A stretch of 64,000 nucleotides of DNA from Musa acuminata AAA Group (lineage: Eukaryota; Streptophyta; Magnoliopsida; Zingiberales; Musaceae). Both the position numbers and the translations under genes were made by a program. The notes under the pieces were generated by a model. The model saw only the letters and a program-made list of their open reading frames with translations, had not been told where the DNA came from and ran no database searches. The DNA is taken from NCBI RefSeq assembly GCF_036884655.1, contig NC_088347.1, positions 12,830,001 through 12,894,000 on the forward strand, read 5' to 3'. Below are positions 1 through 64,000 of this stretch, one piece after another; the stretch's first letter is position 1, and the number at the start of each line of letters is the position of its first letter.

Positions 1-497
1 ACTTCTTCCTTTTTATTTGTTATAATCTTTTTGCATAAAGGAGGAAGGCCTTTTGTGATACTAGCTATTTGTGAGTTTACTTTGAGTGAAGTTAAAACCG
101 ATGAGAGATTAAATCATGCTTCAGGTATCAAGATATGTGTGAGAAACAACTCTTTGCAAGTAAAAACACAATCATCCATATTTCAAGATTGAATTTATAA
201 GCAAGAATCATTCCATCAAATTCATTTCAGAAAAATATTTTTCACATATAAGTGTATGAGAAAATCCAATTTTTAGGATACCAATTGTTAAGCGAATCCA
301 AATATAAAATGAACACTTTCATACATTCGGACAAGACTGTGCTACAGATTTTCAAATACAATCATGAAGACAAAACATGCTTATTGTTATGAAAATTTTT
401 GTATTCAACACATAATTTCCAACATGTTATTTAGGCATGTAATGACAATCAAGTGATTTGATCATTTAATAAAGTTCGAAAAATAATTTTAACTAGT
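1..497 (-). other. Element A non-coding region downstream of pol
   Basis: AT-rich sequence between the pol stop and the unseen 3' LTR. The equivalent stretch in element B is about 930 nt, so roughly half is visible. It has no ORF of note and no sign of an envelope-like gene. Confidence 0.6.
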
Positions 498-3400
498 TTA
501 TGTATTCAGACACATCAACATTCCTAATTCTCTTCTTATGAAATCAAATTGTTCTTCACTTAGAGGTTTTGTAAAAATATCAGCTAGTTGATGTTTAGTA
601 TCAATGAACTCTATGATTACATCATGATTAGTAACATGATCTCGTATAAAGTGATGTCTAATATCAATATGTTTTGTTCTTGAGTGTTGTATAGGATTCT
701 TTGTTAGGCATATTGCACTTGTGTTATCACATTTAATGGGAATATTTTTAAGATGAACTTTATAATCTTCTAAGGTGTTTTTCATCCATACAACTTGTGC
801 ACAGCATGCACTTGCTACAATATATTCAGCTTCGATTGTTGATAGTGCAACCGAGTTTTGTTTCTTAGATGACCAGGAAACAAGGGCATGTCCTAAAAAT
901 TGACATGTTCCTGATGTGCTTTTTCTATCTAGTCTACAGCCAGCAAAGTCCGCATTAGCATAAGCAATTAACTCAAGATTCTCTGATTTTGGATACCATA
1001 ATCCTAGATTTGTGGTACCATTAAGATATCTAAGTATTCTTTTAACTGCTTTGAGATGAGATAACTTAGGGTTTGATTAAAATTTAGCACAAAGTCCTAC
1101 ACTGAACATGATATCTGGTCTAGTTGCAGTGAGGTAAAGTAAACTTCCTATCATACCCCTATAAGTTTTTTGATCGAAACTTTCTCCACTTTCATCAATT
1201 TCTAACTTAGTGGAGGTGCTCATAGGAGTGTTAATAGCTTTTGAGTTATTCATATTAAACTTTTTCAGCAAATTCATAACATATTTAGTTTGACTAATAA
1301 AGATGTCATTACTTAGTTGTTTGATTTGTAAGCCTAAGAAGAATGTTAATTCTCCCATTAAACTCATTTCAAATTCAAGACTCATAGTTTTAGCGAAAGA
1401 TTCACAAAGAGATTCATTCGTAGAACCAAAGATAATATCATCAACATAAATCTGAACAATGAGAAAATTATTTTCAAAATTCTTGATGAACAATGTAGTA
1501 TCAACTTTGCCTTTTATGAAATTATTTTCAATAAGAAAAGAACTAAGTCTCTCATACTAGGCCCTCGGAGCTTGTTTTAAACCATAGAGAGCTTTAGTTA
1601 ATCTAAACACATGATTAGGGAGGCTATTATTTTCAAATCCAGGAGGTTGTTCAACATAGACTTCTTCGGAAATAAAGCCATTAAGAAAAATGCTTTTAAC
1701 ATCCATTTGAAACAACTTAAAATTATTACTACTAGCGTAGGCAAGGAGCATCCTTATGGCTTCTAATCGGGCCACAGGAGCGAAGGTTTATTCGTAATCG
1801 ATACCTTCTTCTTGGTTGAAACCTTTGGCCACTAATCTAGCCTTGTTTCTAACCACGATACCATATTCATCTGGCTTGTTTCTAAAAACCCATTTAGTAC
1901 CAATAACTAAATGGTCATTTGGCCTAGGAACAAGCTTCCACACTATATTTCTCTCAAATTGATTTAATTCATCTTGCATTGCGATAATCCATGAATCATC
2001 TTTCATGGCTTCGTCAACACATTTGGGTTCAATTTGGGAGAGTAAAGCGGCATTGGAACAAAAATTTTTAAGAGAAGAATGTGTTTGAACCCCCTTTGAT
2101 GTGTCTCCTAAGATTAGCTCCTTAGGATGAGCATCTACATACTTCCAATCCTTGGGTAAGGATATTTCGGAAGTGGATGCATCCAAGTTGCTAGTTGGAG
2201 ACGGGGTTTCATTTAAATTCAAGGAATCAAAATTAACATCATCATCAAAATCGTTTTTCCTGATTTCAGAAATCTCAATGAAGACAACATGAATGGATTC
2301 TTCAATAATTAAAGTTCTTTTATTGAAGATATGAAAAGCTTTAGAAACCGAAGAATAACCAAGAAAGATTCCTTCATCGGATTTAGCATCAAATTTTCCT
2401 AAGTTATCTTTTTCATTCAAGATAAAACACTTACACCCAAAGACTTTAAAATATGAAACATAGGGTTTTTTGTTGTTCCATAACTCATAGGGAGTTTTGG
2501 TGAGTAAGGGTCTTACTAGAACTCTATTCAAAATATAGCATGCAGCATTTATGGCTTCGACCCAAAAATATTTGGGTAGGCTATGTTCATTCAACATGGT
2601 TCTTGCCATTTCTTGTAAATTTTGATTTTTTCTTTCTACTACTCCATTTTGTTGAGGATTTCTAGGAGTAGAGAAATTATGGTTGTATCCATTGAGTTCA
2701 CAAAATTCTTGGAAATCATGGTTTTGAAATTCACCACCGTAATCACTTCTAATTGATGAAATCATAGAACCCTTCTCATTCTGAACAAGTTTACAAAATT
2801 TGGCAAAATATCTAAAGCATTCATTTTTCTGTTTTAAGAAATAAGTCCATTGTATCTGCTATAGTCATCCACAATGACGAACACATATTTGCTACCTCTT
2901 AGGCTTGATGTAGAGATTGGTCTGAACAAGTCCAAATGGATCAATTGTAAGGGCCTAGAGGTGCTTATTTGATTCTTAGATTTGAAACTGTCCTTAATTT
3001 ATTTACCTAATTGGCAAGCATCATATACATTATATTTGATGAACTTAATATGAGGAATACCTCTTACAAGTTTTTTAGATGATATTTGAGTGATTAGTTT
3101 CATGCTAGCATGACCTAATCTTCTATGCCATAGCCAAGCATCCTCATCCAAAATCGAAAAACCCATTTCATTACACAAATCATTGATGTCAATAGTGTAT
3201 ACGTTATTTTGTTTTAATGCAATCATAGATGTGTTTTTGTGTGGTTTTTCAATAATGCATGCATTAGACTCGAATCTGACAATATATCCTTTATCACATA
3301 ATTGACTAATGCTCAAGAGGTTATGTTTTAAACCATCAACTAACAAAACATCTTTGATAAAGAAGTTGGATTTGTTACCTATGGTTCCTTTGCCAATGAT

Positions 3401-3547
3401 TTTACCCTTGTTGTTGTCTCCGAAGGTGACATAGCCTTCGTCTATGCTAGTGAGCTTAGAGAATTGAGATGGATTTCCGGTCATATGCCTTGAGCATCCA
3501 CTATCAAGGTACCATCTCTTGCTCCTAGCTTGCGATGGTATAGGTTT
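498..3547 (-). pseudogene. Element A pol (protease, integrase, RT, RNase H), broken
   Basis: Copia-type polyprotein read right to left. Protease DSGCSRHMTG lies near 3480-3520. The integrase zinc region WLWHRRLGHAS is near 3100-3140, and its catalytic core includes IRSDYGGEF (about 2730-2755) and NGVVERKNQ. RT has [18 protein letters not shown] (about 1625-1690) and YVDDIIFGS (about 1420-1450). RNase H ends at 498. Premature stops interrupt it at about 2999 and 1788 (DYE then TAA), about 1557 (a Trp to TAG) and about 1077 (a Gln to TAA). The pieces are otherwise collinear with elements B and N, so this is a recently killed gene rather than an ancient relic. Confidence 0.9.
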
Positions 3548-3550
3548 CTA
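3548..3550 (-). other. In-frame UAG between gag and pol, element A
   Basis: Context TTCTTG-TAG-AAAC. The pol frame continues directly after the stop without a frameshift. The same codon occurs at the same place in elements B and N. Confidence 0.8.
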
Positions 3551-5130
3551 CAAGAAAGGATGATTTTTAGGCACCCATTTGCTTTTGGGTGCCTCAAAAA
3601 TAGATCTACATTGTTTATCATGTTGCATAGAATTTATCATGGTTTCTTTAGGAACCCAAATTAATTTGTTTGGACTAATTTTCTTGAATGGACAATAATG
3701 CGTTTTGTGTCAAAGTTTGCAACAAAAGTTATATTTGCTTTGGTGTCGAACATGTAAGATGGGGCCTTTTATGAAAGTCGTTGGATTTTGGTGAGAACTT
3801 CTCACAAATCCGATTCCACTTCTTTTGGGAACGTGACCCTTGTTTGCAAGGATCATGTTCAATGACTTGCTACCAACCTCGAATTTCTTCAAGGTGTCCT
3901 TAAGTAGCAAGTTTTCCATTTGGAGAGTTTCTAGATCATGGCATTTTATGCATGAACTTAAACTATCTTGATATTCAGTTTTTAACTTATCAAAATTACA
4001 AGTAAGACTATCATGCTCATTTTTTAGCAATTTGTATTTTCTACTAATAATCTTGCATTCATCGAATAAATCATTGAAGGCATTTAATAATTCATCAAAT
4101 GATAAATCTGCATCTATTAAATTCGTTACCTCATCTCCGATGGCCATTAAGGCGTAATGAGCAACTTGCTCGGTGTTGCACTCCTCTTCTTCGGACGCGC
4201 TCGAGTCATCCCACGTTGCTTTGAGTGCCTTCTTCTTTGATGTTCTCTTTTTGACTTGGGGACAATCACTCTTGTAGTGTCCCGGCTTTTTGCACTCATA
4301 GCAAATAACTTGATCCTTCTTGGGTTTAAGTTTATTTTTTGTGTCATTCTTAAACTTGTTTCTTTTAATGAACTTTTTAAAATTTCTTGTTAGAAGTGCC
4401 AAGTCATCGTCACAGTCCTCATCACTTGAGTTTTCTCTCAAGTGGTCTTTTGAAATTTTAAGTGTCATATCCTTCCTATTCTTTAGAAGGATGTCTTCTT
4501 GCTCTTCATGAGCTTTGCAAGTCATCTCGTAGGTCATTAATGACCCGATTAGTTCTTCAAGAGGGAAGTTGTTTAGATCTTTCGCCTCTTGAATAGCAGC
4601 GACTTTAGGATCCCAACTCTTAGGAAGGGATCTTAGAATCTTATTTACGAGCTCAAAATCCGAAAAACTTTTTCCGAGTCCTTTTAGACTGTTGACGACA
4701 TCCGTGAAACGGGTAAACATGTCGCCAATAGTCTCACTCGGTTTCATCCGGAAAAGTTCGAAAGAGTGTAACAAAAGATTGATTTTTTACTCTTTCACTC
4801 TACTTGTGCCTTCATGAGTCACTTCGAGTGTGTGCCAAATATCAAATGCGGTTTCACAAACCGAAACACGGTTGAACTCGTTTTTATCAAGCGCACAAAA
4901 TAAGGCATTCATAGCCTTTGCATTAAGAGTGAAAGCCTCTTCTCCAATTCATTCCAATCGATCATTGGAAGAGAAGACTTCGAAAATCCATTTTCGACAA
5001 GATTCCAAAGTTCAAAATCCATAGAAATAAGAAAGATCCTCATTCGGGTCTTCCAATAGGTGTAGTCCGTCCCATTGAACATTGGTGGACGTGTAATAGA
5101 ATGGCCCTCTTGGTTTCCGGCGTGTGCCAT
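3551..5130 (-). pseudogene. Element A gag, broken
   Basis: Starts at the ATG at 5130, about 50 nt after the primer site, with MAHAGNQEGHSITRP and the copia gag motif YWKTRMRIFL. The frame is lost near 4910-4940 (ELEKRLSLL where N has ELEKKAFALN), and a Ser codon has become a stop near 4777. A long open piece (4774-3710) then carries the zinc knuckle CYECKKPGHYKSDC and an acidic, coiled-coil-like region. A further stop near 3710 breaks a second cysteine/histidine cluster. The product would be the structural capsid/nucleocapsid protein that packages element RNA. Confidence 0.88.
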
Positions 5131-5166
5131 CTCTCTTGGGTTTTAATCCGTTAGAGAGTTAACCCC

Positions 5167-5178
5167 GCTCTGATACCA
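5167..5178 (-). other. Primer binding site, element A (tRNA-iMet)
   Basis: On the minus strand this reads TGGTATCAGAGC, the complement of the initiator tRNA-Met 3' end, 2 nt inside the LTR. It fixes the LTR boundary and strand. Confidence 0.92.
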
Positions 5179-5180
5179 AT

Positions 5181-6948
5181 TGTTAGGATCAAGAGCAATA
5201 AGATGGGGGGGGGGGGGGGGGGTGAATTAGTGCAGCGGAAATCTTTCGACGATAAAAAAAAAACGTTCGAACGATAAAAACGATTTCGGTGTGAAAGCTG
5301 ATTCTAAGATTACTTTAACTTAAGATCAAGCGAGATGACATTAAAGTCAATCTATGAAGGCAGTTTGCAGTTATGATGAAAACCAGAATATAAGCGCAAA
5401 TTGAAATATGACGTTCGTACGAAGAAACTGATTTACATCTAAATGCTGATTCGTAAATCACTTGATTAGGCGAGATGCAGCTTAAGCAAGGATATAAAGC
5501 CAGTTTGCAGTTAAGATAGAAATCAAAATGTAAACGCAAACTGAAATATGATGATCGTACAAAAAAATAGATTTACGTCTAAACGTTGATTCGGAAAGTG
5601 CAAAGCTTGAAACCCGATCGTATATGCGCAGAAAGCAGTAAGCTTTAGAGGAGGTTTGCAGTAAAGATAATATGCTCAAAGTAAATGCAAACCGAGATTT
5701 AGAGTGGTTCGGTCAATCTTGACCTACTCTACTTTTGGCTTCCTCCACCGACGAGGTCACCGACGTCAACTAGAGGCCTTCCTTCAATAGGCGAAGGCCA
5801 ACCACCCTTTTACTGTTTTACTCATTTTGACGGGCTTAGGAGACAACCCTTACAGAATTTTCTCTCCTCTCTTTACAGCTCAGAACTTGGAAGAAAAGAG
5901 GGAGAAGAACTTTTGGCATTTACAACAATTTTGAGCTCTAAAAATCACATAACAAGATCAAGATTTCAGTGTGTATTCTTTTGCCTTTCAGTACTGAATG
6001 GGTGGGGTATTTATAGGCCCCAACCCAGTTCAAATTTGGAGCTCAAAACTGTCAATTCCCGAAATTCTGGGATCAGGTGGTTGCACCTCCTGACTAGAGC
6101 GGTTACACCGCCTGGTAGAGCTCGAAGACTGAGCCTCTAGACGGTGCCACCTCCTGTCAGGGGTGGTTGCACGTCCTGCCAGAGCTTGAAGATCGAGCAG
6201 GCGGTGCAACCTCCTGACTTAGGCGGTTGCACCGCTCAGCCAGTGCTCGTAGACCGAGCCCAAGCGGTGCCACCTCCTTTCAGGGGAGGTTGCACCGCCC
6301 AATCTCGCTCGGAGACTGAGCCCAGGCGGTGCCACCGCCTAGCTGGAGTGGTTGCACCTCCCAGTCTCGCTCGGAGACTGAGCCTAGGCGGTGCAACCTG
6401 CTGCCTTGGGCGGTTCAACCGCTTGGCAGAAATCAGGGTCCGAATGGGTTGATCCATTCGGCCCAATTTGGGTTTTTCAAGGGCCCAATTGCCCCAAGAT
6501 TAAGTTAATGGGATCACCTCCCATTTCCAACTTAATCATTGTGATAACTACGATATTCCCTAAGACATTTACTGCAACTTGCTCCGGTGCGTCAATCGCT
6601 TCTTCCGACGAGCTTCCGGGGAACTTCCGTCGATCATCCGATGAACCCTTGGTGATGCTCCTGCGGACTTCCGGCAAACTCCTGGACTTGCGACGATCCA
6701 CTTGGCGAGTTCCGATGAGCTTCTTTGGCAAGCTCATGGACTTCTCGGATTTGTTCCCGTAGAACCTCCGACCATTGTCCGAACTTCCGTCGAACTCTCG
6801 AACTCCTAACGTGATCATTGTCTTGACTCCGGCGCAACTCCTACTGCATGTCTTACTTTCATCATAGTTAATCCTACACACTTATCTCGATATATAGATT
6901 AGATAACAAATGACAATTGACTTCATCATCAAAATCCGAGATTCAACA
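5181..6948 (-). repeat. 5' LTR of element A (1768 bp)
   Basis: Ends are TGTTGAATCTC (at 6948) and CCTAACA (at 5181) on the minus strand. The TATA box is at 6008-6015. U3 holds a run of GC-rich near-palindromes (about 6080-6430). U5 ends in an 18-base G run on the plus strand (5205-5222). Relative to element N this LTR is about 530 bp shorter, mostly through fewer tandem repeats. Confidence 0.92.
6008..6015 (-). promoter_or_regulatory. TATA box of element A LTR
   Basis: TATAAATA in GGCCTATAAATACCCC, just downstream of the U3 palindrome array. The same arrangement occurs in every Sirevirus-like LTR here. Confidence 0.65.
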
Positions 6949-8128
6949 GCAACCTGAGGGATTCGTGTCCAAGAACTGCCCAGATAAGGTGTGTAGGTTG
7001 CTTAGATCCATTTATGGACTAAAGCAAGCTTCCCGAAGTTGGAACATAAGATTTGATGAGGTAATCAAATCTTATGACTTCGTTAAGAACGAAGATGAGC
7101 CTTGTGTGTATAGGAAGGTAAGTGGGAGTGCTATCACCTTTTTGGTGTTATATGTGGATGACATCCTCATCATTGGGAACGACGTAGGAATGCTATCCAT
7201 AGTAAAGGCTTGGTTATCTAGACACTTCTCCATGAAGGACTTAGGGGAAGCATCCTATATCTTGGGGATTAGAATCTATAGAGATAGATCCAAGAGGATG
7301 CTTGGCTTGTCCTAGTCCAGGTACATAGAAACCATTGTCAAAAGGTTTGGCATGGAAAATTCCAAGAGAGGTCTCATACCGATGAGACATGGGATATCGC
7401 TTTCTACGAGTATGTTCCCAAAGACTCTAGAAGAAAGGGTGAACATGGATATGATACCTTATGCCTCAACAATAGGGTCTATCATGTATGTCATGCTATG
7501 TACTAGGCCTGATATAGCGCATGCTCTGAGTGTCACGAGCAGGTATCAGGCGGATCCAGTCTTGGAGCATTGGAAAGCAGTAAAGTGTATCCTTAAGTAC
7601 TTGAGAAGGACTAAGGATCTTTTACTAGTATATGGAGGTAATAGCCTTAAGGTTGAAGGCTACACTGACTCAAGTTTTCAGTCTGATGTCGATGATAGCA
7701 AGTCGAATTCAGGGTATGTGTACACCTTGAATGGAGGAGCAGTGTGCTGGAAGAGTTCCAAGCAAGATACTACTGTTGACTCGACCACAGAGGCGGAGTA
7801 TATTGCTACATCAGATGTAGCAAAGGAGGGAGTCTGGTTGAAGAAGTTCATTACAGATTTGGGAGTCGTTCCGGATAGCGAGAAGTCAACTTCCTTATAT
7901 TGCGACAACTATGGGGCGATTACTCAAATAAGAGAACCCGGGTCTCATCAGAAGTGTTCTGAGGAGGTTCCAGCTTATCAGAGAGATCGTAACCCGAGGA
8001 GATGTAGCAGTGGAAAGAGTTCCATCCGAAGATAACACTATAGATCCACTGACAAAGCCATTGTTCATTTTGTCTTTGAGCGTCACAAGGGTCTGATGGG
8101 GATCAGACATATAAGTGATTGGCTTTAG
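6949..8128 (+). pseudogene. Element C1 pol fragment (RT C-terminus and RNase H)
   Basis: Begins mid-RT at the A insertion point (PEGFVSKNCPDKVCR). It has YGLKQASRSWN, the catalytic LYVDDILI (about 7150-7175) and RNase H motifs (YTDSSFQSDVDDSKSN, TTEAEYIA), ending SDWL. A Gln to TAG stop is at about 7314. An extra C near 7940 shifts the frame in the RNase H tail. Without its 5' half it cannot function. Confidence 0.9.
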
Positions 8129-8174
8129 GTCAAGTGGGAGATTGCCAGTCATAGGTGCCCAGCAAGCCAATCAC
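8115..8174 (+). promoter_or_regulatory. Inverted repeat around the C1 PPT/LTR junction
   Basis: GTGATTGGCTT (8115-8125) and its perfect complement AAGCCAATCAC (8164-8174) flank the pol stop, the purine tract and the first bases of the 3' LTR. Also present in C2. Confidence 0.6.
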
Positions 8175-9635
8175 GTGAGTGATGACATGTGTGACTTGAT
8201 ACAAAATCTTTTTGCTTATTATATTTTGGCGTATATCACTTTATAACTATTGCATAAATGCATATATATATTGTGATGTCCTTGGATTTGTGCAATGGGA
8301 ATCGGATCGTGATGAGATCATAATAATAAGATCGATTCACCTTTAAACATATATCCTAAATAATCTCGGTCATAGGTTACTCGAGAGGGACATCGTGATA
8401 ACCGGACATACTGGTGTGCTGTATACCCATTCTTATGATGGATGCAGCTGGTCTCATAGCTGCTCGTGTAGGGACACTAGGGATACAATACAGGTGCTCA
8501 TTGGAGAATGAGTTCACTGATTGATCCTCTTACGGAATGCTGGATGGTTGATGATGCCTTATTGTCAGACAGCGATTCCGTAGTCCTAGTGGTATATCTG
8601 GTCCTTAGACTTGAGACACCAAGGATGTCCTGTATGAGTGCTCCACTCTTTGATACCAGACTTATAGGTTTGGCTATCCCAGATCTAGTACAGTTGGTCA
8701 TTGGGAGTGGTAGTCGACCTTACGAGGGCTATTGAGTGTTGATAGAGGATCATCCACTCTCGGCGTCATGAGAGGAATATCCCATGTATTCTTGCTCAGA
8801 CAAATACTTGGCCAGGGTCATTCAGGTTGAGAGAGAAAGAGTTCTCCGGGAGAATCCGATTAGAGCAAGACTTGAGTAGAAACCGTATGGGTCTGACATC
8901 ACCATGCTCGATATACAGTCTCTGGGATATTAGATGGACGAGGGACTATAGGTACACGGTAACTGAGGACAGACGGGTCCAATGGATTGGATTCCCCTGT
9001 ATCGTCTGGGGACTACGGCGTAATGGCCTAGTACGTCCATAGTCAATGAGTCGAGTGAATTATTACAGAGATAATAATTCATTGAGTTAGAAGGAGTTCT
9101 GACAGGTATGACTCACGGCCAGCTCGATATTGGGCCTAGAGGGTCACACACATATGGTAGGCATTGCGATGAGTAGAGGTTCGGATATGAGATATCCGAC
9201 GGAGCCCTTGTCTTATTGGATGCAGATCTAATACCTACTAGGGGAGGACCCATTAGGGTTTGACAGGGGACCTCTATAAATAGGAGGGATTCAGAGCCTC
9301 ATAGGCTAGAGCCTTTGCTTGTCTTTCCTATTCTCCTCTCCCTCTCCACCTCAAAGCAGGCCTGGAGTTTTGAGGAGCGTCGTCGCAACCCTGCTGTGTG
9401 GATCACCGCTAGAGAGGAAGACGCTTGACCTCCTTCACCCTCTCCTAAGGTTCTGCAAGGAAACAGGGATATACGATCTCCCTAGATAACACAATCTACT
9501 CTATACGCAGTTTTAAGTTTCACGGATTTTGCGTATCAATCTTCGCACGACGACGAACATCTCTTTGGGAATCGGGGATTTTGTTTTCTTGTTCTTCCGC
9601 TGCGCATATGATGTCGCCCCCAAGATTTCCCAACA
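8143..9635 (+). repeat. 3' LTR of element C1 (1493 bp)
   Basis: Starts TGCCAGTCATAGG after the purine tract CAAGTGGGAGAT and ends TTTCCCAACA. The TATA box is at 9275-9282 in CTCTATAAATAGGAGG. Nearly the same length as the two 1494-bp LTRs of C2. Confidence 0.92.
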
Positions 9636-10262
9636 GCATCGCCCAGCACCCGAGAGCTGGGCGGTGGCACCGCCACTGACAGGCGGTGGCACTGCCAGCA
9701 TCGGGAACCCAAAGAGAATTCAAATTTTGGAGCCCAAATTTGAATCCTCTTGAGGCCTTTAAATACCCCTCGAATCTCAGTTGAGATTACAACTTTTGTG
9801 AAGCAATTGATTGAGAGAAAGGCCTTAGATAAGTCTTAGCTAGTCTTGTTTTCAATTTGCTAGTGTTCACCTCCTTCTTTCTTGCTGAAAATCTGTAAGA
9901 GAGTGAACCGCTTGTAAAAAGTTGTAAGAGGGGTATTTACCCTTCCCTTTCAAGAGATTTGCTAGTGGAAGGTGAGAGCCTCATCGAAAAGGGGCCTCGT
10001 AAGTGGATGTAGGTCATTTGACCGAACCACTTTAAAATCGGTGTAATCTCTGGTTTGCATTTCATTACTGCTATTTACATTACTGCAAACCTTCTTACTT
10101 GCTTTATTTCCTCATTACCTTTGCTGCTTAACTTTGCGAATACGCTTTCAAGTTAAGCACTTCCGAGTTCGATTTTTATCGTATGAAAGATTTGTCAAAA
10201 CCGACGTTTTAATCCGCTGCACTAATTCACCCCCCTCTCTTAGTGCCGCTTCGATCCTAACA
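9636..10262 (+). repeat. 5' LTR of element B, 3' portion
   Basis: Residual U3 with GCGGTGGCACCGCC palindromes (about 9643-9705), a TATA-like TTTAAATA near 9757, then R/U5 ending ATCCTAACA. The left part lies on the other side of C1, off-window. Confidence 0.88.
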
Positions 10263-10264
10263 AT

Positions 10265-10276
10265 TGGTATCAGAGC
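10265..10276 (+). other. Primer binding site, element B (tRNA-iMet)
   Basis: TGGTATCAGAGC, 2 nt after the LTR end. Confidence 0.92.
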
Positions 10277-10314
10277 TAGGCTCACTCTCATATTTGGTTT
10301 GATACCCAAGAGAG

Positions 10315-11849
10315 ATGGCTTACTCCGGCATACATGAGGGTCATTCTATCACACGTCCACCCTTGTTTAATGGGTCGGATTATACTTATTGGAAGACTCG
10401 TATGAGGATCTTCCTCATTTCCATGGATTTCGAGCTTTGGACTATTGTTGAAAATGGGTTTCAAAAATCTTCTCTTCCGATGAGCGAATGGAATGAATCG
10501 GAGAAGAAGGTTTTTGCTTTAAACGCAAAGGCTATGAATGCCTTGTTTTGTGCACTAAACAAAAATGAATTTAATTGTGTTTCAATTTGTGATTCGGCTT
10601 TTGATATTTGGAGAACTCTTGAGGTCACTCATGAAGGCACTAGCCGAGTAAAAGAGTCCAAAATCAACATCCTTGTGCACTCTTACGAACTTTTCCGAAT
10701 GAAACCAAGTGAGTCCATCGGAGACATGTACACCCGGTTTACGGATGTCATCAATGGACTCAAAGCTCTTGGTAAAGATTTTACTAACTTTGAGCTAGTT
10801 ACGACAATTCAAGAGGCTAAAGACCTTAAAACATTTCCTTTTGAAGAACTTATTGGGTCTCTAATGACCTACGAAATGACATGTCAAGCTCATGACAAGC
10901 TCGAGAACCCCCTTCCAAAGAACAGGAAGGATATGACACTCACATCACAAAAAGACCACTTGAAAGGAATATCAAGTGATGAGGACAGTGACAATGACAT
11001 TGTACTTTTGACTCAAAAATTTAAAAAATATTTAAGAAAGAATAAATTTAAAAATAATACAAAAATAAATTCGAACACAAGAAAGACCAAGTGATTTGCT
11101 ATGAGTGCAAAAAACCAGGACACTACAAGAACGATTGTCCTAAAGCCAAAAAGAGAACATCAAAGAAGAAGGCGCTCAAGGCAACGTGGGATGATTCAAG
11201 CGCGTCCGAAGAAGAGGAGTCCAACACCGAGCAAGTTGCTCATTACGCCCTAATGGCCATCGGAGAAGAGGTAACATATTTAATTGATGCAGATTTACCT
11301 TATCATGAATTATTAAATGCTTTCCATGAGTTATTTGATGAATGTAAGACAATTAGTAGAAAATACAAATTGCTAAAAAAGGAGCATGATAGTCTCACTT
11401 TTGATATCGATAAATTAAAAACTGAGTATCATGATAGTTTAGCTCCATGTATAAAATGCCATGATCTAGAATCTCTCCAAAAGGAGAACTTGCTACTTAA
11501 GGACACCTTGAAGAAATTCGAGGTTGGTAGCAAATCTTTGAACATGATCCTTACAAATAAGGGTCACATTCCTAAAAGAAGTGGAATCGGATTTATGAGA
11601 AGTCCTCACCAAAATGCAACCACCTTCATTAAAGGCCCCATCTTACATGTTCGGCACCAAAGCAATTGCAACTTTTGTTACAAATATGGACATAAAACTT
11701 ATAAATGTCCATTCAAGAAAATTAGTCCGAACAAACTAATTTGGGTTCCTAAAGGAACCATGATCAATTCTATGCAATATGATGAACAAGTTAAATCAGT
11801 TTTTAAGGCACCCAAAAGAAAATGGATACCTAAAGATAATCCCTTCTTG
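10315..11849 (+). pseudogene. Element B gag, frameshifted
   Basis: ATG at 10315 opens MAYSGIHEGHSITRP and YWKTRMRIFL. Compared with N, about 15 residues are missing in frame after FELV (near 10800). A one-base shift near 11,080 then ends the first reading frame at 11,094. The second frame carries the zinc knuckle CYECKKPGHYKNDC (near 11,100), an acidic and Leu/Lys-rich region, and a second cluster CNFCYKYGHKTYKC near 11,670. It ends at the UAG shared with A and N. The GTG at 11,091 is not a real start; it only follows the frameshift. Confidence 0.9.
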
Positions 11850-11852
11850 TAG
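11850..11852 (+). other. In-frame UAG between gag and pol, element B
   Basis: Context TTCTTG-TAG-AAAC, followed in the same frame by SQARSKRWYLDSGCSRHM of the protease. Identical in position to A and N. Confidence 0.8.
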
Positions 11853-14800
11853 AAACATACACCATCACAAGCTAGGAGCAAGAGATGGTATCTAGATAGT
11901 GGATGCTCAAGACATATGACTGGAGATCCATCTCATTTCTCTATGCTCACTAGTCAAGAAGAAGGGTACGTCACCTTCGGAGACAACAACCAAGGCAAAA
12001 TCATTGGCAAGGGAACCATAGGTAACAAATTAAAATTTTCTATTGATGATGTCTTACTAGTTGATGGATTGAAACATAATCTCTTGAGTGTTAGTCAATT
12101 ATGCGATAAAGGTTATATCGTTAGATTTGAATCAAATGTGTGTATTATTGAAAAACCAAACCATAACATAACTATGATTGCATTAAAACAAAATAATGTC
12201 TACACCATCAACCTTGATGAACTAAGTAATGAAATGTGCTTCTCCACTTTAAATGATGATGCTTCGATTTGAATCAAATGTGTGTATTATTGAAAAACCA
12301 AACCATAACATAACTATGATTGCAAGCATGAAACTAATATCTAAGATCTCATCTAGAGAATTAGTACGAGGAATTCCAATATGAAGTTTATTAAGGACAA
12401 AGTATGCGGTGCATGTCAACTGGGTAAACAAATAAAAACTAGTTTCAAACTAAAAATTCAAATTAGCACCACTAGACCATTACATTTGATTCATTTGGAC
12501 TTATTTGGACCAGTTGACACGACAAGTCTAGGAGGAAGCAAATATATGTTTGTAATTGTGGATGACTATACTAGATACACTTGGACCTATTTCTTAGCTC
12601 ACAAAAGTGATTGCTTTAAGTGTTTCTTTAAATTTTATTAACTCACTCAAAACGAAAAAGGTTTCATGATTTCATCAATTCGGAGTGATCACGGTGGCGA
12701 ATTTCAAAACCGTGACTTTCAAAATTTTTGTGAAGTTAATGGATACAATCACAACTTCTCCACTCCGAGGAATCTCCAACAAAATAGAGTAATTGAAAGA
12801 AAAAATAGAAACCTACAAGAAATGGCAAGAACGATGTTAAATGAACATAGTCTACCCAAGTATTTTTGGGCCGAAGTTGTAAATACGGCTTGCTACATCA
12901 TGAATAGGGTCCTAATAAGACCATCCCTATCAAAAACTCCCTATGAATTATGGAATAACAAAAAACCAAATATTTCCTATTTTAAAGTTTTCGGTTGTAA
13001 ATGCTTTATTTTGAATGAAAGGGATGCCTTAGGAAAATTTGATGCTAAATCCGATAAAGGCATCTTTCTTGGTTACTCTTCCGTTTCTAAGGCTTTTCGG
13101 GTTTTTAACAAAAGAACCTTAGTAATAGAAGAGTATATTCATGTAGTTTTTAATGAAATTTCTAATTTAAAGAAAAATAATTTTGATGATGATCTTGGTT
13201 TTGATAATTTGAATTTAAATGAACCCCCTCCTCAAAATAGCAACTTGGATGCACCTTCTTTCGAAATTTCCTTACCCAAGGAATGGAAGTATATAGATGC
13301 TCATCCAAAGGAGCTAATTATAGGAGATACATCAAAAGGGGTTCAAACTCGTTCCTCTTTCAAGAATTTTTTTGCTAACGCCGCCTTCCTTTCTCAAATC
13401 GAACCTAAATGCATTGACGAGGCCATAAAAGATGATTTTTGGGCTATTGCAATACAAGAGGAATTAAATCAATTTGAGAGGAATAAGGTATGGAAGCTTG
13501 TTCTTAGACCTAGTGACTATTTAGTCATTGGTACTAAATGGGTCTTTAGAAACAAGCAAGACGAAAATGGTATTGTGGTTAGAAACAAGGCTAGATTAGT
13601 GGCCAAAGGTTTCAACCAAGAAGAAAGTATCGATTACAAAGAAACCTTCGCTCCCATGGCTCGATTAGAAGCCATAAGGATGCTCTATGCTTATGATAGT
13701 AGTAATAATTTTAAACTATTTCAAATGGATGTCAAAAGTGCCTTCTTGAATGGTTTTATTTCCGAAGAAGTATATGTCGAACAACCTCCCGGATTTGAAA
13801 ATTCTCTTCTTCCTAATCATGTATTCAAATTGACTAAGGCTCTCTATGGCTTGAAACAAGCTCCTAGAGCTTGGTATGAAAGGCTTAATTCCTTTCTTAT
13901 TTTAAATAATTTTACCAAAGGCAAGGTTGATACTACATTGTTTATTAAACATTTTAAAAATAATTTTCTTATTATGCAAATTTATGTTGACGATATTATT
14001 TTTGGCTCTTCGGATGAATCACTATGTGAATCATTTGCCAAATGTATGAGTCATGAATTTGAAATGAGTTTAATGGGTGAATTAACTTTCTTTTTAGGAT
14101 TACAAATCAAACAACTTAGGGATGGTATATTTCTTAACTAATCTAAATATACATTAGAATTGTTAAAATGATTTAACATGGATAACATGGTATACTGCAA
14201 CTAAGTTAGATATGGATGAAAATAGTGAAAATTTCGATCAAAAAATATATAGGGGAATGATAGGTAGTCTAATCTACCTCACCGCGACTAGACCGGATAT
14301 TATGTTTAGTGTAGGACTTTGTGCTAGGTTTCAATCAAATCCTAAATTATCTCATCTTAAAAGTGTTAAAAGAATATTTAGGTATCTTAAAGGAACTCCA
14401 AATCTAGGACTGTGGTATCCAAAATCTGAAAAATTTGATTTAATAGCTTATGTAGATACCGATTTTGGCGGATGCAGGATAGATAGAAAAAGTACATCCG
14501 GAACATGCCAATTTTTAGGACATGCACTTGTTTCTTGGACTTCCAAGAAACAAAATTCAGTTGCACTATCTACGGCAGAAGTCGAGTACATTGCTGCAAG
14601 TGCATGTTGTGCACAATTTGTTTGGATGAAAAATACATTAGAAGACTATGGAATTCACTTTAAAAACATTCCCATAAAATGTGATAATACTAGTGCCATA
14701 TGTCTTACTAAAAATCCAATTCAGCACTCTAGAACTAAGCACATCGACGTTAGGCATCATTTCATACGCGATCATTTCCTTAACAATGATATTGTTCTAG

Positions 14801-14907
14801 AATTCATTGACATAAAGCATCAATTAGCAGATATATTTACAAAAGCTTTGAATGAAGACCAATTTGAATTCATTAGAAGGGAATTAGGTATGTTAAATTG
14901 TCCCTAA
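11853..14907 (+). pseudogene. Element B pol, heavily damaged
   Basis: Protease DSGCSRHMTGDPS is near 11,895-11,930. The integrase zinc region is destroyed by a 59-bp duplicated segment (12,266-12,324). The catalytic core follows with [27 protein letters not shown] and a degraded [11 protein letters not shown] has [18 protein letters not shown] and [10 protein letters not shown] near 13,985. RNase H has TRPDIMFSVG, STAEVEYIAAS and the C-terminal RRELGMLNCP, stopping at 14,907. Further lesions are a stop at about 12,641 and a stop plus small deletion at 14,140-14,210 between RT and RNase H. Confidence 0.9.
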
Positions 14908-15840
14908 GAATAAACTTGTTTGAATGGATTTTTTGTAAAGTTTTTCATCCTCTCTCCGTTCCTCGGTGAATCTAATCCTTCTCTTTCGATTCTAAATGAC
15001 ATGTTAAATTATCTTATCCTATCTTGAGTCAAACACCGCTCCCATCTGATCAAGATTAATGATTTTATGATATTTTATGAATCTCGAAATTGATTTTGAT
15101 GGCTTGATTATGAGTTTCAAGTTGACAATTTGAATTTGAATGAGTTTGTATTCGAATTATGATCTTGACTTATTGGAGTTACTACTTGGAATTTTTATTT
15201 AATCACAATCACTTCCTTGTACACCTACAATTTTTGTTATTTATAGAAAGAAGAGATTTGATAAAATGGATGAATGTTGAATTTTCCTTTATGATGAACT
15301 CTGTGTAAATATTTTAGCATACTTAATTTTGGATGATAAAATTTTTGTATGATCAATGTTATAATCACAAATTATGTGCTTCAAGTCTCATTCCCTTTTT
15401 GTTGATGACAAAGGGGGAGAAAAGTGATGACTTGTACCATTTTGATAGCATGACTTATATGAATTGCAAAAGCTTGTATGAATGTCTTATATGCCTTGCA
15501 AAATGCCTTGCAAAATCCTTGAGAATATCACAAGATTGATTGATCATATTGAAAGCATGCCTTACATCTATATCATGAAATTCATGTTGAAAATCTTTAT
15601 CTCCTGTCGTAGTAAAAATCGTCCCATATCATTTGACTTATGATTTTTATCGAAGTTTCGTATTTACTATTGCTTAATGAGAATAACGATAAGTTCTACG
15701 GTTAGAACTTATCGGTTTATGATTGAATTCAATGGGATGGAATTCAAGTGTTTTTATCTTCTCATAATATGGCATATAGATAGGGGGAGTTATGTATAAC
15801 TCCGTCATCAATTGATTATCATCATCAAAAAGGGGGAGAT
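14908..15840 (+). other. Element B post-pol non-coding region with polypurine tract
   Basis: AT-rich with no credible ORF, so no envelope-like gene. It contains an internal PPT-like motif, GATGACAAAGGGGGAGA (15,404-15,420), and the true PPT AAAAAGGGGGAGAT (15,827-15,840) abutting the 3' LTR. Confidence 0.75.
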
Positions 15841-15877
15841 TGTTGAATCTCGGATTTTGATGATAAAATCAATTGAT
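15807..15877 (+). promoter_or_regulatory. Stem-loop straddling the PPT/3' LTR junction, element B
   Basis: The outer arm ATCAATTGATT (15,807-15,817) pairs with 15,867-15,877, and ATCATCAAAA (15,821-15,830) pairs with 15,855-15,864. An inner arm pair, GAGATT and AATCTC, puts the exact LTR start in a GTTG loop. The PPT G-run is in the internal loop. Confidence 0.6.
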
Positions 15878-16494
15878 AGGTTAATTGATCTAATCCATAT
15901 TATTGAGTTAAGTGTGCAGGATTAAATATGATAACCAGAAAACATAAAGCAAGGATACCGGAGTCAAGTTCGATGGACGTTTAAGAGTCCGAAGAATCGT
16001 CGGAGATGCTGCCGGAACCAACCGAGAAGAAATCGGGAACCTGTCGGAATTTTCGGAAGTTCGCCGAAGAGATCGTCGGAGGTTCACGGAGATCACCGAG
16101 AAGGCTCGGCTACTCGTTAAAGTCATCACAAGATCGGGAGCTTGCTGGGAGTCCGTCGGAAGAAGTTCGTCGGAAAGCTCGCCGGAACAAGACTCGACGT
16201 TCGCGGTTGAAAACTTGCTTAGGATGTTTTTAGTTATGTAGCTCACTTGTAATTAGGATTAGGATTAAGAGATAATCCTATATTCTGGTTAGGGGCCAAC
16301 TGGGCCTAAAAGTAGACTTGGTTTGGGCTAAATTTGAAGCCCAACCAGTGAACCGAAGGGTTTGGCGGTGGCACCGCCAGACTGGGCGGTTGCACCGCCC
16401 AGCACCCGAGAGATGGGTGATGACACCACTTGGCTGGGCGGTGGCACCGCTAGTCCACTGTTAGTGTCTGACACTGATAGGCGGTGGCACCGCC
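15841..16494 (+). repeat. 3' LTR of element B, piece 1
   Basis: Starts TGTTGAATCTCGG directly after the PPT. It includes the Sirevirus-like U3 (about 15,900-16,250) and palindromes from about 16,365. It breaks at 16,494 (CCGCC), where element D begins. Confidence 0.88.
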
Positions 16495-18084
16495 CGTTGG
16501 AACTCAGATTTTGATGATGAAACTAATTGATTGTGTTTCGATGTTTAACTGCATTTTGAGTGATGCAGGTCTACTCGATCAGGATTAGACAGTTAACGCA
16601 GGAGGAATTGACATTGCGCCGGAGGAGATCACGTTAGGATATTGGATGGCAGAAGACTTCGGACATCGGGCATCGGACCAAGAGCAGAATTACGCCAAGG
16701 ATATCGGGGTTGCGGAAGTCAACCGCCGATTGGGCAATAAGCCGCAAGAGAGGACGATGCGCTGAAGAATCGGACGAAGCGCTAACCAATAACATGTCGG
16801 GCAATAGAATGTCAATTCGCGTTGTAATAATCGTCTAGATCAGAGTAGAGTTTTGGTTTGTGTGTGCAGGATTAACTATGATAATGACGAAGACATAAAG
16901 CAAAACAAAGTGTCAGAGTCAAGCACAAAGGATTTGTTGCGAGTTCGAGAGTTCGACGGAAGTCCGAAGGTTCATCGGGAATGCTGTCGGAACTAGCCGA
17001 GAATGAGTAGAGAGCTTGCCGAAGGGTTTTTTGGAAGCTTGCCGGAAGGTTCGTTGGAAGTTCGCGGAGCTCGCCGAGAAAGATCGAAGCTTGCCGAAGA
17101 AGCTCGTTGGAACTCGTCAAGATCAAATCGTGAAGTCTAGGAGCTTGCCGAGAGTCCGCAGAATGGTTTCCGAGAGTTTATCGGAAAATCGTCGGAAGTT
17201 CGCCGGAAGCTCGCCGGAAGAAGTCTTGACTTATGGACTTTGTAATAGCTTAGAAAATGTCTTTAAATTCGTAGTTAGCACATTACTTAGGGTTAGGATT
17301 ATGTGTTAATCCTATAAACCAAGTAGGGGCCAATTGGGCTCTAGTTCGGACTGGTTTGGGCCAATTTTGGAGCTCAACCAGTGAGCTGAAATAGTGTAGG
17401 CGGTGGCACCGCCTAGCACCCGAGAGCTAGGCGGTGGCACCGATTGGGCTAGGCGGTGGCACTGCCCAGCACCCGAGAGCTGGGCGGTAGCATCGCTTGG
17501 CTGGGCGGTGGCACCGCCAGCATCGGGAACCAAAGAGAATTCAAATTTTGGAGCCCAAATTTGAATCCTCTTGAGGCCTATAAATACCCCTCAAATCTCA
17601 GCTGAGAAAACAATCTTTTGAAAAGCAATAGTTTGAGTTAAGAGCCTTAGAATAGTCTTTGCAAGCCTTGTTTTTCATATTGCTTAAGTGTTCACCTCCT
17701 CCCATCTTGTTGAAAAGAATTGTAAGAGTGTGAACCACTTGTAAAGGTTGTAATAGGGGTATTAGTCCTTCCCCTACAAGAAATTTGCTAGTGGAAGTTG
17801 GAAGCCTCTTCGAAGAAGGCTTCGCAAGTGGATGTAGGTCATTTTGACCGAACCACTTTAAAAACTGCTGTGTTATCTGGTTTGCATCCTACTCTTGCCA
17901 TTTACATACTGCAAACTTCTCTACTTAGTTACTATGCTTCCATACGTTTCTAAGTTATCAAGCTTCTAAAATTGGTTTCCATTGATATTGCTTTTCATTG
18001 TACAAAAGATTTATCAAAACCGAAGTTTTAATCTGCTGCACTAATTCACCCCCCCCCCCTCTTAGTGTCGCTCCGATCCTAACA
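16495..18084 (+). repeat. 5' LTR of element D (1590 bp)
   Basis: The start is mutated (CGTTGGAACTCAG where the 3' copy has TGTTGAATCTCAG); the end is CCGATCCTAACA. The palindrome array at 17,398-17,520 is longer than in the 3' LTR by about 72 bp. U5 has an 11-C run (18,049-18,059). Confidence 0.9.
17579..17586 (+). promoter_or_regulatory. TATA box of element D 5' LTR
   Basis: TATAAATA in GGCCTATAAATACCCCTC, about 60 nt after the palindrome array. The 3' LTR copy is at 23,105-23,112. Confidence 0.65.
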
Positions 18085-18086
18085 AT

Positions 18087-18098
18087 TGGTATCAGAGC
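18087..18098 (+). other. Primer binding site, element D (tRNA-iMet)
   Basis: TGGTATCAGAGC, 2 nt after the LTR, followed by CACG. Confidence 0.92.
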
Positions 18099-18134
18099 CA
18101 CGTTTTTCTACTTTAGTTTAACACCTAAATAGAA

Positions 18135-18983
18135 ATGGCTCTTTACGGCTTTCAAGAGGGTCACTCTCTCATTTGTCCTCCCTTTTTTAATGGGACGGAC
18201 TACACTTATTGGAAAACTCGAATGAGAGTTTTCTTACTTTCTTTAGATTTGAATTTATGGCACATAGTCGAAAATGGATTTGAAATGTCTTCTCTTCCAA
18301 TGAACCATTGGAATGATTTGGAGAAGAAGTTGTTTTCTTTAAACGCAAAGGCTATGAATGCCTTATTTTGCGCTTTGGACAAAAATGAGTTCAATCAGGT
18401 TTCTTTGTGCGAAACAGCTTTCGACATATGGCACACTCTTGAAATCACAGACGAAGGCACTTCTAGAGTTAAAGATTCGAAAATCAACATTTTAATGCAT
18501 GATTTCGAGCTTTTTCGAATGAAGCCGAGCGAAACCATTGTTGACATGTACACCCGTTTTACGGATGTCGTCAATGGTTTACAAGCTCTTGGCAAATATT
18601 TCTCAAATTTTGAACTTGTTAGTAAAGTTTTACGATCACTTTCTAAAGCTTGTGAATCAAAAGTAACAGCAATACAAGAAATAAAAGATTTAAATATTTT
18701 TCCACTTGAAGAACTTATCGGCTCATTGATGACATATGAAATGGTGCGCAATGCATATGATGAACACAATGAACACTTGAACCACCTTCCAAAGAATAGG
18801 AAGGATTTGAAACTCCGAACAAATGAATACCACTTGAGCGATGACTCAAGTGATGAAGACAATGATGAACGTGAACTTCGAACACTAAATCTTAATAAGT
18901 TTATTAAACAAAAATCTAAAATAAACAATGAACTTGAACGGAGGAACAGGCCAAAGAAGAGGAAGGCAACCAAGGATGAATAA
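18135..18983 (+). CDS. Element D gag without zinc knuckle
   Basis: 282 codons from MALYGFQEGHSLICPP, with YWKTRMRVFL, an NAKAMNALFCALDKNEF core and MKPSETIVDMYTRFTDVV, i.e. the copia gag capsid-like region. The N-terminal 200 residues align with gag of A, B and N. The C-terminus is acidic then basic (DDSSDEDNDE, RRNRPKKRKATKDE) and stops where pol-bearing elements have their CCHC knuckle, which is absent. The frame is intact. The stop at 18,981 comes about 30 codons earlier than in F, whose gag runs on to YFEIT. Possible roles are self-encapsidation or co-assembly with an autonomous relative; neither is shown here. Confidence 0.85.
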   Translation: MALYGFQEGHSLICPPFFNGTDYTYWKTRMRVFLLSLDLNLWHIVENGFEMSSLPMNHWNDLEKKLFSLNAKAMNALFCALDKNEFNQVSLCETAFDIWHTLEITDEGTSRVKDSKINILMHDFELFRMKPSETIVDMYTRFTDVVNGLQALGKYFSNFELVSKVLRSLSKACESKVTAIQEIKDLNIFPLEELIGSLMTYEMVRNAYDEHNEHLNHLPKNRKDLKLRTNEYHLSDDSSDEDNDERELRTLNLNKFIKQKSKINNELERRNRPKKRKATKDE

Positions 18984-21900
18984 AAAACTTCCAAAGATGA
19001 AACGACGAATTGGGCTGTGACGAATAAGGATGAATAAGGCTGTGACGAGCTTCGACTACAAGGTAAGTAACTCAACTCTCTTGAATTATTTTGAAATTAC
19101 TTGAAGTCTTTCATGAAATAAAAAATTATTTTTTAAAAATTATATCATGTTTTTCTTTTTAGCATCTTTGAAAAATTAAAAAATTTGATCATGAAAAGTA
19201 TATTGCTAAGGGTTCATGCATGTTATGTTTTTTGAAATGTTGAATGATGTATGCAGCATTATGGATGATAGTTATATGATATGTGTTAATGCTTAGGATT
19301 AATCCATGCATGTGTATTTTGATGATTTTATGTCATGCATGAGTTTCTGAAATAAATGTTGATTTGATACTCTCATTTTGGATTAACATGTTTTTGGTTT
19401 AATCATTTTTATGACGAATTAAGATGACATTCTCATGACATAATAAGATGACATAGTGCATGTACATATATGTATGAATTTCTTAATAGTCTTTTGATGA
19501 TAGATGTGATATCATTTTTGATGTGTTTGGTCTTGACGGCTTAATGATGAAACTTATGTTTTGATTTTAAATGATGATACATGTTTTCACAAAAAGACTT
19601 GAATACCCTCACATGAAATCAATTGTATGAAATAGAAATGAATTTTATATCCTATTTAGATTAATGAATTTATTTTACCAATCTTGTGAATCTCATGAAA
19701 ATAAACATGATGAATATTTTGAAAATAAATGAGTGTATCATGCATTTGGTCTTAATGATTTCTCTTGAACATACTTTTTGAAATTATACTTGATAATGAA
19801 TATCAAGATATTAAAAGGATGTTATCATGGAATCATGCTTGATAATTTATTTTACGAAATTTACCCTTCTATCTTGAATGTTGACATTTAAAAAAAAAAA
19901 AAAAAAGAGGGGCAAAGGCATGCACATAAGAAGCAAATCACATGAATAGAAATTTATAAAAATGAAAAGTAATCCTCTATCTTATTGATTTTTCAATAAA
20001 TCTATGCTTGTCATATATGAATTTATTGAATGTAATTTTGAGGAAGATTTTAGATTTGACAAATGCTTGATTCATATTTACGACATAAGATACATTTTAA
20101 ATATGAATCATGCTTCAATCATGTTAAATGCTTCAATCATTTTCTATCTCTAGAGTTCTCGATTTTGATGAAATACAAATGATAAATTCATTTATGATAT
20201 CTTGTAAATCACTTGAATTATGAATGAGTTTTTTTTTTTTTTTTGTATGTGTTAAAAGAATCACTTAAAAAGAAAATGCTTTTCCCATCTTATCGAGATT
20301 AATGATTTCATGATATTGTGTGAATCTCGAAATTGATTTTGATGAAATAGTAATAACGTTATTCATGTTATGAATCTCAAAAATGATAATTTGATTATGA
20401 TTTTTTTTAATTAACTTGAATGAAATTTTGTTTTAACCGAATCATGAACTTTCCCTTGACTTCTTGACTTAAGAAGAAACATGATGATTACTTGATATTT
20501 GATGCTTGAAATTTCTTGTGAAATGTGATCTTATTGAGATTTCTTATGCATGAAACAAATTGTTCTCCTTGCTATTTATTGCCAAATGAATCATGATATC
20601 ATTGCTATTATATCTCCTATGATTCATGTGTAGAGAAAGAATTTATAAATCATAATACAATGAGATTTCTTATGCAAAAATAAAGTGTTTTTGTGATTCT
20701 TTGCTAAAGAAAATAATTATTAAAATCATGATCTTGATAATTATAACATGAAGTTCTTTATAAATCAAGATCGTTCATTATGCTCCCTCCATTTATCAAA
20801 AAGGAATTCTTCAAATGAAGTGTAACTTGTCTTTTGATTTCTAAGAATTCAATGAATTGTCATATTGATATCTTGATACTTGGAATATTTTAAAATGTGA
20901 TCTTGATAAGAATGTTTCAAGTTGCTCTTTGTGCTATATCTTTTCAAATGAATCATGACCCTTGATATCATATATTTCATAATATAGAAATAACAAGATT
21001 TCTTTGCCTCGTATGCCTTGTGTGATGATTGTACATCAATTTGCTTTATTATGAATTATATGAATCTTGATTGTGAACTTGTTAAGAAGAATTTTAATGA
21101 ACCATGAATCATATCTTTGGTATTCATGAATAGATCCTTATTGATATCTTTCATGAATTCTTTGCATATTTGGCTTGTTGAATGATTGAAATTTTTAGCC
21201 ATTGAGTTCTCCCTTCTTTTTGACAATGACAAAGGGGGAGATAGATTGCTAGCACAATTCAAGAAACAGGCAAAAAATTACACTTCTCAAAAGAGAAGAA
21301 ATTGATATCTTGAACATCACCGAAAATTGCTAGCTTGAAATGTCAAGAAAATGTAAAAAATTATTTACTTTCCTGCACATCTAAAGAGAAGATGCAAATG
21401 TAACACTTGCCAAATTGTTTGCTTGCCTTATGTAAAACATTGTCTCTTGGTAGTTTGGCATTTTGCTAAGAAAGCAAAAATGACACTTCTCAAAAGAGAA
21501 GAAAGAGCTTGCTATCTTAAACATCACAAGCTTGCCTATCTTAATAAACAAAAAATTTACAAATGTGCTATCTTACCTATCTCAAAATACAAAACATACT
21601 ACGGAAGCAAAATTGTTAGCTCAAACATTACAAAGGAAGCAAAAATTTGCTAGCTAGCAACTTGCATATCATGAAAATTGCTAGCTTATAGTCTAAAGAG
21701 AAGCAATTAGTTGTTATCTCAAGAAAAGCAAACATGCTAAACTTACACATCTTTAATTGCTAGATTGCATGACGATAAAATTTGATACTATGTTTTTCAT
21801 GCAATGTATGAAACTTTTTTTCTCTAAACACATAAGAGTAGGAACTTCTCCTTTTTGTTGATGACAAAGGGGGAGAAGTATATTGATGACTTCATGCATT

Positions 21901-22094
21901 GAATTAAATATTTTATATATATTTGCATGATGGTTTAAATGTTTTTCATAACATGTGATGACTGTTACTTGGATTTGGGATAATCCAAGTGTTCTATCAA
22001 TGGCATATTGATAGGGGGAGTTTAGTTAAACTCCGGAGAATTAAGGTTAACTCTGTTAGCCATCAATTAGTTGTCATCATCAAAAAGGGAAGAT
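18984..22094 (+). other. Element D non-coding internal region (about 3.1 kb)
   Basis: AT-rich with poly-A (about 19,891) and poly-T (about 20,227) runs and no pol homology. A near-perfect splice donor, CAAG|GTAAGT, sits at 19,062/19,063. The last kilobase has repeated GCTAG-containing and CTTCTCAAAAGAGAAG motifs (about 21,240-21,760) and PPT-like motifs (21,231-21,240; 21,860-21,876). F has a counterpart of the same length. Confidence 0.75.
21844..21879 (+). promoter_or_regulatory. Hairpin containing an internal PPT-like motif, element D
   Basis: ACTTCTCCTTTTTGT and ACAAAGGGGGAGAAGT form a stem of about 15 pairs (with G-U pairs and one bulge) around a TGATG loop. Counterparts are in F, E and L. 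Confidence 0.5.
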
Positions 22095-22132
22095 TGTTGA
22101 ATCTCAGATTTTGATAATGAAACTAATTGATG
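22061..22132 (+). promoter_or_regulatory. Stem-loop straddling the PPT/3' LTR junction, element D
   Basis: Left arm 22,061-22,085 and right arm 22,109-22,132 are complementary over about 23 pairs with one mismatch and one bulge. The PPT (AAAAAGGGAAGAT) and the LTR start are in the loop. Confidence 0.62.
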
Positions 22133-23612
22133 GTGTTTAGATGTTTAACTGTATTTTGAGTGATGCAGGTCTACTCGATCAGGATTAGACAGTTAACGCA
22201 AGAGGAATTGACATTGCGCCGGAGGAGATCACGTTAGGATATTGGATGGCAGAAGACTTCGGACATCGGGCATTGGGCCAAGAGCAGAATTACGCCAAGG
22301 ATATTGAGGTTGCGGAAGTCAACCGCCGATTGGGCAATAAGCCGCAAGAGAGGACGATGCGCTGAAGAATCGGACGAAGCGCTAACCAATAACGTGTCGG
22401 GCAACAGAATGTCAATTCGCATTGTAATAATCGTCTAGATCAGAGTAGAGTTTTGGTTTGTGTGTGCAGGATTAACTATGATAACGACGAAGACATAAAG
22501 CAAAACAAAGTGTCAGAGTCAAGCACAAAGGATTTGTTGCGAGTTCGAGAGTTCGACGGAAGTCCGAAGGTTCATCGGGAATGCTGCCGGAACTAGCCGA
22601 GAATGAGTAGGGAGCTTGCCGAAGGGTTTTTTGGAAGCTTGCCGGAAGGTTCGTTGGAAGTTCGCGGAGCTCGTCGAGAAATATCGGAGCTTGCCGAAGA
22701 AGCTCATTGGAACTCTTCAAGATCAAATCGTGAAGTCTAGGAGCTTGCCGAGAGTCCGCAGAATGGTTTCCGAGAGTTTATTGGAAAACCGTCGGAAGTT
22801 CGTCGGAAGCTCGCCGGAAGAAGTCTTGACTTACGAACTTTGTAATAGCTTAGAAAATGTCTTTAAATTCGTAGTTAGCACATTACTTAGGGTTAGGATT
22901 AGGTGTTAATCCTATAAACCAAGTAGGGGCCAATTGGGCTCTAGTTCGGACTGGTTTGGGCCAATTTTGGAGCCCAACCAGTGAGCTGAAATAGTGTAGG
23001 CGGTGGCACCGCCTAGCACCCGAGAGCTAGGCGGTGGCACCGCCAGCATCGGGAACCAAAGAGAATTCAAATTTTGGAGCCCAAATTTGAATCCTCTTGA
23101 GGCCTATAAATACCCCTCAAATCTCAACTGAGAAAACAACCTTTTGAAAAGCAATAGTTTAAGTTAATAGCCTTAGAATAGTCTTTGCAAGCCTTATTTT
23201 TCATATTGCTTAAGTGTTCACCTCCTCCCATCTTGTTGAAAAGAATTGTAAGAGTGTGAACCACTTGTAAAGGTTGTAATAGGGGTATTAGTCCTTCCCC
23301 TACAAGAAATTTGCTACTAGAAGTTGGAAGCCTCTTCGAAGAAGGCTTCGCAAGTGGATGTTGGTCATTTTGACCGCACCAGTTTAAAAACTACTGCGTT
23401 ATCTGGTTTGCATCCTACTCTTGCCATTTACATACTGCAAACTTCTCTACTTAGTTACTATGCTTCCATACGTTTCTAAGTTATCAAGCTTCTAAAATCG
23501 GTTTCCATTGATATTGCTTTTCATCATACGAAAGATTTAGCAAAACCGAAGTTTTAATCTGCTGCACTAATTCACCCCCCCCCCCCCTCTTAGTGCCGCT
23601 CCGATCCTAACA
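22095..23612 (+). repeat. 3' LTR of element D (1518 bp)
   Basis: TGTTGAATCTCAG to CCTAACA. Palindromes at 22,998-23,045, fewer than in the 5' copy. The C run near the end is 13 bases (23,575-23,587). Confidence 0.92.
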
Positions 23613-23662
23613 CTGCTAGCATCGAGAACCCAAAGAGAATTCAAATTTTGGAGCCCAAATTT
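23613..23662 (+). repeat. 3' LTR of element B, piece 2
   Basis: CTGCTAGCATCGAGAACCCAAAGAG..., matching the B 5' LTR just upstream of its TATA region. It ends in the AATTT target duplication of C2. Confidence 0.85.
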
Positions 23663-25156
23663 TGCTAGTCATAAGTGCCCAGCAAGCCAATCACATGAGT
23701 GATGGCACGTGTGACTTGATACAGAATCTTTTTGCTTATTATATTTTGGCGTATATCACTTTATAACTATTGCATAGATGCATATATATTGTGATGTCCT
23801 TGGATTTGTGCAATGGGAATCGGATCGTGATGAGATCACGATAATGAGATCGATTCACCTTTAAACACATATCCTAAATAATCCCGGTCATAGGTTACTC
23901 GAGAGGGATATCGTGATAACCGGATAGACTGGTGTGCTGTATACCCGTCCATATGATGGATGCAGCTGGTCTCATAGCTGCTCGTGTAGGGACACTAGGG
24001 ATACAGTACAGGTGCTCATTGGAGAATGAGTTCACTGATTGATCCGCTTACGGAATGCTGGATAGTTGATGATGCCTTATTGTCAGACAACGATTCCGTA
24101 GTCCTAGTGGTGTATCTGGTTCTTAGACTTGAGACACCAAGGATGTCCTATATGAGTGCTCCACTCTTTGATACCAGACTTATAGGTTTGGCTGTTCCCA
24201 GATCTAGTACAGCTGGTCATTGGGAGTGGTAGTCGACCTTACGAGGGCTATTGAGTGTCGATAGAGGATCATCCACTCTCGGTATCATGAGAGGAATATC
24301 CCATGTGTTCTTGCTCAGACAAATCCCTGGCCAGGGTCATTCGGGTTGAGAGAGAAAGAGTTCTCCGGGAGAATCCGATTAGAGCGAGACTCGAGTAGAT
24401 ACCGTATGGGTCTGACAGCACCATGCTCGATATACGGTCTCTGGGATATTAGATGGATGAGGGACTATAGGTACATGGTAACTGAGGACAGACAGGTCCA
24501 ATGGATTGGATTCCCCTGTATCGTCTGGGGACTACGGCGTAGTGGCCTAGTACTTCCGTAGTCGATGAGTCGAGTGAATTATTACAGAGATAATAATTCA
24601 CTGAGTTAGAAGGAGTTCTGACAGGTATGACTCACGGCCAGCTCGATATTGGGCCTAGAGGGTCACACACATATGGTAGGCATTGCGATGAGTAGAGGTT
24701 CGGATATGAGATATCCGACGGAGCCCTTGTCTTATTGGATGCAGATCCAATACCCACTAGGGAAAGGACCCATTAGGGTTTTGACACGGGATCTCTATAA
24801 ATAGGAGGGATTCACAGCCTCATAGGCTAGAGTCTTTGCTTGCCCTTCCTATTCTCCTCTCCCTCTCCACCTCAGAGTAGGCCTGGAGTTTTGAGGAGCG
24901 TCGTCGCAACCCTGCTGTGTGGATCACCGCTAGAGAGGAGGACGCTTGACCTCCTTCACCCTCTCCTAAGGATCTGCAAGGAAACAGGGATATACGATCT
25001 CACTAGGTAACACAATCTCTATACGCAGTTTTGTGTTTTTGCGGATTTTGCGCACCAATCTTCGCACGACGATGAACATCTTTTTGGGAATCGGGGAGTT
25101 TTGTTTTCTTGTTCTTCCGCTGCGCATATGATGTCGCCCCCTATGATTTCCCAACA
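23663..25156 (+). repeat. 5' LTR of element C2
   Basis: TGCTAGTCATAAG to TTTCCCAACA, 1494 bp. Short ORFs inside (e.g. 24,026-24,232) recur in every copy of this LTR and are not supported as genes. Confidence 0.95.
24796..24803 (+). promoter_or_regulatory. TATA box of C2 5' LTR
   Basis: TATAAATA in ATCTCTATAAATAGGAGGG. Repeated in the 3' LTR at 31,957-31,964, in C1 at 9275-9282 and in G at 46,485-46,492. Confidence 0.7.
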
Positions 25157-25157
25157 G

Positions 25158-25169
25158 TGGTATCAGAGC
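25158..25169 (+). other. Primer binding site, element C2 (tRNA-iMet)
   Basis: TGGTATCAGAGC, 1 nt after the LTR; the match continues as CAGGTTG. Confidence 0.93.
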
Positions 25170-25261
25170 CAGGTTGTTCGTGCGAATGATTGGTTTTGAA
25201 CTGCATGTGTTGTGTTTAGGAAGAATTTTGACGTCAAAATCGTTGACGCAAAAGCGAGAAA

Positions 25262-25282
25262 GGGCAGCAACAGTTGCTGCCC
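25262..25282 (+). promoter_or_regulatory. 21-nt palindrome downstream of the C2 primer site
   Basis: GGGCAGCAAC and GTTGCTGCCC around one A, 93 nt after the primer site. G has GGGCAGCAA and TTGCTGCCC at the same spacing (46,950-46,970). Candidate RNA dimerisation element. Confidence 0.55.
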
Positions 25283-26480
25283 TCGATCTGCGTGCGTGCA
25301 GCGCAGCCGAAGGCCGGCACCGCAGGGGCTGCGTCTGCAGCAGCCGGCCGGCGGTCTGCTTGCAGCAGGCTTGCGGCCGGCGGGGCTGGCAGCCCGCGGG
25401 TAGAGGCGCCGCGGGGCAGCAGCGCGGGCTGAGGCACCGCAGGGCAGCGGCGCTTGTGGCCGCTGCTCCCACGGGCAAAAACCCCGCAGGGGCGGCCGCC
25501 AGCGAGGCAGCACCGCCTGCGGGCGCTGCCTCGCCTGCAGAACTGCCCGCGGAGGCGGCGACGCCCGCGGGGGCGCCCACCTGCAGCGGCAGCGCTGCCA
25601 GCGGGCGTGCCTCTCGCAGGCGAGGGCAGCGCCCCGCCCCTCGCCGCACAGGCCGCCGCCAGCAGGGTGGCGGCGGCAACGGCAGCAGCAAAGGGCAGTA
25701 GGAAATTAGGGTTTTCTGGGCAAAAGACAGTTTTACCCCTGTGAATTTGAGAAATTTCAGTTTTTGTCTTTTGTCCAAATTATGAAAATACCCTTAGGAA
25801 CTGAGAAATTCCCTATATATCCCTGATTTCAGAAAATATTAATTAATTAAAAGGTTTAGTTGATTATTATTTTTATTATTATCTAGTAGTCCTACATGAT
25901 GATGATAATTTATACATGTGATGTATGATGTGTGGACGGATGATCATGGACCGTGTGATGTGTGTACTTGTGATTATTATTATTGAGGTCTGCGAACCTC
26001 TATTATATTTCTCGTTTATTGTCGGGCCTGCGTGCCTATGATTAAGTTGTAATCACATGAGGAGGCGCAGCGGGAGCGTGGATGCCATAGCGGGACCCAC
26101 GAGACGGACGATCGTGATGCATGGAGATGCATCAAGATGTCGACGGAACCGACGAGGACGAGATGGACGATCACAAGGCATGGAGATGCACCGTTGCACA
26201 CATAGATCTTGATGTGAGTGATTAGGCCTACTGGCTCGGGCCTAATCATATTAGGTTGTGGTCCATGATCATCTGGTGTGATTGCTTATACACATACTAG
26301 ATATGTATATATATTTGCATGCGATATAGATATATATTAAATATGCATATGTGTGACATGTCATATTAGGAGACCAAATCATAGAAACATCTCTCGATAA
26401 TATTAAGTCGGTAAACGTGAGGCAATTAGATTGACCCACGTGGCCTTCCATCGTTATGAGTAGGAACCGAATCCCGGTGT

Positions 26481-26792
26481 AGGTTGAGTTGGTCGAGTCC
26501 CTCGAGACTCACCTATATCGTGATTCGCTATCTTGCTTACTACATAGAGATGTCACCGGTGACCTGAGGGCATGATATGCTTGGTCGAGTCCCTCGAGGG
26601 TATATCATCAAATCAGACTCATCTTGTAACGAAGGTGTTGACTTAACCGAGCATCATGGTTGGTCGAGTCCCTCGAGGCCATGGTGATTCGGAGGCCGAA
26701 CAGGACGGGAATCACAAGGAGTTGTGATCGGCAAGAGTTGTCTACCTTTTAGGCTTAGTGTGATTGGTCGAGTCCCTCGAGGTTACACTAAG
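26481..26792 (+). promoter_or_regulatory. Four-hairpin array upstream of C2 gag
   Basis: TTGGTCGAGTCCCTCGAG occurs identically at 26,489, 26,581, 26,660 and 26,764. Each has a TCGAG/CTCGA stem with a TCC loop, extended by a different outer stem: AGGTTGAGT/ACTCACCT, TGATAT/ATATCA, CATCATGG/CCATGGTG, CTTAGTGTGA/TTACACTAAG. Between them lie a 12-bp palindrome GTCACCGGTGAC (26,552-26,563) and ATCACAA-GGAG-TTGTGAT (26,711-26,728). Possible packaging or translation-control structure. Confidence 0.65.
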
Positions 26793-26977
26793 ACGCTGAT
26801 TGGATCCTGATCCCCACTAGAAGTCTGCCGGAGACTTCCGTTTCACGTGCTGAGGGTGTCGCGTGACTCGTTAGTAAAATAGTGGGAGCATATTAAGATA
26901 GAAGTCCATATCTTGATAGTTTATTTCTTGCAAAATCTGCATGTTATTCATTTTTGCTACATCTTTATTTTCAGAAA

Positions 26978-29900
26978 ATGTCGCTTTCAAATCCCTTACG
27001 TGGCATACTTGATGTCAACCGCCTCACTGGTCCAAATTATACGGATTGGCTCCGTAACTTGAGAATTGTTCTCACAGCGGAGAAAATCGTGTACGTCCTT
27101 GATACAGTGATGCCTACGCCCGAAGAAGGGGCAAGCGAGGATGAGATCGCTCGCTACGTGAAGTACATTGATGACTCCACTCTTGCTCAGTGCTATATGT
27201 TGGGCTCTATGACTCCAGAGTTACAGAGACAACATGAAAAGATGGATGCCAGATCCATTCTCCTACATGTCCGTAAATTGTTTGAGGAACAGGGAAGGAC
27301 TCAACGATATGAGATATCCAAGAGCCTTTTCCGCGCTAGGATGACTGAGGGGACACCGGTTCAGAACCATGTCCTAAAGATGATTGAGTGGATAGAGAAA
27401 CTCACAGGTCTAGGAATGGTCCTAGAGGATAACTTGTGTGTGGACATTGTGCTTCAGTCCCTACCAGATTCCTTTTCACAGTTCATAATGAATTTTAATA
27501 TGAACAAGCTTGAGGTGACTCTCCCAGAGCTCTTCAATATGTTGAGGGAGGCAGAGAGTACTATTAAGAAAGAGAAGCCAGTTCTCTACACTGGTGAGAC
27601 CAGAAAGAAAAGGAAAGCAGAAAGGTCCCTTAAGAAGGGAAAGGGCAAGGGCAAACAAGGTAAAGCAAAGGTTGCTAAGAAAGACCCAACAAAGGACAAA
27701 GGCCAGTGCTTCCACTGTGGTAAAGATGGGCACTGGAAGAGAAACTGCAAAGAGTACCTTGCAGAAAGGGTGAAACAAAAGCTTGATGAAGCTTCAGGTA
27801 CATTCATGATCAGTCTCCATTTGTCAGACTCTTATGATAACACATGGGTATTAGATACCGGTAGTGCTTATCATATATGCAATTCGTTGCAGGTTCTGGC
27901 AAGGCCTAGGAGACTAGAGAGAGGCGAGATGGACCTCAAGATGGGTAATGGAGCAAAAGTTGATGTATTAGCTGTTGGCGAGGTCGCCCTACATCTGCCT
28001 AGTGGAGCTTTTATTGCATTAGATGCATGTTATTTTGTTCCTTCTGTTATCAAAAACATTATCTCCATTTCATGTTTAACAGTTAGTGGATATAAATTTG
28101 TTTTTGAGAACAATGGTTGTTCGATATTATTAGATGATAAGATCATCACGAAAGGAACATTGCATAATGGTTTATTTATGTTAGACACCACTCCACATAT
28201 CATGAATATAAATGTGTCCAAAAGGAAACGAGATGAGTTGAACAGTGCATACCTGTGGCATTGTAGGCTAGGTCACATCCATGAAAGAAGGATTCAAAAG
28301 TTGCTAAATGATGGATATCTAGATCCATTCGACTATGTGTCATATGCAACTTGTGAGCCTTGCATTCGTGGAAAACTGACCAACTCTCCATTTAATGGAA
28401 CTGGAGAGAGAGCCACTGAGTTGTTGGAACTCATACATAGTGATGTATGTGGACCCATGTCAACTCATGCCATTGGAGGTTACTCCTACTTCATTACATT
28501 TACTGATGATTTCTCAAGGTATGGATATGTGTACTTAATGAAGTACAAGTCCGAGGCCTTTGAGAAATTCAGAGAGTATAAGAATGAGGTGGAGAACCAG
28601 ACTGGAAAGAGTATCAAAACTCTTCGATCAGATCGAGGAGGTGAGTACTTAAGTACAGAGTTTACTCACTTCCTCAAGGACCATGGGATATTATCCCAAT
28701 GGACACCTCCTTATACACCTCAGCTCAATGGTGTCTCTGAAAGGAGAAATCGTACATTATTAGATATGGTACGGTCCATGATGAGTTTCGCTGACCTACC
28801 CATCTCATTCTGGGGATATGCCCTAGAAACCGCAGCTTACCTTCTGAACAGAGTTCCAACTAAGTCGGTGGTGTCTACACCATATGAGATATGGAAAGGG
28901 AAGAAGCCTGATCTTAAGGTTGTTAAGATTTGGGGCTGCTCTGCCCATGTTAAAAGACACAACCCCGATAAGTTAGAATCAAGGACAGGGCGATGTAAAT
29001 TTGTGGGATACCCCAAGGAAACTTGTGGGTATTACTTCTATCATCTCGAGGACCAAAAGGTCTTTGTAGCTAAGAGAGCAGTGTTCCTTGAGAAGGAACA
29101 CATTCTTGGTGGAGACAGTGGGAGAATGATAGAGTTGAGCGAAGTTGGAGAACCAAGCTCAAGCACCACTCTACAGCCCGAGTCTGTTCAGGTATCTAAT
29201 ACACAAGTTTCAACTTTACGCAGAGGATGTAGAGGATATTGATCCTCAGACCTACGAGGAGGCTATTATGAGTATAGACTCCGGGAAGTGGAAAGAAGCC
29301 ATGAATTCTGAGATGGATTCTATGTACTCCAATAAGGTTTGGAACCTAGTTGATGCACCCGAAGGTATTGTACCCATCGGTTGCAAGTGGATCTTTAAGA
29401 AAAAGATCGGAGTAGATGGAAAGGTAGAGACCTATAAAGCAAGGCTAGTGGCTAAGGGGTATCGTCAAAGGCAAGGTGTTGACTACGACGAAACTTTCTC
29501 ACCCGTAGCAATGCTAAAATCCATCAGAATTCTATTGGCTATTGCAGCACACTATGATTATGAGATCTGGCAGATGGATGTGAAAACCACATTCCTCAAC
29601 GGGAACCAGGAGGAGGAGGTGTATATGATGCAACCTGAGGGATTCGTGTCCAAGAACTGCCCAGATAAGGTGTGTAGGTTGCTTAGATCCATTTATGGAC
29701 TAAAGCAAGCTTCCCGAAGTTGGAACATAAGATTTGATGAGGCAATCAGATCTTATGACTTCGTTAAGAACGAAGATGAGCCTTGTGTATACAGAAAGGT
29801 AAGTGGGAGCGCTATTAGCTTTTTGGTGTTATATGTGGATGACATCCTCATCATTGGGAATGACATAGGAATGCTATCCACAATAAAGGCTTGGTTATCT

Positions 29901-30809
29901 AGACACTTCTCCATGAAGGACTTAGGAGAAGCATCTTATATCTTGGGGATTAGAATCTATAGAGATAGATCCAAAAGGATGCTTGGCTTGTCCCAGTCCA
30001 GGTACATAGAAACTATTGTCAAAAGGTTTGGCATGGAAAATTCCAAGAGAGGTCTCATACCGATGAGACATGGGATATCGCTTTCTACGAGTATGTCCCC
30101 AAAAGACTCCAGAAGAAAGGGCGAACATGGATATGATACCTTATGCCTCAGCAATAGGGTCTATCATGTATGCCATGCTATGTACTAGGCCTGATATAGC
30201 GCATGCTCTGAGTGTCACGAGCAGGTATCAGGCGGATCCAGGCTTGGAGCACTGGAAAGCAGTAAAGTGTATCCTTAAGTACTTGAGAAGGACTAAGGAT
30301 CTTTTACTAGTATATGGAGGTAATAGCCTTAAGGTTGAAGGCTACACTGACTCAAGTTTTCAGTCTGATGTCGATGATAGCAAGTCGAATTCAAGGTATG
30401 TGTACACCTTGAATGGAGGAGCAGTGTGCTGGAAGAGTTCCAGCAAGATACCACTGCTGACTCGACCACAGAGGTGGAGTACATTGCTGCATAAGATGCA
30501 GCAAAGGAGGGAGTTTGGGTGAAGAAGTTCATCACAGATTTGGGAGTCGATACAGATATCGACAAGTCGACTTCCTTATATTGCGACAACTATGGGGCGA
30601 TTACTCAAATAAGGGAACCGGGTCTCATCAGAAGTGTTCTGAGGAGGTTCCACCTTATCAGAGAGATCGTAGCCCGAGGAGATGTAGCAGTGGAAAGAGT
30701 TCCATCCGAAGATATCATTGCAGATCCACTGACAAAGCCGTTGTCTCAGATTGTCTTTGAGCGTCACAGGGGTCTGATGGCGATCAGACACATAGGTGAT
30801 TGGCTTTAG
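26978..30809 (+). pseudogene. Element C2 gag-pol polyprotein, frameshifted
   Basis: The start chosen is the ATG at 26,978 ([16 protein letters not shown]), the family start, rather than the upstream in-frame ATG. Gag has a [14 protein letters not shown] knuckle at residues 244-257. Protease DTGSAYHIC is at residue 293. Integrase has [12 protein letters not shown] with [25 protein letters not shown] and NGVSERRNR. The first frame ends at 29,242 because about 53 nt present in G are missing near 29,217. RT then continues in another frame (WQMDVKTTFLNG, LYVDDILI at about 29,831). An extra A (about 30,101-30,104), a lost base (about 30,440) and a TAA (30,492-30,494) damage the RT/RNase H part. The C-terminus IGDWL stops at 30,809. 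Confidence 0.92.
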
Positions 30810-30855
30810 GTCAAGTGGGAGATTGCTAGTCATAAGTGCCCAGCAAGCCAATCAC
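30796..30855 (+). promoter_or_regulatory. Inverted repeat around the C2 PPT/3' LTR junction
   Basis: GTGATTGGCTT (30,796-30,806, overlapping the last pol codons) and AAGCCAATCAC (30,845-30,855, inside the LTR) are perfectly complementary, with the PPT (AAGTGGGAGAT) and LTR start in the loop. Confidence 0.6.
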
Positions 30856-32317
30856 ATGAGTGATGGCACGTGTGACTTGATACAGAATCTTTTTGCTTAT
30901 TATATTTTGGCGTATATCACTTTATAACTATTGCATAGATGCATATATATTGTGATGTCCTTGGATTTGTGCAATGGGAATCGGATCGTGATGAGATCAC
31001 GATAATGAGATCGATTCACCTTTAAACACATATCCTAAATAATCCCGGTCATAGGTTACTCGAGAGGGACATCGTGATAACCGGATAGACTGGTGTGCTG
31101 TATACCCGTCCATATGATGGATGCAGCTGGTCTCATAGCTGCTCGTGTAGGGACACTAGGGATACAGTACAGGTGCTCATTGGAGAATGAGTTCACTGAT
31201 TGATCCGCTTACGGAATGCTGGATGGTTGATGATGCCTTATTGTCAGACAACGATTCCGTAGTCCTAGTGGTGTATCTGGTTCTTAGACTTGAGACACCA
31301 AGGATGTCCTGTATGAGTGCTCCACTCTTTGATACCAGACTTATAGGTTTGGCTGTTCCCAGATCTAGTACAGCTGGTCATTGGGAGTGGTAGTCGACCT
31401 TACGAGGGCTATTGAGTGTCGATAGAGGATCATCCACTCTCGGTATCATGAGAGGAATATCCCATGTGTTCTTGCTCAGACAAATCCCTGGCCAGGGTCA
31501 TTCGGGTTGAGAGAGAAAGAGTTCTCCGGGAGAATCCGATTAGAGCGAGACTCGAGTAGAAACCGTATGGGTCTGACAGCACCATGCTCGATATACGGTC
31601 TCTGGGATATTAGATGGATGAGGGACTATAGGTACATGGTAACTGAGGACAGACAGGTCCAATGGATTGGATTCCCCTGTATCGTCTGGGGACTACGGCG
31701 TAGTGGCCTAGTACTTCCGTAGTCGATGAGTCGAGTGAATTATTACAGAGATAATAATTCACTGAGTTAGAAGGAGTTCTGACAGGTATGACTCACGGCC
31801 AGCTCGATATTGGGCCTAGAGGGTCACACACATATGGTAGGCATTGCGATGAGTAGAGGTTCGGATATGAGATATCCGACGGAGCCCTTGTCTTATTGGA
31901 TGCAGATCCAATACCCACTAGGGAAAGAACCCATTAGGGTTTTGACACGGGATCTCTATAAATAGGAGGGATTCACAGCCTCATAGGCTAGAGTCTTTGC
32001 TTGCCCTTCCTATTCTCCTCTCCCTCTCCACCTCAGAGTAGGCCTGGAGTTTTGAGGAGCGTCGTCGCAACCCTACTGTGTGGATCACCGCTAGAGAGGA
32101 GGACGCTTGACCTCCTTCACCCTCTCCTAAGGATCTGCAAGGAAACAGGGATATATGATCTCCCTAGGTAACACAATCTCTATACGCAGTTTTGTGTTTT
32201 TGCGGATTTTGCGCACCAATCTTCGCACGACGATGAACATCTTTTTGGGAATCGGGGAGTTTTGTTTTCTTGTTCTTCCGCTGCGCATATGATGTCGCCC
32301 CCTATGATTTCCCAACA
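30824..32317 (+). repeat. 3' LTR of element C2
   Basis: 1494 bp, the same length as the 5' copy, with 8 substitutions seen. Followed by the AATTT duplication. Confidence 0.95.
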
Positions 32318-32322
32318 AATTT

Positions 32323-32621
32323 GAATCATCTTGAGGCCTATAAATACCCCTCAAATCTCAGCTGAGATTACAACTTTTGTGAAGCAATTGATTGAGAGAA
32401 AGGCCTTAGAAAAGTCTTAGCTAGTCTTGTTTTTAATTTGCTAGTGTGCACCTCCTTCTTTCTTGCTGAAAATCTGTAAGAGAGTGAACCGCTTGTAAAA
32501 AGTTGTAAGAGGGTTATTTACCCTTCCCTTTCAAGATATTTGCTAGTGGAAGGTAGGAGCCTCATCGAAGAGGGGCCTCGCAAGTGGATGTAGGTCATTT
32601 GACCGAACCACTTTAAAATCG
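32323..32621 (+). repeat. 3' LTR of element B, piece 3 (truncated)
   Basis: Starts TTGAATC... after the C2 duplication and includes TATAAATA near 32,339. It matches the B 5' LTR up to CACTTTAAAATCGG and stops abruptly about 240 bp short of the LTR end. Confidence 0.85.
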
Positions 32622-33307
32622 GATTACTTAAGCATATCCAATCGGATTAGTCTAGGTTTCTTCCGGCGAGCTTCCGGCTATCTTTCGGTGAACTTCCAAC
32701 GATCTCTCAGGAACATTCCAATGGACTCCCAGCAAGCTCCTAGACTTCACCACGATCTTCTTGGCAAGTTTCGACAAGCTTCTTTGGCAAACTCTTAGAC
32801 TTCTCGGTCAATTCCAACAGAACTTCCGGCGAATGTTCGAACTTTCGATGAACTCTCGAACTCCCAACGAAATCGCGTTCTTGACTTCGGGACTTTATTT
32901 TGCTTTATGCCTTGCTATCATAGTTAATCCTGCACACATAAAACATACTTCGATCTAGACAATTATTACAAAGCAAATCAGGTGTTATCCGGCATGTCAT
33001 TGGTTTATCGGCGCTTCATCCGAATATTTGGTGTATCGTCCTCTCTTATGGCCTATTATCCAATCGGCCAGTTGACCTTTGCAATTCCAATTTACTTGGC
33101 GTAATTTTCGCTCTTTTTGGCCTAATGCCCGAAACCATGGGCCAAAGCCTTCTACCGATACATCGACTAATCCTTCAGCTCGACGTCTAATCTTCTAACA
33201 TGTTTTTCTCCGGCCTAACATGATTGAAGATTCCCACGTCACTCAAAACGCAAATCAAATCATAAATACTATCAATTGGTTTCATCATCAAAATCCGAGA
33301 TTCAATA
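32622..33307 (-). repeat. 3' LTR of element E, truncated
   Basis: Homologous to 44,533-45,183 of the 5' LTR of the same element. The terminal CAACA has become CAATA. The missing part includes TATA and R/U5. Confidence 0.8.
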
Positions 33308-35278
33308 ATCTTCCGTTTTTTATGATGACAACCAATTGATGACTGAGTTAACCTTAACTCCCGGAGTTTTAAACAAACTCTCCCTATCAATATGTCATAT
33401 TGATAGAACTCTTGGATTCAAAAATCCAAGCAACATGTTGTCATAAAACTATGCATAACATCATCATACTTCTCCCCCTTTGTCATCAACCAAAAGGAGA
33501 AGTACAACTATCAAGTGTTTGAGATATAATTTCAACTCATTGCATAATAAACATAATATCAAGTTTTATCATCATTGCAATTTGTAAGCTAGCAAATTTA
33601 GCAAGTGTTACATCATATTCGAACATACATATTATATGAAAGTTGGAAATTTTTTTGCAAATTTAGCAAATTTTATAATATGAAAGTTGGAAAAAATTTT
33701 GTATCTTTTGAGATGAACAAGCCTTTTGCTTCTCTTTATGATGTGCAAGCTAATAACTTTTTGCTTCTTCTTGAAGTATGCAAGCTAGCAAAATTTGCTC
33801 CCCCTATATCATTGTAAAAAAGAAGGGAAGAATACAATGTTGTAATTATTTTTCCTTTAAAATAATTTTTAAATTATGACAAAGATAAAGTATCATCCTT
33901 AATTCAATATATTTATGCATCATTAAAATATGCATAATTTCAAAATCTTACATTTCATTTTTAATGCACGATACCAAAAAATAAATCCATCATCATTTTG
34001 AGCATATCATACATGATACTAAAGCATTAAAATTTTTAAGCATTTATCAATATTTTGATCATGATACCAAGCATTCATCATTTAAAGCATTCATGATACC
34101 AAAAATTAAATCAACATTTTAAAGCATTTATCACTTAATGCTTGTTGGTACCAAACATTCATCATTAATTTTCTCCCCCTTTGTCATGGGCAAAGAGAGG
34201 GGAATAAAAATATAATGGTGCAATTCATTTCCCTTATCGTCAATTTTTAAATCATCACATAAAGAATAATAAGAAAATTTTGGTGATAAGATATAATTCA
34301 TGAATACAAGAAATTGTACATAAAAATTATTTCGTGAAAGATAAAATATCAAAGATCATGAAGGATTAAGTCATGAATACTAAATGACATGAGTTATCTT
34401 GACAATCTCCCATTTATAAATAACAACAAGAAACATGGGAGTTCAAAAAATAAGATCTTGATTCATTGAAAATTTTCAAGTTATAAATCTCGAAAAATCA
34501 AGATAAACTCTTTCAAATTCAAATCATCAAATCAAAATCATTTTCAAGAGATTCACAAAAGCATAATATACATGGATTTATTAATCTTTTATCGAAAAAT
34601 CAATGGAGATGGAAAATTTATTCCCTTTTTTATGTGTTTCATTTTAAGTGATTGATTTCATATAAGTATGCTCAAGTTTTTTGTATGAAAATCATACATT
34701 ATAGTTTAAAATCGAAAGAGCAAATCTCATCATAGATATCATCAAGATCAATAAACCATAAATCACCCAAAAATCATTATTACTTCAAATCATCATGCAT
34801 AATTAAATATAAAATCATCAAGCATGATACTTACATTATTTCATATAAGCATGCCTTTGTCATTTATGCCAAATCAAAACATGCATCATTTTTAAAACCC
34901 AAAAAGCCACTTTCATTACGTTAAAAATCGATAATCCATAAATCGCAAGAATCATCATGCATAATTTCGAAAGATAAACTCATTAAGCATGATTTCAAAT
35001 TATCATTATATTATTTCATTAAGCATGATTTCATTGGACATAAGGCATCTTCAATCAAAATCGAAAAGCAATACGGAAATCAACATGATATACATTATTG
35101 CTTCTTAAATACATACATAAGATTAGTCTTTAGATTTACTTTTTGTTGTATTTTCATAAAACATGTAATTTTCATTATCATTTTCAAAATTAGCTAGAAA
35201 AAGAAAAGCATGATCCCCTTTTATTTATTTTATTTTTTGTATTTTATATACTAATTTAAAAATAACATATGAAATGCA
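33308..35278 (-). other. Element E non-coding internal region
   Basis: About 2 kb, AT-rich, no coding homology. Contains the degraded PPT, hairpin 33,468-33,503 with an internal PPT-like motif, GCTAG-rich repeats (about 33,585-33,800) and another PPT-like motif near 34,172. Confidence 0.7.
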
Positions 35279-36225
35279 TCAAGTAATTTTAAAATAAATT
35301 AAGGGGGTTTCGATTATCTCATTATTGAAAGCCATTAAGGCGTAGTTTGCCCTCTCGCTTTTGTTGGTTTTCTCATTGTCTTCGTATGAGTTCGATTTGT
35401 CCCATAATGCTTCCTTCTTCTTGTGTTCATAGCAAGTAGTTGCATTCTTTTTAAGTTTATTTTTGTTCTTTGATTCTTATTTTATGAACTTTTTAAGTTT
35501 TATTATGAGAAGTTCAAGTTCACCATCACTTGAGCTTATGCTCGAGTGGTTTTCAATTGTTTTAAGTCCAAAATCCTTCCTGCTCTTTGGAAGGTTATTC
35601 TCATGTTTGTTTTGTATCATATAACTTATTTCATAGGTCATTAAAGACGCAATAAGTTCTTTGAGTGGAAACTTATTTAAGCCTTTTGCCTCTTGTATGA
35701 CAGTTACTTTTGAATCCCAGTTCTTATGAAGAGAACGTAAAATTTTATTTATAAGTTCAAAATCCAAAAAACTTTTACCAAGTGCTTTTAAACTATTGAC
35801 GACATCCATAAAACGGGTATATATGTCTCCAATAGTCTCGCTTAGTTTCATTCAAAATAGTTTAAAATCATGCATCAAAAGATTTATCTTAGAATCTTTT
35901 ACTCTACTAGTGTGACTTCAAGAGTGTGCCAAATATTGAAAGCCATCTCGCAAATAGAAACCCGATTGAATTCATTTTTATCTAAGGTGCAAAATAGAGC
36001 ATTCATGGCTCTAACATTTAAAGAAAAAGTCCTCTTCTCCAAATTAATCCAATGGTTCATTCGAAGAGAAGACCTTTGAAAACCACTTTCAATAATATTC
36101 CATAAATTCAAATCCAAAGAAAGCCAAAAAACTCTCATTCGAGTTTTCCAATATATGTAGTCCGTCCCATTAAACAAGAGAGGACGAATGATGGAAAAAC
36201 CCTCTTGAAATCCAAAAAGAGCTAT
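35279..36225 (-). pseudogene. Element E gag, broken, knuckle deleted
   Basis: The expected start codon (plus-strand 36,223-36,225) is ATA instead of ATG. Gag similarity runs through FNGTDYIYWKTRMRVF, NVRAMNALFCTLDKNEF and MKLSETIGDIYTRFMDVV to a stop at 35,477-35,479. Beyond it the frame reads CYEHKKKEALWDKS: the zinc knuckle has lost its second Cys and everything up to the downstream Lys-rich part. It ends YFKIT, like F. Confidence 0.82.
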
Positions 36226-36275
36226 TTTTATTGGGTGTTAAACCAAATGACAAATAACGAGGCTCTGATACTAAC

Positions 36276-37150
36276 TGTTAGGAAAGAATCGGCACTAAGA
36301 GGAGGGGTGAATTAGTGTAGTGGAGAAAGTCGTCGGTTTTAAAAATCATTCATTCGATTAAAGCCAATTTCGGAAAGATAGCCTGAAATTGAAAGCGTAC
36401 GGAAGAGAGTAGTGGATGTAAAGCAAGTGAGTTTGCAGTAAAAGTAAATTGCACAAATAGAAATACAAACTGAGTTTATAGTGGTTCGGTCATCATGACC
36501 TACATCCACTCCATCGATTCCTCTTCCGTCGAGGCCACCGGCATCCGCTATCGTTCTTCTTCAATAGGCAAAGACCAACTACCTTTTACACCCCTCTTTT
36601 CCTTTTCACAGGTTTAGGAGACAACCTTTACAAGCACACACTCCTCTCTAACTAGAATTCTAAGTTTACGTTACAGGAGGGGATTTCTCAAGTGATTTCT
36701 ACAGCATTTTCTTACTTTTAAACTCTTTGTGCTTATGTGTGTTAACTAGGGATGAGAGGGGTATTTATAGGTCTCAAGTTGATTCAAACTTGGAGCCTAA
36801 AAATGTCTCATCTTGGGTCTTCGGGGTACTGCGGTACCACCGCTAATGCCAATCTGACACTAACACTAACACTGGGCGGTACCACCGCCCTATCTGGCAG
36901 TACCACCGCTTGACACCCTAAGACTAGGTGGTACCACCGCCCAGTCTAGTGGTACCACCGCCTATTCTGGCAATACAACTGCCTGATAGCCTCTCAGAGA
37001 TGGTGTCTGGGTGGTACCACTGCCTGACATATTCTTGAAAACTGTGCCATGACGGTGCCACCTATTGGATCACTATTTGGGCCTTTCATTGGGCCCAACA
37101 CAGTCCATATATAGGCCCAACTGGCCCTTAATTGGGTTGTCCCAATTCCA
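36276..37150 (-). repeat. 5' LTR of element E, U5-side piece
   Basis: Starts TGTTAGG next to a degenerate primer site (36,262-36,273). The minus-strand TATA is near 36,768. The array of GGCGGTACCACCGCC-type palindromes lies at about 36,835-37,060. Interrupted by F at the TTCCA duplication. Confidence 0.87.
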
Positions 37151-38760
37151 TGTTAGGATCGGAGCGGCACTAAGAGGGGGGGGTGAATTAGTGCAGCGGA
37201 TTAAAACTTTGGTTTCGGAAATCTTTCGCACGATAACAAACAATATCAATGAGAACCGATTTGGAAGCTTGAAAACTTAGAGACGTATGGAAGCGTAATG
37301 ACTAAGTAAAAAAATTTGCAGTATGTAAATGACAAGATTAGGATGCAAACCAAATAACACAGTAGTTTTAAAGTGGTTCGGTCAAAATGACCTACATCCA
37401 CTTGCGAAGCCTTCTTCGAGGAGGCTCCCAACTTCCACTAGCAAATCTCTTGTAGGGGAAGGACTAATACCCCTCTTACAACCTTTTACAAGTGGTTCAC
37501 ACTCTTACAAATTTTTAAATAGAAAGAAGGAGGTGAACACTCAAAGTAATTGAAGACAAAAACTTGCTAAAGACTTTGCTAAGACTTTTGGCTCACTCTC
37601 TTGCTTCTCAAAGGTTGTAATCTCAGCTAAGATTTGAGGGGTATTTATAGGCCTCAAGAGGATTCAAATTTGGGCTCCAAATTTGAATTCTCGTGGAGTT
37701 CCCGCTGCTGGCGGTGCCACCGCTTGTCAGTGGCGGTGCCACCGCCTGTAACTGTCATACGTTGACAGTGCTGGGTGGTGCCACCGCCCAGCCCAAGCGG
37801 TGCTACCACCCAGCCCAGGCGGTGCTACCGCCTATAGTGTTTTCAGCCCAACTACAGTGTTTTCATCCCACTAGTTGGGCTTCAATCTTGCCCTAAACTA
37901 GTCCGAACTTGGGCCCAATTGGCTCCTACTTGGGTTATAGGATTAACACGTAATCCTAACCCTAATTAACATGCTAACTATGAATTTAAAGATATTTTCT
38001 AAGCTATTACAAAGTCCGTAAGTCAAGACTTCTTCCGGTGAGCTTCCGGCGAACTTCCGACGGTCTTCCGATAAACTCTCGGAAACCATTCTGCGGACTC
38101 CCGGCAAGCTCCTAGACTTCACGATTTGATCTTGGCGAGTTCCAACGAGCTTCTTCGGTAAGCTCCGATCTTTCTCGGTGAGCTCCGCGAACTTCCAACG
38201 AACCTTCCGGCGAGCTTCCGAAAAACCCTTCGGCAAGCTCCATACTCATTCTCGGCTAGTTCCGGCAGCATTCCCAACGAACCTTCGGACTTCTGTCGAA
38301 CTCTCAAACTCCCAACGAATCCTTCGCGCTTGACTCCAGCACTTTGTTTCGCTTTATGTCTTCATCGTTATCGTAGTAAATCCTGCACACACAATCCAAA
38401 ACTCTACTCCGATCTAGACAATTATTACAACGCGAATTGACATTATGTTGCCCGGCATGTCATTAGTTGGCACTTCGTCCGATTCTTTGGTGCATCGTCC
38501 TCTCTTGCGGCTTGTTGCCCAATCGGCGGTTGACCTCCGCAACGCCGATATCCTTGGCGCAATTCCGCTCTCCTTGGCCTGATGCCCGACGTTCGAAGCC
38601 TTCTGCCGTCCAATATCCTGATGTGATCTCCTCCGGCGCAACGTCAATTCCTCCTGCGTTAACTGTCTAATCCTGATCGAGTAGACCTGCATTACTAAAA
38701 ATGCAGTTAAACATCTAAACACAATCAATTAGTTTCATCATCAAAATCCGAGATTCAACA
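37151..38760 (-). repeat. 3' LTR of element F (1610 bp)
   Basis: TGTTAGG to TTCAACA on the plus strand. Palindromes at about 37,715-37,835; paired TTGAC cores (ACTGTCA and TTGACAGT) nearby. Confidence 0.92.
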
Positions 38761-38794
38761 ATCTCCCCCTTTTTGATGATGACAACTAATTGAT
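38724..38794 (-). promoter_or_regulatory. Stem-loop straddling the PPT/3' LTR junction, element F
   Basis: 38,724-38,746 and 38,771-38,794 pair over about 23 positions with a single bulged base. The PPT complement (ATCTCCCCCTTTTT) and LTR end are in the loop. Confidence 0.65.
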
Positions 38795-41700
38795 GACTAA
38801 CAGAGTTAACCTAAACTCCCCGGAGTTTAACCAAACTCCCCCTATCAATATGCCATTGATAGAACCTTGACTTCAAACTGAATTCAAGTCATTGCAATAT
38901 TCATCATGAATACTTGCACATCATCATGAACATATGCATAAACTTATGCATATCATGTCATCAACATACTTCTCCCCCTTTGTCATCAACAAAAAGGAGA
39001 AGTACCACAATCAAGTGTTTGTTATATGGGTTCAACTCATTGCATGAAAAACATAATATCAAGTTTTATCATCATGTAGTTTTGAAGCTAGAAAACTTTA
39101 GCAATTATTACATCATGCTTAGAACATTCAAGCTATCAAATTTTAGATATGCAAGTTTTACAGCATACAAGATAGCACTTTTGGTAATGTTCAAGATAGC
39201 AAGTTCTAGCAATATTATAACATTTTAGAACATGCAAGCTAGCAGTTTTGAGATGTTCAAGAAAGCAACTCTTGCTTCTTGAAATATGCAAATTTGTCAA
39301 GTTTTGCTAGATGTGCAAGTTAGCATTTTTGCCTCTTAAGATAGGCAAGATAGCACATTTGCTCTTTTTGAGATAGCAACTTTTTGCTCTCTTTAGATTA
39401 CAAGCTAGCAATTTTTATGATATGTAAGTTTCACAATATACAAGCTAGCAAAAATGCCAAACTAGCAAGAGATAATATTTTACATGAGGCAAGCAAACAA
39501 TTTGGCAAATGTTACATTTGCATCTTCTCTTTTGAGAAGTGCAATTTTTGCTTTCATCTTGAATTGTGCAAGCTAGTTAGTTTGCCTCTTTTCATGATAT
39601 CCACGTAGAAATTCTTGCTCCCCCTTTGTCATTGTCAAAAAGATGGGAAGACCCTTATATTAATTTTCATATTATGACAAAGGTAAGTATCATTCTTATT
39701 TGTGCATCATTATATATTCAAATTAAAACATACACAATTTCAAAAACCTTATTTTTTATGCATGATACCGAAAAACAAATCAATCATCATTAATAGGCAT
39801 ATCATACATGATACTCAAACATTAAAATTTTTAAGCATTTATCAACACGTTGATCATGATACCAATCATTCATCATTTAAAGCATTTATGATACACATCA
39901 TGTGCAATAAATACATCATGTACATCATTATCATAAGTATTACATACATCATTTTAACTTTATGAATATTTCATCATTGCATGCATCATGCCAAAAACAT
40001 TTCAAGCCAAGCAAGCCATAAATACAAAGAAATCATATCTTAAAAGAATTCAATATGAAAATTCAGCAAAAATCACATGATACAATCGTAAAGCATGATA
40101 TCATTGTGTGATATATGATGAAATGATAATTTATCATATCAATGAAAGATATCAATCGTGAAACATGAAATGATAATAGTCTCAAAATTTTCAATTTGCG
40201 ATACATGTGATACATTGCGATACACTAAAAAATTTAATGCGATGCTTCTAAGGATATCAACCTATTTTCGATACAAAGCATGGCTAGAGCAATTATATTG
40301 TTAGGCAAGATCTTTCTTCTCTTTTTGAGAAGTGTAAGCTTGCAAGTTTTACTTAGCATGCTAGGAAGTTTACTTTCATTTTCAATGCACAAGCTAGCAA
40401 AACCTTCTCCCGCTTTATCAAAGTAAAATAGAAAGGGAGGACTCAATGGTTAAATATTTCAACCGTTCGACAAGCCAAATATACAAAGAATTCATGAAAG
40501 ATATCAATGAGGATCAATTCATGAATACCAAAGATATGATTCACGATTCATTAAAATTGTTCTCAACAAGTTCATGATTCGGTTGAAACAAAGTTTCATT
40601 CAAGTTAATTCATTAACTAAAAAAAAATCATAATCAAATTATCATTTTTGAGATTCATAACCTGAATAATGTTATTACCATTTCATCAAAATCAATTTCG
40701 AGATTCACACAATATCATGAAATCATTAATCTCGCTAAGATGGGAAAAACATTTTCTTTTTAAGTGATTCTTTAACACATCATCAAAATCTCATTCATAA
40801 TTCAAGTGATTTACAAGATATCATAAATGAATTTATCACTTGTATTTCATCAAAAATCGAGAACTTTAGAGATAGAAAATGATTGAAGCATTTAACAAGA
40901 TTGAAGCATGATTCATATTTAAAATGTATCTAATGTCATAAATACGAATCAAGCATTTGTCAAATTTGAAATCATCCTCAAAATTACATTCAATAAATTT
41001 ATATATGACAAGCATAGATTTATTGAAAAATCAATAACATAGAGGATTGTATTTCATTTTTATAAATTTCTATTCATGTGTTTTGCTTCTTATAAGCATG
41101 CCTTTGCTTTAAAAAGAAATGTCAACATTCAAGATAGAAAGGCAAATTTTGTCATAAAGATTTATTAAGTCGAATCGCATTAAGCATGTGGCGTTTTCCA
41201 AAAGATTTGATTCAAGATATTCACATAATTCATGAAATGAGTTCATTAATTTCAATAGGATTGAGAATCCATTTTCATGTCATGCAATTGATTTCATATG
41301 AGCATATTTAAAATTTTCATGTAAAAACTATGCATCATGTTGAGAGCAAAATCATCGTTATGTTTGCTTCTATCTATTAATCACATTTGGTGTGTAAGCA
41401 TTATCATAAAACATGCCATTATCATGATGTTTAATTTGTAGCAAACAATGCATCTTGTTTTGAAACTAAAATCAACATGAATTTATCACGATCATACATA
41501 TATATTTATTTTTTGTTTGTGTTTCATTTTGGATTGAGTAAAAGAAAATATTTATGAAAGTGTTGAGCATCATGTTTAGAACCGAAAGCATCATCACCAT
41601 CAAGGCATCATTCCAAAACATAGGGTATCATCATTTTAAATTCTCATGCATAATATCAAAATACACAATCATAGATTAATCCTATTAAACATAATCATGC

Positions 41701-41868
41701 AAATTAATTTTATGTCAAAACCATACATCAAAATCCAATACGAAAATCATAAACATTCATGGAATTTTGTATTATCACAAATTAAGCAATCATCATACAT
41801 AATTTTTAATTTTTCAAAAATACTAGAAAGAAAAGCATAAAAAAAATCCTACTAACTAAGTTAAGCAC
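38761..41868 (-). other. Element F non-coding internal region (about 3.1 kb)
   Basis: AT-rich, no pol homology. It has hairpin 38,968-39,003 with a PPT-like motif, a second such motif at about 39,619-39,635, and a GCTAG/CTTCTCTTTTGAGAAG repeat zone (39,085-39,610, again near 40,315). Short ORFs on either strand are not supported. Confidence 0.75.
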
Positions 41869-42813
41869 TCATGTAATTTCAAAATAATTCAAGAGAGTTG
41901 AGTTACTTACCTTGTAATCAAAGCTCGTCAAAGCCCAATTCGCCGTTTCACCTTTGGAAGTTTTTGATTCATCCTTGGTTGCCTTCCTCTTCTTTGGCCT
42001 CTTCCTCCGTTCAAGTTCATTATTTGTTTTAGATTTTTGTTTAATGAACTTATTAAGAGTTAATGTTTGAAGTTCAAGTTCATCAATGTCCTCATCACTT
42101 GAGTCATCTCTCAAGTGGTATTCATTTGTCCGGAGTTCCAAATCCTTCCTATTCTTTGGAAGGTGGTTCAAGTGTTCATTGTGTTCATCATGTGCATTGC
42201 ACACCATTTCATATGTCATTAATGAGCTGATAAGTTCTTCAATTGGAAAAATATTTAAATCTTTTGTTTCTTGTATTACCGTTACTTTTGATTCCCAAGC
42301 TTTAGAAAGTGATCGTAAAACTTTACTAACAAGTTCAAAATTCGAGAAACATTTGCCAAGAGCTTGTAAACCATTGACGACATCCATAAAACGGGTGTAC
42401 ATGTCAACAATGGTTTCGCTTGGCTTCATTTGAAAAAGCTCGAAATCATGCATTAAAATGTTAACTTTCGAGTCTTTGACTCTACTAGTTCCCTCGTGTG
42501 TGATTTCAAGCGTTCGCCAAATATCAAAAGTCGTTTCGCACGTAGAAATCCGATTGAACTCATTTTTGTCTAAAGTGCAAAATAAGGCATTCATAGCCTT
42601 TGCGTTTAAAGAAAAATACTTCTTCTCCAAATCTGACCATTCGTTCATCGGTTTAGAGGGAAGTTGAAAACCATTTTCAACGATATTCCATAAATCCAAA
42701 TTCATAGAAATCAAGAAAACTCTCATTCGAGTTTTCCAATAAGTGTAGTCCAATCCGTTAAACAACGGTGGACGAAAAACCGATAAGCCCTCTTGAAAGC
42801 TATAAAGAGCCAT
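41869..42813 (-). CDS. Element F gag without zinc knuckle
   Basis: 314 intact codons from MALYSFQEGLSVFRPP, with YWKTRMRVFL, NAKAMNALFCTLDKNEF and MKPSETIVDMYTRF, ending LLNYFEIT. Clear match to D gag. The C-terminus has an acidic stretch and RRKRPKKRKATKDES, then ANWALTSFDYK, similar to the HYALMAI region that follows the knuckle in autonomous gags, so the knuckle has been deleted internally. A splice-donor-like CAAG|GTAAGT lies inside the last codons (plus-strand 41,905-41,914). Confidence 0.87.
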   Translation of the reverse strand: MALYSFQEGLSVFRPPLFNGLDYTYWKTRMRVFLISMNLDLWNIVENGFQLPSKPMNEWSDLEKKYFSLNAKAMNALFCTLDKNEFNRISTCETTFDIWRTLEITHEGTSRVKDSKVNILMHDFELFQMKPSETIVDMYTRFMDVVNGLQALGKCFSNFELVSKVLRSLSKAWESKVTVIQETKDLNIFPIEELISSLMTYEMVCNAHDEHNEHLNHLPKNRKDLELRTNEYHLRDDSSDEDIDELELQTLTLNKFIKQKSKTNNELERRKRPKKRKATKDESKTSKGETANWALTSFDYKVSNSTLLNYFEIT

Positions 42814-42849
42814 TTCTCTCGGGTGTAAATCCGAAATGAGAAATACCGG

Positions 42850-42861
42850 ACTCTGATACCA
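42850..42861 (-). other. Primer binding site, element F
   Basis: Minus strand TGGTATCAGAGT, one mismatch from the tRNA-iMet complement. Confidence 0.85.
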
Positions 42862-42863
42862 AT

Positions 42864-44484
42864 TGTTAGGATCGGAGCGGCACTAAGAGGGGGGGGTGAA
42901 TTAGTGCAGCGGATTAAAACTTTGGTTTCGGAAAAATCTTTCGCACGATAACAAACAATATCAATGAGAACCGATTTGGAAGCTTGAAAACTTAGAGACG
43001 TATGGAAGCGTAATGACTAAGGAAAAAAATTTGCAGTATGTAAATGACAAGATTAGGATGCAAACCAAATAACACAGTAGTTTTAAAGTGGTTCGGTCAA
43101 AATGACCTACATCCACTTGCGAAGCCTTCTTCGAGGAGGCTCCCAACTTCCACTAGCAAATCTCTTGTAGGGGAAGGACTAATACCCCTCTTACAACCTT
43201 TTACAAGTGGTTCACACTCTTACAAATTTTTGAATAGAAAGAAGGAGGTGAACACTCAAAGCAATTGAAGATAAAAACTTGCTAAAGACTTTGCTAAGAC
43301 TTTTGGCTCACTCTCTTGCTTCTCAAAGGTTGTAATCTCAGCTGAGATTTGAGGGGTATTTATAGGCCTCAAGAGGATTCAAATTTGGGCTCCAAATTTG
43401 AATTCTCGTGGAGTTCCCGATGCTGGCGGTGCCACCGCCTGTAACTGTCAAATGTTGACAGTGCTGGGCGGTGCCACCGCCCAGCCCAAGCGGTGCTACC
43501 GCCCAGCTCTCGGGCACTAGGCGGTGCCACCGCCCAGCCCAGGCGGTGCTACCGCCTACAGTGTTTTCAGCCCAACTACAGTGTTTTCAGCCCACTAGTT
43601 GGGCTTCAATCTTGCCCTAAACTAGTCCGAACTTGGGCCCAATTGGCTCCTACTTGGGTTATAGGATTAACACCTAATCCTAACCCTAATTAACATGCTA
43701 ACTACGAATTTAAAGACTTTTTCTAAGCTATTACAAGGTCCGTAAGTCAAGACTTCTTCCGGCGAGCTTCCGGCGAACTTCCGACGGTCTTCCGATAAAC
43801 TCTCGGAAACCATTCTGCGGACTCCTGGCAAGCTCCTAGACTTCACGATTTGATCTTGGCGAGTTCCAACGAGCTTCTTCGGTAAGCTCCGATCTTTCTC
43901 GGTGAGCTCCGCGAACTTCCAACGAACCTTCCGGCGAGTTTCTGAAAAACCCTTCGGCAAGCTCCCTACTCATTCTCGGCTAGTTCCGGCAGCATTCCTG
44001 ACGAACCTTCGGACTTCTGTCGAACTCTCGAACTCCCAATGAATCCTTCGTGCTTGACTCCAGCACTTTGTTTCGCTTTATGTCTTCATCGTTATCGTAG
44101 TTAATCCTGCACACACAATCCAAAACTCTACTCCGATCTAGACAATTATTACAACGTAAATTGACATTTTGTTGCCCGGCATGTCATTGGTTGGCACTTC
44201 GTCCGATTCTTCGGCGCATCGTCCTCTCTTGCGGCTTGTTGCCCAATCGGCGGTTGACCTCCGCAACGCCAATATCCTTGGCGCAATTCAGCTCTCCTTG
44301 GCCTGATGCCCGACGTTCGAAGCCTTCTGCCGTCCAATATCCTGACGTGATCTCCTCCGGCGCAACGTCAATTCCTCCTGCGTTAACTGTCTAATCCTGA
44401 TCGAGTAGACCTGCATTACTCAAAATACAGTTAAACATCTAAACACAATCAATTAGTTTCATCATCAAAATCTGAGATTCAACA
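42864..44484 (-). repeat. 5' LTR of element F (1621 bp)
   Basis: Palindrome array at about 43,425-43,555, arranged differently from the 3' LTR: one unit lost and one gained. Elsewhere the two LTRs are nearly alike. Confidence 0.92.
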
Positions 44485-44489
44485 TTCCA

Positions 44490-45183
44490 ATCCCAATTAT
44501 GTGCTAACTATGAATTCGAAGGCATACTTAAGCAAATTCGGTCCTGTAAGTCTAGGTTTCTTCCGGCGAGCTTCCGGCGAACTTCTAATGATCTCTCGGT
44601 AACGTTCTAGTGGTTCTGATGAGCTTCATGGCATGTTTTGATGAGCTTCTTTGGCAAACTCCTGGAATTCTCGATCAATTTCGATAGAACTTCCGACGAA
44701 CGTTTATACTACTGACGAACTCTCGAACTCCCAACGAAATCGTGTTCTTGACTTCGAGACTTCATTTTGCTTGATGTCTTACTATCATAGTTAATCCTAT
44801 ACACATAAAACCTACTTCAACCTAGATAATTATTACAAAACAAATCAAGTGTTGTCCGGCATATCATTGGTTTATCGACGCATCGTCCTCTCTTGCGGCC
44901 TATTGCCTAAATGGCCAGTTGACCTCTGCAACTCCGATTTACTTGGTGCAATTTATGCTCTTCTTAGTTCGATGCCTGAACCCATGGATCGAAGCCTTAT
45001 ATCGATACGTCAATCGATCCTTTGGCTCGACGTTCAATCTTCTGACATATTTTTCTCCGACCCAATATGATTCTTCCTTTCTCAATTATCTCTCCTTGAT
45101 CGAAGCTTCCTGCGTCAGTCAAAACACAGATCAAATCATAAATACTATCAATTGGTTTCATCATCAAAATCTGAGATTCAACA
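44490..45183 (-). repeat. 5' LTR of element E, U3-side piece
   Basis: Continues the E LTR after the TTCCA duplication and ends GATTCAACA at 45,183. Confidence 0.87.
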
Positions 45184-45235
45184 TTAAGTAATCTTCCTCT
45201 TAAAAACTCATAGAATCTTTAATGACCTGTGAAAT
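45184..45235 (+). pseudogene. Element K gag fragment, left piece
   Basis: 52 nt matching the gag segment FPLEELIGSLMTYEM (here LKELIESLMTCEI). It ends GAAAT at the G insertion and continues at 54,756 with the next gag codons. Confidence 0.65.
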
Positions 45236-46843
45236 TGCTCATCATGGGTGCCTTGCAAGCCAATCACGTGAGTGATGCGACATGTGATATGACATAGAGT
45301 CTTTATTATTCTTATTATTATTATGATAATTTCTCACTTTATATTGCTTGTTGTATAAATATATTGTGATGTCCATGGATCTGTGAAATAGGAATCAGAT
45401 CGTGATGAGATCACAGTAATGAGACTGATTTAAACACAAATCCTAAATAATCCTAGTCATATGTTACTTAAGAGGGATATTGAGATAACCGGATAGACTT
45501 ATGTACTGTATACCCATCCATATAATAGAGGCGGCTAGTATCATAGCTACTCGTGTGGGGACACTAAGGATACAGTGCAGATGCTCATTGGAGAATGAGT
45601 TCAATGATTGATCGACTCACGGAATGCTAGATGGTTGATGATACCTTACTATTAGATAGCAATTCCGTAGTTCCAGTAGTGTATTTGGTCCTTAGACTTG
45701 AGACACTAATGATGTCATGTATGAGTGCTCCACTCTTTGATACCGGACTTAAAGGTTTGGAAGTTTCAGATCAAGTACAGTTGGTCATTGGGAGTGGCAG
45801 CTTACCTTACAATGGCTATTGAGTGTTGATGGAGTTTCATCCGCTCTCAGTATCATGAGAGGAATATCTTGTGTATTTTTGCTCAAATAAATCCATAACC
45901 AAGGTCATTCAGATTGAGAGAGAAAGTGTTCTCCGGGAGAATCCGATTAGAGTGAGAGTCGAGGAAAACCTATATGGGCTTGACAGCACCATGCTTAGTG
46001 TACATTCTCTAAGAGTTTAGATGGATGATCAAATATTGGTACATGATAACTAAGGATAGATAGGTCCAATGGATTGGATTCCCCTATATCGTTTAGGGAA
46101 TGCGACGTAGTGGCCGAATATATCCATAGTTAGTAAGTCGAGTGAATTATTTTGGAGATAATAATTCATTGAGTCAGAAGGAGTTCTGATAGGTATGACT
46201 CATGACCAGCTCGATATTGGGCCTAGAGGGTGTCACATATATGGTAGGCATTACGACGAGTAGAGGTTCAGATATGAGATATCCGTCGAAGCCTATATCT
46301 TAATGGATATCCATTAAGCCCCCGAATTATTGGATCTTATGGATGCGATCCAATAAGATCTATTAAGAGATTATTGGGTAGAGACATACTAATCTAAGAG
46401 GCTTGGGTAATTGGATGGAGATCCAATACCCAATAAGGTAGGATCCATTAGGGTTAAGTTAACTGGGGAGCCTCTATAAATAAGTGGGAATTAAAGGCCC
46501 ATAAGCTAAGGCTTCTTAGTTGCCACCTCCCATTCTCCTCTCTCCTTCTCCTCCTCATATAGTAGGCATGGAGATTTGAGGAGCATCGTCACATCCCTAT
46601 TGTATGGATCACCACTTGAGAGGAAGACGCTTGACCTCCTTCATCCTCTCCTACAGATCTATAGGGATTTAGGTATATACAATCTCCCTAGGTAAAACAC
46701 ATCTATCTCACACATGGATTAAAGTTTTATGGGTTTTTGCACACCAATCTTCGCACAACGACGAATACCTTTTTGAAAAATTTGGGATTTTGTTTTATGT
46801 TCTTCCGTTGTGCATATAATAACATCCCTAGATTTTCCTATAG
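45236..46843 (+). repeat. 5' LTR of element G (1608 bp)
   Basis: TGCTCATCATGGG to CCTATA, clearly related to the C2 LTR but with many changes and small insertions near 46,300-46,430. TATA box at 46,485-46,492. Confidence 0.88.
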
Positions 46844-48700
46844 TGGTATCAGAGCTAGGTTGTTCATGCAAAAAATTGGTTTTGAATTGCATGTGTTGTG
46901 TTTTAGAAATAATTTTGACGTCAAAATCGTTGATGCAAAAGGTGAGAGAGGGCAGCAATTGTTGCTGCCCTCATAAGTTGGCCAAAGGCTACTTGTAGTA
47001 GGCCATCTACGTGCAGAGGCTGTAAACAGCCGGTGGGCGACGGTCGTCCGCCTACAAGTAGGCTACACGCAGGCAAGCCACCTACATATGGGCAATGCGC
47101 TTGTGCGCAAGGGTGGTGACTATGGGCGTTAGGCCCGTAGGCGAGCCCCCTTGTGCGTGGCGCTCACCCATAACGGTGAAACCCACATGGGGAAACCACC
47201 GCCCGTGGGCACCCCGCACACGAGCTGCTTGCAGGGACGACACCCGCAAGGGCGCCTTCCTACATGGGTGCCAGCCCAAGGTGTGACGTTGCCCGTGGGC
47301 ACACTTGCCCGCAAGGGCACCGGCACCCGCAAGCACACCGCCCACAGGCATGAGTCGACGACAATTACAACTCAATAGGGGAGAAGGAGAAGGGATTAGG
47401 ATTTTTGGACAAATGATTATTTTGCCCCTCAGAATTTTAGAAAATCTAAGTTCTATCCTATTTATCTGAATTACTAAAATACCCTTCAAAATTCAAGAAA
47501 TTCTCTATATATCTTCAATTTTAGAAAATATTAGTTAATTAAGATGCTTAAATAATTAATTAATATTATTATTATCTAGTAGTCCCACATGATGATGATA
47601 TGTACATGTGATATATGATGTGGATGGATGATCATGGACCGTGTGATGTGTGTGTACATATGATTATGATTATTATTATTGGAGCCTACGAGCCTCCAAT
47701 TTATTTCTTATTTATTATCAGGCCTACATACCTATGATTAAGTTGTAATTACACGAGGAGGCACTATGAGAGCGTGGAGGCGATAGCGGGACCCATGAGG
47801 CCAAGACGGACGATTGCGACGTATGGAGATGCGTTGAGATGCCGATGGAACCGATGAGGACGAGATAGACGATCACAGGGCATGGAGATGCGTCGTTGCA
47901 CACATAGATCTTGATGTGAGTGATTAGGCCTACTAGCTTAGGCTTGATCACATTAGGGTGTGATCCATGATCATCTGGTGTGATTATTCATGTGATATAT
48001 GATTACTTGTACACCTACTAGATATGCATATATATTTACATGTGATGTAGATATATATTAAATATGTATGTATGACACATCATATTAGGAGACCAAATCA
48101 AAAATCTCCTCTCTCAATAATATTAAGTCAGTAAACGTGAGGCAATTAGATTAATCCACATGGTCTTCTATCATTATAGGCAAGGACCAATTCTCGATGT
48201 AGGTTGAATTGGTCAAGTCACTCGAGGCTCACTTATATCACGATTCACTATCTTACTTATGACATAGAGATATCACTAGTGACACGAGGACATGGTATGC
48301 TTTATCGAGTCACTCGAGGGTATATTAACGAATCATACTCATCTTATAAATATGGTGATGAATTAACCGAACACCATGGTTGGTCGAGTCACTCGATGCC
48401 ATGGTGGTTTAGAGGCTGAATGGGACAGAAATTATAAGGAATTTGTGATTGGTAAGAGTTGCCTACCTTTACGGGCATAGCGTAATTGTTGGAGTCACTC
48501 GAGGTTACGTTAAGATGCCGAATAGATCCTGATCCCCATTAGAGATCTATCGAGGGTCTCTGATTCATATACTGGAGGGAGTTGTGTGATTCATGAGAAA
48601 ATAGTGGGAGTAGACTAAGATAAAAAGTTCTTATCTTAATTATTTATTTTTGTGAAATATACATGTTATTTATTTTTGCTACATCTTTATTTTCAAAAAA
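46844..48700 (+). other. Leader of element G with primer site and hairpins
   Basis: Primer site TGGTATCAGAGC at 46,845-46,856, palindrome at 46,950-46,970, GC-richer stretch to about 47,380, then hairpins at 48,201-48,234, 48,293-48,327, 48,372-48,406 and 48,476-48,514, matching those of C2 with compensating changes. Confidence 0.75.
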
Positions 48701-51474
48701 ACATCGCTTTCAAATCCCATACGTGGCATACTTGATGTCAACCATCTCATTGGTCCAAATTATACAGATTGGCTTTACAACCTAAGAATTATTCTCATGA
48801 TGGAGAAAATTGCATACGTCTTTAATATAGTTATGCCTACACCCGAGGAAGGGGAAAGCAAGGATGAGATCGCTCGCTACGTGAAGTACATAAATGACTC
48901 CACTCTTGCTCAATATTACATGTTAGGCTTCATGACTTCTAAGTTATAGAGATAGCTTGAAAATATGGATGCTAGATCCATTCTCCTATATCTCCACAAA
49001 TTATTTGAGGAATAAGAAAGGACTCAACGATATGAGATATCCAAGAATATCTTCCGTGCTAGGATGACTAAGGGGACACTAGTTCAGAACCATGTCCTAA
49101 AAATGATTGAGTGGATAGAGAAACTCATAGATCTAAAGATGGCCCTAGAGGATGACTTGTGTAGACCTTGTACTGCAATCCCTACCAGATTCCTTTTCTC
49201 AACTTAACGTGACTCTCCCTGAACTCCTCAATATGTTGAGGGAGGCAGAGAGCACTATCAAGAAAGAGAAGCTAGTTCTCTATGCTGGTGAGATCAGAAA
49301 GAAAAGGAAGGTGGAAAAGTCCCTTAAGAAAGACAAGAGCAAGGACAGATCGGGTAAAGCAAAGGTTGCTAAGAAAGACCCAACAAAGGACAAAAGCCAA
49401 TGCTTCCACTAGAGCAAAGATGGGCCCTGGAAGAGGAACTGCAAAGAGTACCTTGCAGAGAGGGCGAAATTGAAGCTTGGAGAAGGTTTAGGTACATTCA
49501 TAATCAATCTCCATTTGTCAGAATCTTATGATAACACATGGCTATTGGATACCAGTAGTGCTTATCACATCTGTAATTCGTTGCAATTTTGGCAAGATTT
49601 AGAAGATTGGTGAGAGACGAGATGAACCTTAAGATAGATAATGGAGCAAGAGTTGTTGCTATTACTATCAGCAAAGTCACTTTACATCTGCCTAGTGGAG
49701 CTATTGTTACATTGGATGAATGCTATTTTGTTCCTTCTATTATCAAAAATATTATTTTTATTTTATGCTTGACATTGAATGGTTATAAAGTAATTTTTTA
49801 GAATAATATTTGTTTAATTATTCAGGATGATAAGATCATCACTAGAGGGACATCGCATAATGGTTTGTTTATGCTAGACACTTCTCCATATATAATGAAT
49901 ATAAGTGAGCCTAAGAGGAAATGAGATGAGGTGAACAATGCACATCTGTGGCATTGTAAGCTAGGTCATATCCATAAAGGAAGGATTCCAAAGTTGTTAA
50001 ATGATCAATTCCTAAATCTATTTGACTATGAGTCATATACGACTTGCGAACCATACCTTCGTGGAAAGATAACCAACTCTCCATTTAGTGGAACTAGAGA
50101 GAGAGAGCCATTGAGTTGTTAGAACTTATACATAGTGATGTATATGGTCCCATGTCAACTCATGCCATAGGTGGCCACTCTTACTTTATTACTTTTATTA
50201 ACGATTTCTCAAGGTATGGACATATGTACTTGATGAAATACAAGTCCAAGACCTTCGAGAAATTCAAGAAGTATAAGAATGAAGTGAAAAATCAAACTCG
50301 AAAGAGTATCAAGACTCTTCGATCAGATCGAGGAGGTGAGTACTTGAGTACAGAGTTTACCCAATTCCTCAAGGACCATGAGATTCTGTCTTAATGTACA
50401 CCTCTTTAAACACCCCAACTCAATAGTGTATTCGAAAAGAGGAATCACACACTATTAGACATGGTGCGGTCCATGATGAGTTTCGTCGACCTCCCCGTCT
50501 CATTCTGGGGCTATACCCTGGAGACTACAACTTATCTTCTGAACAAAATTCTAACTAAGTCGATAGTGTCTACTCCATATGAGATATGGAAAGGGAAGAA
50601 GCCAAATCTTAAGGTTGTTAAGATTTGGGGTTGCCCTGCCCACAATAGGAGACACAACCCTAACAAGTTGGAATTTGAGATGGAGCAGTGCAAGTTCGTG
50701 GGATACTCCAAGGAAACTTATGGGTATTATTTCTATCACCCAAAAGACCAAAGAGTCTTTGTAGCTAAGAGAGCAGTGTTCTTTGAGAAGGAATATATTC
50801 TTGGTGGAGATAGTGGAAGCATGATAGAGTTGAGCGAGGTTCGAGAACCTAACTTAAACACCATTCCATAGCCCAAGTCTGTTCAGGTACCTAGCACACT
50901 AGTTCTGACTTTACATAGGTCTAGTAGAGTACCCCATCCTCTTGAGAGATATATAAGACATATCAAAGGAGAGGATTTTGAGGATATTGATCCTCAGACC
51001 TACAAGGAGGCTATTACAAGTATAGACTTTGGGAAGTGGCAATAAGCCATGAATTCTAAGATTGATTTCATATACTCCAACAAGGTTTGGAACCTTGTTG
51101 ATAAACCCGAGAGTATTGTATCTATTAGTTGCAAGTGGATCTTGAAGAAGAAGATCAAAGTAGATGAAAAGATGGAGACCTATAAAGCAAGGCTAGTGGC
51201 TAAAAGATATCATTAAAGGCAAGGTATTGACTATGATGAAACTTTCTCACCCGTAGCCATGCTAAAATCCATCAGAACTCTATTAGCTATTGCAGCACAC
51301 TATGATTATGAGATCTAACAGATGGATGTGAAAACTATGTTCCTCAATGGCAACCTTAAACCTCGGTGTATATGATACAACCCGAGGGATTCATGTCCAA
51401 GGATAACCCAAATAAGGCATGCAGATTACTTAAGTCCATCTATGGACTGAACAAGCTTTCCGAAGTTGGAACTT
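48701..51474 (+). pseudogene. Element G gag-pol, decayed and truncated
   Basis: Collinear with C2. The start codon position (48,701-48,703) is ACA. There are many stops, including one inside the zinc knuckle (CFH then TAG at 49,410). Integrase pieces [30 protein letters not shown] and VRSMMSFVDLPVSFWG are readable. RT is recognisable to YGLNKLSEVGT, then ends where minus-strand gag sequence begins. It retains the pol segment missing from C2 near 29,217. Confidence 0.85.
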
Positions 51475-51695
51475 AGGTCCATCCTGATTAAATTCTTTTT
51501 TGTCTAAGGCGCAAAATAAGGCATTCATAGCCTTTGCATTTAGAGAAAAAGTCTTCTTCTCCAAATCATTCCAATCTTTCATTGGAAGAGAAGACCTTTT
51601 AAAACCAAATTTGACTATGTGCCATAAATCGAGATTCAATGAAAGCAAGAAAACTCTCATTCGAGTTTTCCAATAAGTGTAGTCCATCCCATTGA
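51475..51695 (-). pseudogene. Element H gag fragment
   Basis: Minus-strand DYTYWKTRMRVFLLSLNLDLWHIV, NAKAMNALFCALDKKEFNQ. Bounded on both sides by deletions: RT of G on one side, an LTR with no primer site on the other. Confidence 0.8.
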
Positions 51696-52906
51696 AAAAC
51701 TCTCACTCCTCTCTTACAGAATTCTAAACTTAGAATTTAGAGGAGGGGATTCACTTATGATTGTAATAGAATTTTCTCACTTTTAATCTCTTTGTGCTTG
51801 TATTCTTTAACCATGGATGAGAGGGGTATTTATAGGCTTCAAGTTGATTCAAACTTGGGGCCTAAAACTTTCCCATCCCGGGTTCCCTAAGCACGGGCGG
51901 TACCACCGCTTGCGTTGGGCGGTACCACCGCCCAATGTCAGTCTGACACTAGCATTGGCCTGGGCAGTACCACCACCTAGGTCTGGCGATACCACCGCCT
52001 GGGGGGCAGTGCTGGGTGGTACCACTGCCTAGCACCCTACCAGGGGTGGTACAACCGCCCAGATTGGCGGTACCACCGCCCGACACAATCTCGAAGATTG
52101 TGCCATGACGGTGAGACTTCTTGGGGCATTGTTTGAGCTTCTTATTGGGCCCAACATAGTTCTTACATGGGCCTAGTTGGCCCCTAATTGGGTTAGCCCA
52201 AATCCAAGCCCAATTACGTGCTAATTACGAAATCCTATGACATTCGCTAAGCAAAACAAGTCCCTATATCTATTCTTCCAGTGAGCTTCCAATGAACTTT
52301 CGGCGAACTCTTGGACTTCACAACGATCTTCTTGGCGAGTTCCGATGAGCTTCTCTAGCAAGCTCCAAGACTTCTCGATTGGTTCTTCCAGAACTTCCGA
52401 CGAACGTCCGTACTTCCGACAAACTCTCGAACTCCCAACGTAATCGCGTCCTTGACTCTAGGACTTCATCTTGCTTCATGCCTTGCTATCGTAGTTAATC
52501 CTGCACATGTAAAAACACACTTCGATCTAGACAATTAATATTAAGCATTAATCAAGTTGTCCAGCATGCCATTGGTCCCTCGACGCTTCATCTGATTCTT
52601 CGGCGCATCGTCCTCGCTTGTGGCCTCTTGCCCAATCGGCCAGTTGACTCTGCAACTTCAATATCCTTGGCGTAATATCTGTTCTTCTTGGCCCGATACC
52701 CGAATCCACAGCCCAAAGCTTTCTGTCGATACATCGACCGATCCACCGGCTCGACATCCATTCTTCTGACATATTCCTCTAACCCAACATGATTTTTCCT
52801 GCTTTAATTGTCTTATCCTGATCGAAGCATCCTACATTACTCAAAACGCAGATTAAAATACAAACACATATCAATTGGTTTCGTCATCAAAATATGAGGT
52901 TCAACA
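51696..52906 (-). repeat. Element H LTR, 5' truncated copy
   Basis: E-type LTR lacking its U5 end. TATA on the minus strand at 51,827-51,834, palindromes 51,896-52,090, end TTCAACA at 52,906. Confidence 0.82.
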
Positions 52907-54485
52907 CTTCGAATGTTGAAAACCGAACTCGGAAGATAACTTGAAATCTCGTTCACATTCATATATAAAGTGAAATCAGTAGGCAAGTAAAGATTCAGTT
53001 TGCAGTAAGGTAAATAGTAACAATAGAAATGCAAACCAGATTTTAGAGTGGTTCGATCGTCATGACCTACATCCACTTCATCGATTCCTCTTCCGTCGAG
53101 GCCACCGGCATCCACTATTGATCTTCCTTTAATAGGCGAAGATCAACCTCCTTCTTACACCCCTCTTCTCCTTTTCACTAGTTTAGGAGATAACCTTTAT
53201 AAGCACACACACTCCTCTCTAAATAAAATTCTAAACTTAGAATTTAGAGGAGGGGATTCACTTATGATTGCAATAGCGTTTTCTCACTTTTAATCTCTTT
53301 GTGCTTGTGTATATTAACCAGGGATGAGAGGGGTATTTATAGGCCTCAAGTTGATTCGAGCTTGGAGCCTAAAAACATCTCATCCCAGGTTTCCTGGGTA
53401 CAAGCGGTACCATCGCTTGTGCTAGGTGGTACCACCGCCAGTGTTAGTCTGACACTAACACTGGACTAGGCAGTACCACCGCCTAACAACCTACCACTAG
53501 GTGGTACCACCACCCAGACTGGTGGTACCACCGCTTGGCACCCTGCTAGGGGCAGTACCACCGCCCAGACTGGTGGTACCACCGCTTGGCACCCTGCTAG
53601 GGGTACCATCGCCTGACATATCTTAGAGACTGTGCCACGATGGTGCACTTCTTGGGACATTGTTCGGACCACTAATTGGGCCCAACACAATCCTTACATG
53701 GGCCCAACTGGCCCCTAATTGGGTTGGCCCAAATCCAAACCCAATTACGTGCTAACTATGAAATCTAAGACATTTACTAAGCTAAACAAGTCCCTATGTC
53801 TTGGTTTCTTCCGGTGAGCTTCCGACGATCTTCAAACGAACATCCGACGAACTCTCGGGCAATGTTCCAACGGACTCCCAATAAGCTCCTAGACTTCACA
53901 ATGATCTTTTTGGCGAGTTCCAATGAGCTTCTTTAGTAAGCTCCTAGACTTCTCGACTGGTTCCTACAGAACTTTCGATGAACGTTTAGACTTCTAACGA
54001 ACTCTCAAACTCCTAACGAAATCACGTTCTTGACTCCGGGACTTCATTTTGCTTTATGCCTTGCTATCGTAGTTAATCATGCACATGTAAAAACACACAT
54101 CGATCTAGACAATTAATACTAAGCAAGAATCATGTTGTTCGGCATGTCATTGGTCCCACGACGCTTCGTCCGATTCTTCGGCACATCATCCTCTTTTACG
54201 GCCTATTGCCCAATCGATCAGTTGACTGCACAACTCCGATATCCTTGGCGTAATATCCGCTCTTCTTGGCCCGATGCCCGAATCCATGGCTCGAAGCCTT
54301 CTGTCGATACATCGACTGATCCTCTAGCTCAACGTCCATCTTCTGATATGTTTTCATCCTGCACAACATGATTCTTCCTGCTTTAATTATCTTATCCTGA
54401 TCGAAGCATCCTACATCACTCAAAACACAGATTAAATCATAAACACTTATCAATTGGTTTCATCATCAAAATCCGAGATTCAACA
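52907..54485 (-). repeat. Element I LTR (E-type), truncated
   Basis: Begins inside U5 (CTTCGAATGTTG) right after H, so H probably inserted into it. Palindromes 53,400-53,620, end ATTCAACA. Right flank GATTT lies in the 3' LTR of G. No internal region of this copy is recognisable. Confidence 0.82.
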
Positions 54486-54755
54486 GATTTGAGGAGTATC
54501 GTCGTAACCTTGTTGTGTGGATCACCGCTAGAGAGGAGACTGCTTGACCACCTTCATCATCTCCTACAAATCTACAGAGATTCAAGGATATATAATCTCC
54601 CTAGGTAAAACACATCTATCTCACACATGGATTTAAGTTTTGCGGGTTTTTATGCACTAATCTTCGCATAATGATGAACACCATTTTGTAAAATTTAGGG
54701 TTCTGTTTTATGTTCTTCCACTACGCATATGATGTTGCCCCTAGATTTCCCTATA
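54486..54755 (+). repeat. 3' LTR of element G, terminal 270 bp
   Basis: GATTTGAGGAGTATCGTCG to CCCTATA, matching the end of the G 5' LTR. Confidence 0.8.
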
Positions 54756-55300
54756 TTAATCATATGCAAAACTCATGATGAAGAAGAGAGAAACATTCCA
54801 AAGAAAATATATATATTTCTCTCAAATTCAAAGAAGATTACTTGAACGAAAGCTAGATGATAAATATATGATACTTTTTACAAAAAAAATCAAAAAATTT
54901 ATGAGGAAAAATAAGATAAGCCTAGCAAGAAAAGAAGAAAAGACTAAAAGTAAGCCCAAGAAAGATGCAATCATTTGTTATGAGTGTAAAAAGCCATGAC
55001 ACTTCAAAAAAAAAAATCTATAATTGAAGAAGAAGTCATTAACTCTGAAGGAAAAAAAGGCACTCAAAACAACATAAGATGAATCAAGTGAGTAAGAAGT
55101 AAAAGAGCAAATTAATAAAGAAGAAGTAACAAATTATATCTTAATGACTTTCAACGCTGAGGTATTTGACTCTCTCAAAATAAATTTTTGCATGAAGAAT
55201 GATTAGAAATATTTCATAATTTATATGATGAACTCAAAAAGATTAATAAGAAATATAATTCATTAAAAATGGATCATATATTATGTATGAATGAATTTGA
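54756..55300 (+). pseudogene. Element K gag fragment, right piece
   Basis: Degenerate gag with KFMRKNK, KPKKDAIICYECKKP then a stop, followed by sequences resembling the TWDDSSASEEE and HYALMAI regions. Many stops. Interrupted at 55,300 (flank TTTGA) by L. Confidence 0.75.
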
Positions 55301-57221
55301 TGTTAGGAACAAGTCGGCAGCACTAAGGGGGGGGGCGAGGGGGAATTAGTGCAGGGGGAAAATCTACGTCGGTTCTGAAAAATACTTCGTACGATAAAAA
55401 TTGATCTATAAAGATTCTTGACTTGAAAGCATGTTCGTAAACGTATTGAAAGCAGTAAGCAAGTAAAGTGGTTTGCAGTTAAAGTAAATTGCTCAAAAGA
55501 AATATAAATCATATTTTTATAGTGGTTCGGTCGTCGTGACTTACATCTACTCCATTGATTCATCTTCCATCAAGGCCACCAGTAACCACTATCGGTCTTC
55601 TTTCAATAGGCAAAGACCAACCACCTTTTACACCTCTTTCTCCTTTTACCAGATTTAGGAGATAACCCTTATACCCCGACTTACTCCCCTCTCAAACTAT
55701 TCTAACACTTAGAACTTTGAGAGGAGTTTCACACACAATTACAATAGAGTTTTCGTTTCCTTTTTGCTCTCAGTTATGTGTAAGTTAACCAGGGATGAGA
55801 GAGGTATTTATAGACCTCAAGTTGATTCAAACTTGGAGCCTAAAAAGGTCTCATCCCGGGTTTCCCGGGTCCTGGTGGTACCACCGCCTGTGTTGGGCGG
55901 TACCACCGCCTATAGCATTAATACTAGGCGGTACCACCACCCAGTCTAGCGGTACCATCACTTGGAAGACTGTCTCTTAGCGGTACCACCGCCCTGACAT
56001 AGTCTTTGAGATTGTGCCATGACGATGCTACCTATTAGGTTACTATTTGGCCCTTTCATTGGGCCAAACACAGTCCATACATGGGCTCAACTGGCCCCTA
56101 ATTGGATTGACCCAATTCTAATCCCAATTATATGCTAACTATGAAATCTAAGACCTTTACTAAGCTAAATAAGTCCATAAGTATAGGTTTCTTCCAACGA
56201 GCTTCCGGCAATCTTCCGGCAAACTTTCGACGATCTCTCGACAATGTTCTAGTGGACTCTCGGCAAGCTCCTGGACTTCACGATGATCTTCTTGACGAGT
56301 TCTGACAAGCTTCTTTGGCAAGCTCCTGTACTTCTTGTCAATTCCGGTAGAACTTCCGATGAACGTCCGAACTTCCAATAAACTCTCAAACTCCCAACGA
56401 AATCATGTTCTTGACTCCGGGACTTTATTTTTCTTTATGCCTTACTATCATTGTTAATTATGCACAAATAAAATCTACTTCGATCTAGACAATTATTACT
56501 AAGCCAATCAAAGTTGTCCGGCATGTCATTTGTTTATCGACGCTTCGTCCGATTCTTCGGTGCATCATCCTCTCTTGCGGCCTATTGCCCAATCGACTAG
56601 TTGACCTCCGCAACTTTAATTTCCTTGGTGTAATATCCGCTCCTCTTGGCTCGATGCCCCATTGCTCGAAGCCTTCTGTTGATACGTCAATTGATCCTTC
56701 GACGCGACGTCCAATCTTCTAACATGTTTTTCTCCGGCCCAACATGATTCTTCCTACTTTAATTGTCTCTCCCTAATCGAAGCATCCTACGTCGCTTAAA
56801 ACATATATCAAATCATAAACATTATCAATTGGTTTCATCATCAAAATCCGAGATTCAATAATCTCCCCCTTTTTTATGATGACAACCAATTGATGACGGA
56901 GTTTAAACAAACTCCCCCTATCAATATGTCATATTGATAGAACTCTTGGATTCAAAAATCTAAGCAACATGTTATCATAAACTTATACATAACATCATCA
57001 TACTTCTCCCCCTTTGTCATCAACAAAAAGGAGAAATTCAATTGTCAAGTTTTATCATCATTATAATTTGTAAGCTAGCAAATTTAGCAAGTGTTACATC
57101 ATATTAGAACATGCAAGTTATATAGTTTTAAATATGCAAGGTAGTAAGATAGCATGTTCTACAATATACAAGCTAGCAAAATTTATTTCATCATTTTAGA
57201 AAGTGTAAGCTAGCAATATTT
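55301..57221 (-). mobile_element. Element L: E-type element, only the 3' end visible
   Basis: 3' LTR 55,301-56,860 (1560 bp; palindromes about 55,870-56,000), a PPT and 361 nt of internal sequence similar to E and F, including hairpin 57,002-57,037, before M interrupts it. Confidence 0.85.
56824..56894 (-). promoter_or_regulatory. Stem-loop straddling the PPT/3' LTR junction, element L
   Basis: 56,824-56,846 pairs with 56,871-56,894. Arms carry GGT and ACC where D/F have AGT and ACT. E has the same GGT/ACC pair at 33,271-33,293 and 33,317-33,340. Confidence 0.6.
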
Positions 57222-57380
57222 TGTTAGGACCTTTTTTCTAAGCTTTTGAATAATGTTTATCGAGTCTATTTAGTTCAGTTATTTATTGAATCAGTTTGGT
57301 TCAGTTAGAGTCAAGTAGAGGTTTATTTAATATTTATTTATTATTAGAGTTCAAGTCTTGATGGACTTTGGGTGGAACTC

Positions 57381-57388
57381 TATAAATA
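57381..57388 (+). promoter_or_regulatory. TATA box of element M LTR
   Basis: TATAAATA in CTCTATAAATAGTGATG. Confidence 0.65.
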
Positions 57389-57464
57389 GTGATGTAACCC
57401 TTTCTTTAAGAAATCAATCAATCAATCAATCAAATGTTATTCTACTCTGTGGACAAACCCTAGG

Positions 57465-57546
57465 AGGCCAATCCCCTTGAAGTGATCAATGAGGGCCGAT
57501 CCCCTCGAAGCGATCAAGGAGGCGAATCCCCTTGAAGCGATCATTA
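57465..57546 (+). repeat. Three 27-28 bp tandem repeats in the M LTR
   Basis: Three imperfect units around AATCCCCTTGAAGCGATCA, just before the LTR end. A short CAAT-type microsatellite lies upstream at about 57,411-57,431. Confidence 0.7.
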
Positions 57547-58835
57547 TCATTCCCATTTCTCCCCTTTCTTCCACGATAAGACTTTAGGGTCTTATCATTT
57601 GGTATCAGAGCAACGATCCTTAGCGTAGCCTACTGTAGCCTTGCTTCCCTTCTTCCCCACCACCACTACAAGGCAACTCTTTCTTCACCACAGTCGTTGT
57701 TTCCCCGGCCGCTCGACCACCGTCGCTGCTTCTCCCTGGCCAGTGACCTTCAACCACTGCTCGACCGCCTTGATGCCCCATCTCGTTCAAAAAAAAAAAA
57801 AAAAAAGAAGAAGAAACAAGAGAGGAAGAAGAAGCCGCAGCCACCCCTGCATCCCCCGCTTCCAGCCAGCCCACCCGCCGCTGCTGCTCTTTGGCCAGCG
57901 CCCACCATCGCCCCGCTTCCCGGCCAGAGGCCACCACCGCCCGCCTCCCCTTTGCGTCGTAGCATAGCTGCTTGACCTCACCTCCTCGGTGATCGTTGGT
58001 GACGTTGCTCCCAGCAGCGCCACCACTGCTGCCTCCTTCTCCACCGCCGCCTGCCTCCCCTTGGGTCGCGACCGCAGTCGCCGGTTGTCTTCCTCCTTGT
58101 GGCAACCGAAACAGGTCAACTCATGGATTGCCCTTATTCCCAACCACTTCACCACCACTTTTCCCAGCCGCCTCGCCACCGGTCAATCACTCAGCCAGTG
58201 ACCTCTCCTCCTTGTGTCCCCATCTCGCTGGAGTGAGAAGGACCGCCGGCACCGTAGCCACAACCGCCGGTTGCCGTAGCCCTCCTTGCAGCGATTGCAG
58301 AAATAGTGTTGAATCTCGGGTTTTGATGATGAAGTCAATTGTCATTTGTTATCTAATCTATGTGTTGAGATAAGTGTGCAGGATTAACTACGATAAGAGT
58401 AAGACAAGCAGCAGGTGTTGCGCCGGAGTCAAGATCAGGATCACGTTGGGAGTTCGAGAGTTCGACGGAAGTTCGGACGGTCGTCGGAGGTTCAGAGAGA
58501 ACAGATCCGAGAAGTCCAGAAGCTTGCCAAGCGAAGCTCATCGGAACTCGCCAAGTGGATCGTCGCAAAGTCCAGGAGTATGCCGGATGTCCGCAGAAGG
58601 ATCACCGAGGGTTATCGGTTGATCGACGGAAGTTGGCCGGAAACTCGCCGGAAGAAGCGATTGACGCATCGGAGCAAAGCTGCAGAAGTTGTCTTAGAGT
58701 TAATCGTAGTTAGCATGATGATTAAGCATGAAAATGGGAGGTGATCCCATTAGCTTAATCTTGGGGCAATTGGGCCCCTGAAAAGATTCAAAGTGGGCCG
58801 AATGGAGTGAACCATTCGGACCCAGATTGCACCAG

Positions 58836-59030
58836 GAGGTGCAACCGCCCCAGCCAGGAGGTGCAACCGCCTGGGCTGTGGGGTTGGGAGGTGCAACCGC
58901 CCCATCCAGGAGGTGCAACCGCCTGGGCTGTGGGGTTGGGAGGTGCAACCGCCCCAGCCAGGAGGTGCAACCGCCTGGGCTGTGGGGTTGAGAGGTGCAA
59001 CCGCCCCAGCCAAGAGGTTGCACCGCCAGA
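58836..59030 (+). repeat. 52-bp tandem repeat in N U3
   Basis: Three full units (starts 58,836, 58,888, 58,940) plus a partial one from 58,992. Each has two GAGGTGCAACCGCC motifs separated by CCAGCCAG and a CTGTGGGGTT spacer. Confidence 0.85.
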
Positions 59031-59390
59031 GCTCAAGTTCCGAGCTCTGCCAGGCTATGCAACCACCGAGCTCAGTCTTCGAGCTCTGGCAGAGAGGTGC
59101 ATCAGCCTGAGCTAAGTCTCGAGCTCTGCCAGGTGATGGATTCACCAAGCTCAGTCTTCGAGCTCTGGCAGAGAGGTGCATCAGCCTGAGCTCAGTTTGG
59201 AGCTCTCCCAGGTGATGCAACCACCGAGCTCAGATTTCGAGCTCTGCCAGGTGATGCAACCACCAAGCTCAGTCTTCGAGCTCTGCCAGGTGATGCAACC
59301 ATCGAGCTCAGTCTTCGAGCTCTGGCAGAGAAGAGCAATCGGCTGAGCTCAGTCTTCGAGCTCTACCAGGCGGTGCCACCTCTCCAGTTG
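59029..59390 (+). repeat. 40-bp degenerate tandem repeat in N U3
   Basis: About nine units built on AGCTCAGTCTTCGAGCTCTG followed by a GGTGATGCAACCACC-like part. The motif includes the palindrome GAGCTC. Confidence 0.75.
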
Positions 59391-59474
59391 AGAGGTGCAA
59401 CCGCCTGATCCCAGAATTCTGGGATTTGATCGATTTGATCGTTTTGAGCTCGAATTTTGAATTGGGTTGGGGCC

Positions 59475-59482
59475 TATAAATA
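59475..59482 (+). promoter_or_regulatory. TATA box of element N LTR
   Basis: TATAAATA in GGGCCTATAAATACCCC, about 85 nt after the repeat array. Confidence 0.68.
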
Positions 59483-60197
59483 CCCCACCCATTCAGCACT
59501 GAAAAGATACAGACCAATACCGAAATCTTGATCTTTTCTGTGATTCTAAGAGCTCAAAAGTGTTATAAAGCCTTTAAGTCTCCTCCTTCTGTTCTTCAAG
59601 TTTTCAATTGTAAAGTGAGGAGAGAAAGGTCTGTAAAGGTTGTCTCCTAAGCCTGTCAAAAGGAGAAGAAATTGTAAGAGGGAAGTTTGGCCTTCGCCCA
59701 TTGAAGGAAGGCACCTAGTTGACGTCGGCAACCTCATCGGTGGAGGAAGCCAAAAGTGGAGTAGGTCAAGGCTGACCGAACCACTCTGAATCTCTGGTTT
59801 GCGTTTATTTTCGAGCACTTTATCATTACTGCAAACCTCCCTCATCACTACTGCTCTCTGCGCTTTCACGAACAAATTCTAAGTGCTGTTCTTCCAAATC
59901 TGCATTCAGACGTAAACTCGTGTTTTCATACAGTACAGTTTACGTTTACGTTTGATTCTGCAGAACTGTTTTTCGTGCTTTTACGAACGAGCCGTTTTTG
60001 CAGTTTACGCTTACATTTTAATCCTATTAATAACTGCAATCTGTCCTCTGTGATTTTACGAACGAGTTTCAACATTTAGACGCAAAACTGCATTCAGACG
60101 TAAATCGGCTTTCCTCGCTCAATCGTCAGATTTCAGTTCACGTTTACATCTTGATTTCAACTGCATACTGCCTTCTGCGAGTATACAAACGAGTTTC

Positions 60198-60480
60198 AAC
60201 GTTTAGACGTAAATCTGCGTTTAGACGTAAAACTACGTTTAGACGTAAATCTGCGTTTAGACGTAAAACTGCGTTTAGACGTAAAACTGCGTTTAGACGT
60301 AAAACTGCGTTTAGACGTAAATCTACGTTTAGACGTAAATCTGCGTTTAGACGTAAATCTGCATTTAGACGTAAATCTGAGTTTAGACGCAAAACTGCGC
60401 TTAGACGCAAAACTGCGCTTAGACGCAAAACTGCGCTTAAACGCAATCTGCGCTTAGACACAAACTGCACCTAGATACAA
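60198..60480 (+). repeat. 18-bp minisatellite in N R/U5
   Basis: About 15 units of CTGCGTTTAGACGTAAAA, degrading at the 3' side. Open on both strands because the period is a multiple of three (FRRKTA and LNAVLR repeats). A has only scattered single units near 5400-5600. Confidence 0.88.
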
Positions 60481-60605
60481 ACTGCGAATTTGCTTTTGGA
60501 TCATAATAGTTTTTGAACGAACGCAGCTTTTGGTTTTTAAATTAATATAAGATTTCCGCTGCACTAATTCACCCCCCCCCTCTTAGTGCTCTTGATCCTA
60601 ACAAT

Positions 60606-60617
60606 TGGTATCAGAGC
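60606..60617 (+). other. Primer binding site, element N (tRNA-iMet)
   Basis: TGGTATCAGAGC, 2 nt after the LTR. Confidence 0.93.
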
Positions 60618-60653
60618 AAGGTTAACTCTCTAAAGGATTAAAACCCAAGAGAG

Positions 60654-62228
60654 ATGGCATACGCCGGAAACCAAGAGGGGCATTCGATTACACGTCCACC
60701 CATGTTCAGTGGAACGGACTACACTTACTGGAAGACCCGAATGAGGATCTTTCTTATTTCTATGGATTTTGAACTGTGGAACCTTGTTGAAAATGGATTT
60801 TCAAAATCTTCTCTTCCAATGATCGATTGGAACAATTTGGAGAAGAAGGCTTTCGCTCTTAATGCAAAGGCTATGAATGCCTTATTTTGCGCACTTGATA
60901 AAAACGAGTTTAATCGTGTTTCAACTTGCGAAACTGCTTTTGATATTTGGCACACACTTGAAGTGACCCACGAGGGCACAAGTAGAGTGAAAGAGTCAAA
61001 AATCAATCTGTTGCTGCATTCTTTTGAACTTTTCCGAATGAAACCGAGTGAAACCATTGGCGACATGTTTACCCGTTTCACGGATGTCGTCAACGGTCTA
61101 AAAGGACTCGGAAAGAGTTTTTCGGATTTTGAGCTTGTTAATAAGATACTAAGATCCCTTCCTAAGAGTTGGGATCCTAAAGTCACCGCCATTCAAGAGG
61201 CAAAAGATCTGCAAAATTTCCCTCTTGAAGAACTAATCGGGTCATTAATGACCTACGAAATGACCTGCAAAGCTCATGAAGAGCAAGAAGACATCCTTCC
61301 AAAGAACAGGAAGGATATGGCACTTAAAACTTCTGAATGCCACTTGAGAGAAAACTCAAGTGATGAGGACTGTGATGATGACTTAGCATTTTTGACAAGA
61401 AAGTTTAAGAAGTTCTTCAAAAGAAACAAGTTTAAAAACGTTGTGAAAAATAAACTTGAACCTAAGAAGGACCAAGTGATCTGCTACGAATGTAAAAAGC
61501 CGGGACATTACAAAAGTGATTGTCCCCAAGTCAAGAAAAGAACAACAAAGAAGAAGGCGCTCCAAGCAACATGGGATGATTCGAGCGCATCTGAGGAAGA
61601 AGAATCCAACACCGAGCAAGTTGCTCATTACGCCTTTATGGCTATCGAAGAGGAGGTAACGAATTTATTAGATGCTGATTTATCTTTCGATGAATTATTA
61701 AATGCCTTCCATGATTTATTTGATGAATGCAAAGTTATAAATAGAAAATACAAGTTGCTAAAAAAGGTACATGATAATCTTACTTGTGAGTTTGATAAGT
61801 TAAAAATCGAACATCATGATAGTTTAAATTCATGTATCAAATGTCATGATCTGGAAACTATACAAAAAGAAAACTTGCTACTTAAGGACACCTTGAAGAA
61901 ATTCGAGGTTGGTAGCAAGTCATTAAACATGATCCTTACAAACAAGGGTCATGCTCCCAAAAGAAGTGGGATTGGATTTGTGAGGAGTCCTCACCAAAAT
62001 CCAACTACCTTTGTAAAAGGCCCCATCTTACATGTTCAAACCAAGTGCAACTTTTGTTGCAAATCTGGACACAAGACACATTGCTGTCCATTCAAGAAAA
62101 TAAGTCCAAACAAATTAATTTGGGTTCCTAAAGGAACCATGATAAACTCTATGCAACATGATAGAAAATGTAGATCTATTTATGAGGCACCCAAAAGCAA
62201 ATGGGTACCTAAACATCATTCTTTCTTG
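60654..62228 (+). CDS. Element N gag (525 aa, intact)
   Basis: ATG at 60,654 in AGAGATGGC, 36 nt after the primer site. Residues 1-220 form the copia gag region (YWKTRMRIFL, NAKAMNALFCALDKNEF, MKPSETIGDMFTRFTDVV). A first CCHC knuckle, CYECKKPGHYKSDC, is at 277-290. Next come a Lys-rich segment, an acidic TWDDSSASEEEESNTEQ and a Leu/Lys-rich, probably coiled-coil stretch (about 345-425). A second C-x2-C-x4-H-x4-C cluster is at 465-478 (CNFCCKSGHKTHCC). The frame ends FL followed by UAG. Expected role: particle assembly and RNA binding in the cytoplasm. Confidence 0.93.
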
Positions 62229-62231
62229 TAG
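62229..62231 (+). other. In-frame UAG between gag and pol, element N
   Basis: TTCTTG-TAG-AAAAC, with pol continuing in the same frame. No other lesion is visible in gag or in the pol segment seen. Confidence 0.85.
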
Positions 62232-64000
62232 AAAACTAAACAATCGCAAGCTAGGAGCAAGAAATGGTACCTTGATAGTGGATGCTCAAGGCATATGACC
62301 GGAGATCCATCTCAATTCTCTAAGCTCTCTAGCATAGACGAAGGATATGTCACCTTCGGAGACAACAACAAGGGTAAAATCATTGGCAAAGGAACCATAG
62401 GTAACAAATCCAACCTCTCTATTGAAGATGTTTTACTAGTTGATGGTCTAAAACATAACCTCTTGAGCATTAGTCAATTATGTGATAAAGGATATATTAT
62501 AAGATTTGAATCTAATGCCTGCATCATTGAAAAACCACACAAAAATATATCTATGATTGCATTAAAACAAAACAACGTTTACACTATTGACATCAATGAC
62601 TTATGTGATGAAATGTGCCTTGCCGTTATGAATGAGGATGCTTGGCTATGGCATAGAAGATTAGGTCATGCTAGCATGAAACTAATCAATCAAGTATCAT
62701 CTAGAGAACTTGTAAGAGGAATTCCTCATATCAAGTTCATCAAAGATAATGTATGTGATGCTTGCCAATTAGGTAAGCAAATTAGGGGTAGCTTCAAAGC
62801 TAAGAATCAAATAAGCACCTCTAGGCCCTTACAATTGATCCATATGGACTTGTTCGGACCAATCTCTACATCAAGTCTAGGAGGTAGCAAATACGCCTTT
62901 GTCATTATTGATGACTACAGCAGATATACATGGACCTACTTCTTAAAACAAAAAAATGAATGCTTTAGACATTTTACCAAGTTTTGTAAACTTGTTCAAA
63001 ATGAGAAGGAATCTATGATTTCGTCAATTAGAAGTGATCACGGTGGAGAATTTCAAAACCATGACTTCCAAGAATTCTGTGAACTCAATGGATACAACCA
63101 TAACTTCTCTACTCCAAGAAATCCTCAACAAAATGGGGTAGTAGAAAGAAAAAATCGAAATTTGCAAGAAATGGCAAGAACCATGTTGAATGAACATAGC
63201 CTACCCAAATATTTTTGGGCCGAAGCTGTAAACACTGCATGTTATATTTTAAATAGAGTCCTAGTAAGACCCTTACTCTCCAAAACTCCTTATGAGTTAT
63301 GGAATAACAAAAAACCCAATGTCTCATATTTTAAAGTCTTTGGGTGTAAGTGTTTTATCTTGAATGAAAAGGATAACTTAGGAAAATTCGATGCTAAGTC
63401 TGATGAAGGAATCTTTCTTGGTTATTCTTCGGTTTCTAAAGCTTTTCGCATCTTCAATAAAAGAACCTTAATTATTGAAGAATCCATCCATGTTGTTTTC
63501 AATGAGATTTCAGAAATTAAGAAAAATGATCTTGATGATGATGTTAATTTTGATTCCTTGAATTTAAACGAAACCCCGTCTCCAACTAGCAACTTGGTTG
63601 CATCCACTTCCAAAACATCCTTACCCAAGGATTGGAAGTATATAGATGCTCATCCTAAGGAGCTAATCCTAGGAGACACATCAAAGGGGGTTCAAACACG
63701 ATCTTCTTTTAAAAACTTTTGTGCCAACGCCGCTTTTCTCTCCCAAATTGAACCCAAATGTGTTGATGAAGCCATGAAAGATGATTCATGGATCATCGCA
63801 ATGCAAGATGAATTAAATCAATTTGAGAGAAATGAGGTGTGGACGCTTGTTCCTAGGCCAAATGACCATTTAGTAATTGGTACTAAATGGGTCTTTAGAA
63901 ACAAGCAAGATGAAAATGGTATCGTGGTTAGAAACAAGGCTAGATTAGTGGCCAAAGGTTTCAACCAAGAAGAAGGTATCGATTACGAAGAAACCTTCGC
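62232..64000 (+). CDS. Element N pol, 5' part (protease, integrase, start of RT)
   Basis: Open for 589 codons to the window edge. Protease WYLDSGCSRHMTG (Asp codon at 62,274). Integrase zinc region WLWHRRLGHASMKL (about 62,640) with CDACQLGK (about 62,757). Catalytic Asp in MDLFGP (about 62,848), second Asp in IRSDHGGEF (about 63,035), Glu in NGVVERKNR (about 63,144). RT begins at [20 protein letters not shown] (about 63,889) and runs off at DYEETFA. There is no ATG immediately after the UAG, so expression would need readthrough, re-initiation at a later ATG, or another mechanism. Confidence 0.93.

What the first reader, a model, noticed from the sequence alone, without database searches (positions are those of the whole stretch)
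26481..26792. Array of four hairpins with one identical apex and different, covarying stems in the C2 leader
The 18-mer TTGGTCGAGTCCCTCGAG appears exactly four times, 79-104 nt apart. Each copy is flanked by its own extra complementary arms, so this is not simple tandem duplication. The diverged element G keeps all four positions (48,201-48,514) with a shifted loop (TCA for TCC) and compensated stems: the hairpin 4 core is TGTGA/TTACA in C2 and CGTAA/TTACG in G; hairpin 3 has a wobble in C2 and a perfect CACCATGG/CCATGGTG in G. The 12-bp palindrome GTCACCGGTGAC becomes ATCACTAGTGAC. A repeated identical apex suggests a protein-binding site such as a Gag packaging array.
Basis: partly seen in the sequence, partly recalled or inferred. 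Interest (0 to 1): 0.78.

Follow-up and report, generated by a model that had tools for sequence, protein, structure and literature searches.

The report
Four-hairpin RNA array in retrotransposon leader
A very abundant plant jumping gene carries, just before its first protein gene, four RNA hairpins that share one identical tip on four different stems; the tips changed together when the family split, as expected if one protein grips all four, though that protein is not yet identified.

Summary
C2 is a young Ty1/copia element whose 1,821-nt leader carries TTGGTCGAGTCCCTCGAG four times, each as the tip of a different stem: 5-bp stem, UCC triloop, bulged GG.

C2 versus G alone shows no covariation: 65 of 73 pairs kept, null 63.7, p 0.26; G is decayed. 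So I sampled the window's own 1.53-Gb genome: 23,611 exact apexes, 68 usable arrays of 76 fetched.

They form two subfamilies, one with four UCC loops, one with four UCA. Of 17 usable arrays fetched for a single A-loop hit, 9 have four A loops, 8 have one, none two or three; the 20 chosen for several hits all have four. No other apex site differs between subfamilies (0 of 68); lower stems differ at 14 of 94. At well-supported sites 72 of 73 pairs survive 12 changes (null 67.6, p 0.0003), but only one change is two-sided. A domain next to gag covaries more clearly.

Best reading: sense-strand RNA hairpins presenting one repeated binding site. Gag packaging is the likeliest role, but nothing here tests Gag.

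The parts
23663..25156 (+). 5' LTR of C2 (TG...CA)
   Evidence: 99.465% identical to the 3' LTR over 1495 aligned bases; ends read
25158..25169 (+). primer binding site TGGTATCAGAGC (complement of initiator Met tRNA; recalled)
   Evidence: sequence
25157..26977 (+). untranslated leader, 1,821 nt with 37 upstream ATGs
26475..26520 (+). hairpin H1; apex 26489-26506, GG bulge 26491-26492, loop 26498-26500
   Evidence: MFE fold; pairing probabilities; least conserved of the four
26552..26563 (+). 12-nt palindrome GTCACCGGTGAC, possible dimer contact; weak
   Evidence: 359 of 5000 shuffles have one; 4 in the leader
26572..26608 (+). hairpin H2; apex 26581-26598
   Evidence: (0/2000)
26647..26692 (+). 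hairpin H3; apex 26660-26677
   Evidence: (0/2000)
26754..26792 (+). hairpin H4; apex 26764-26781; one two-sided change between subfamilies at 26759/26787
   Evidence: (7/2000)
26813..26886 (+). domain D3: CCCACTA...TAGTGGG closing stem with two inner hairpins, no shared apex
   Evidence: 4 two-sided changes between subfamilies vs null 0.90, p 0.001; 24 of 24 pairs kept; two-sequence test
26978..29242 (+). gag to integrase reading frame (Retrotran_gag_2, CCHC zinc knuckle at 21.0 bits vs cut-off 20.8, integrase)
   Evidence: Pfam; ORF list
29145..30188 (+). reverse transcriptase reading frame, in another frame
   Evidence: Pfam RVT_2
30824..32317 (+). 3' LTR of C2
48193..48519 (+). homologous array in decayed copy G (UCA loops)
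   Evidence: among the A-loop rows

Best explanation
The leader RNA of this copia family folds into an array of four hairpins that hold up the same small recognition element: five base pairs UCGAG/CUCGA, a three-base loop UCC or UCA, and a two-base GG bulge on the 5' side. The lower stems are supports free to change sequence as long as they pair. One partner binds all four apexes, so the four sites are kept identical and changed together. The likeliest partner is the element's own Gag (its zinc-knuckle part). Clustering Gag on four sites next to gag would mark the full-length RNA for packaging, and might also hold back translation. Shown: four predicted hairpins, identical apexes, sense-strand bias, pairing kept between subfamilies, shared four-fold loop change. 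Inferred: a trans-acting partner. Guessed from analogy: that it is Gag, and packaging.
For: Four exact apexes on unrelated stems. In 2-kb context the C2 upper stems pair at probability 0.79-1.0, with the GG bulge and the loop unpaired at 0.83-1.0. Family-wide: 23,611 exact apexes in the genome, reversed-pattern controls 0 and 2. Bimodal loops: of 17 usable arrays fetched for one listed A hit, 9 have four A loops, 8 have one, none two or three; the 20 chosen for two or more hits all have four. The C clade has support 1.0 in a tree built without the loop columns. Apex otherwise unchanged between subfamilies (0/68) while lower stems change (14/94), Fisher 0.0004; at strict sites 72 of 73 pairs survive 12 changes, p 0.0003. 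Lower stems hold 355 G.U to 8 A.C cells (C rows) and 334 to 35 (A rows); up to 136 and 124 of these G.U cells are the fixed U.G pair below the bulge. Upper stems hold 13 to 11 and 32 to 30. This points to the sense RNA. The encoded protein has a Gag domain and a CCHC knuckle, the latter just above its cut-off. All 8 arrays checked, of thousands, sit between leader and gag.
Against: Only one two-sided change in the array (null 0.32, p 0.29); most kept changes pass through G.U. No hairpin alone reaches p 0.05. The C2/G pair and the per-copy test show no excess of two-sided changes (2 vs null 5.3), and among the 22 young rows kept pairs are not in excess either (155 of 500 shuffles reach them). 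H1 keeps 18 of 20 pairs by majority. Arrays were sampled through an exact apex, which favours apex conservation (the commonest letters hold with exact cells removed). No binding, expression or probing data. Nothing points to Gag rather than a host protein. No second family was examined.
Confidence: 0.45

Rival explanations
1. Host-factor array: the four apexes bind a host RNA-binding protein, for instance for export or stability of unspliced RNA, as constitutive transport elements do with repeated internal loops (recalled).
For: Repeated identical site and four-fold change also fit a host partner; plant copia RNA can be spliced (BARE, PMC3735527 passages).
Against: A host protein is shared by both subfamilies, so a coordinated loop change is less expected (inference); splicing of this element was not tested.
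Confidence: 0.17
2. Translation control: the structures let ribosomes reach gag past a leader with 37 upstream ATGs (internal entry or shunting).
For: 37 uATGs in 1,821 nt; seven lie after 26400. D3 sits directly before gag and covaries.
Against: Does not explain four identical apexes; splicing could remove the leader; no translation data.
Confidence: 0.13
3. RNA dimer or self-contact: the near self-complementary apexes and the palindrome pair two genome RNAs or neighbouring hairpins.
For: UCGAG...CUCGA can pair between molecules; palindrome 26552-26563; palindromes were suggested to mediate Ty1 dimers (PMC4974528 passages).
Against: The loops UCC and UCA are not self-complementary; the palindrome is not clearly beyond chance.
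Confidence: 0.08
4. Repeat homogenisation without function: the apexes are a sprinkled or converted repeat, made identical by template switching or gene conversion.
For: Sequence homogenisation can also change four copies together; three CACC arrays (L115, L169, L173) look like intermediates or chance decay.
Against: Flanks of neighbouring copies match at only 4-10 of 20 bases, so conversion tracts would have to stop at the apex each time; pairing of the lower stems is kept.
Confidence: 0.1
5. DNA-level binding site: the 18-bp repeat is a transcription-factor site inside the transcribed leader.
For: Repeated near-palindromic 18-mer.
Against: Does not explain the matching outer arms or the G.U over A.C excess.
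Confidence: 0.04

Closest known systems
Retroviral packaging signals (psi of HIV, MLV, MMTV, RSV)
   Same: structured leader next to gag, several hairpins, unpaired purines bound by Gag (MMTV purine loop and PBS: PMC8096270 passages)
   Different: here four hairpins share one identical 18-nt apex; retroviral psi hairpins mostly differ from each other (recalled). MLV's paired GACG loops are the nearest case I recall; a term search of one review did not find them
Ty1 and Ty3 leader RNA signals
   Same: LTR retrotransposon RNA, Gag contacts near the 5' end, palindromes
   Different: Ty1 uses a pseudoknot and palindromes; Gag sites there were described as not precisely defined (PMC4974528 passages); no repeated apex in the passages seen
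BARE dimerization and packaging signals (barley copia)
   Same: plant copia leader; signals said to be conserved in the gag-less BARE2 (PMC3735527 passages)
   Different: the main text has 0 occurrences of hairpin or stem-loop
Dispersed packaging-signal hairpins of MS2-type phages
   Same: stem-loops in the genome contacting the coat protein (PMC4836477, search listing and start of abstract only); a common motif in variable stems (recalled)
   Different: dispersed and degenerate there (recalled); clustered and identical here; different protein fold expected

Membership tests
Ty1/copia LTR retrotransposon | LTRs, Met-tRNA primer site, integrase before reverse transcriptase | tested here: met
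Gag packaging signal (psi) | specific binding by the element's own Gag | not testable with these tools
   no binding data
Gag packaging signal (psi) | needed for RNA to enter particles | not testable with these tools
   no packaging data
Gag packaging signal (psi) | located in the leader next to gag | tested here: met
   C2 itself and 8 of 8 other arrays checked
Gag packaging signal (psi) | kept in non-autonomous derivatives that lack gag | not tested
   no such copies were sought
Conserved RNA structure | base pairs kept through sequence change | tested here: met
   between subfamilies: array 72/73 pairs at strict sites, p 0.0003; D3 24/24, p 0.0025. Not met by C2 vs G alone
Conserved RNA structure | excess of two-sided compensatory changes in the array | tested here: not met
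   1 vs null 0.32, p 0.29; D3 meets it with 4 vs 0.90, p 0.001
Known Rfam family | match above gathering score | tested here: not met
   four matches at E up to 1 in 25157-27200, all below gathering, none on the array

The most novel reading that the evidence does not exclude
The apex array is a multivalent recognition code that differs between subfamilies: the loop base (C or A) in all four hairpins is matched to the subfamily's own Gag, so that each lineage marks its own RNA, and the switch from one code to the other left intermediate arrays in the genome.
Probability: 0.22. Interest if true: 0.82.

Novelty: new variant of a known kind. Interest (0 to 1): 0.6.

Why it matters
Packaging signals of plant LTR retrotransposons, which fill large parts of plant genomes, are poorly defined. 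A family with thousands of copies, a compact repeated apex and two natural loop versions gives a ready comparison: if Gag binds the apex, specificity, site number and co-evolution can be measured directly. If instead a host protein binds it, it reveals a host control point on a very abundant element.

Tried and rejected
Chance: rejected for the apexes and stems. Coding repeat: spacings 92, 79 and 104 are not multiples of three. Minus-strand or DNA cruciform: G.U greatly exceeds A.C in the lower stems. Known RNA family: none. Relatives in viral contigs: none by gag; three contigs with one 18-mer each. Prokaryote contigs: 66 stretches with one hit each, none with two; my rough estimate for 17 fixed letters in 257 billion bases is about 30, so I take these for chance. 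C2/G covariation: tested and not significant. Plain folding scan: the array is not an outlier. Per-copy pair test on 30 arrays: weak excess of kept pairs (10 of 500 shuffles reach it), no excess of two-sided changes. The palindrome as dimer site: too common. Other families of the same genome: the planned protein search did not complete, so whether other copia families have arrays is unknown. Rows dropped: 7 of 36; 8 of 76 (truncated arrays). In one search, 4 rows (L116, L158, L166, L172) fall in neither loop group; one search also leaves out L121.

Full report
What the element is. C2 is a Ty1/copia LTR retrotransposon. Its LTRs (23663-25156 and 30824-32317) are 99.465% identical over 1495 aligned bases, so it is young. 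The primer site TGGTATCAGAGC follows the 5' LTR. The gag-to-integrase frame starts at 26978 and the RT frame is separate. Named protein matches among the 120 listed of 199 are nearly all from plants, among them Ensete ventricosum (76% over 65% of the query) and Musa troglodytarum (84% over 24%); the best match, 100% identical, has no name.

The observation. The 18-mer is present exactly four times in C2 and with 2-3 mismatches at four homologous places in G. The four C2 hairpins fold identically at the top: lower stem, GG bulge on the 5' side, UCGAG/CUCGA, UCC loop. In a 2-kb context H1, H2 and H4 have upper-stem probabilities of 0.94 or more and H3 about 0.8. Each left arm pairs best with its own right arm in C2; 0 of 2000 shuffles match the summed energy. 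The sense strand folds more stably than the antisense in 8 of 8 hairpins. G keeps H3 and most of H4; H1 and H2 are lost there.

First test of covariation: negative. Between C2 and G, 65 of 73 pairs are kept against a null of 63.7 (p 0.26), with one two-sided change against 0.84. G is decayed: C-to-T and G-to-A differences are 20-22% against 7% for the reverse, and its zinc-knuckle segment has a stop. The array is also not more conserved than its flanks between the two (81% against 87% upstream and 85% in gag). A two-sequence consensus-fold scan of 91 windows (at least one without a defined z) gave its lowest printed z, -5.28, at 26622-26740, and marked 26820-26937 as rich in two-sided changes (7 vs 2.6; 0 of 100 shuffles). 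Tested singly against 2000 shuffles, H2 and H3 are beyond all, H4 beyond all but 7, H1 is not conserved (312).

Family sample. In the own genome, TTGGTCGAGTCNCTCGAG occurs 11,517 + 12,094 times (reversed-pattern control 0 + 2), and the A-loop version 137 + 157 times. Four per array would mean about 5,900 arrays, a rough figure that leaves out decayed apexes. I fetched 36 loci from the first list and 40 from the A-loop list. Of the 40, 20 were chosen because two or more A hits lay together, 20 because one did. 68 of 76 gave usable arrays. With C2 and G there are 35 C-loop rows, 31 A-loop rows and 4 others.

Concerted loops. The 31 A rows were defined by at least three A loops, yet 124 of 124 loop sites are A; one of them (H1 of L143) lies in a stretch that no longer resembles the apex. 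In the 35 C rows 130 of 140 are C, 6 A, 4 T. Of the 37 usable arrays fetched for an A hit, 29 have four A loops and 8 have one; none has two or three. All 20 multi-hit choices are among the 29; of the 17 usable single-hit choices, 9 have four and 8 have one. A tree built without the loop columns separates the C clade (support 1.0; 34 C rows and three of the mixed rows); apart from the truncated arrays L121 and L116 the other side is all A rows. So all four loops differ across one split. If they were independent, a C-to-A difference at four sites would have a chance of about 8e-7, times five for the choice of column. Three older C-clade arrays (L115, L169, L173) have CACC; they may be intermediates or decay.

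Second test of covariation: positive in part. On single copies the test stays weak (array 2120 of 2188 cells paired, null 2111; two-sided 2, null 5.3; the 22 young rows alone show nothing). Comparing subfamily-typical letters removes private decay. At strict sites (70% or more in both groups; 31 A and 34 C rows) the array has 12 differences in 73 pairs and 72 pairs remain (null 67.6, p 0.0003); with simple majority, 14 differences and 71 pairs (null 67.0, p 0.003). Only one change is two-sided (p 0.29), and no hairpin alone reaches p 0.05. D3 (26813-26886) has 10 differences in 24 pairs, all kept (p 0.0025), with four two-sided changes (null 0.90, p 0.001). Apart from the loop base, 0 of 68 apex sites differ, against 14 of 94 lower-stem and 10 of 159 spacer sites. 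The sampling favours exact apexes, but with exact cells removed the commonest letter still equals the apex at 72 of 72 positions in each group.

Strand. Counting pairs by geometry, lower stems hold 355 G.U against 8 A.C cells in C rows and 334 against 35 in A rows; up to 136 and 124 of the G.U cells are the fixed U.G pair below the bulge. Upper stems hold 13:11 and 32:30, the balance expected from decay of dead copies. Cells count related copies, so these are not independent events, but the contrast points to selection on the sense RNA.

Reading. Identical apexes on changing, still paired stems, switched together, are best explained by one partner that reads all four. Gag is the likeliest partner by position and by its CCHC knuckle (21.0 bits, cut-off 20.8); exposed guanines are a common target of retroviral nucleocapsid (recalled). 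This step is inference. Host-factor binding, translation control, dimer contacts and homogenisation remain open.

Literature. Searches (12 listed of 80), 51, 84 and 115 of the held library listed no title describing a repeated-apex hairpin array in a plant copia leader; the library lacks most subscription journals. Passages were seen from PMC3735527, PMC4974528, PMC8096270 and PMC8002223 (not relevant); a term search of PMC5035971 found nothing; PMC4836477 was seen as a listing only.

Noticed in passing
26813-26886: Domain D3 directly before gag: closing stem CCCACTA/TAGTGGG with two inner hairpins; the clearest two-sided covariation found in the leader.
   Followed up: yes
26218-26249: Strong conserved hairpin GATTAGGCC...GGCCTAATC upstream of the array (z -7.2 in the C2/G test, no two-sided change).
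   Followed up: partly
25280-25700: GC-rich leader stretch; in 8 copies the leader upstream of the array is 87-90% like C2 while the arrays are 97-99%.
   Followed up: partly
16364-16493, 43425-43533, 53425-53585, 55870-56000: Another repeat family holds clusters of short palindromes (GGCGGTGGCACCGC, GCGGTACCACCGC) with differing flanks.
   Followed up: no
L115, L169, L173: Three older C-clade arrays carry the A loop only in hairpin 2 (CACC), possible intermediates of the loop switch.
   Followed up: no
30363-30562: Strong local folding on both strands between the RT frame and the 3' LTR (z to -5.7).
   Followed up: no
60142-60482 and 58837-59400: An 18-nt tandem array and a cluster of repeats with spacings such as 39, 52 and 79 nt.
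   Followed up: no
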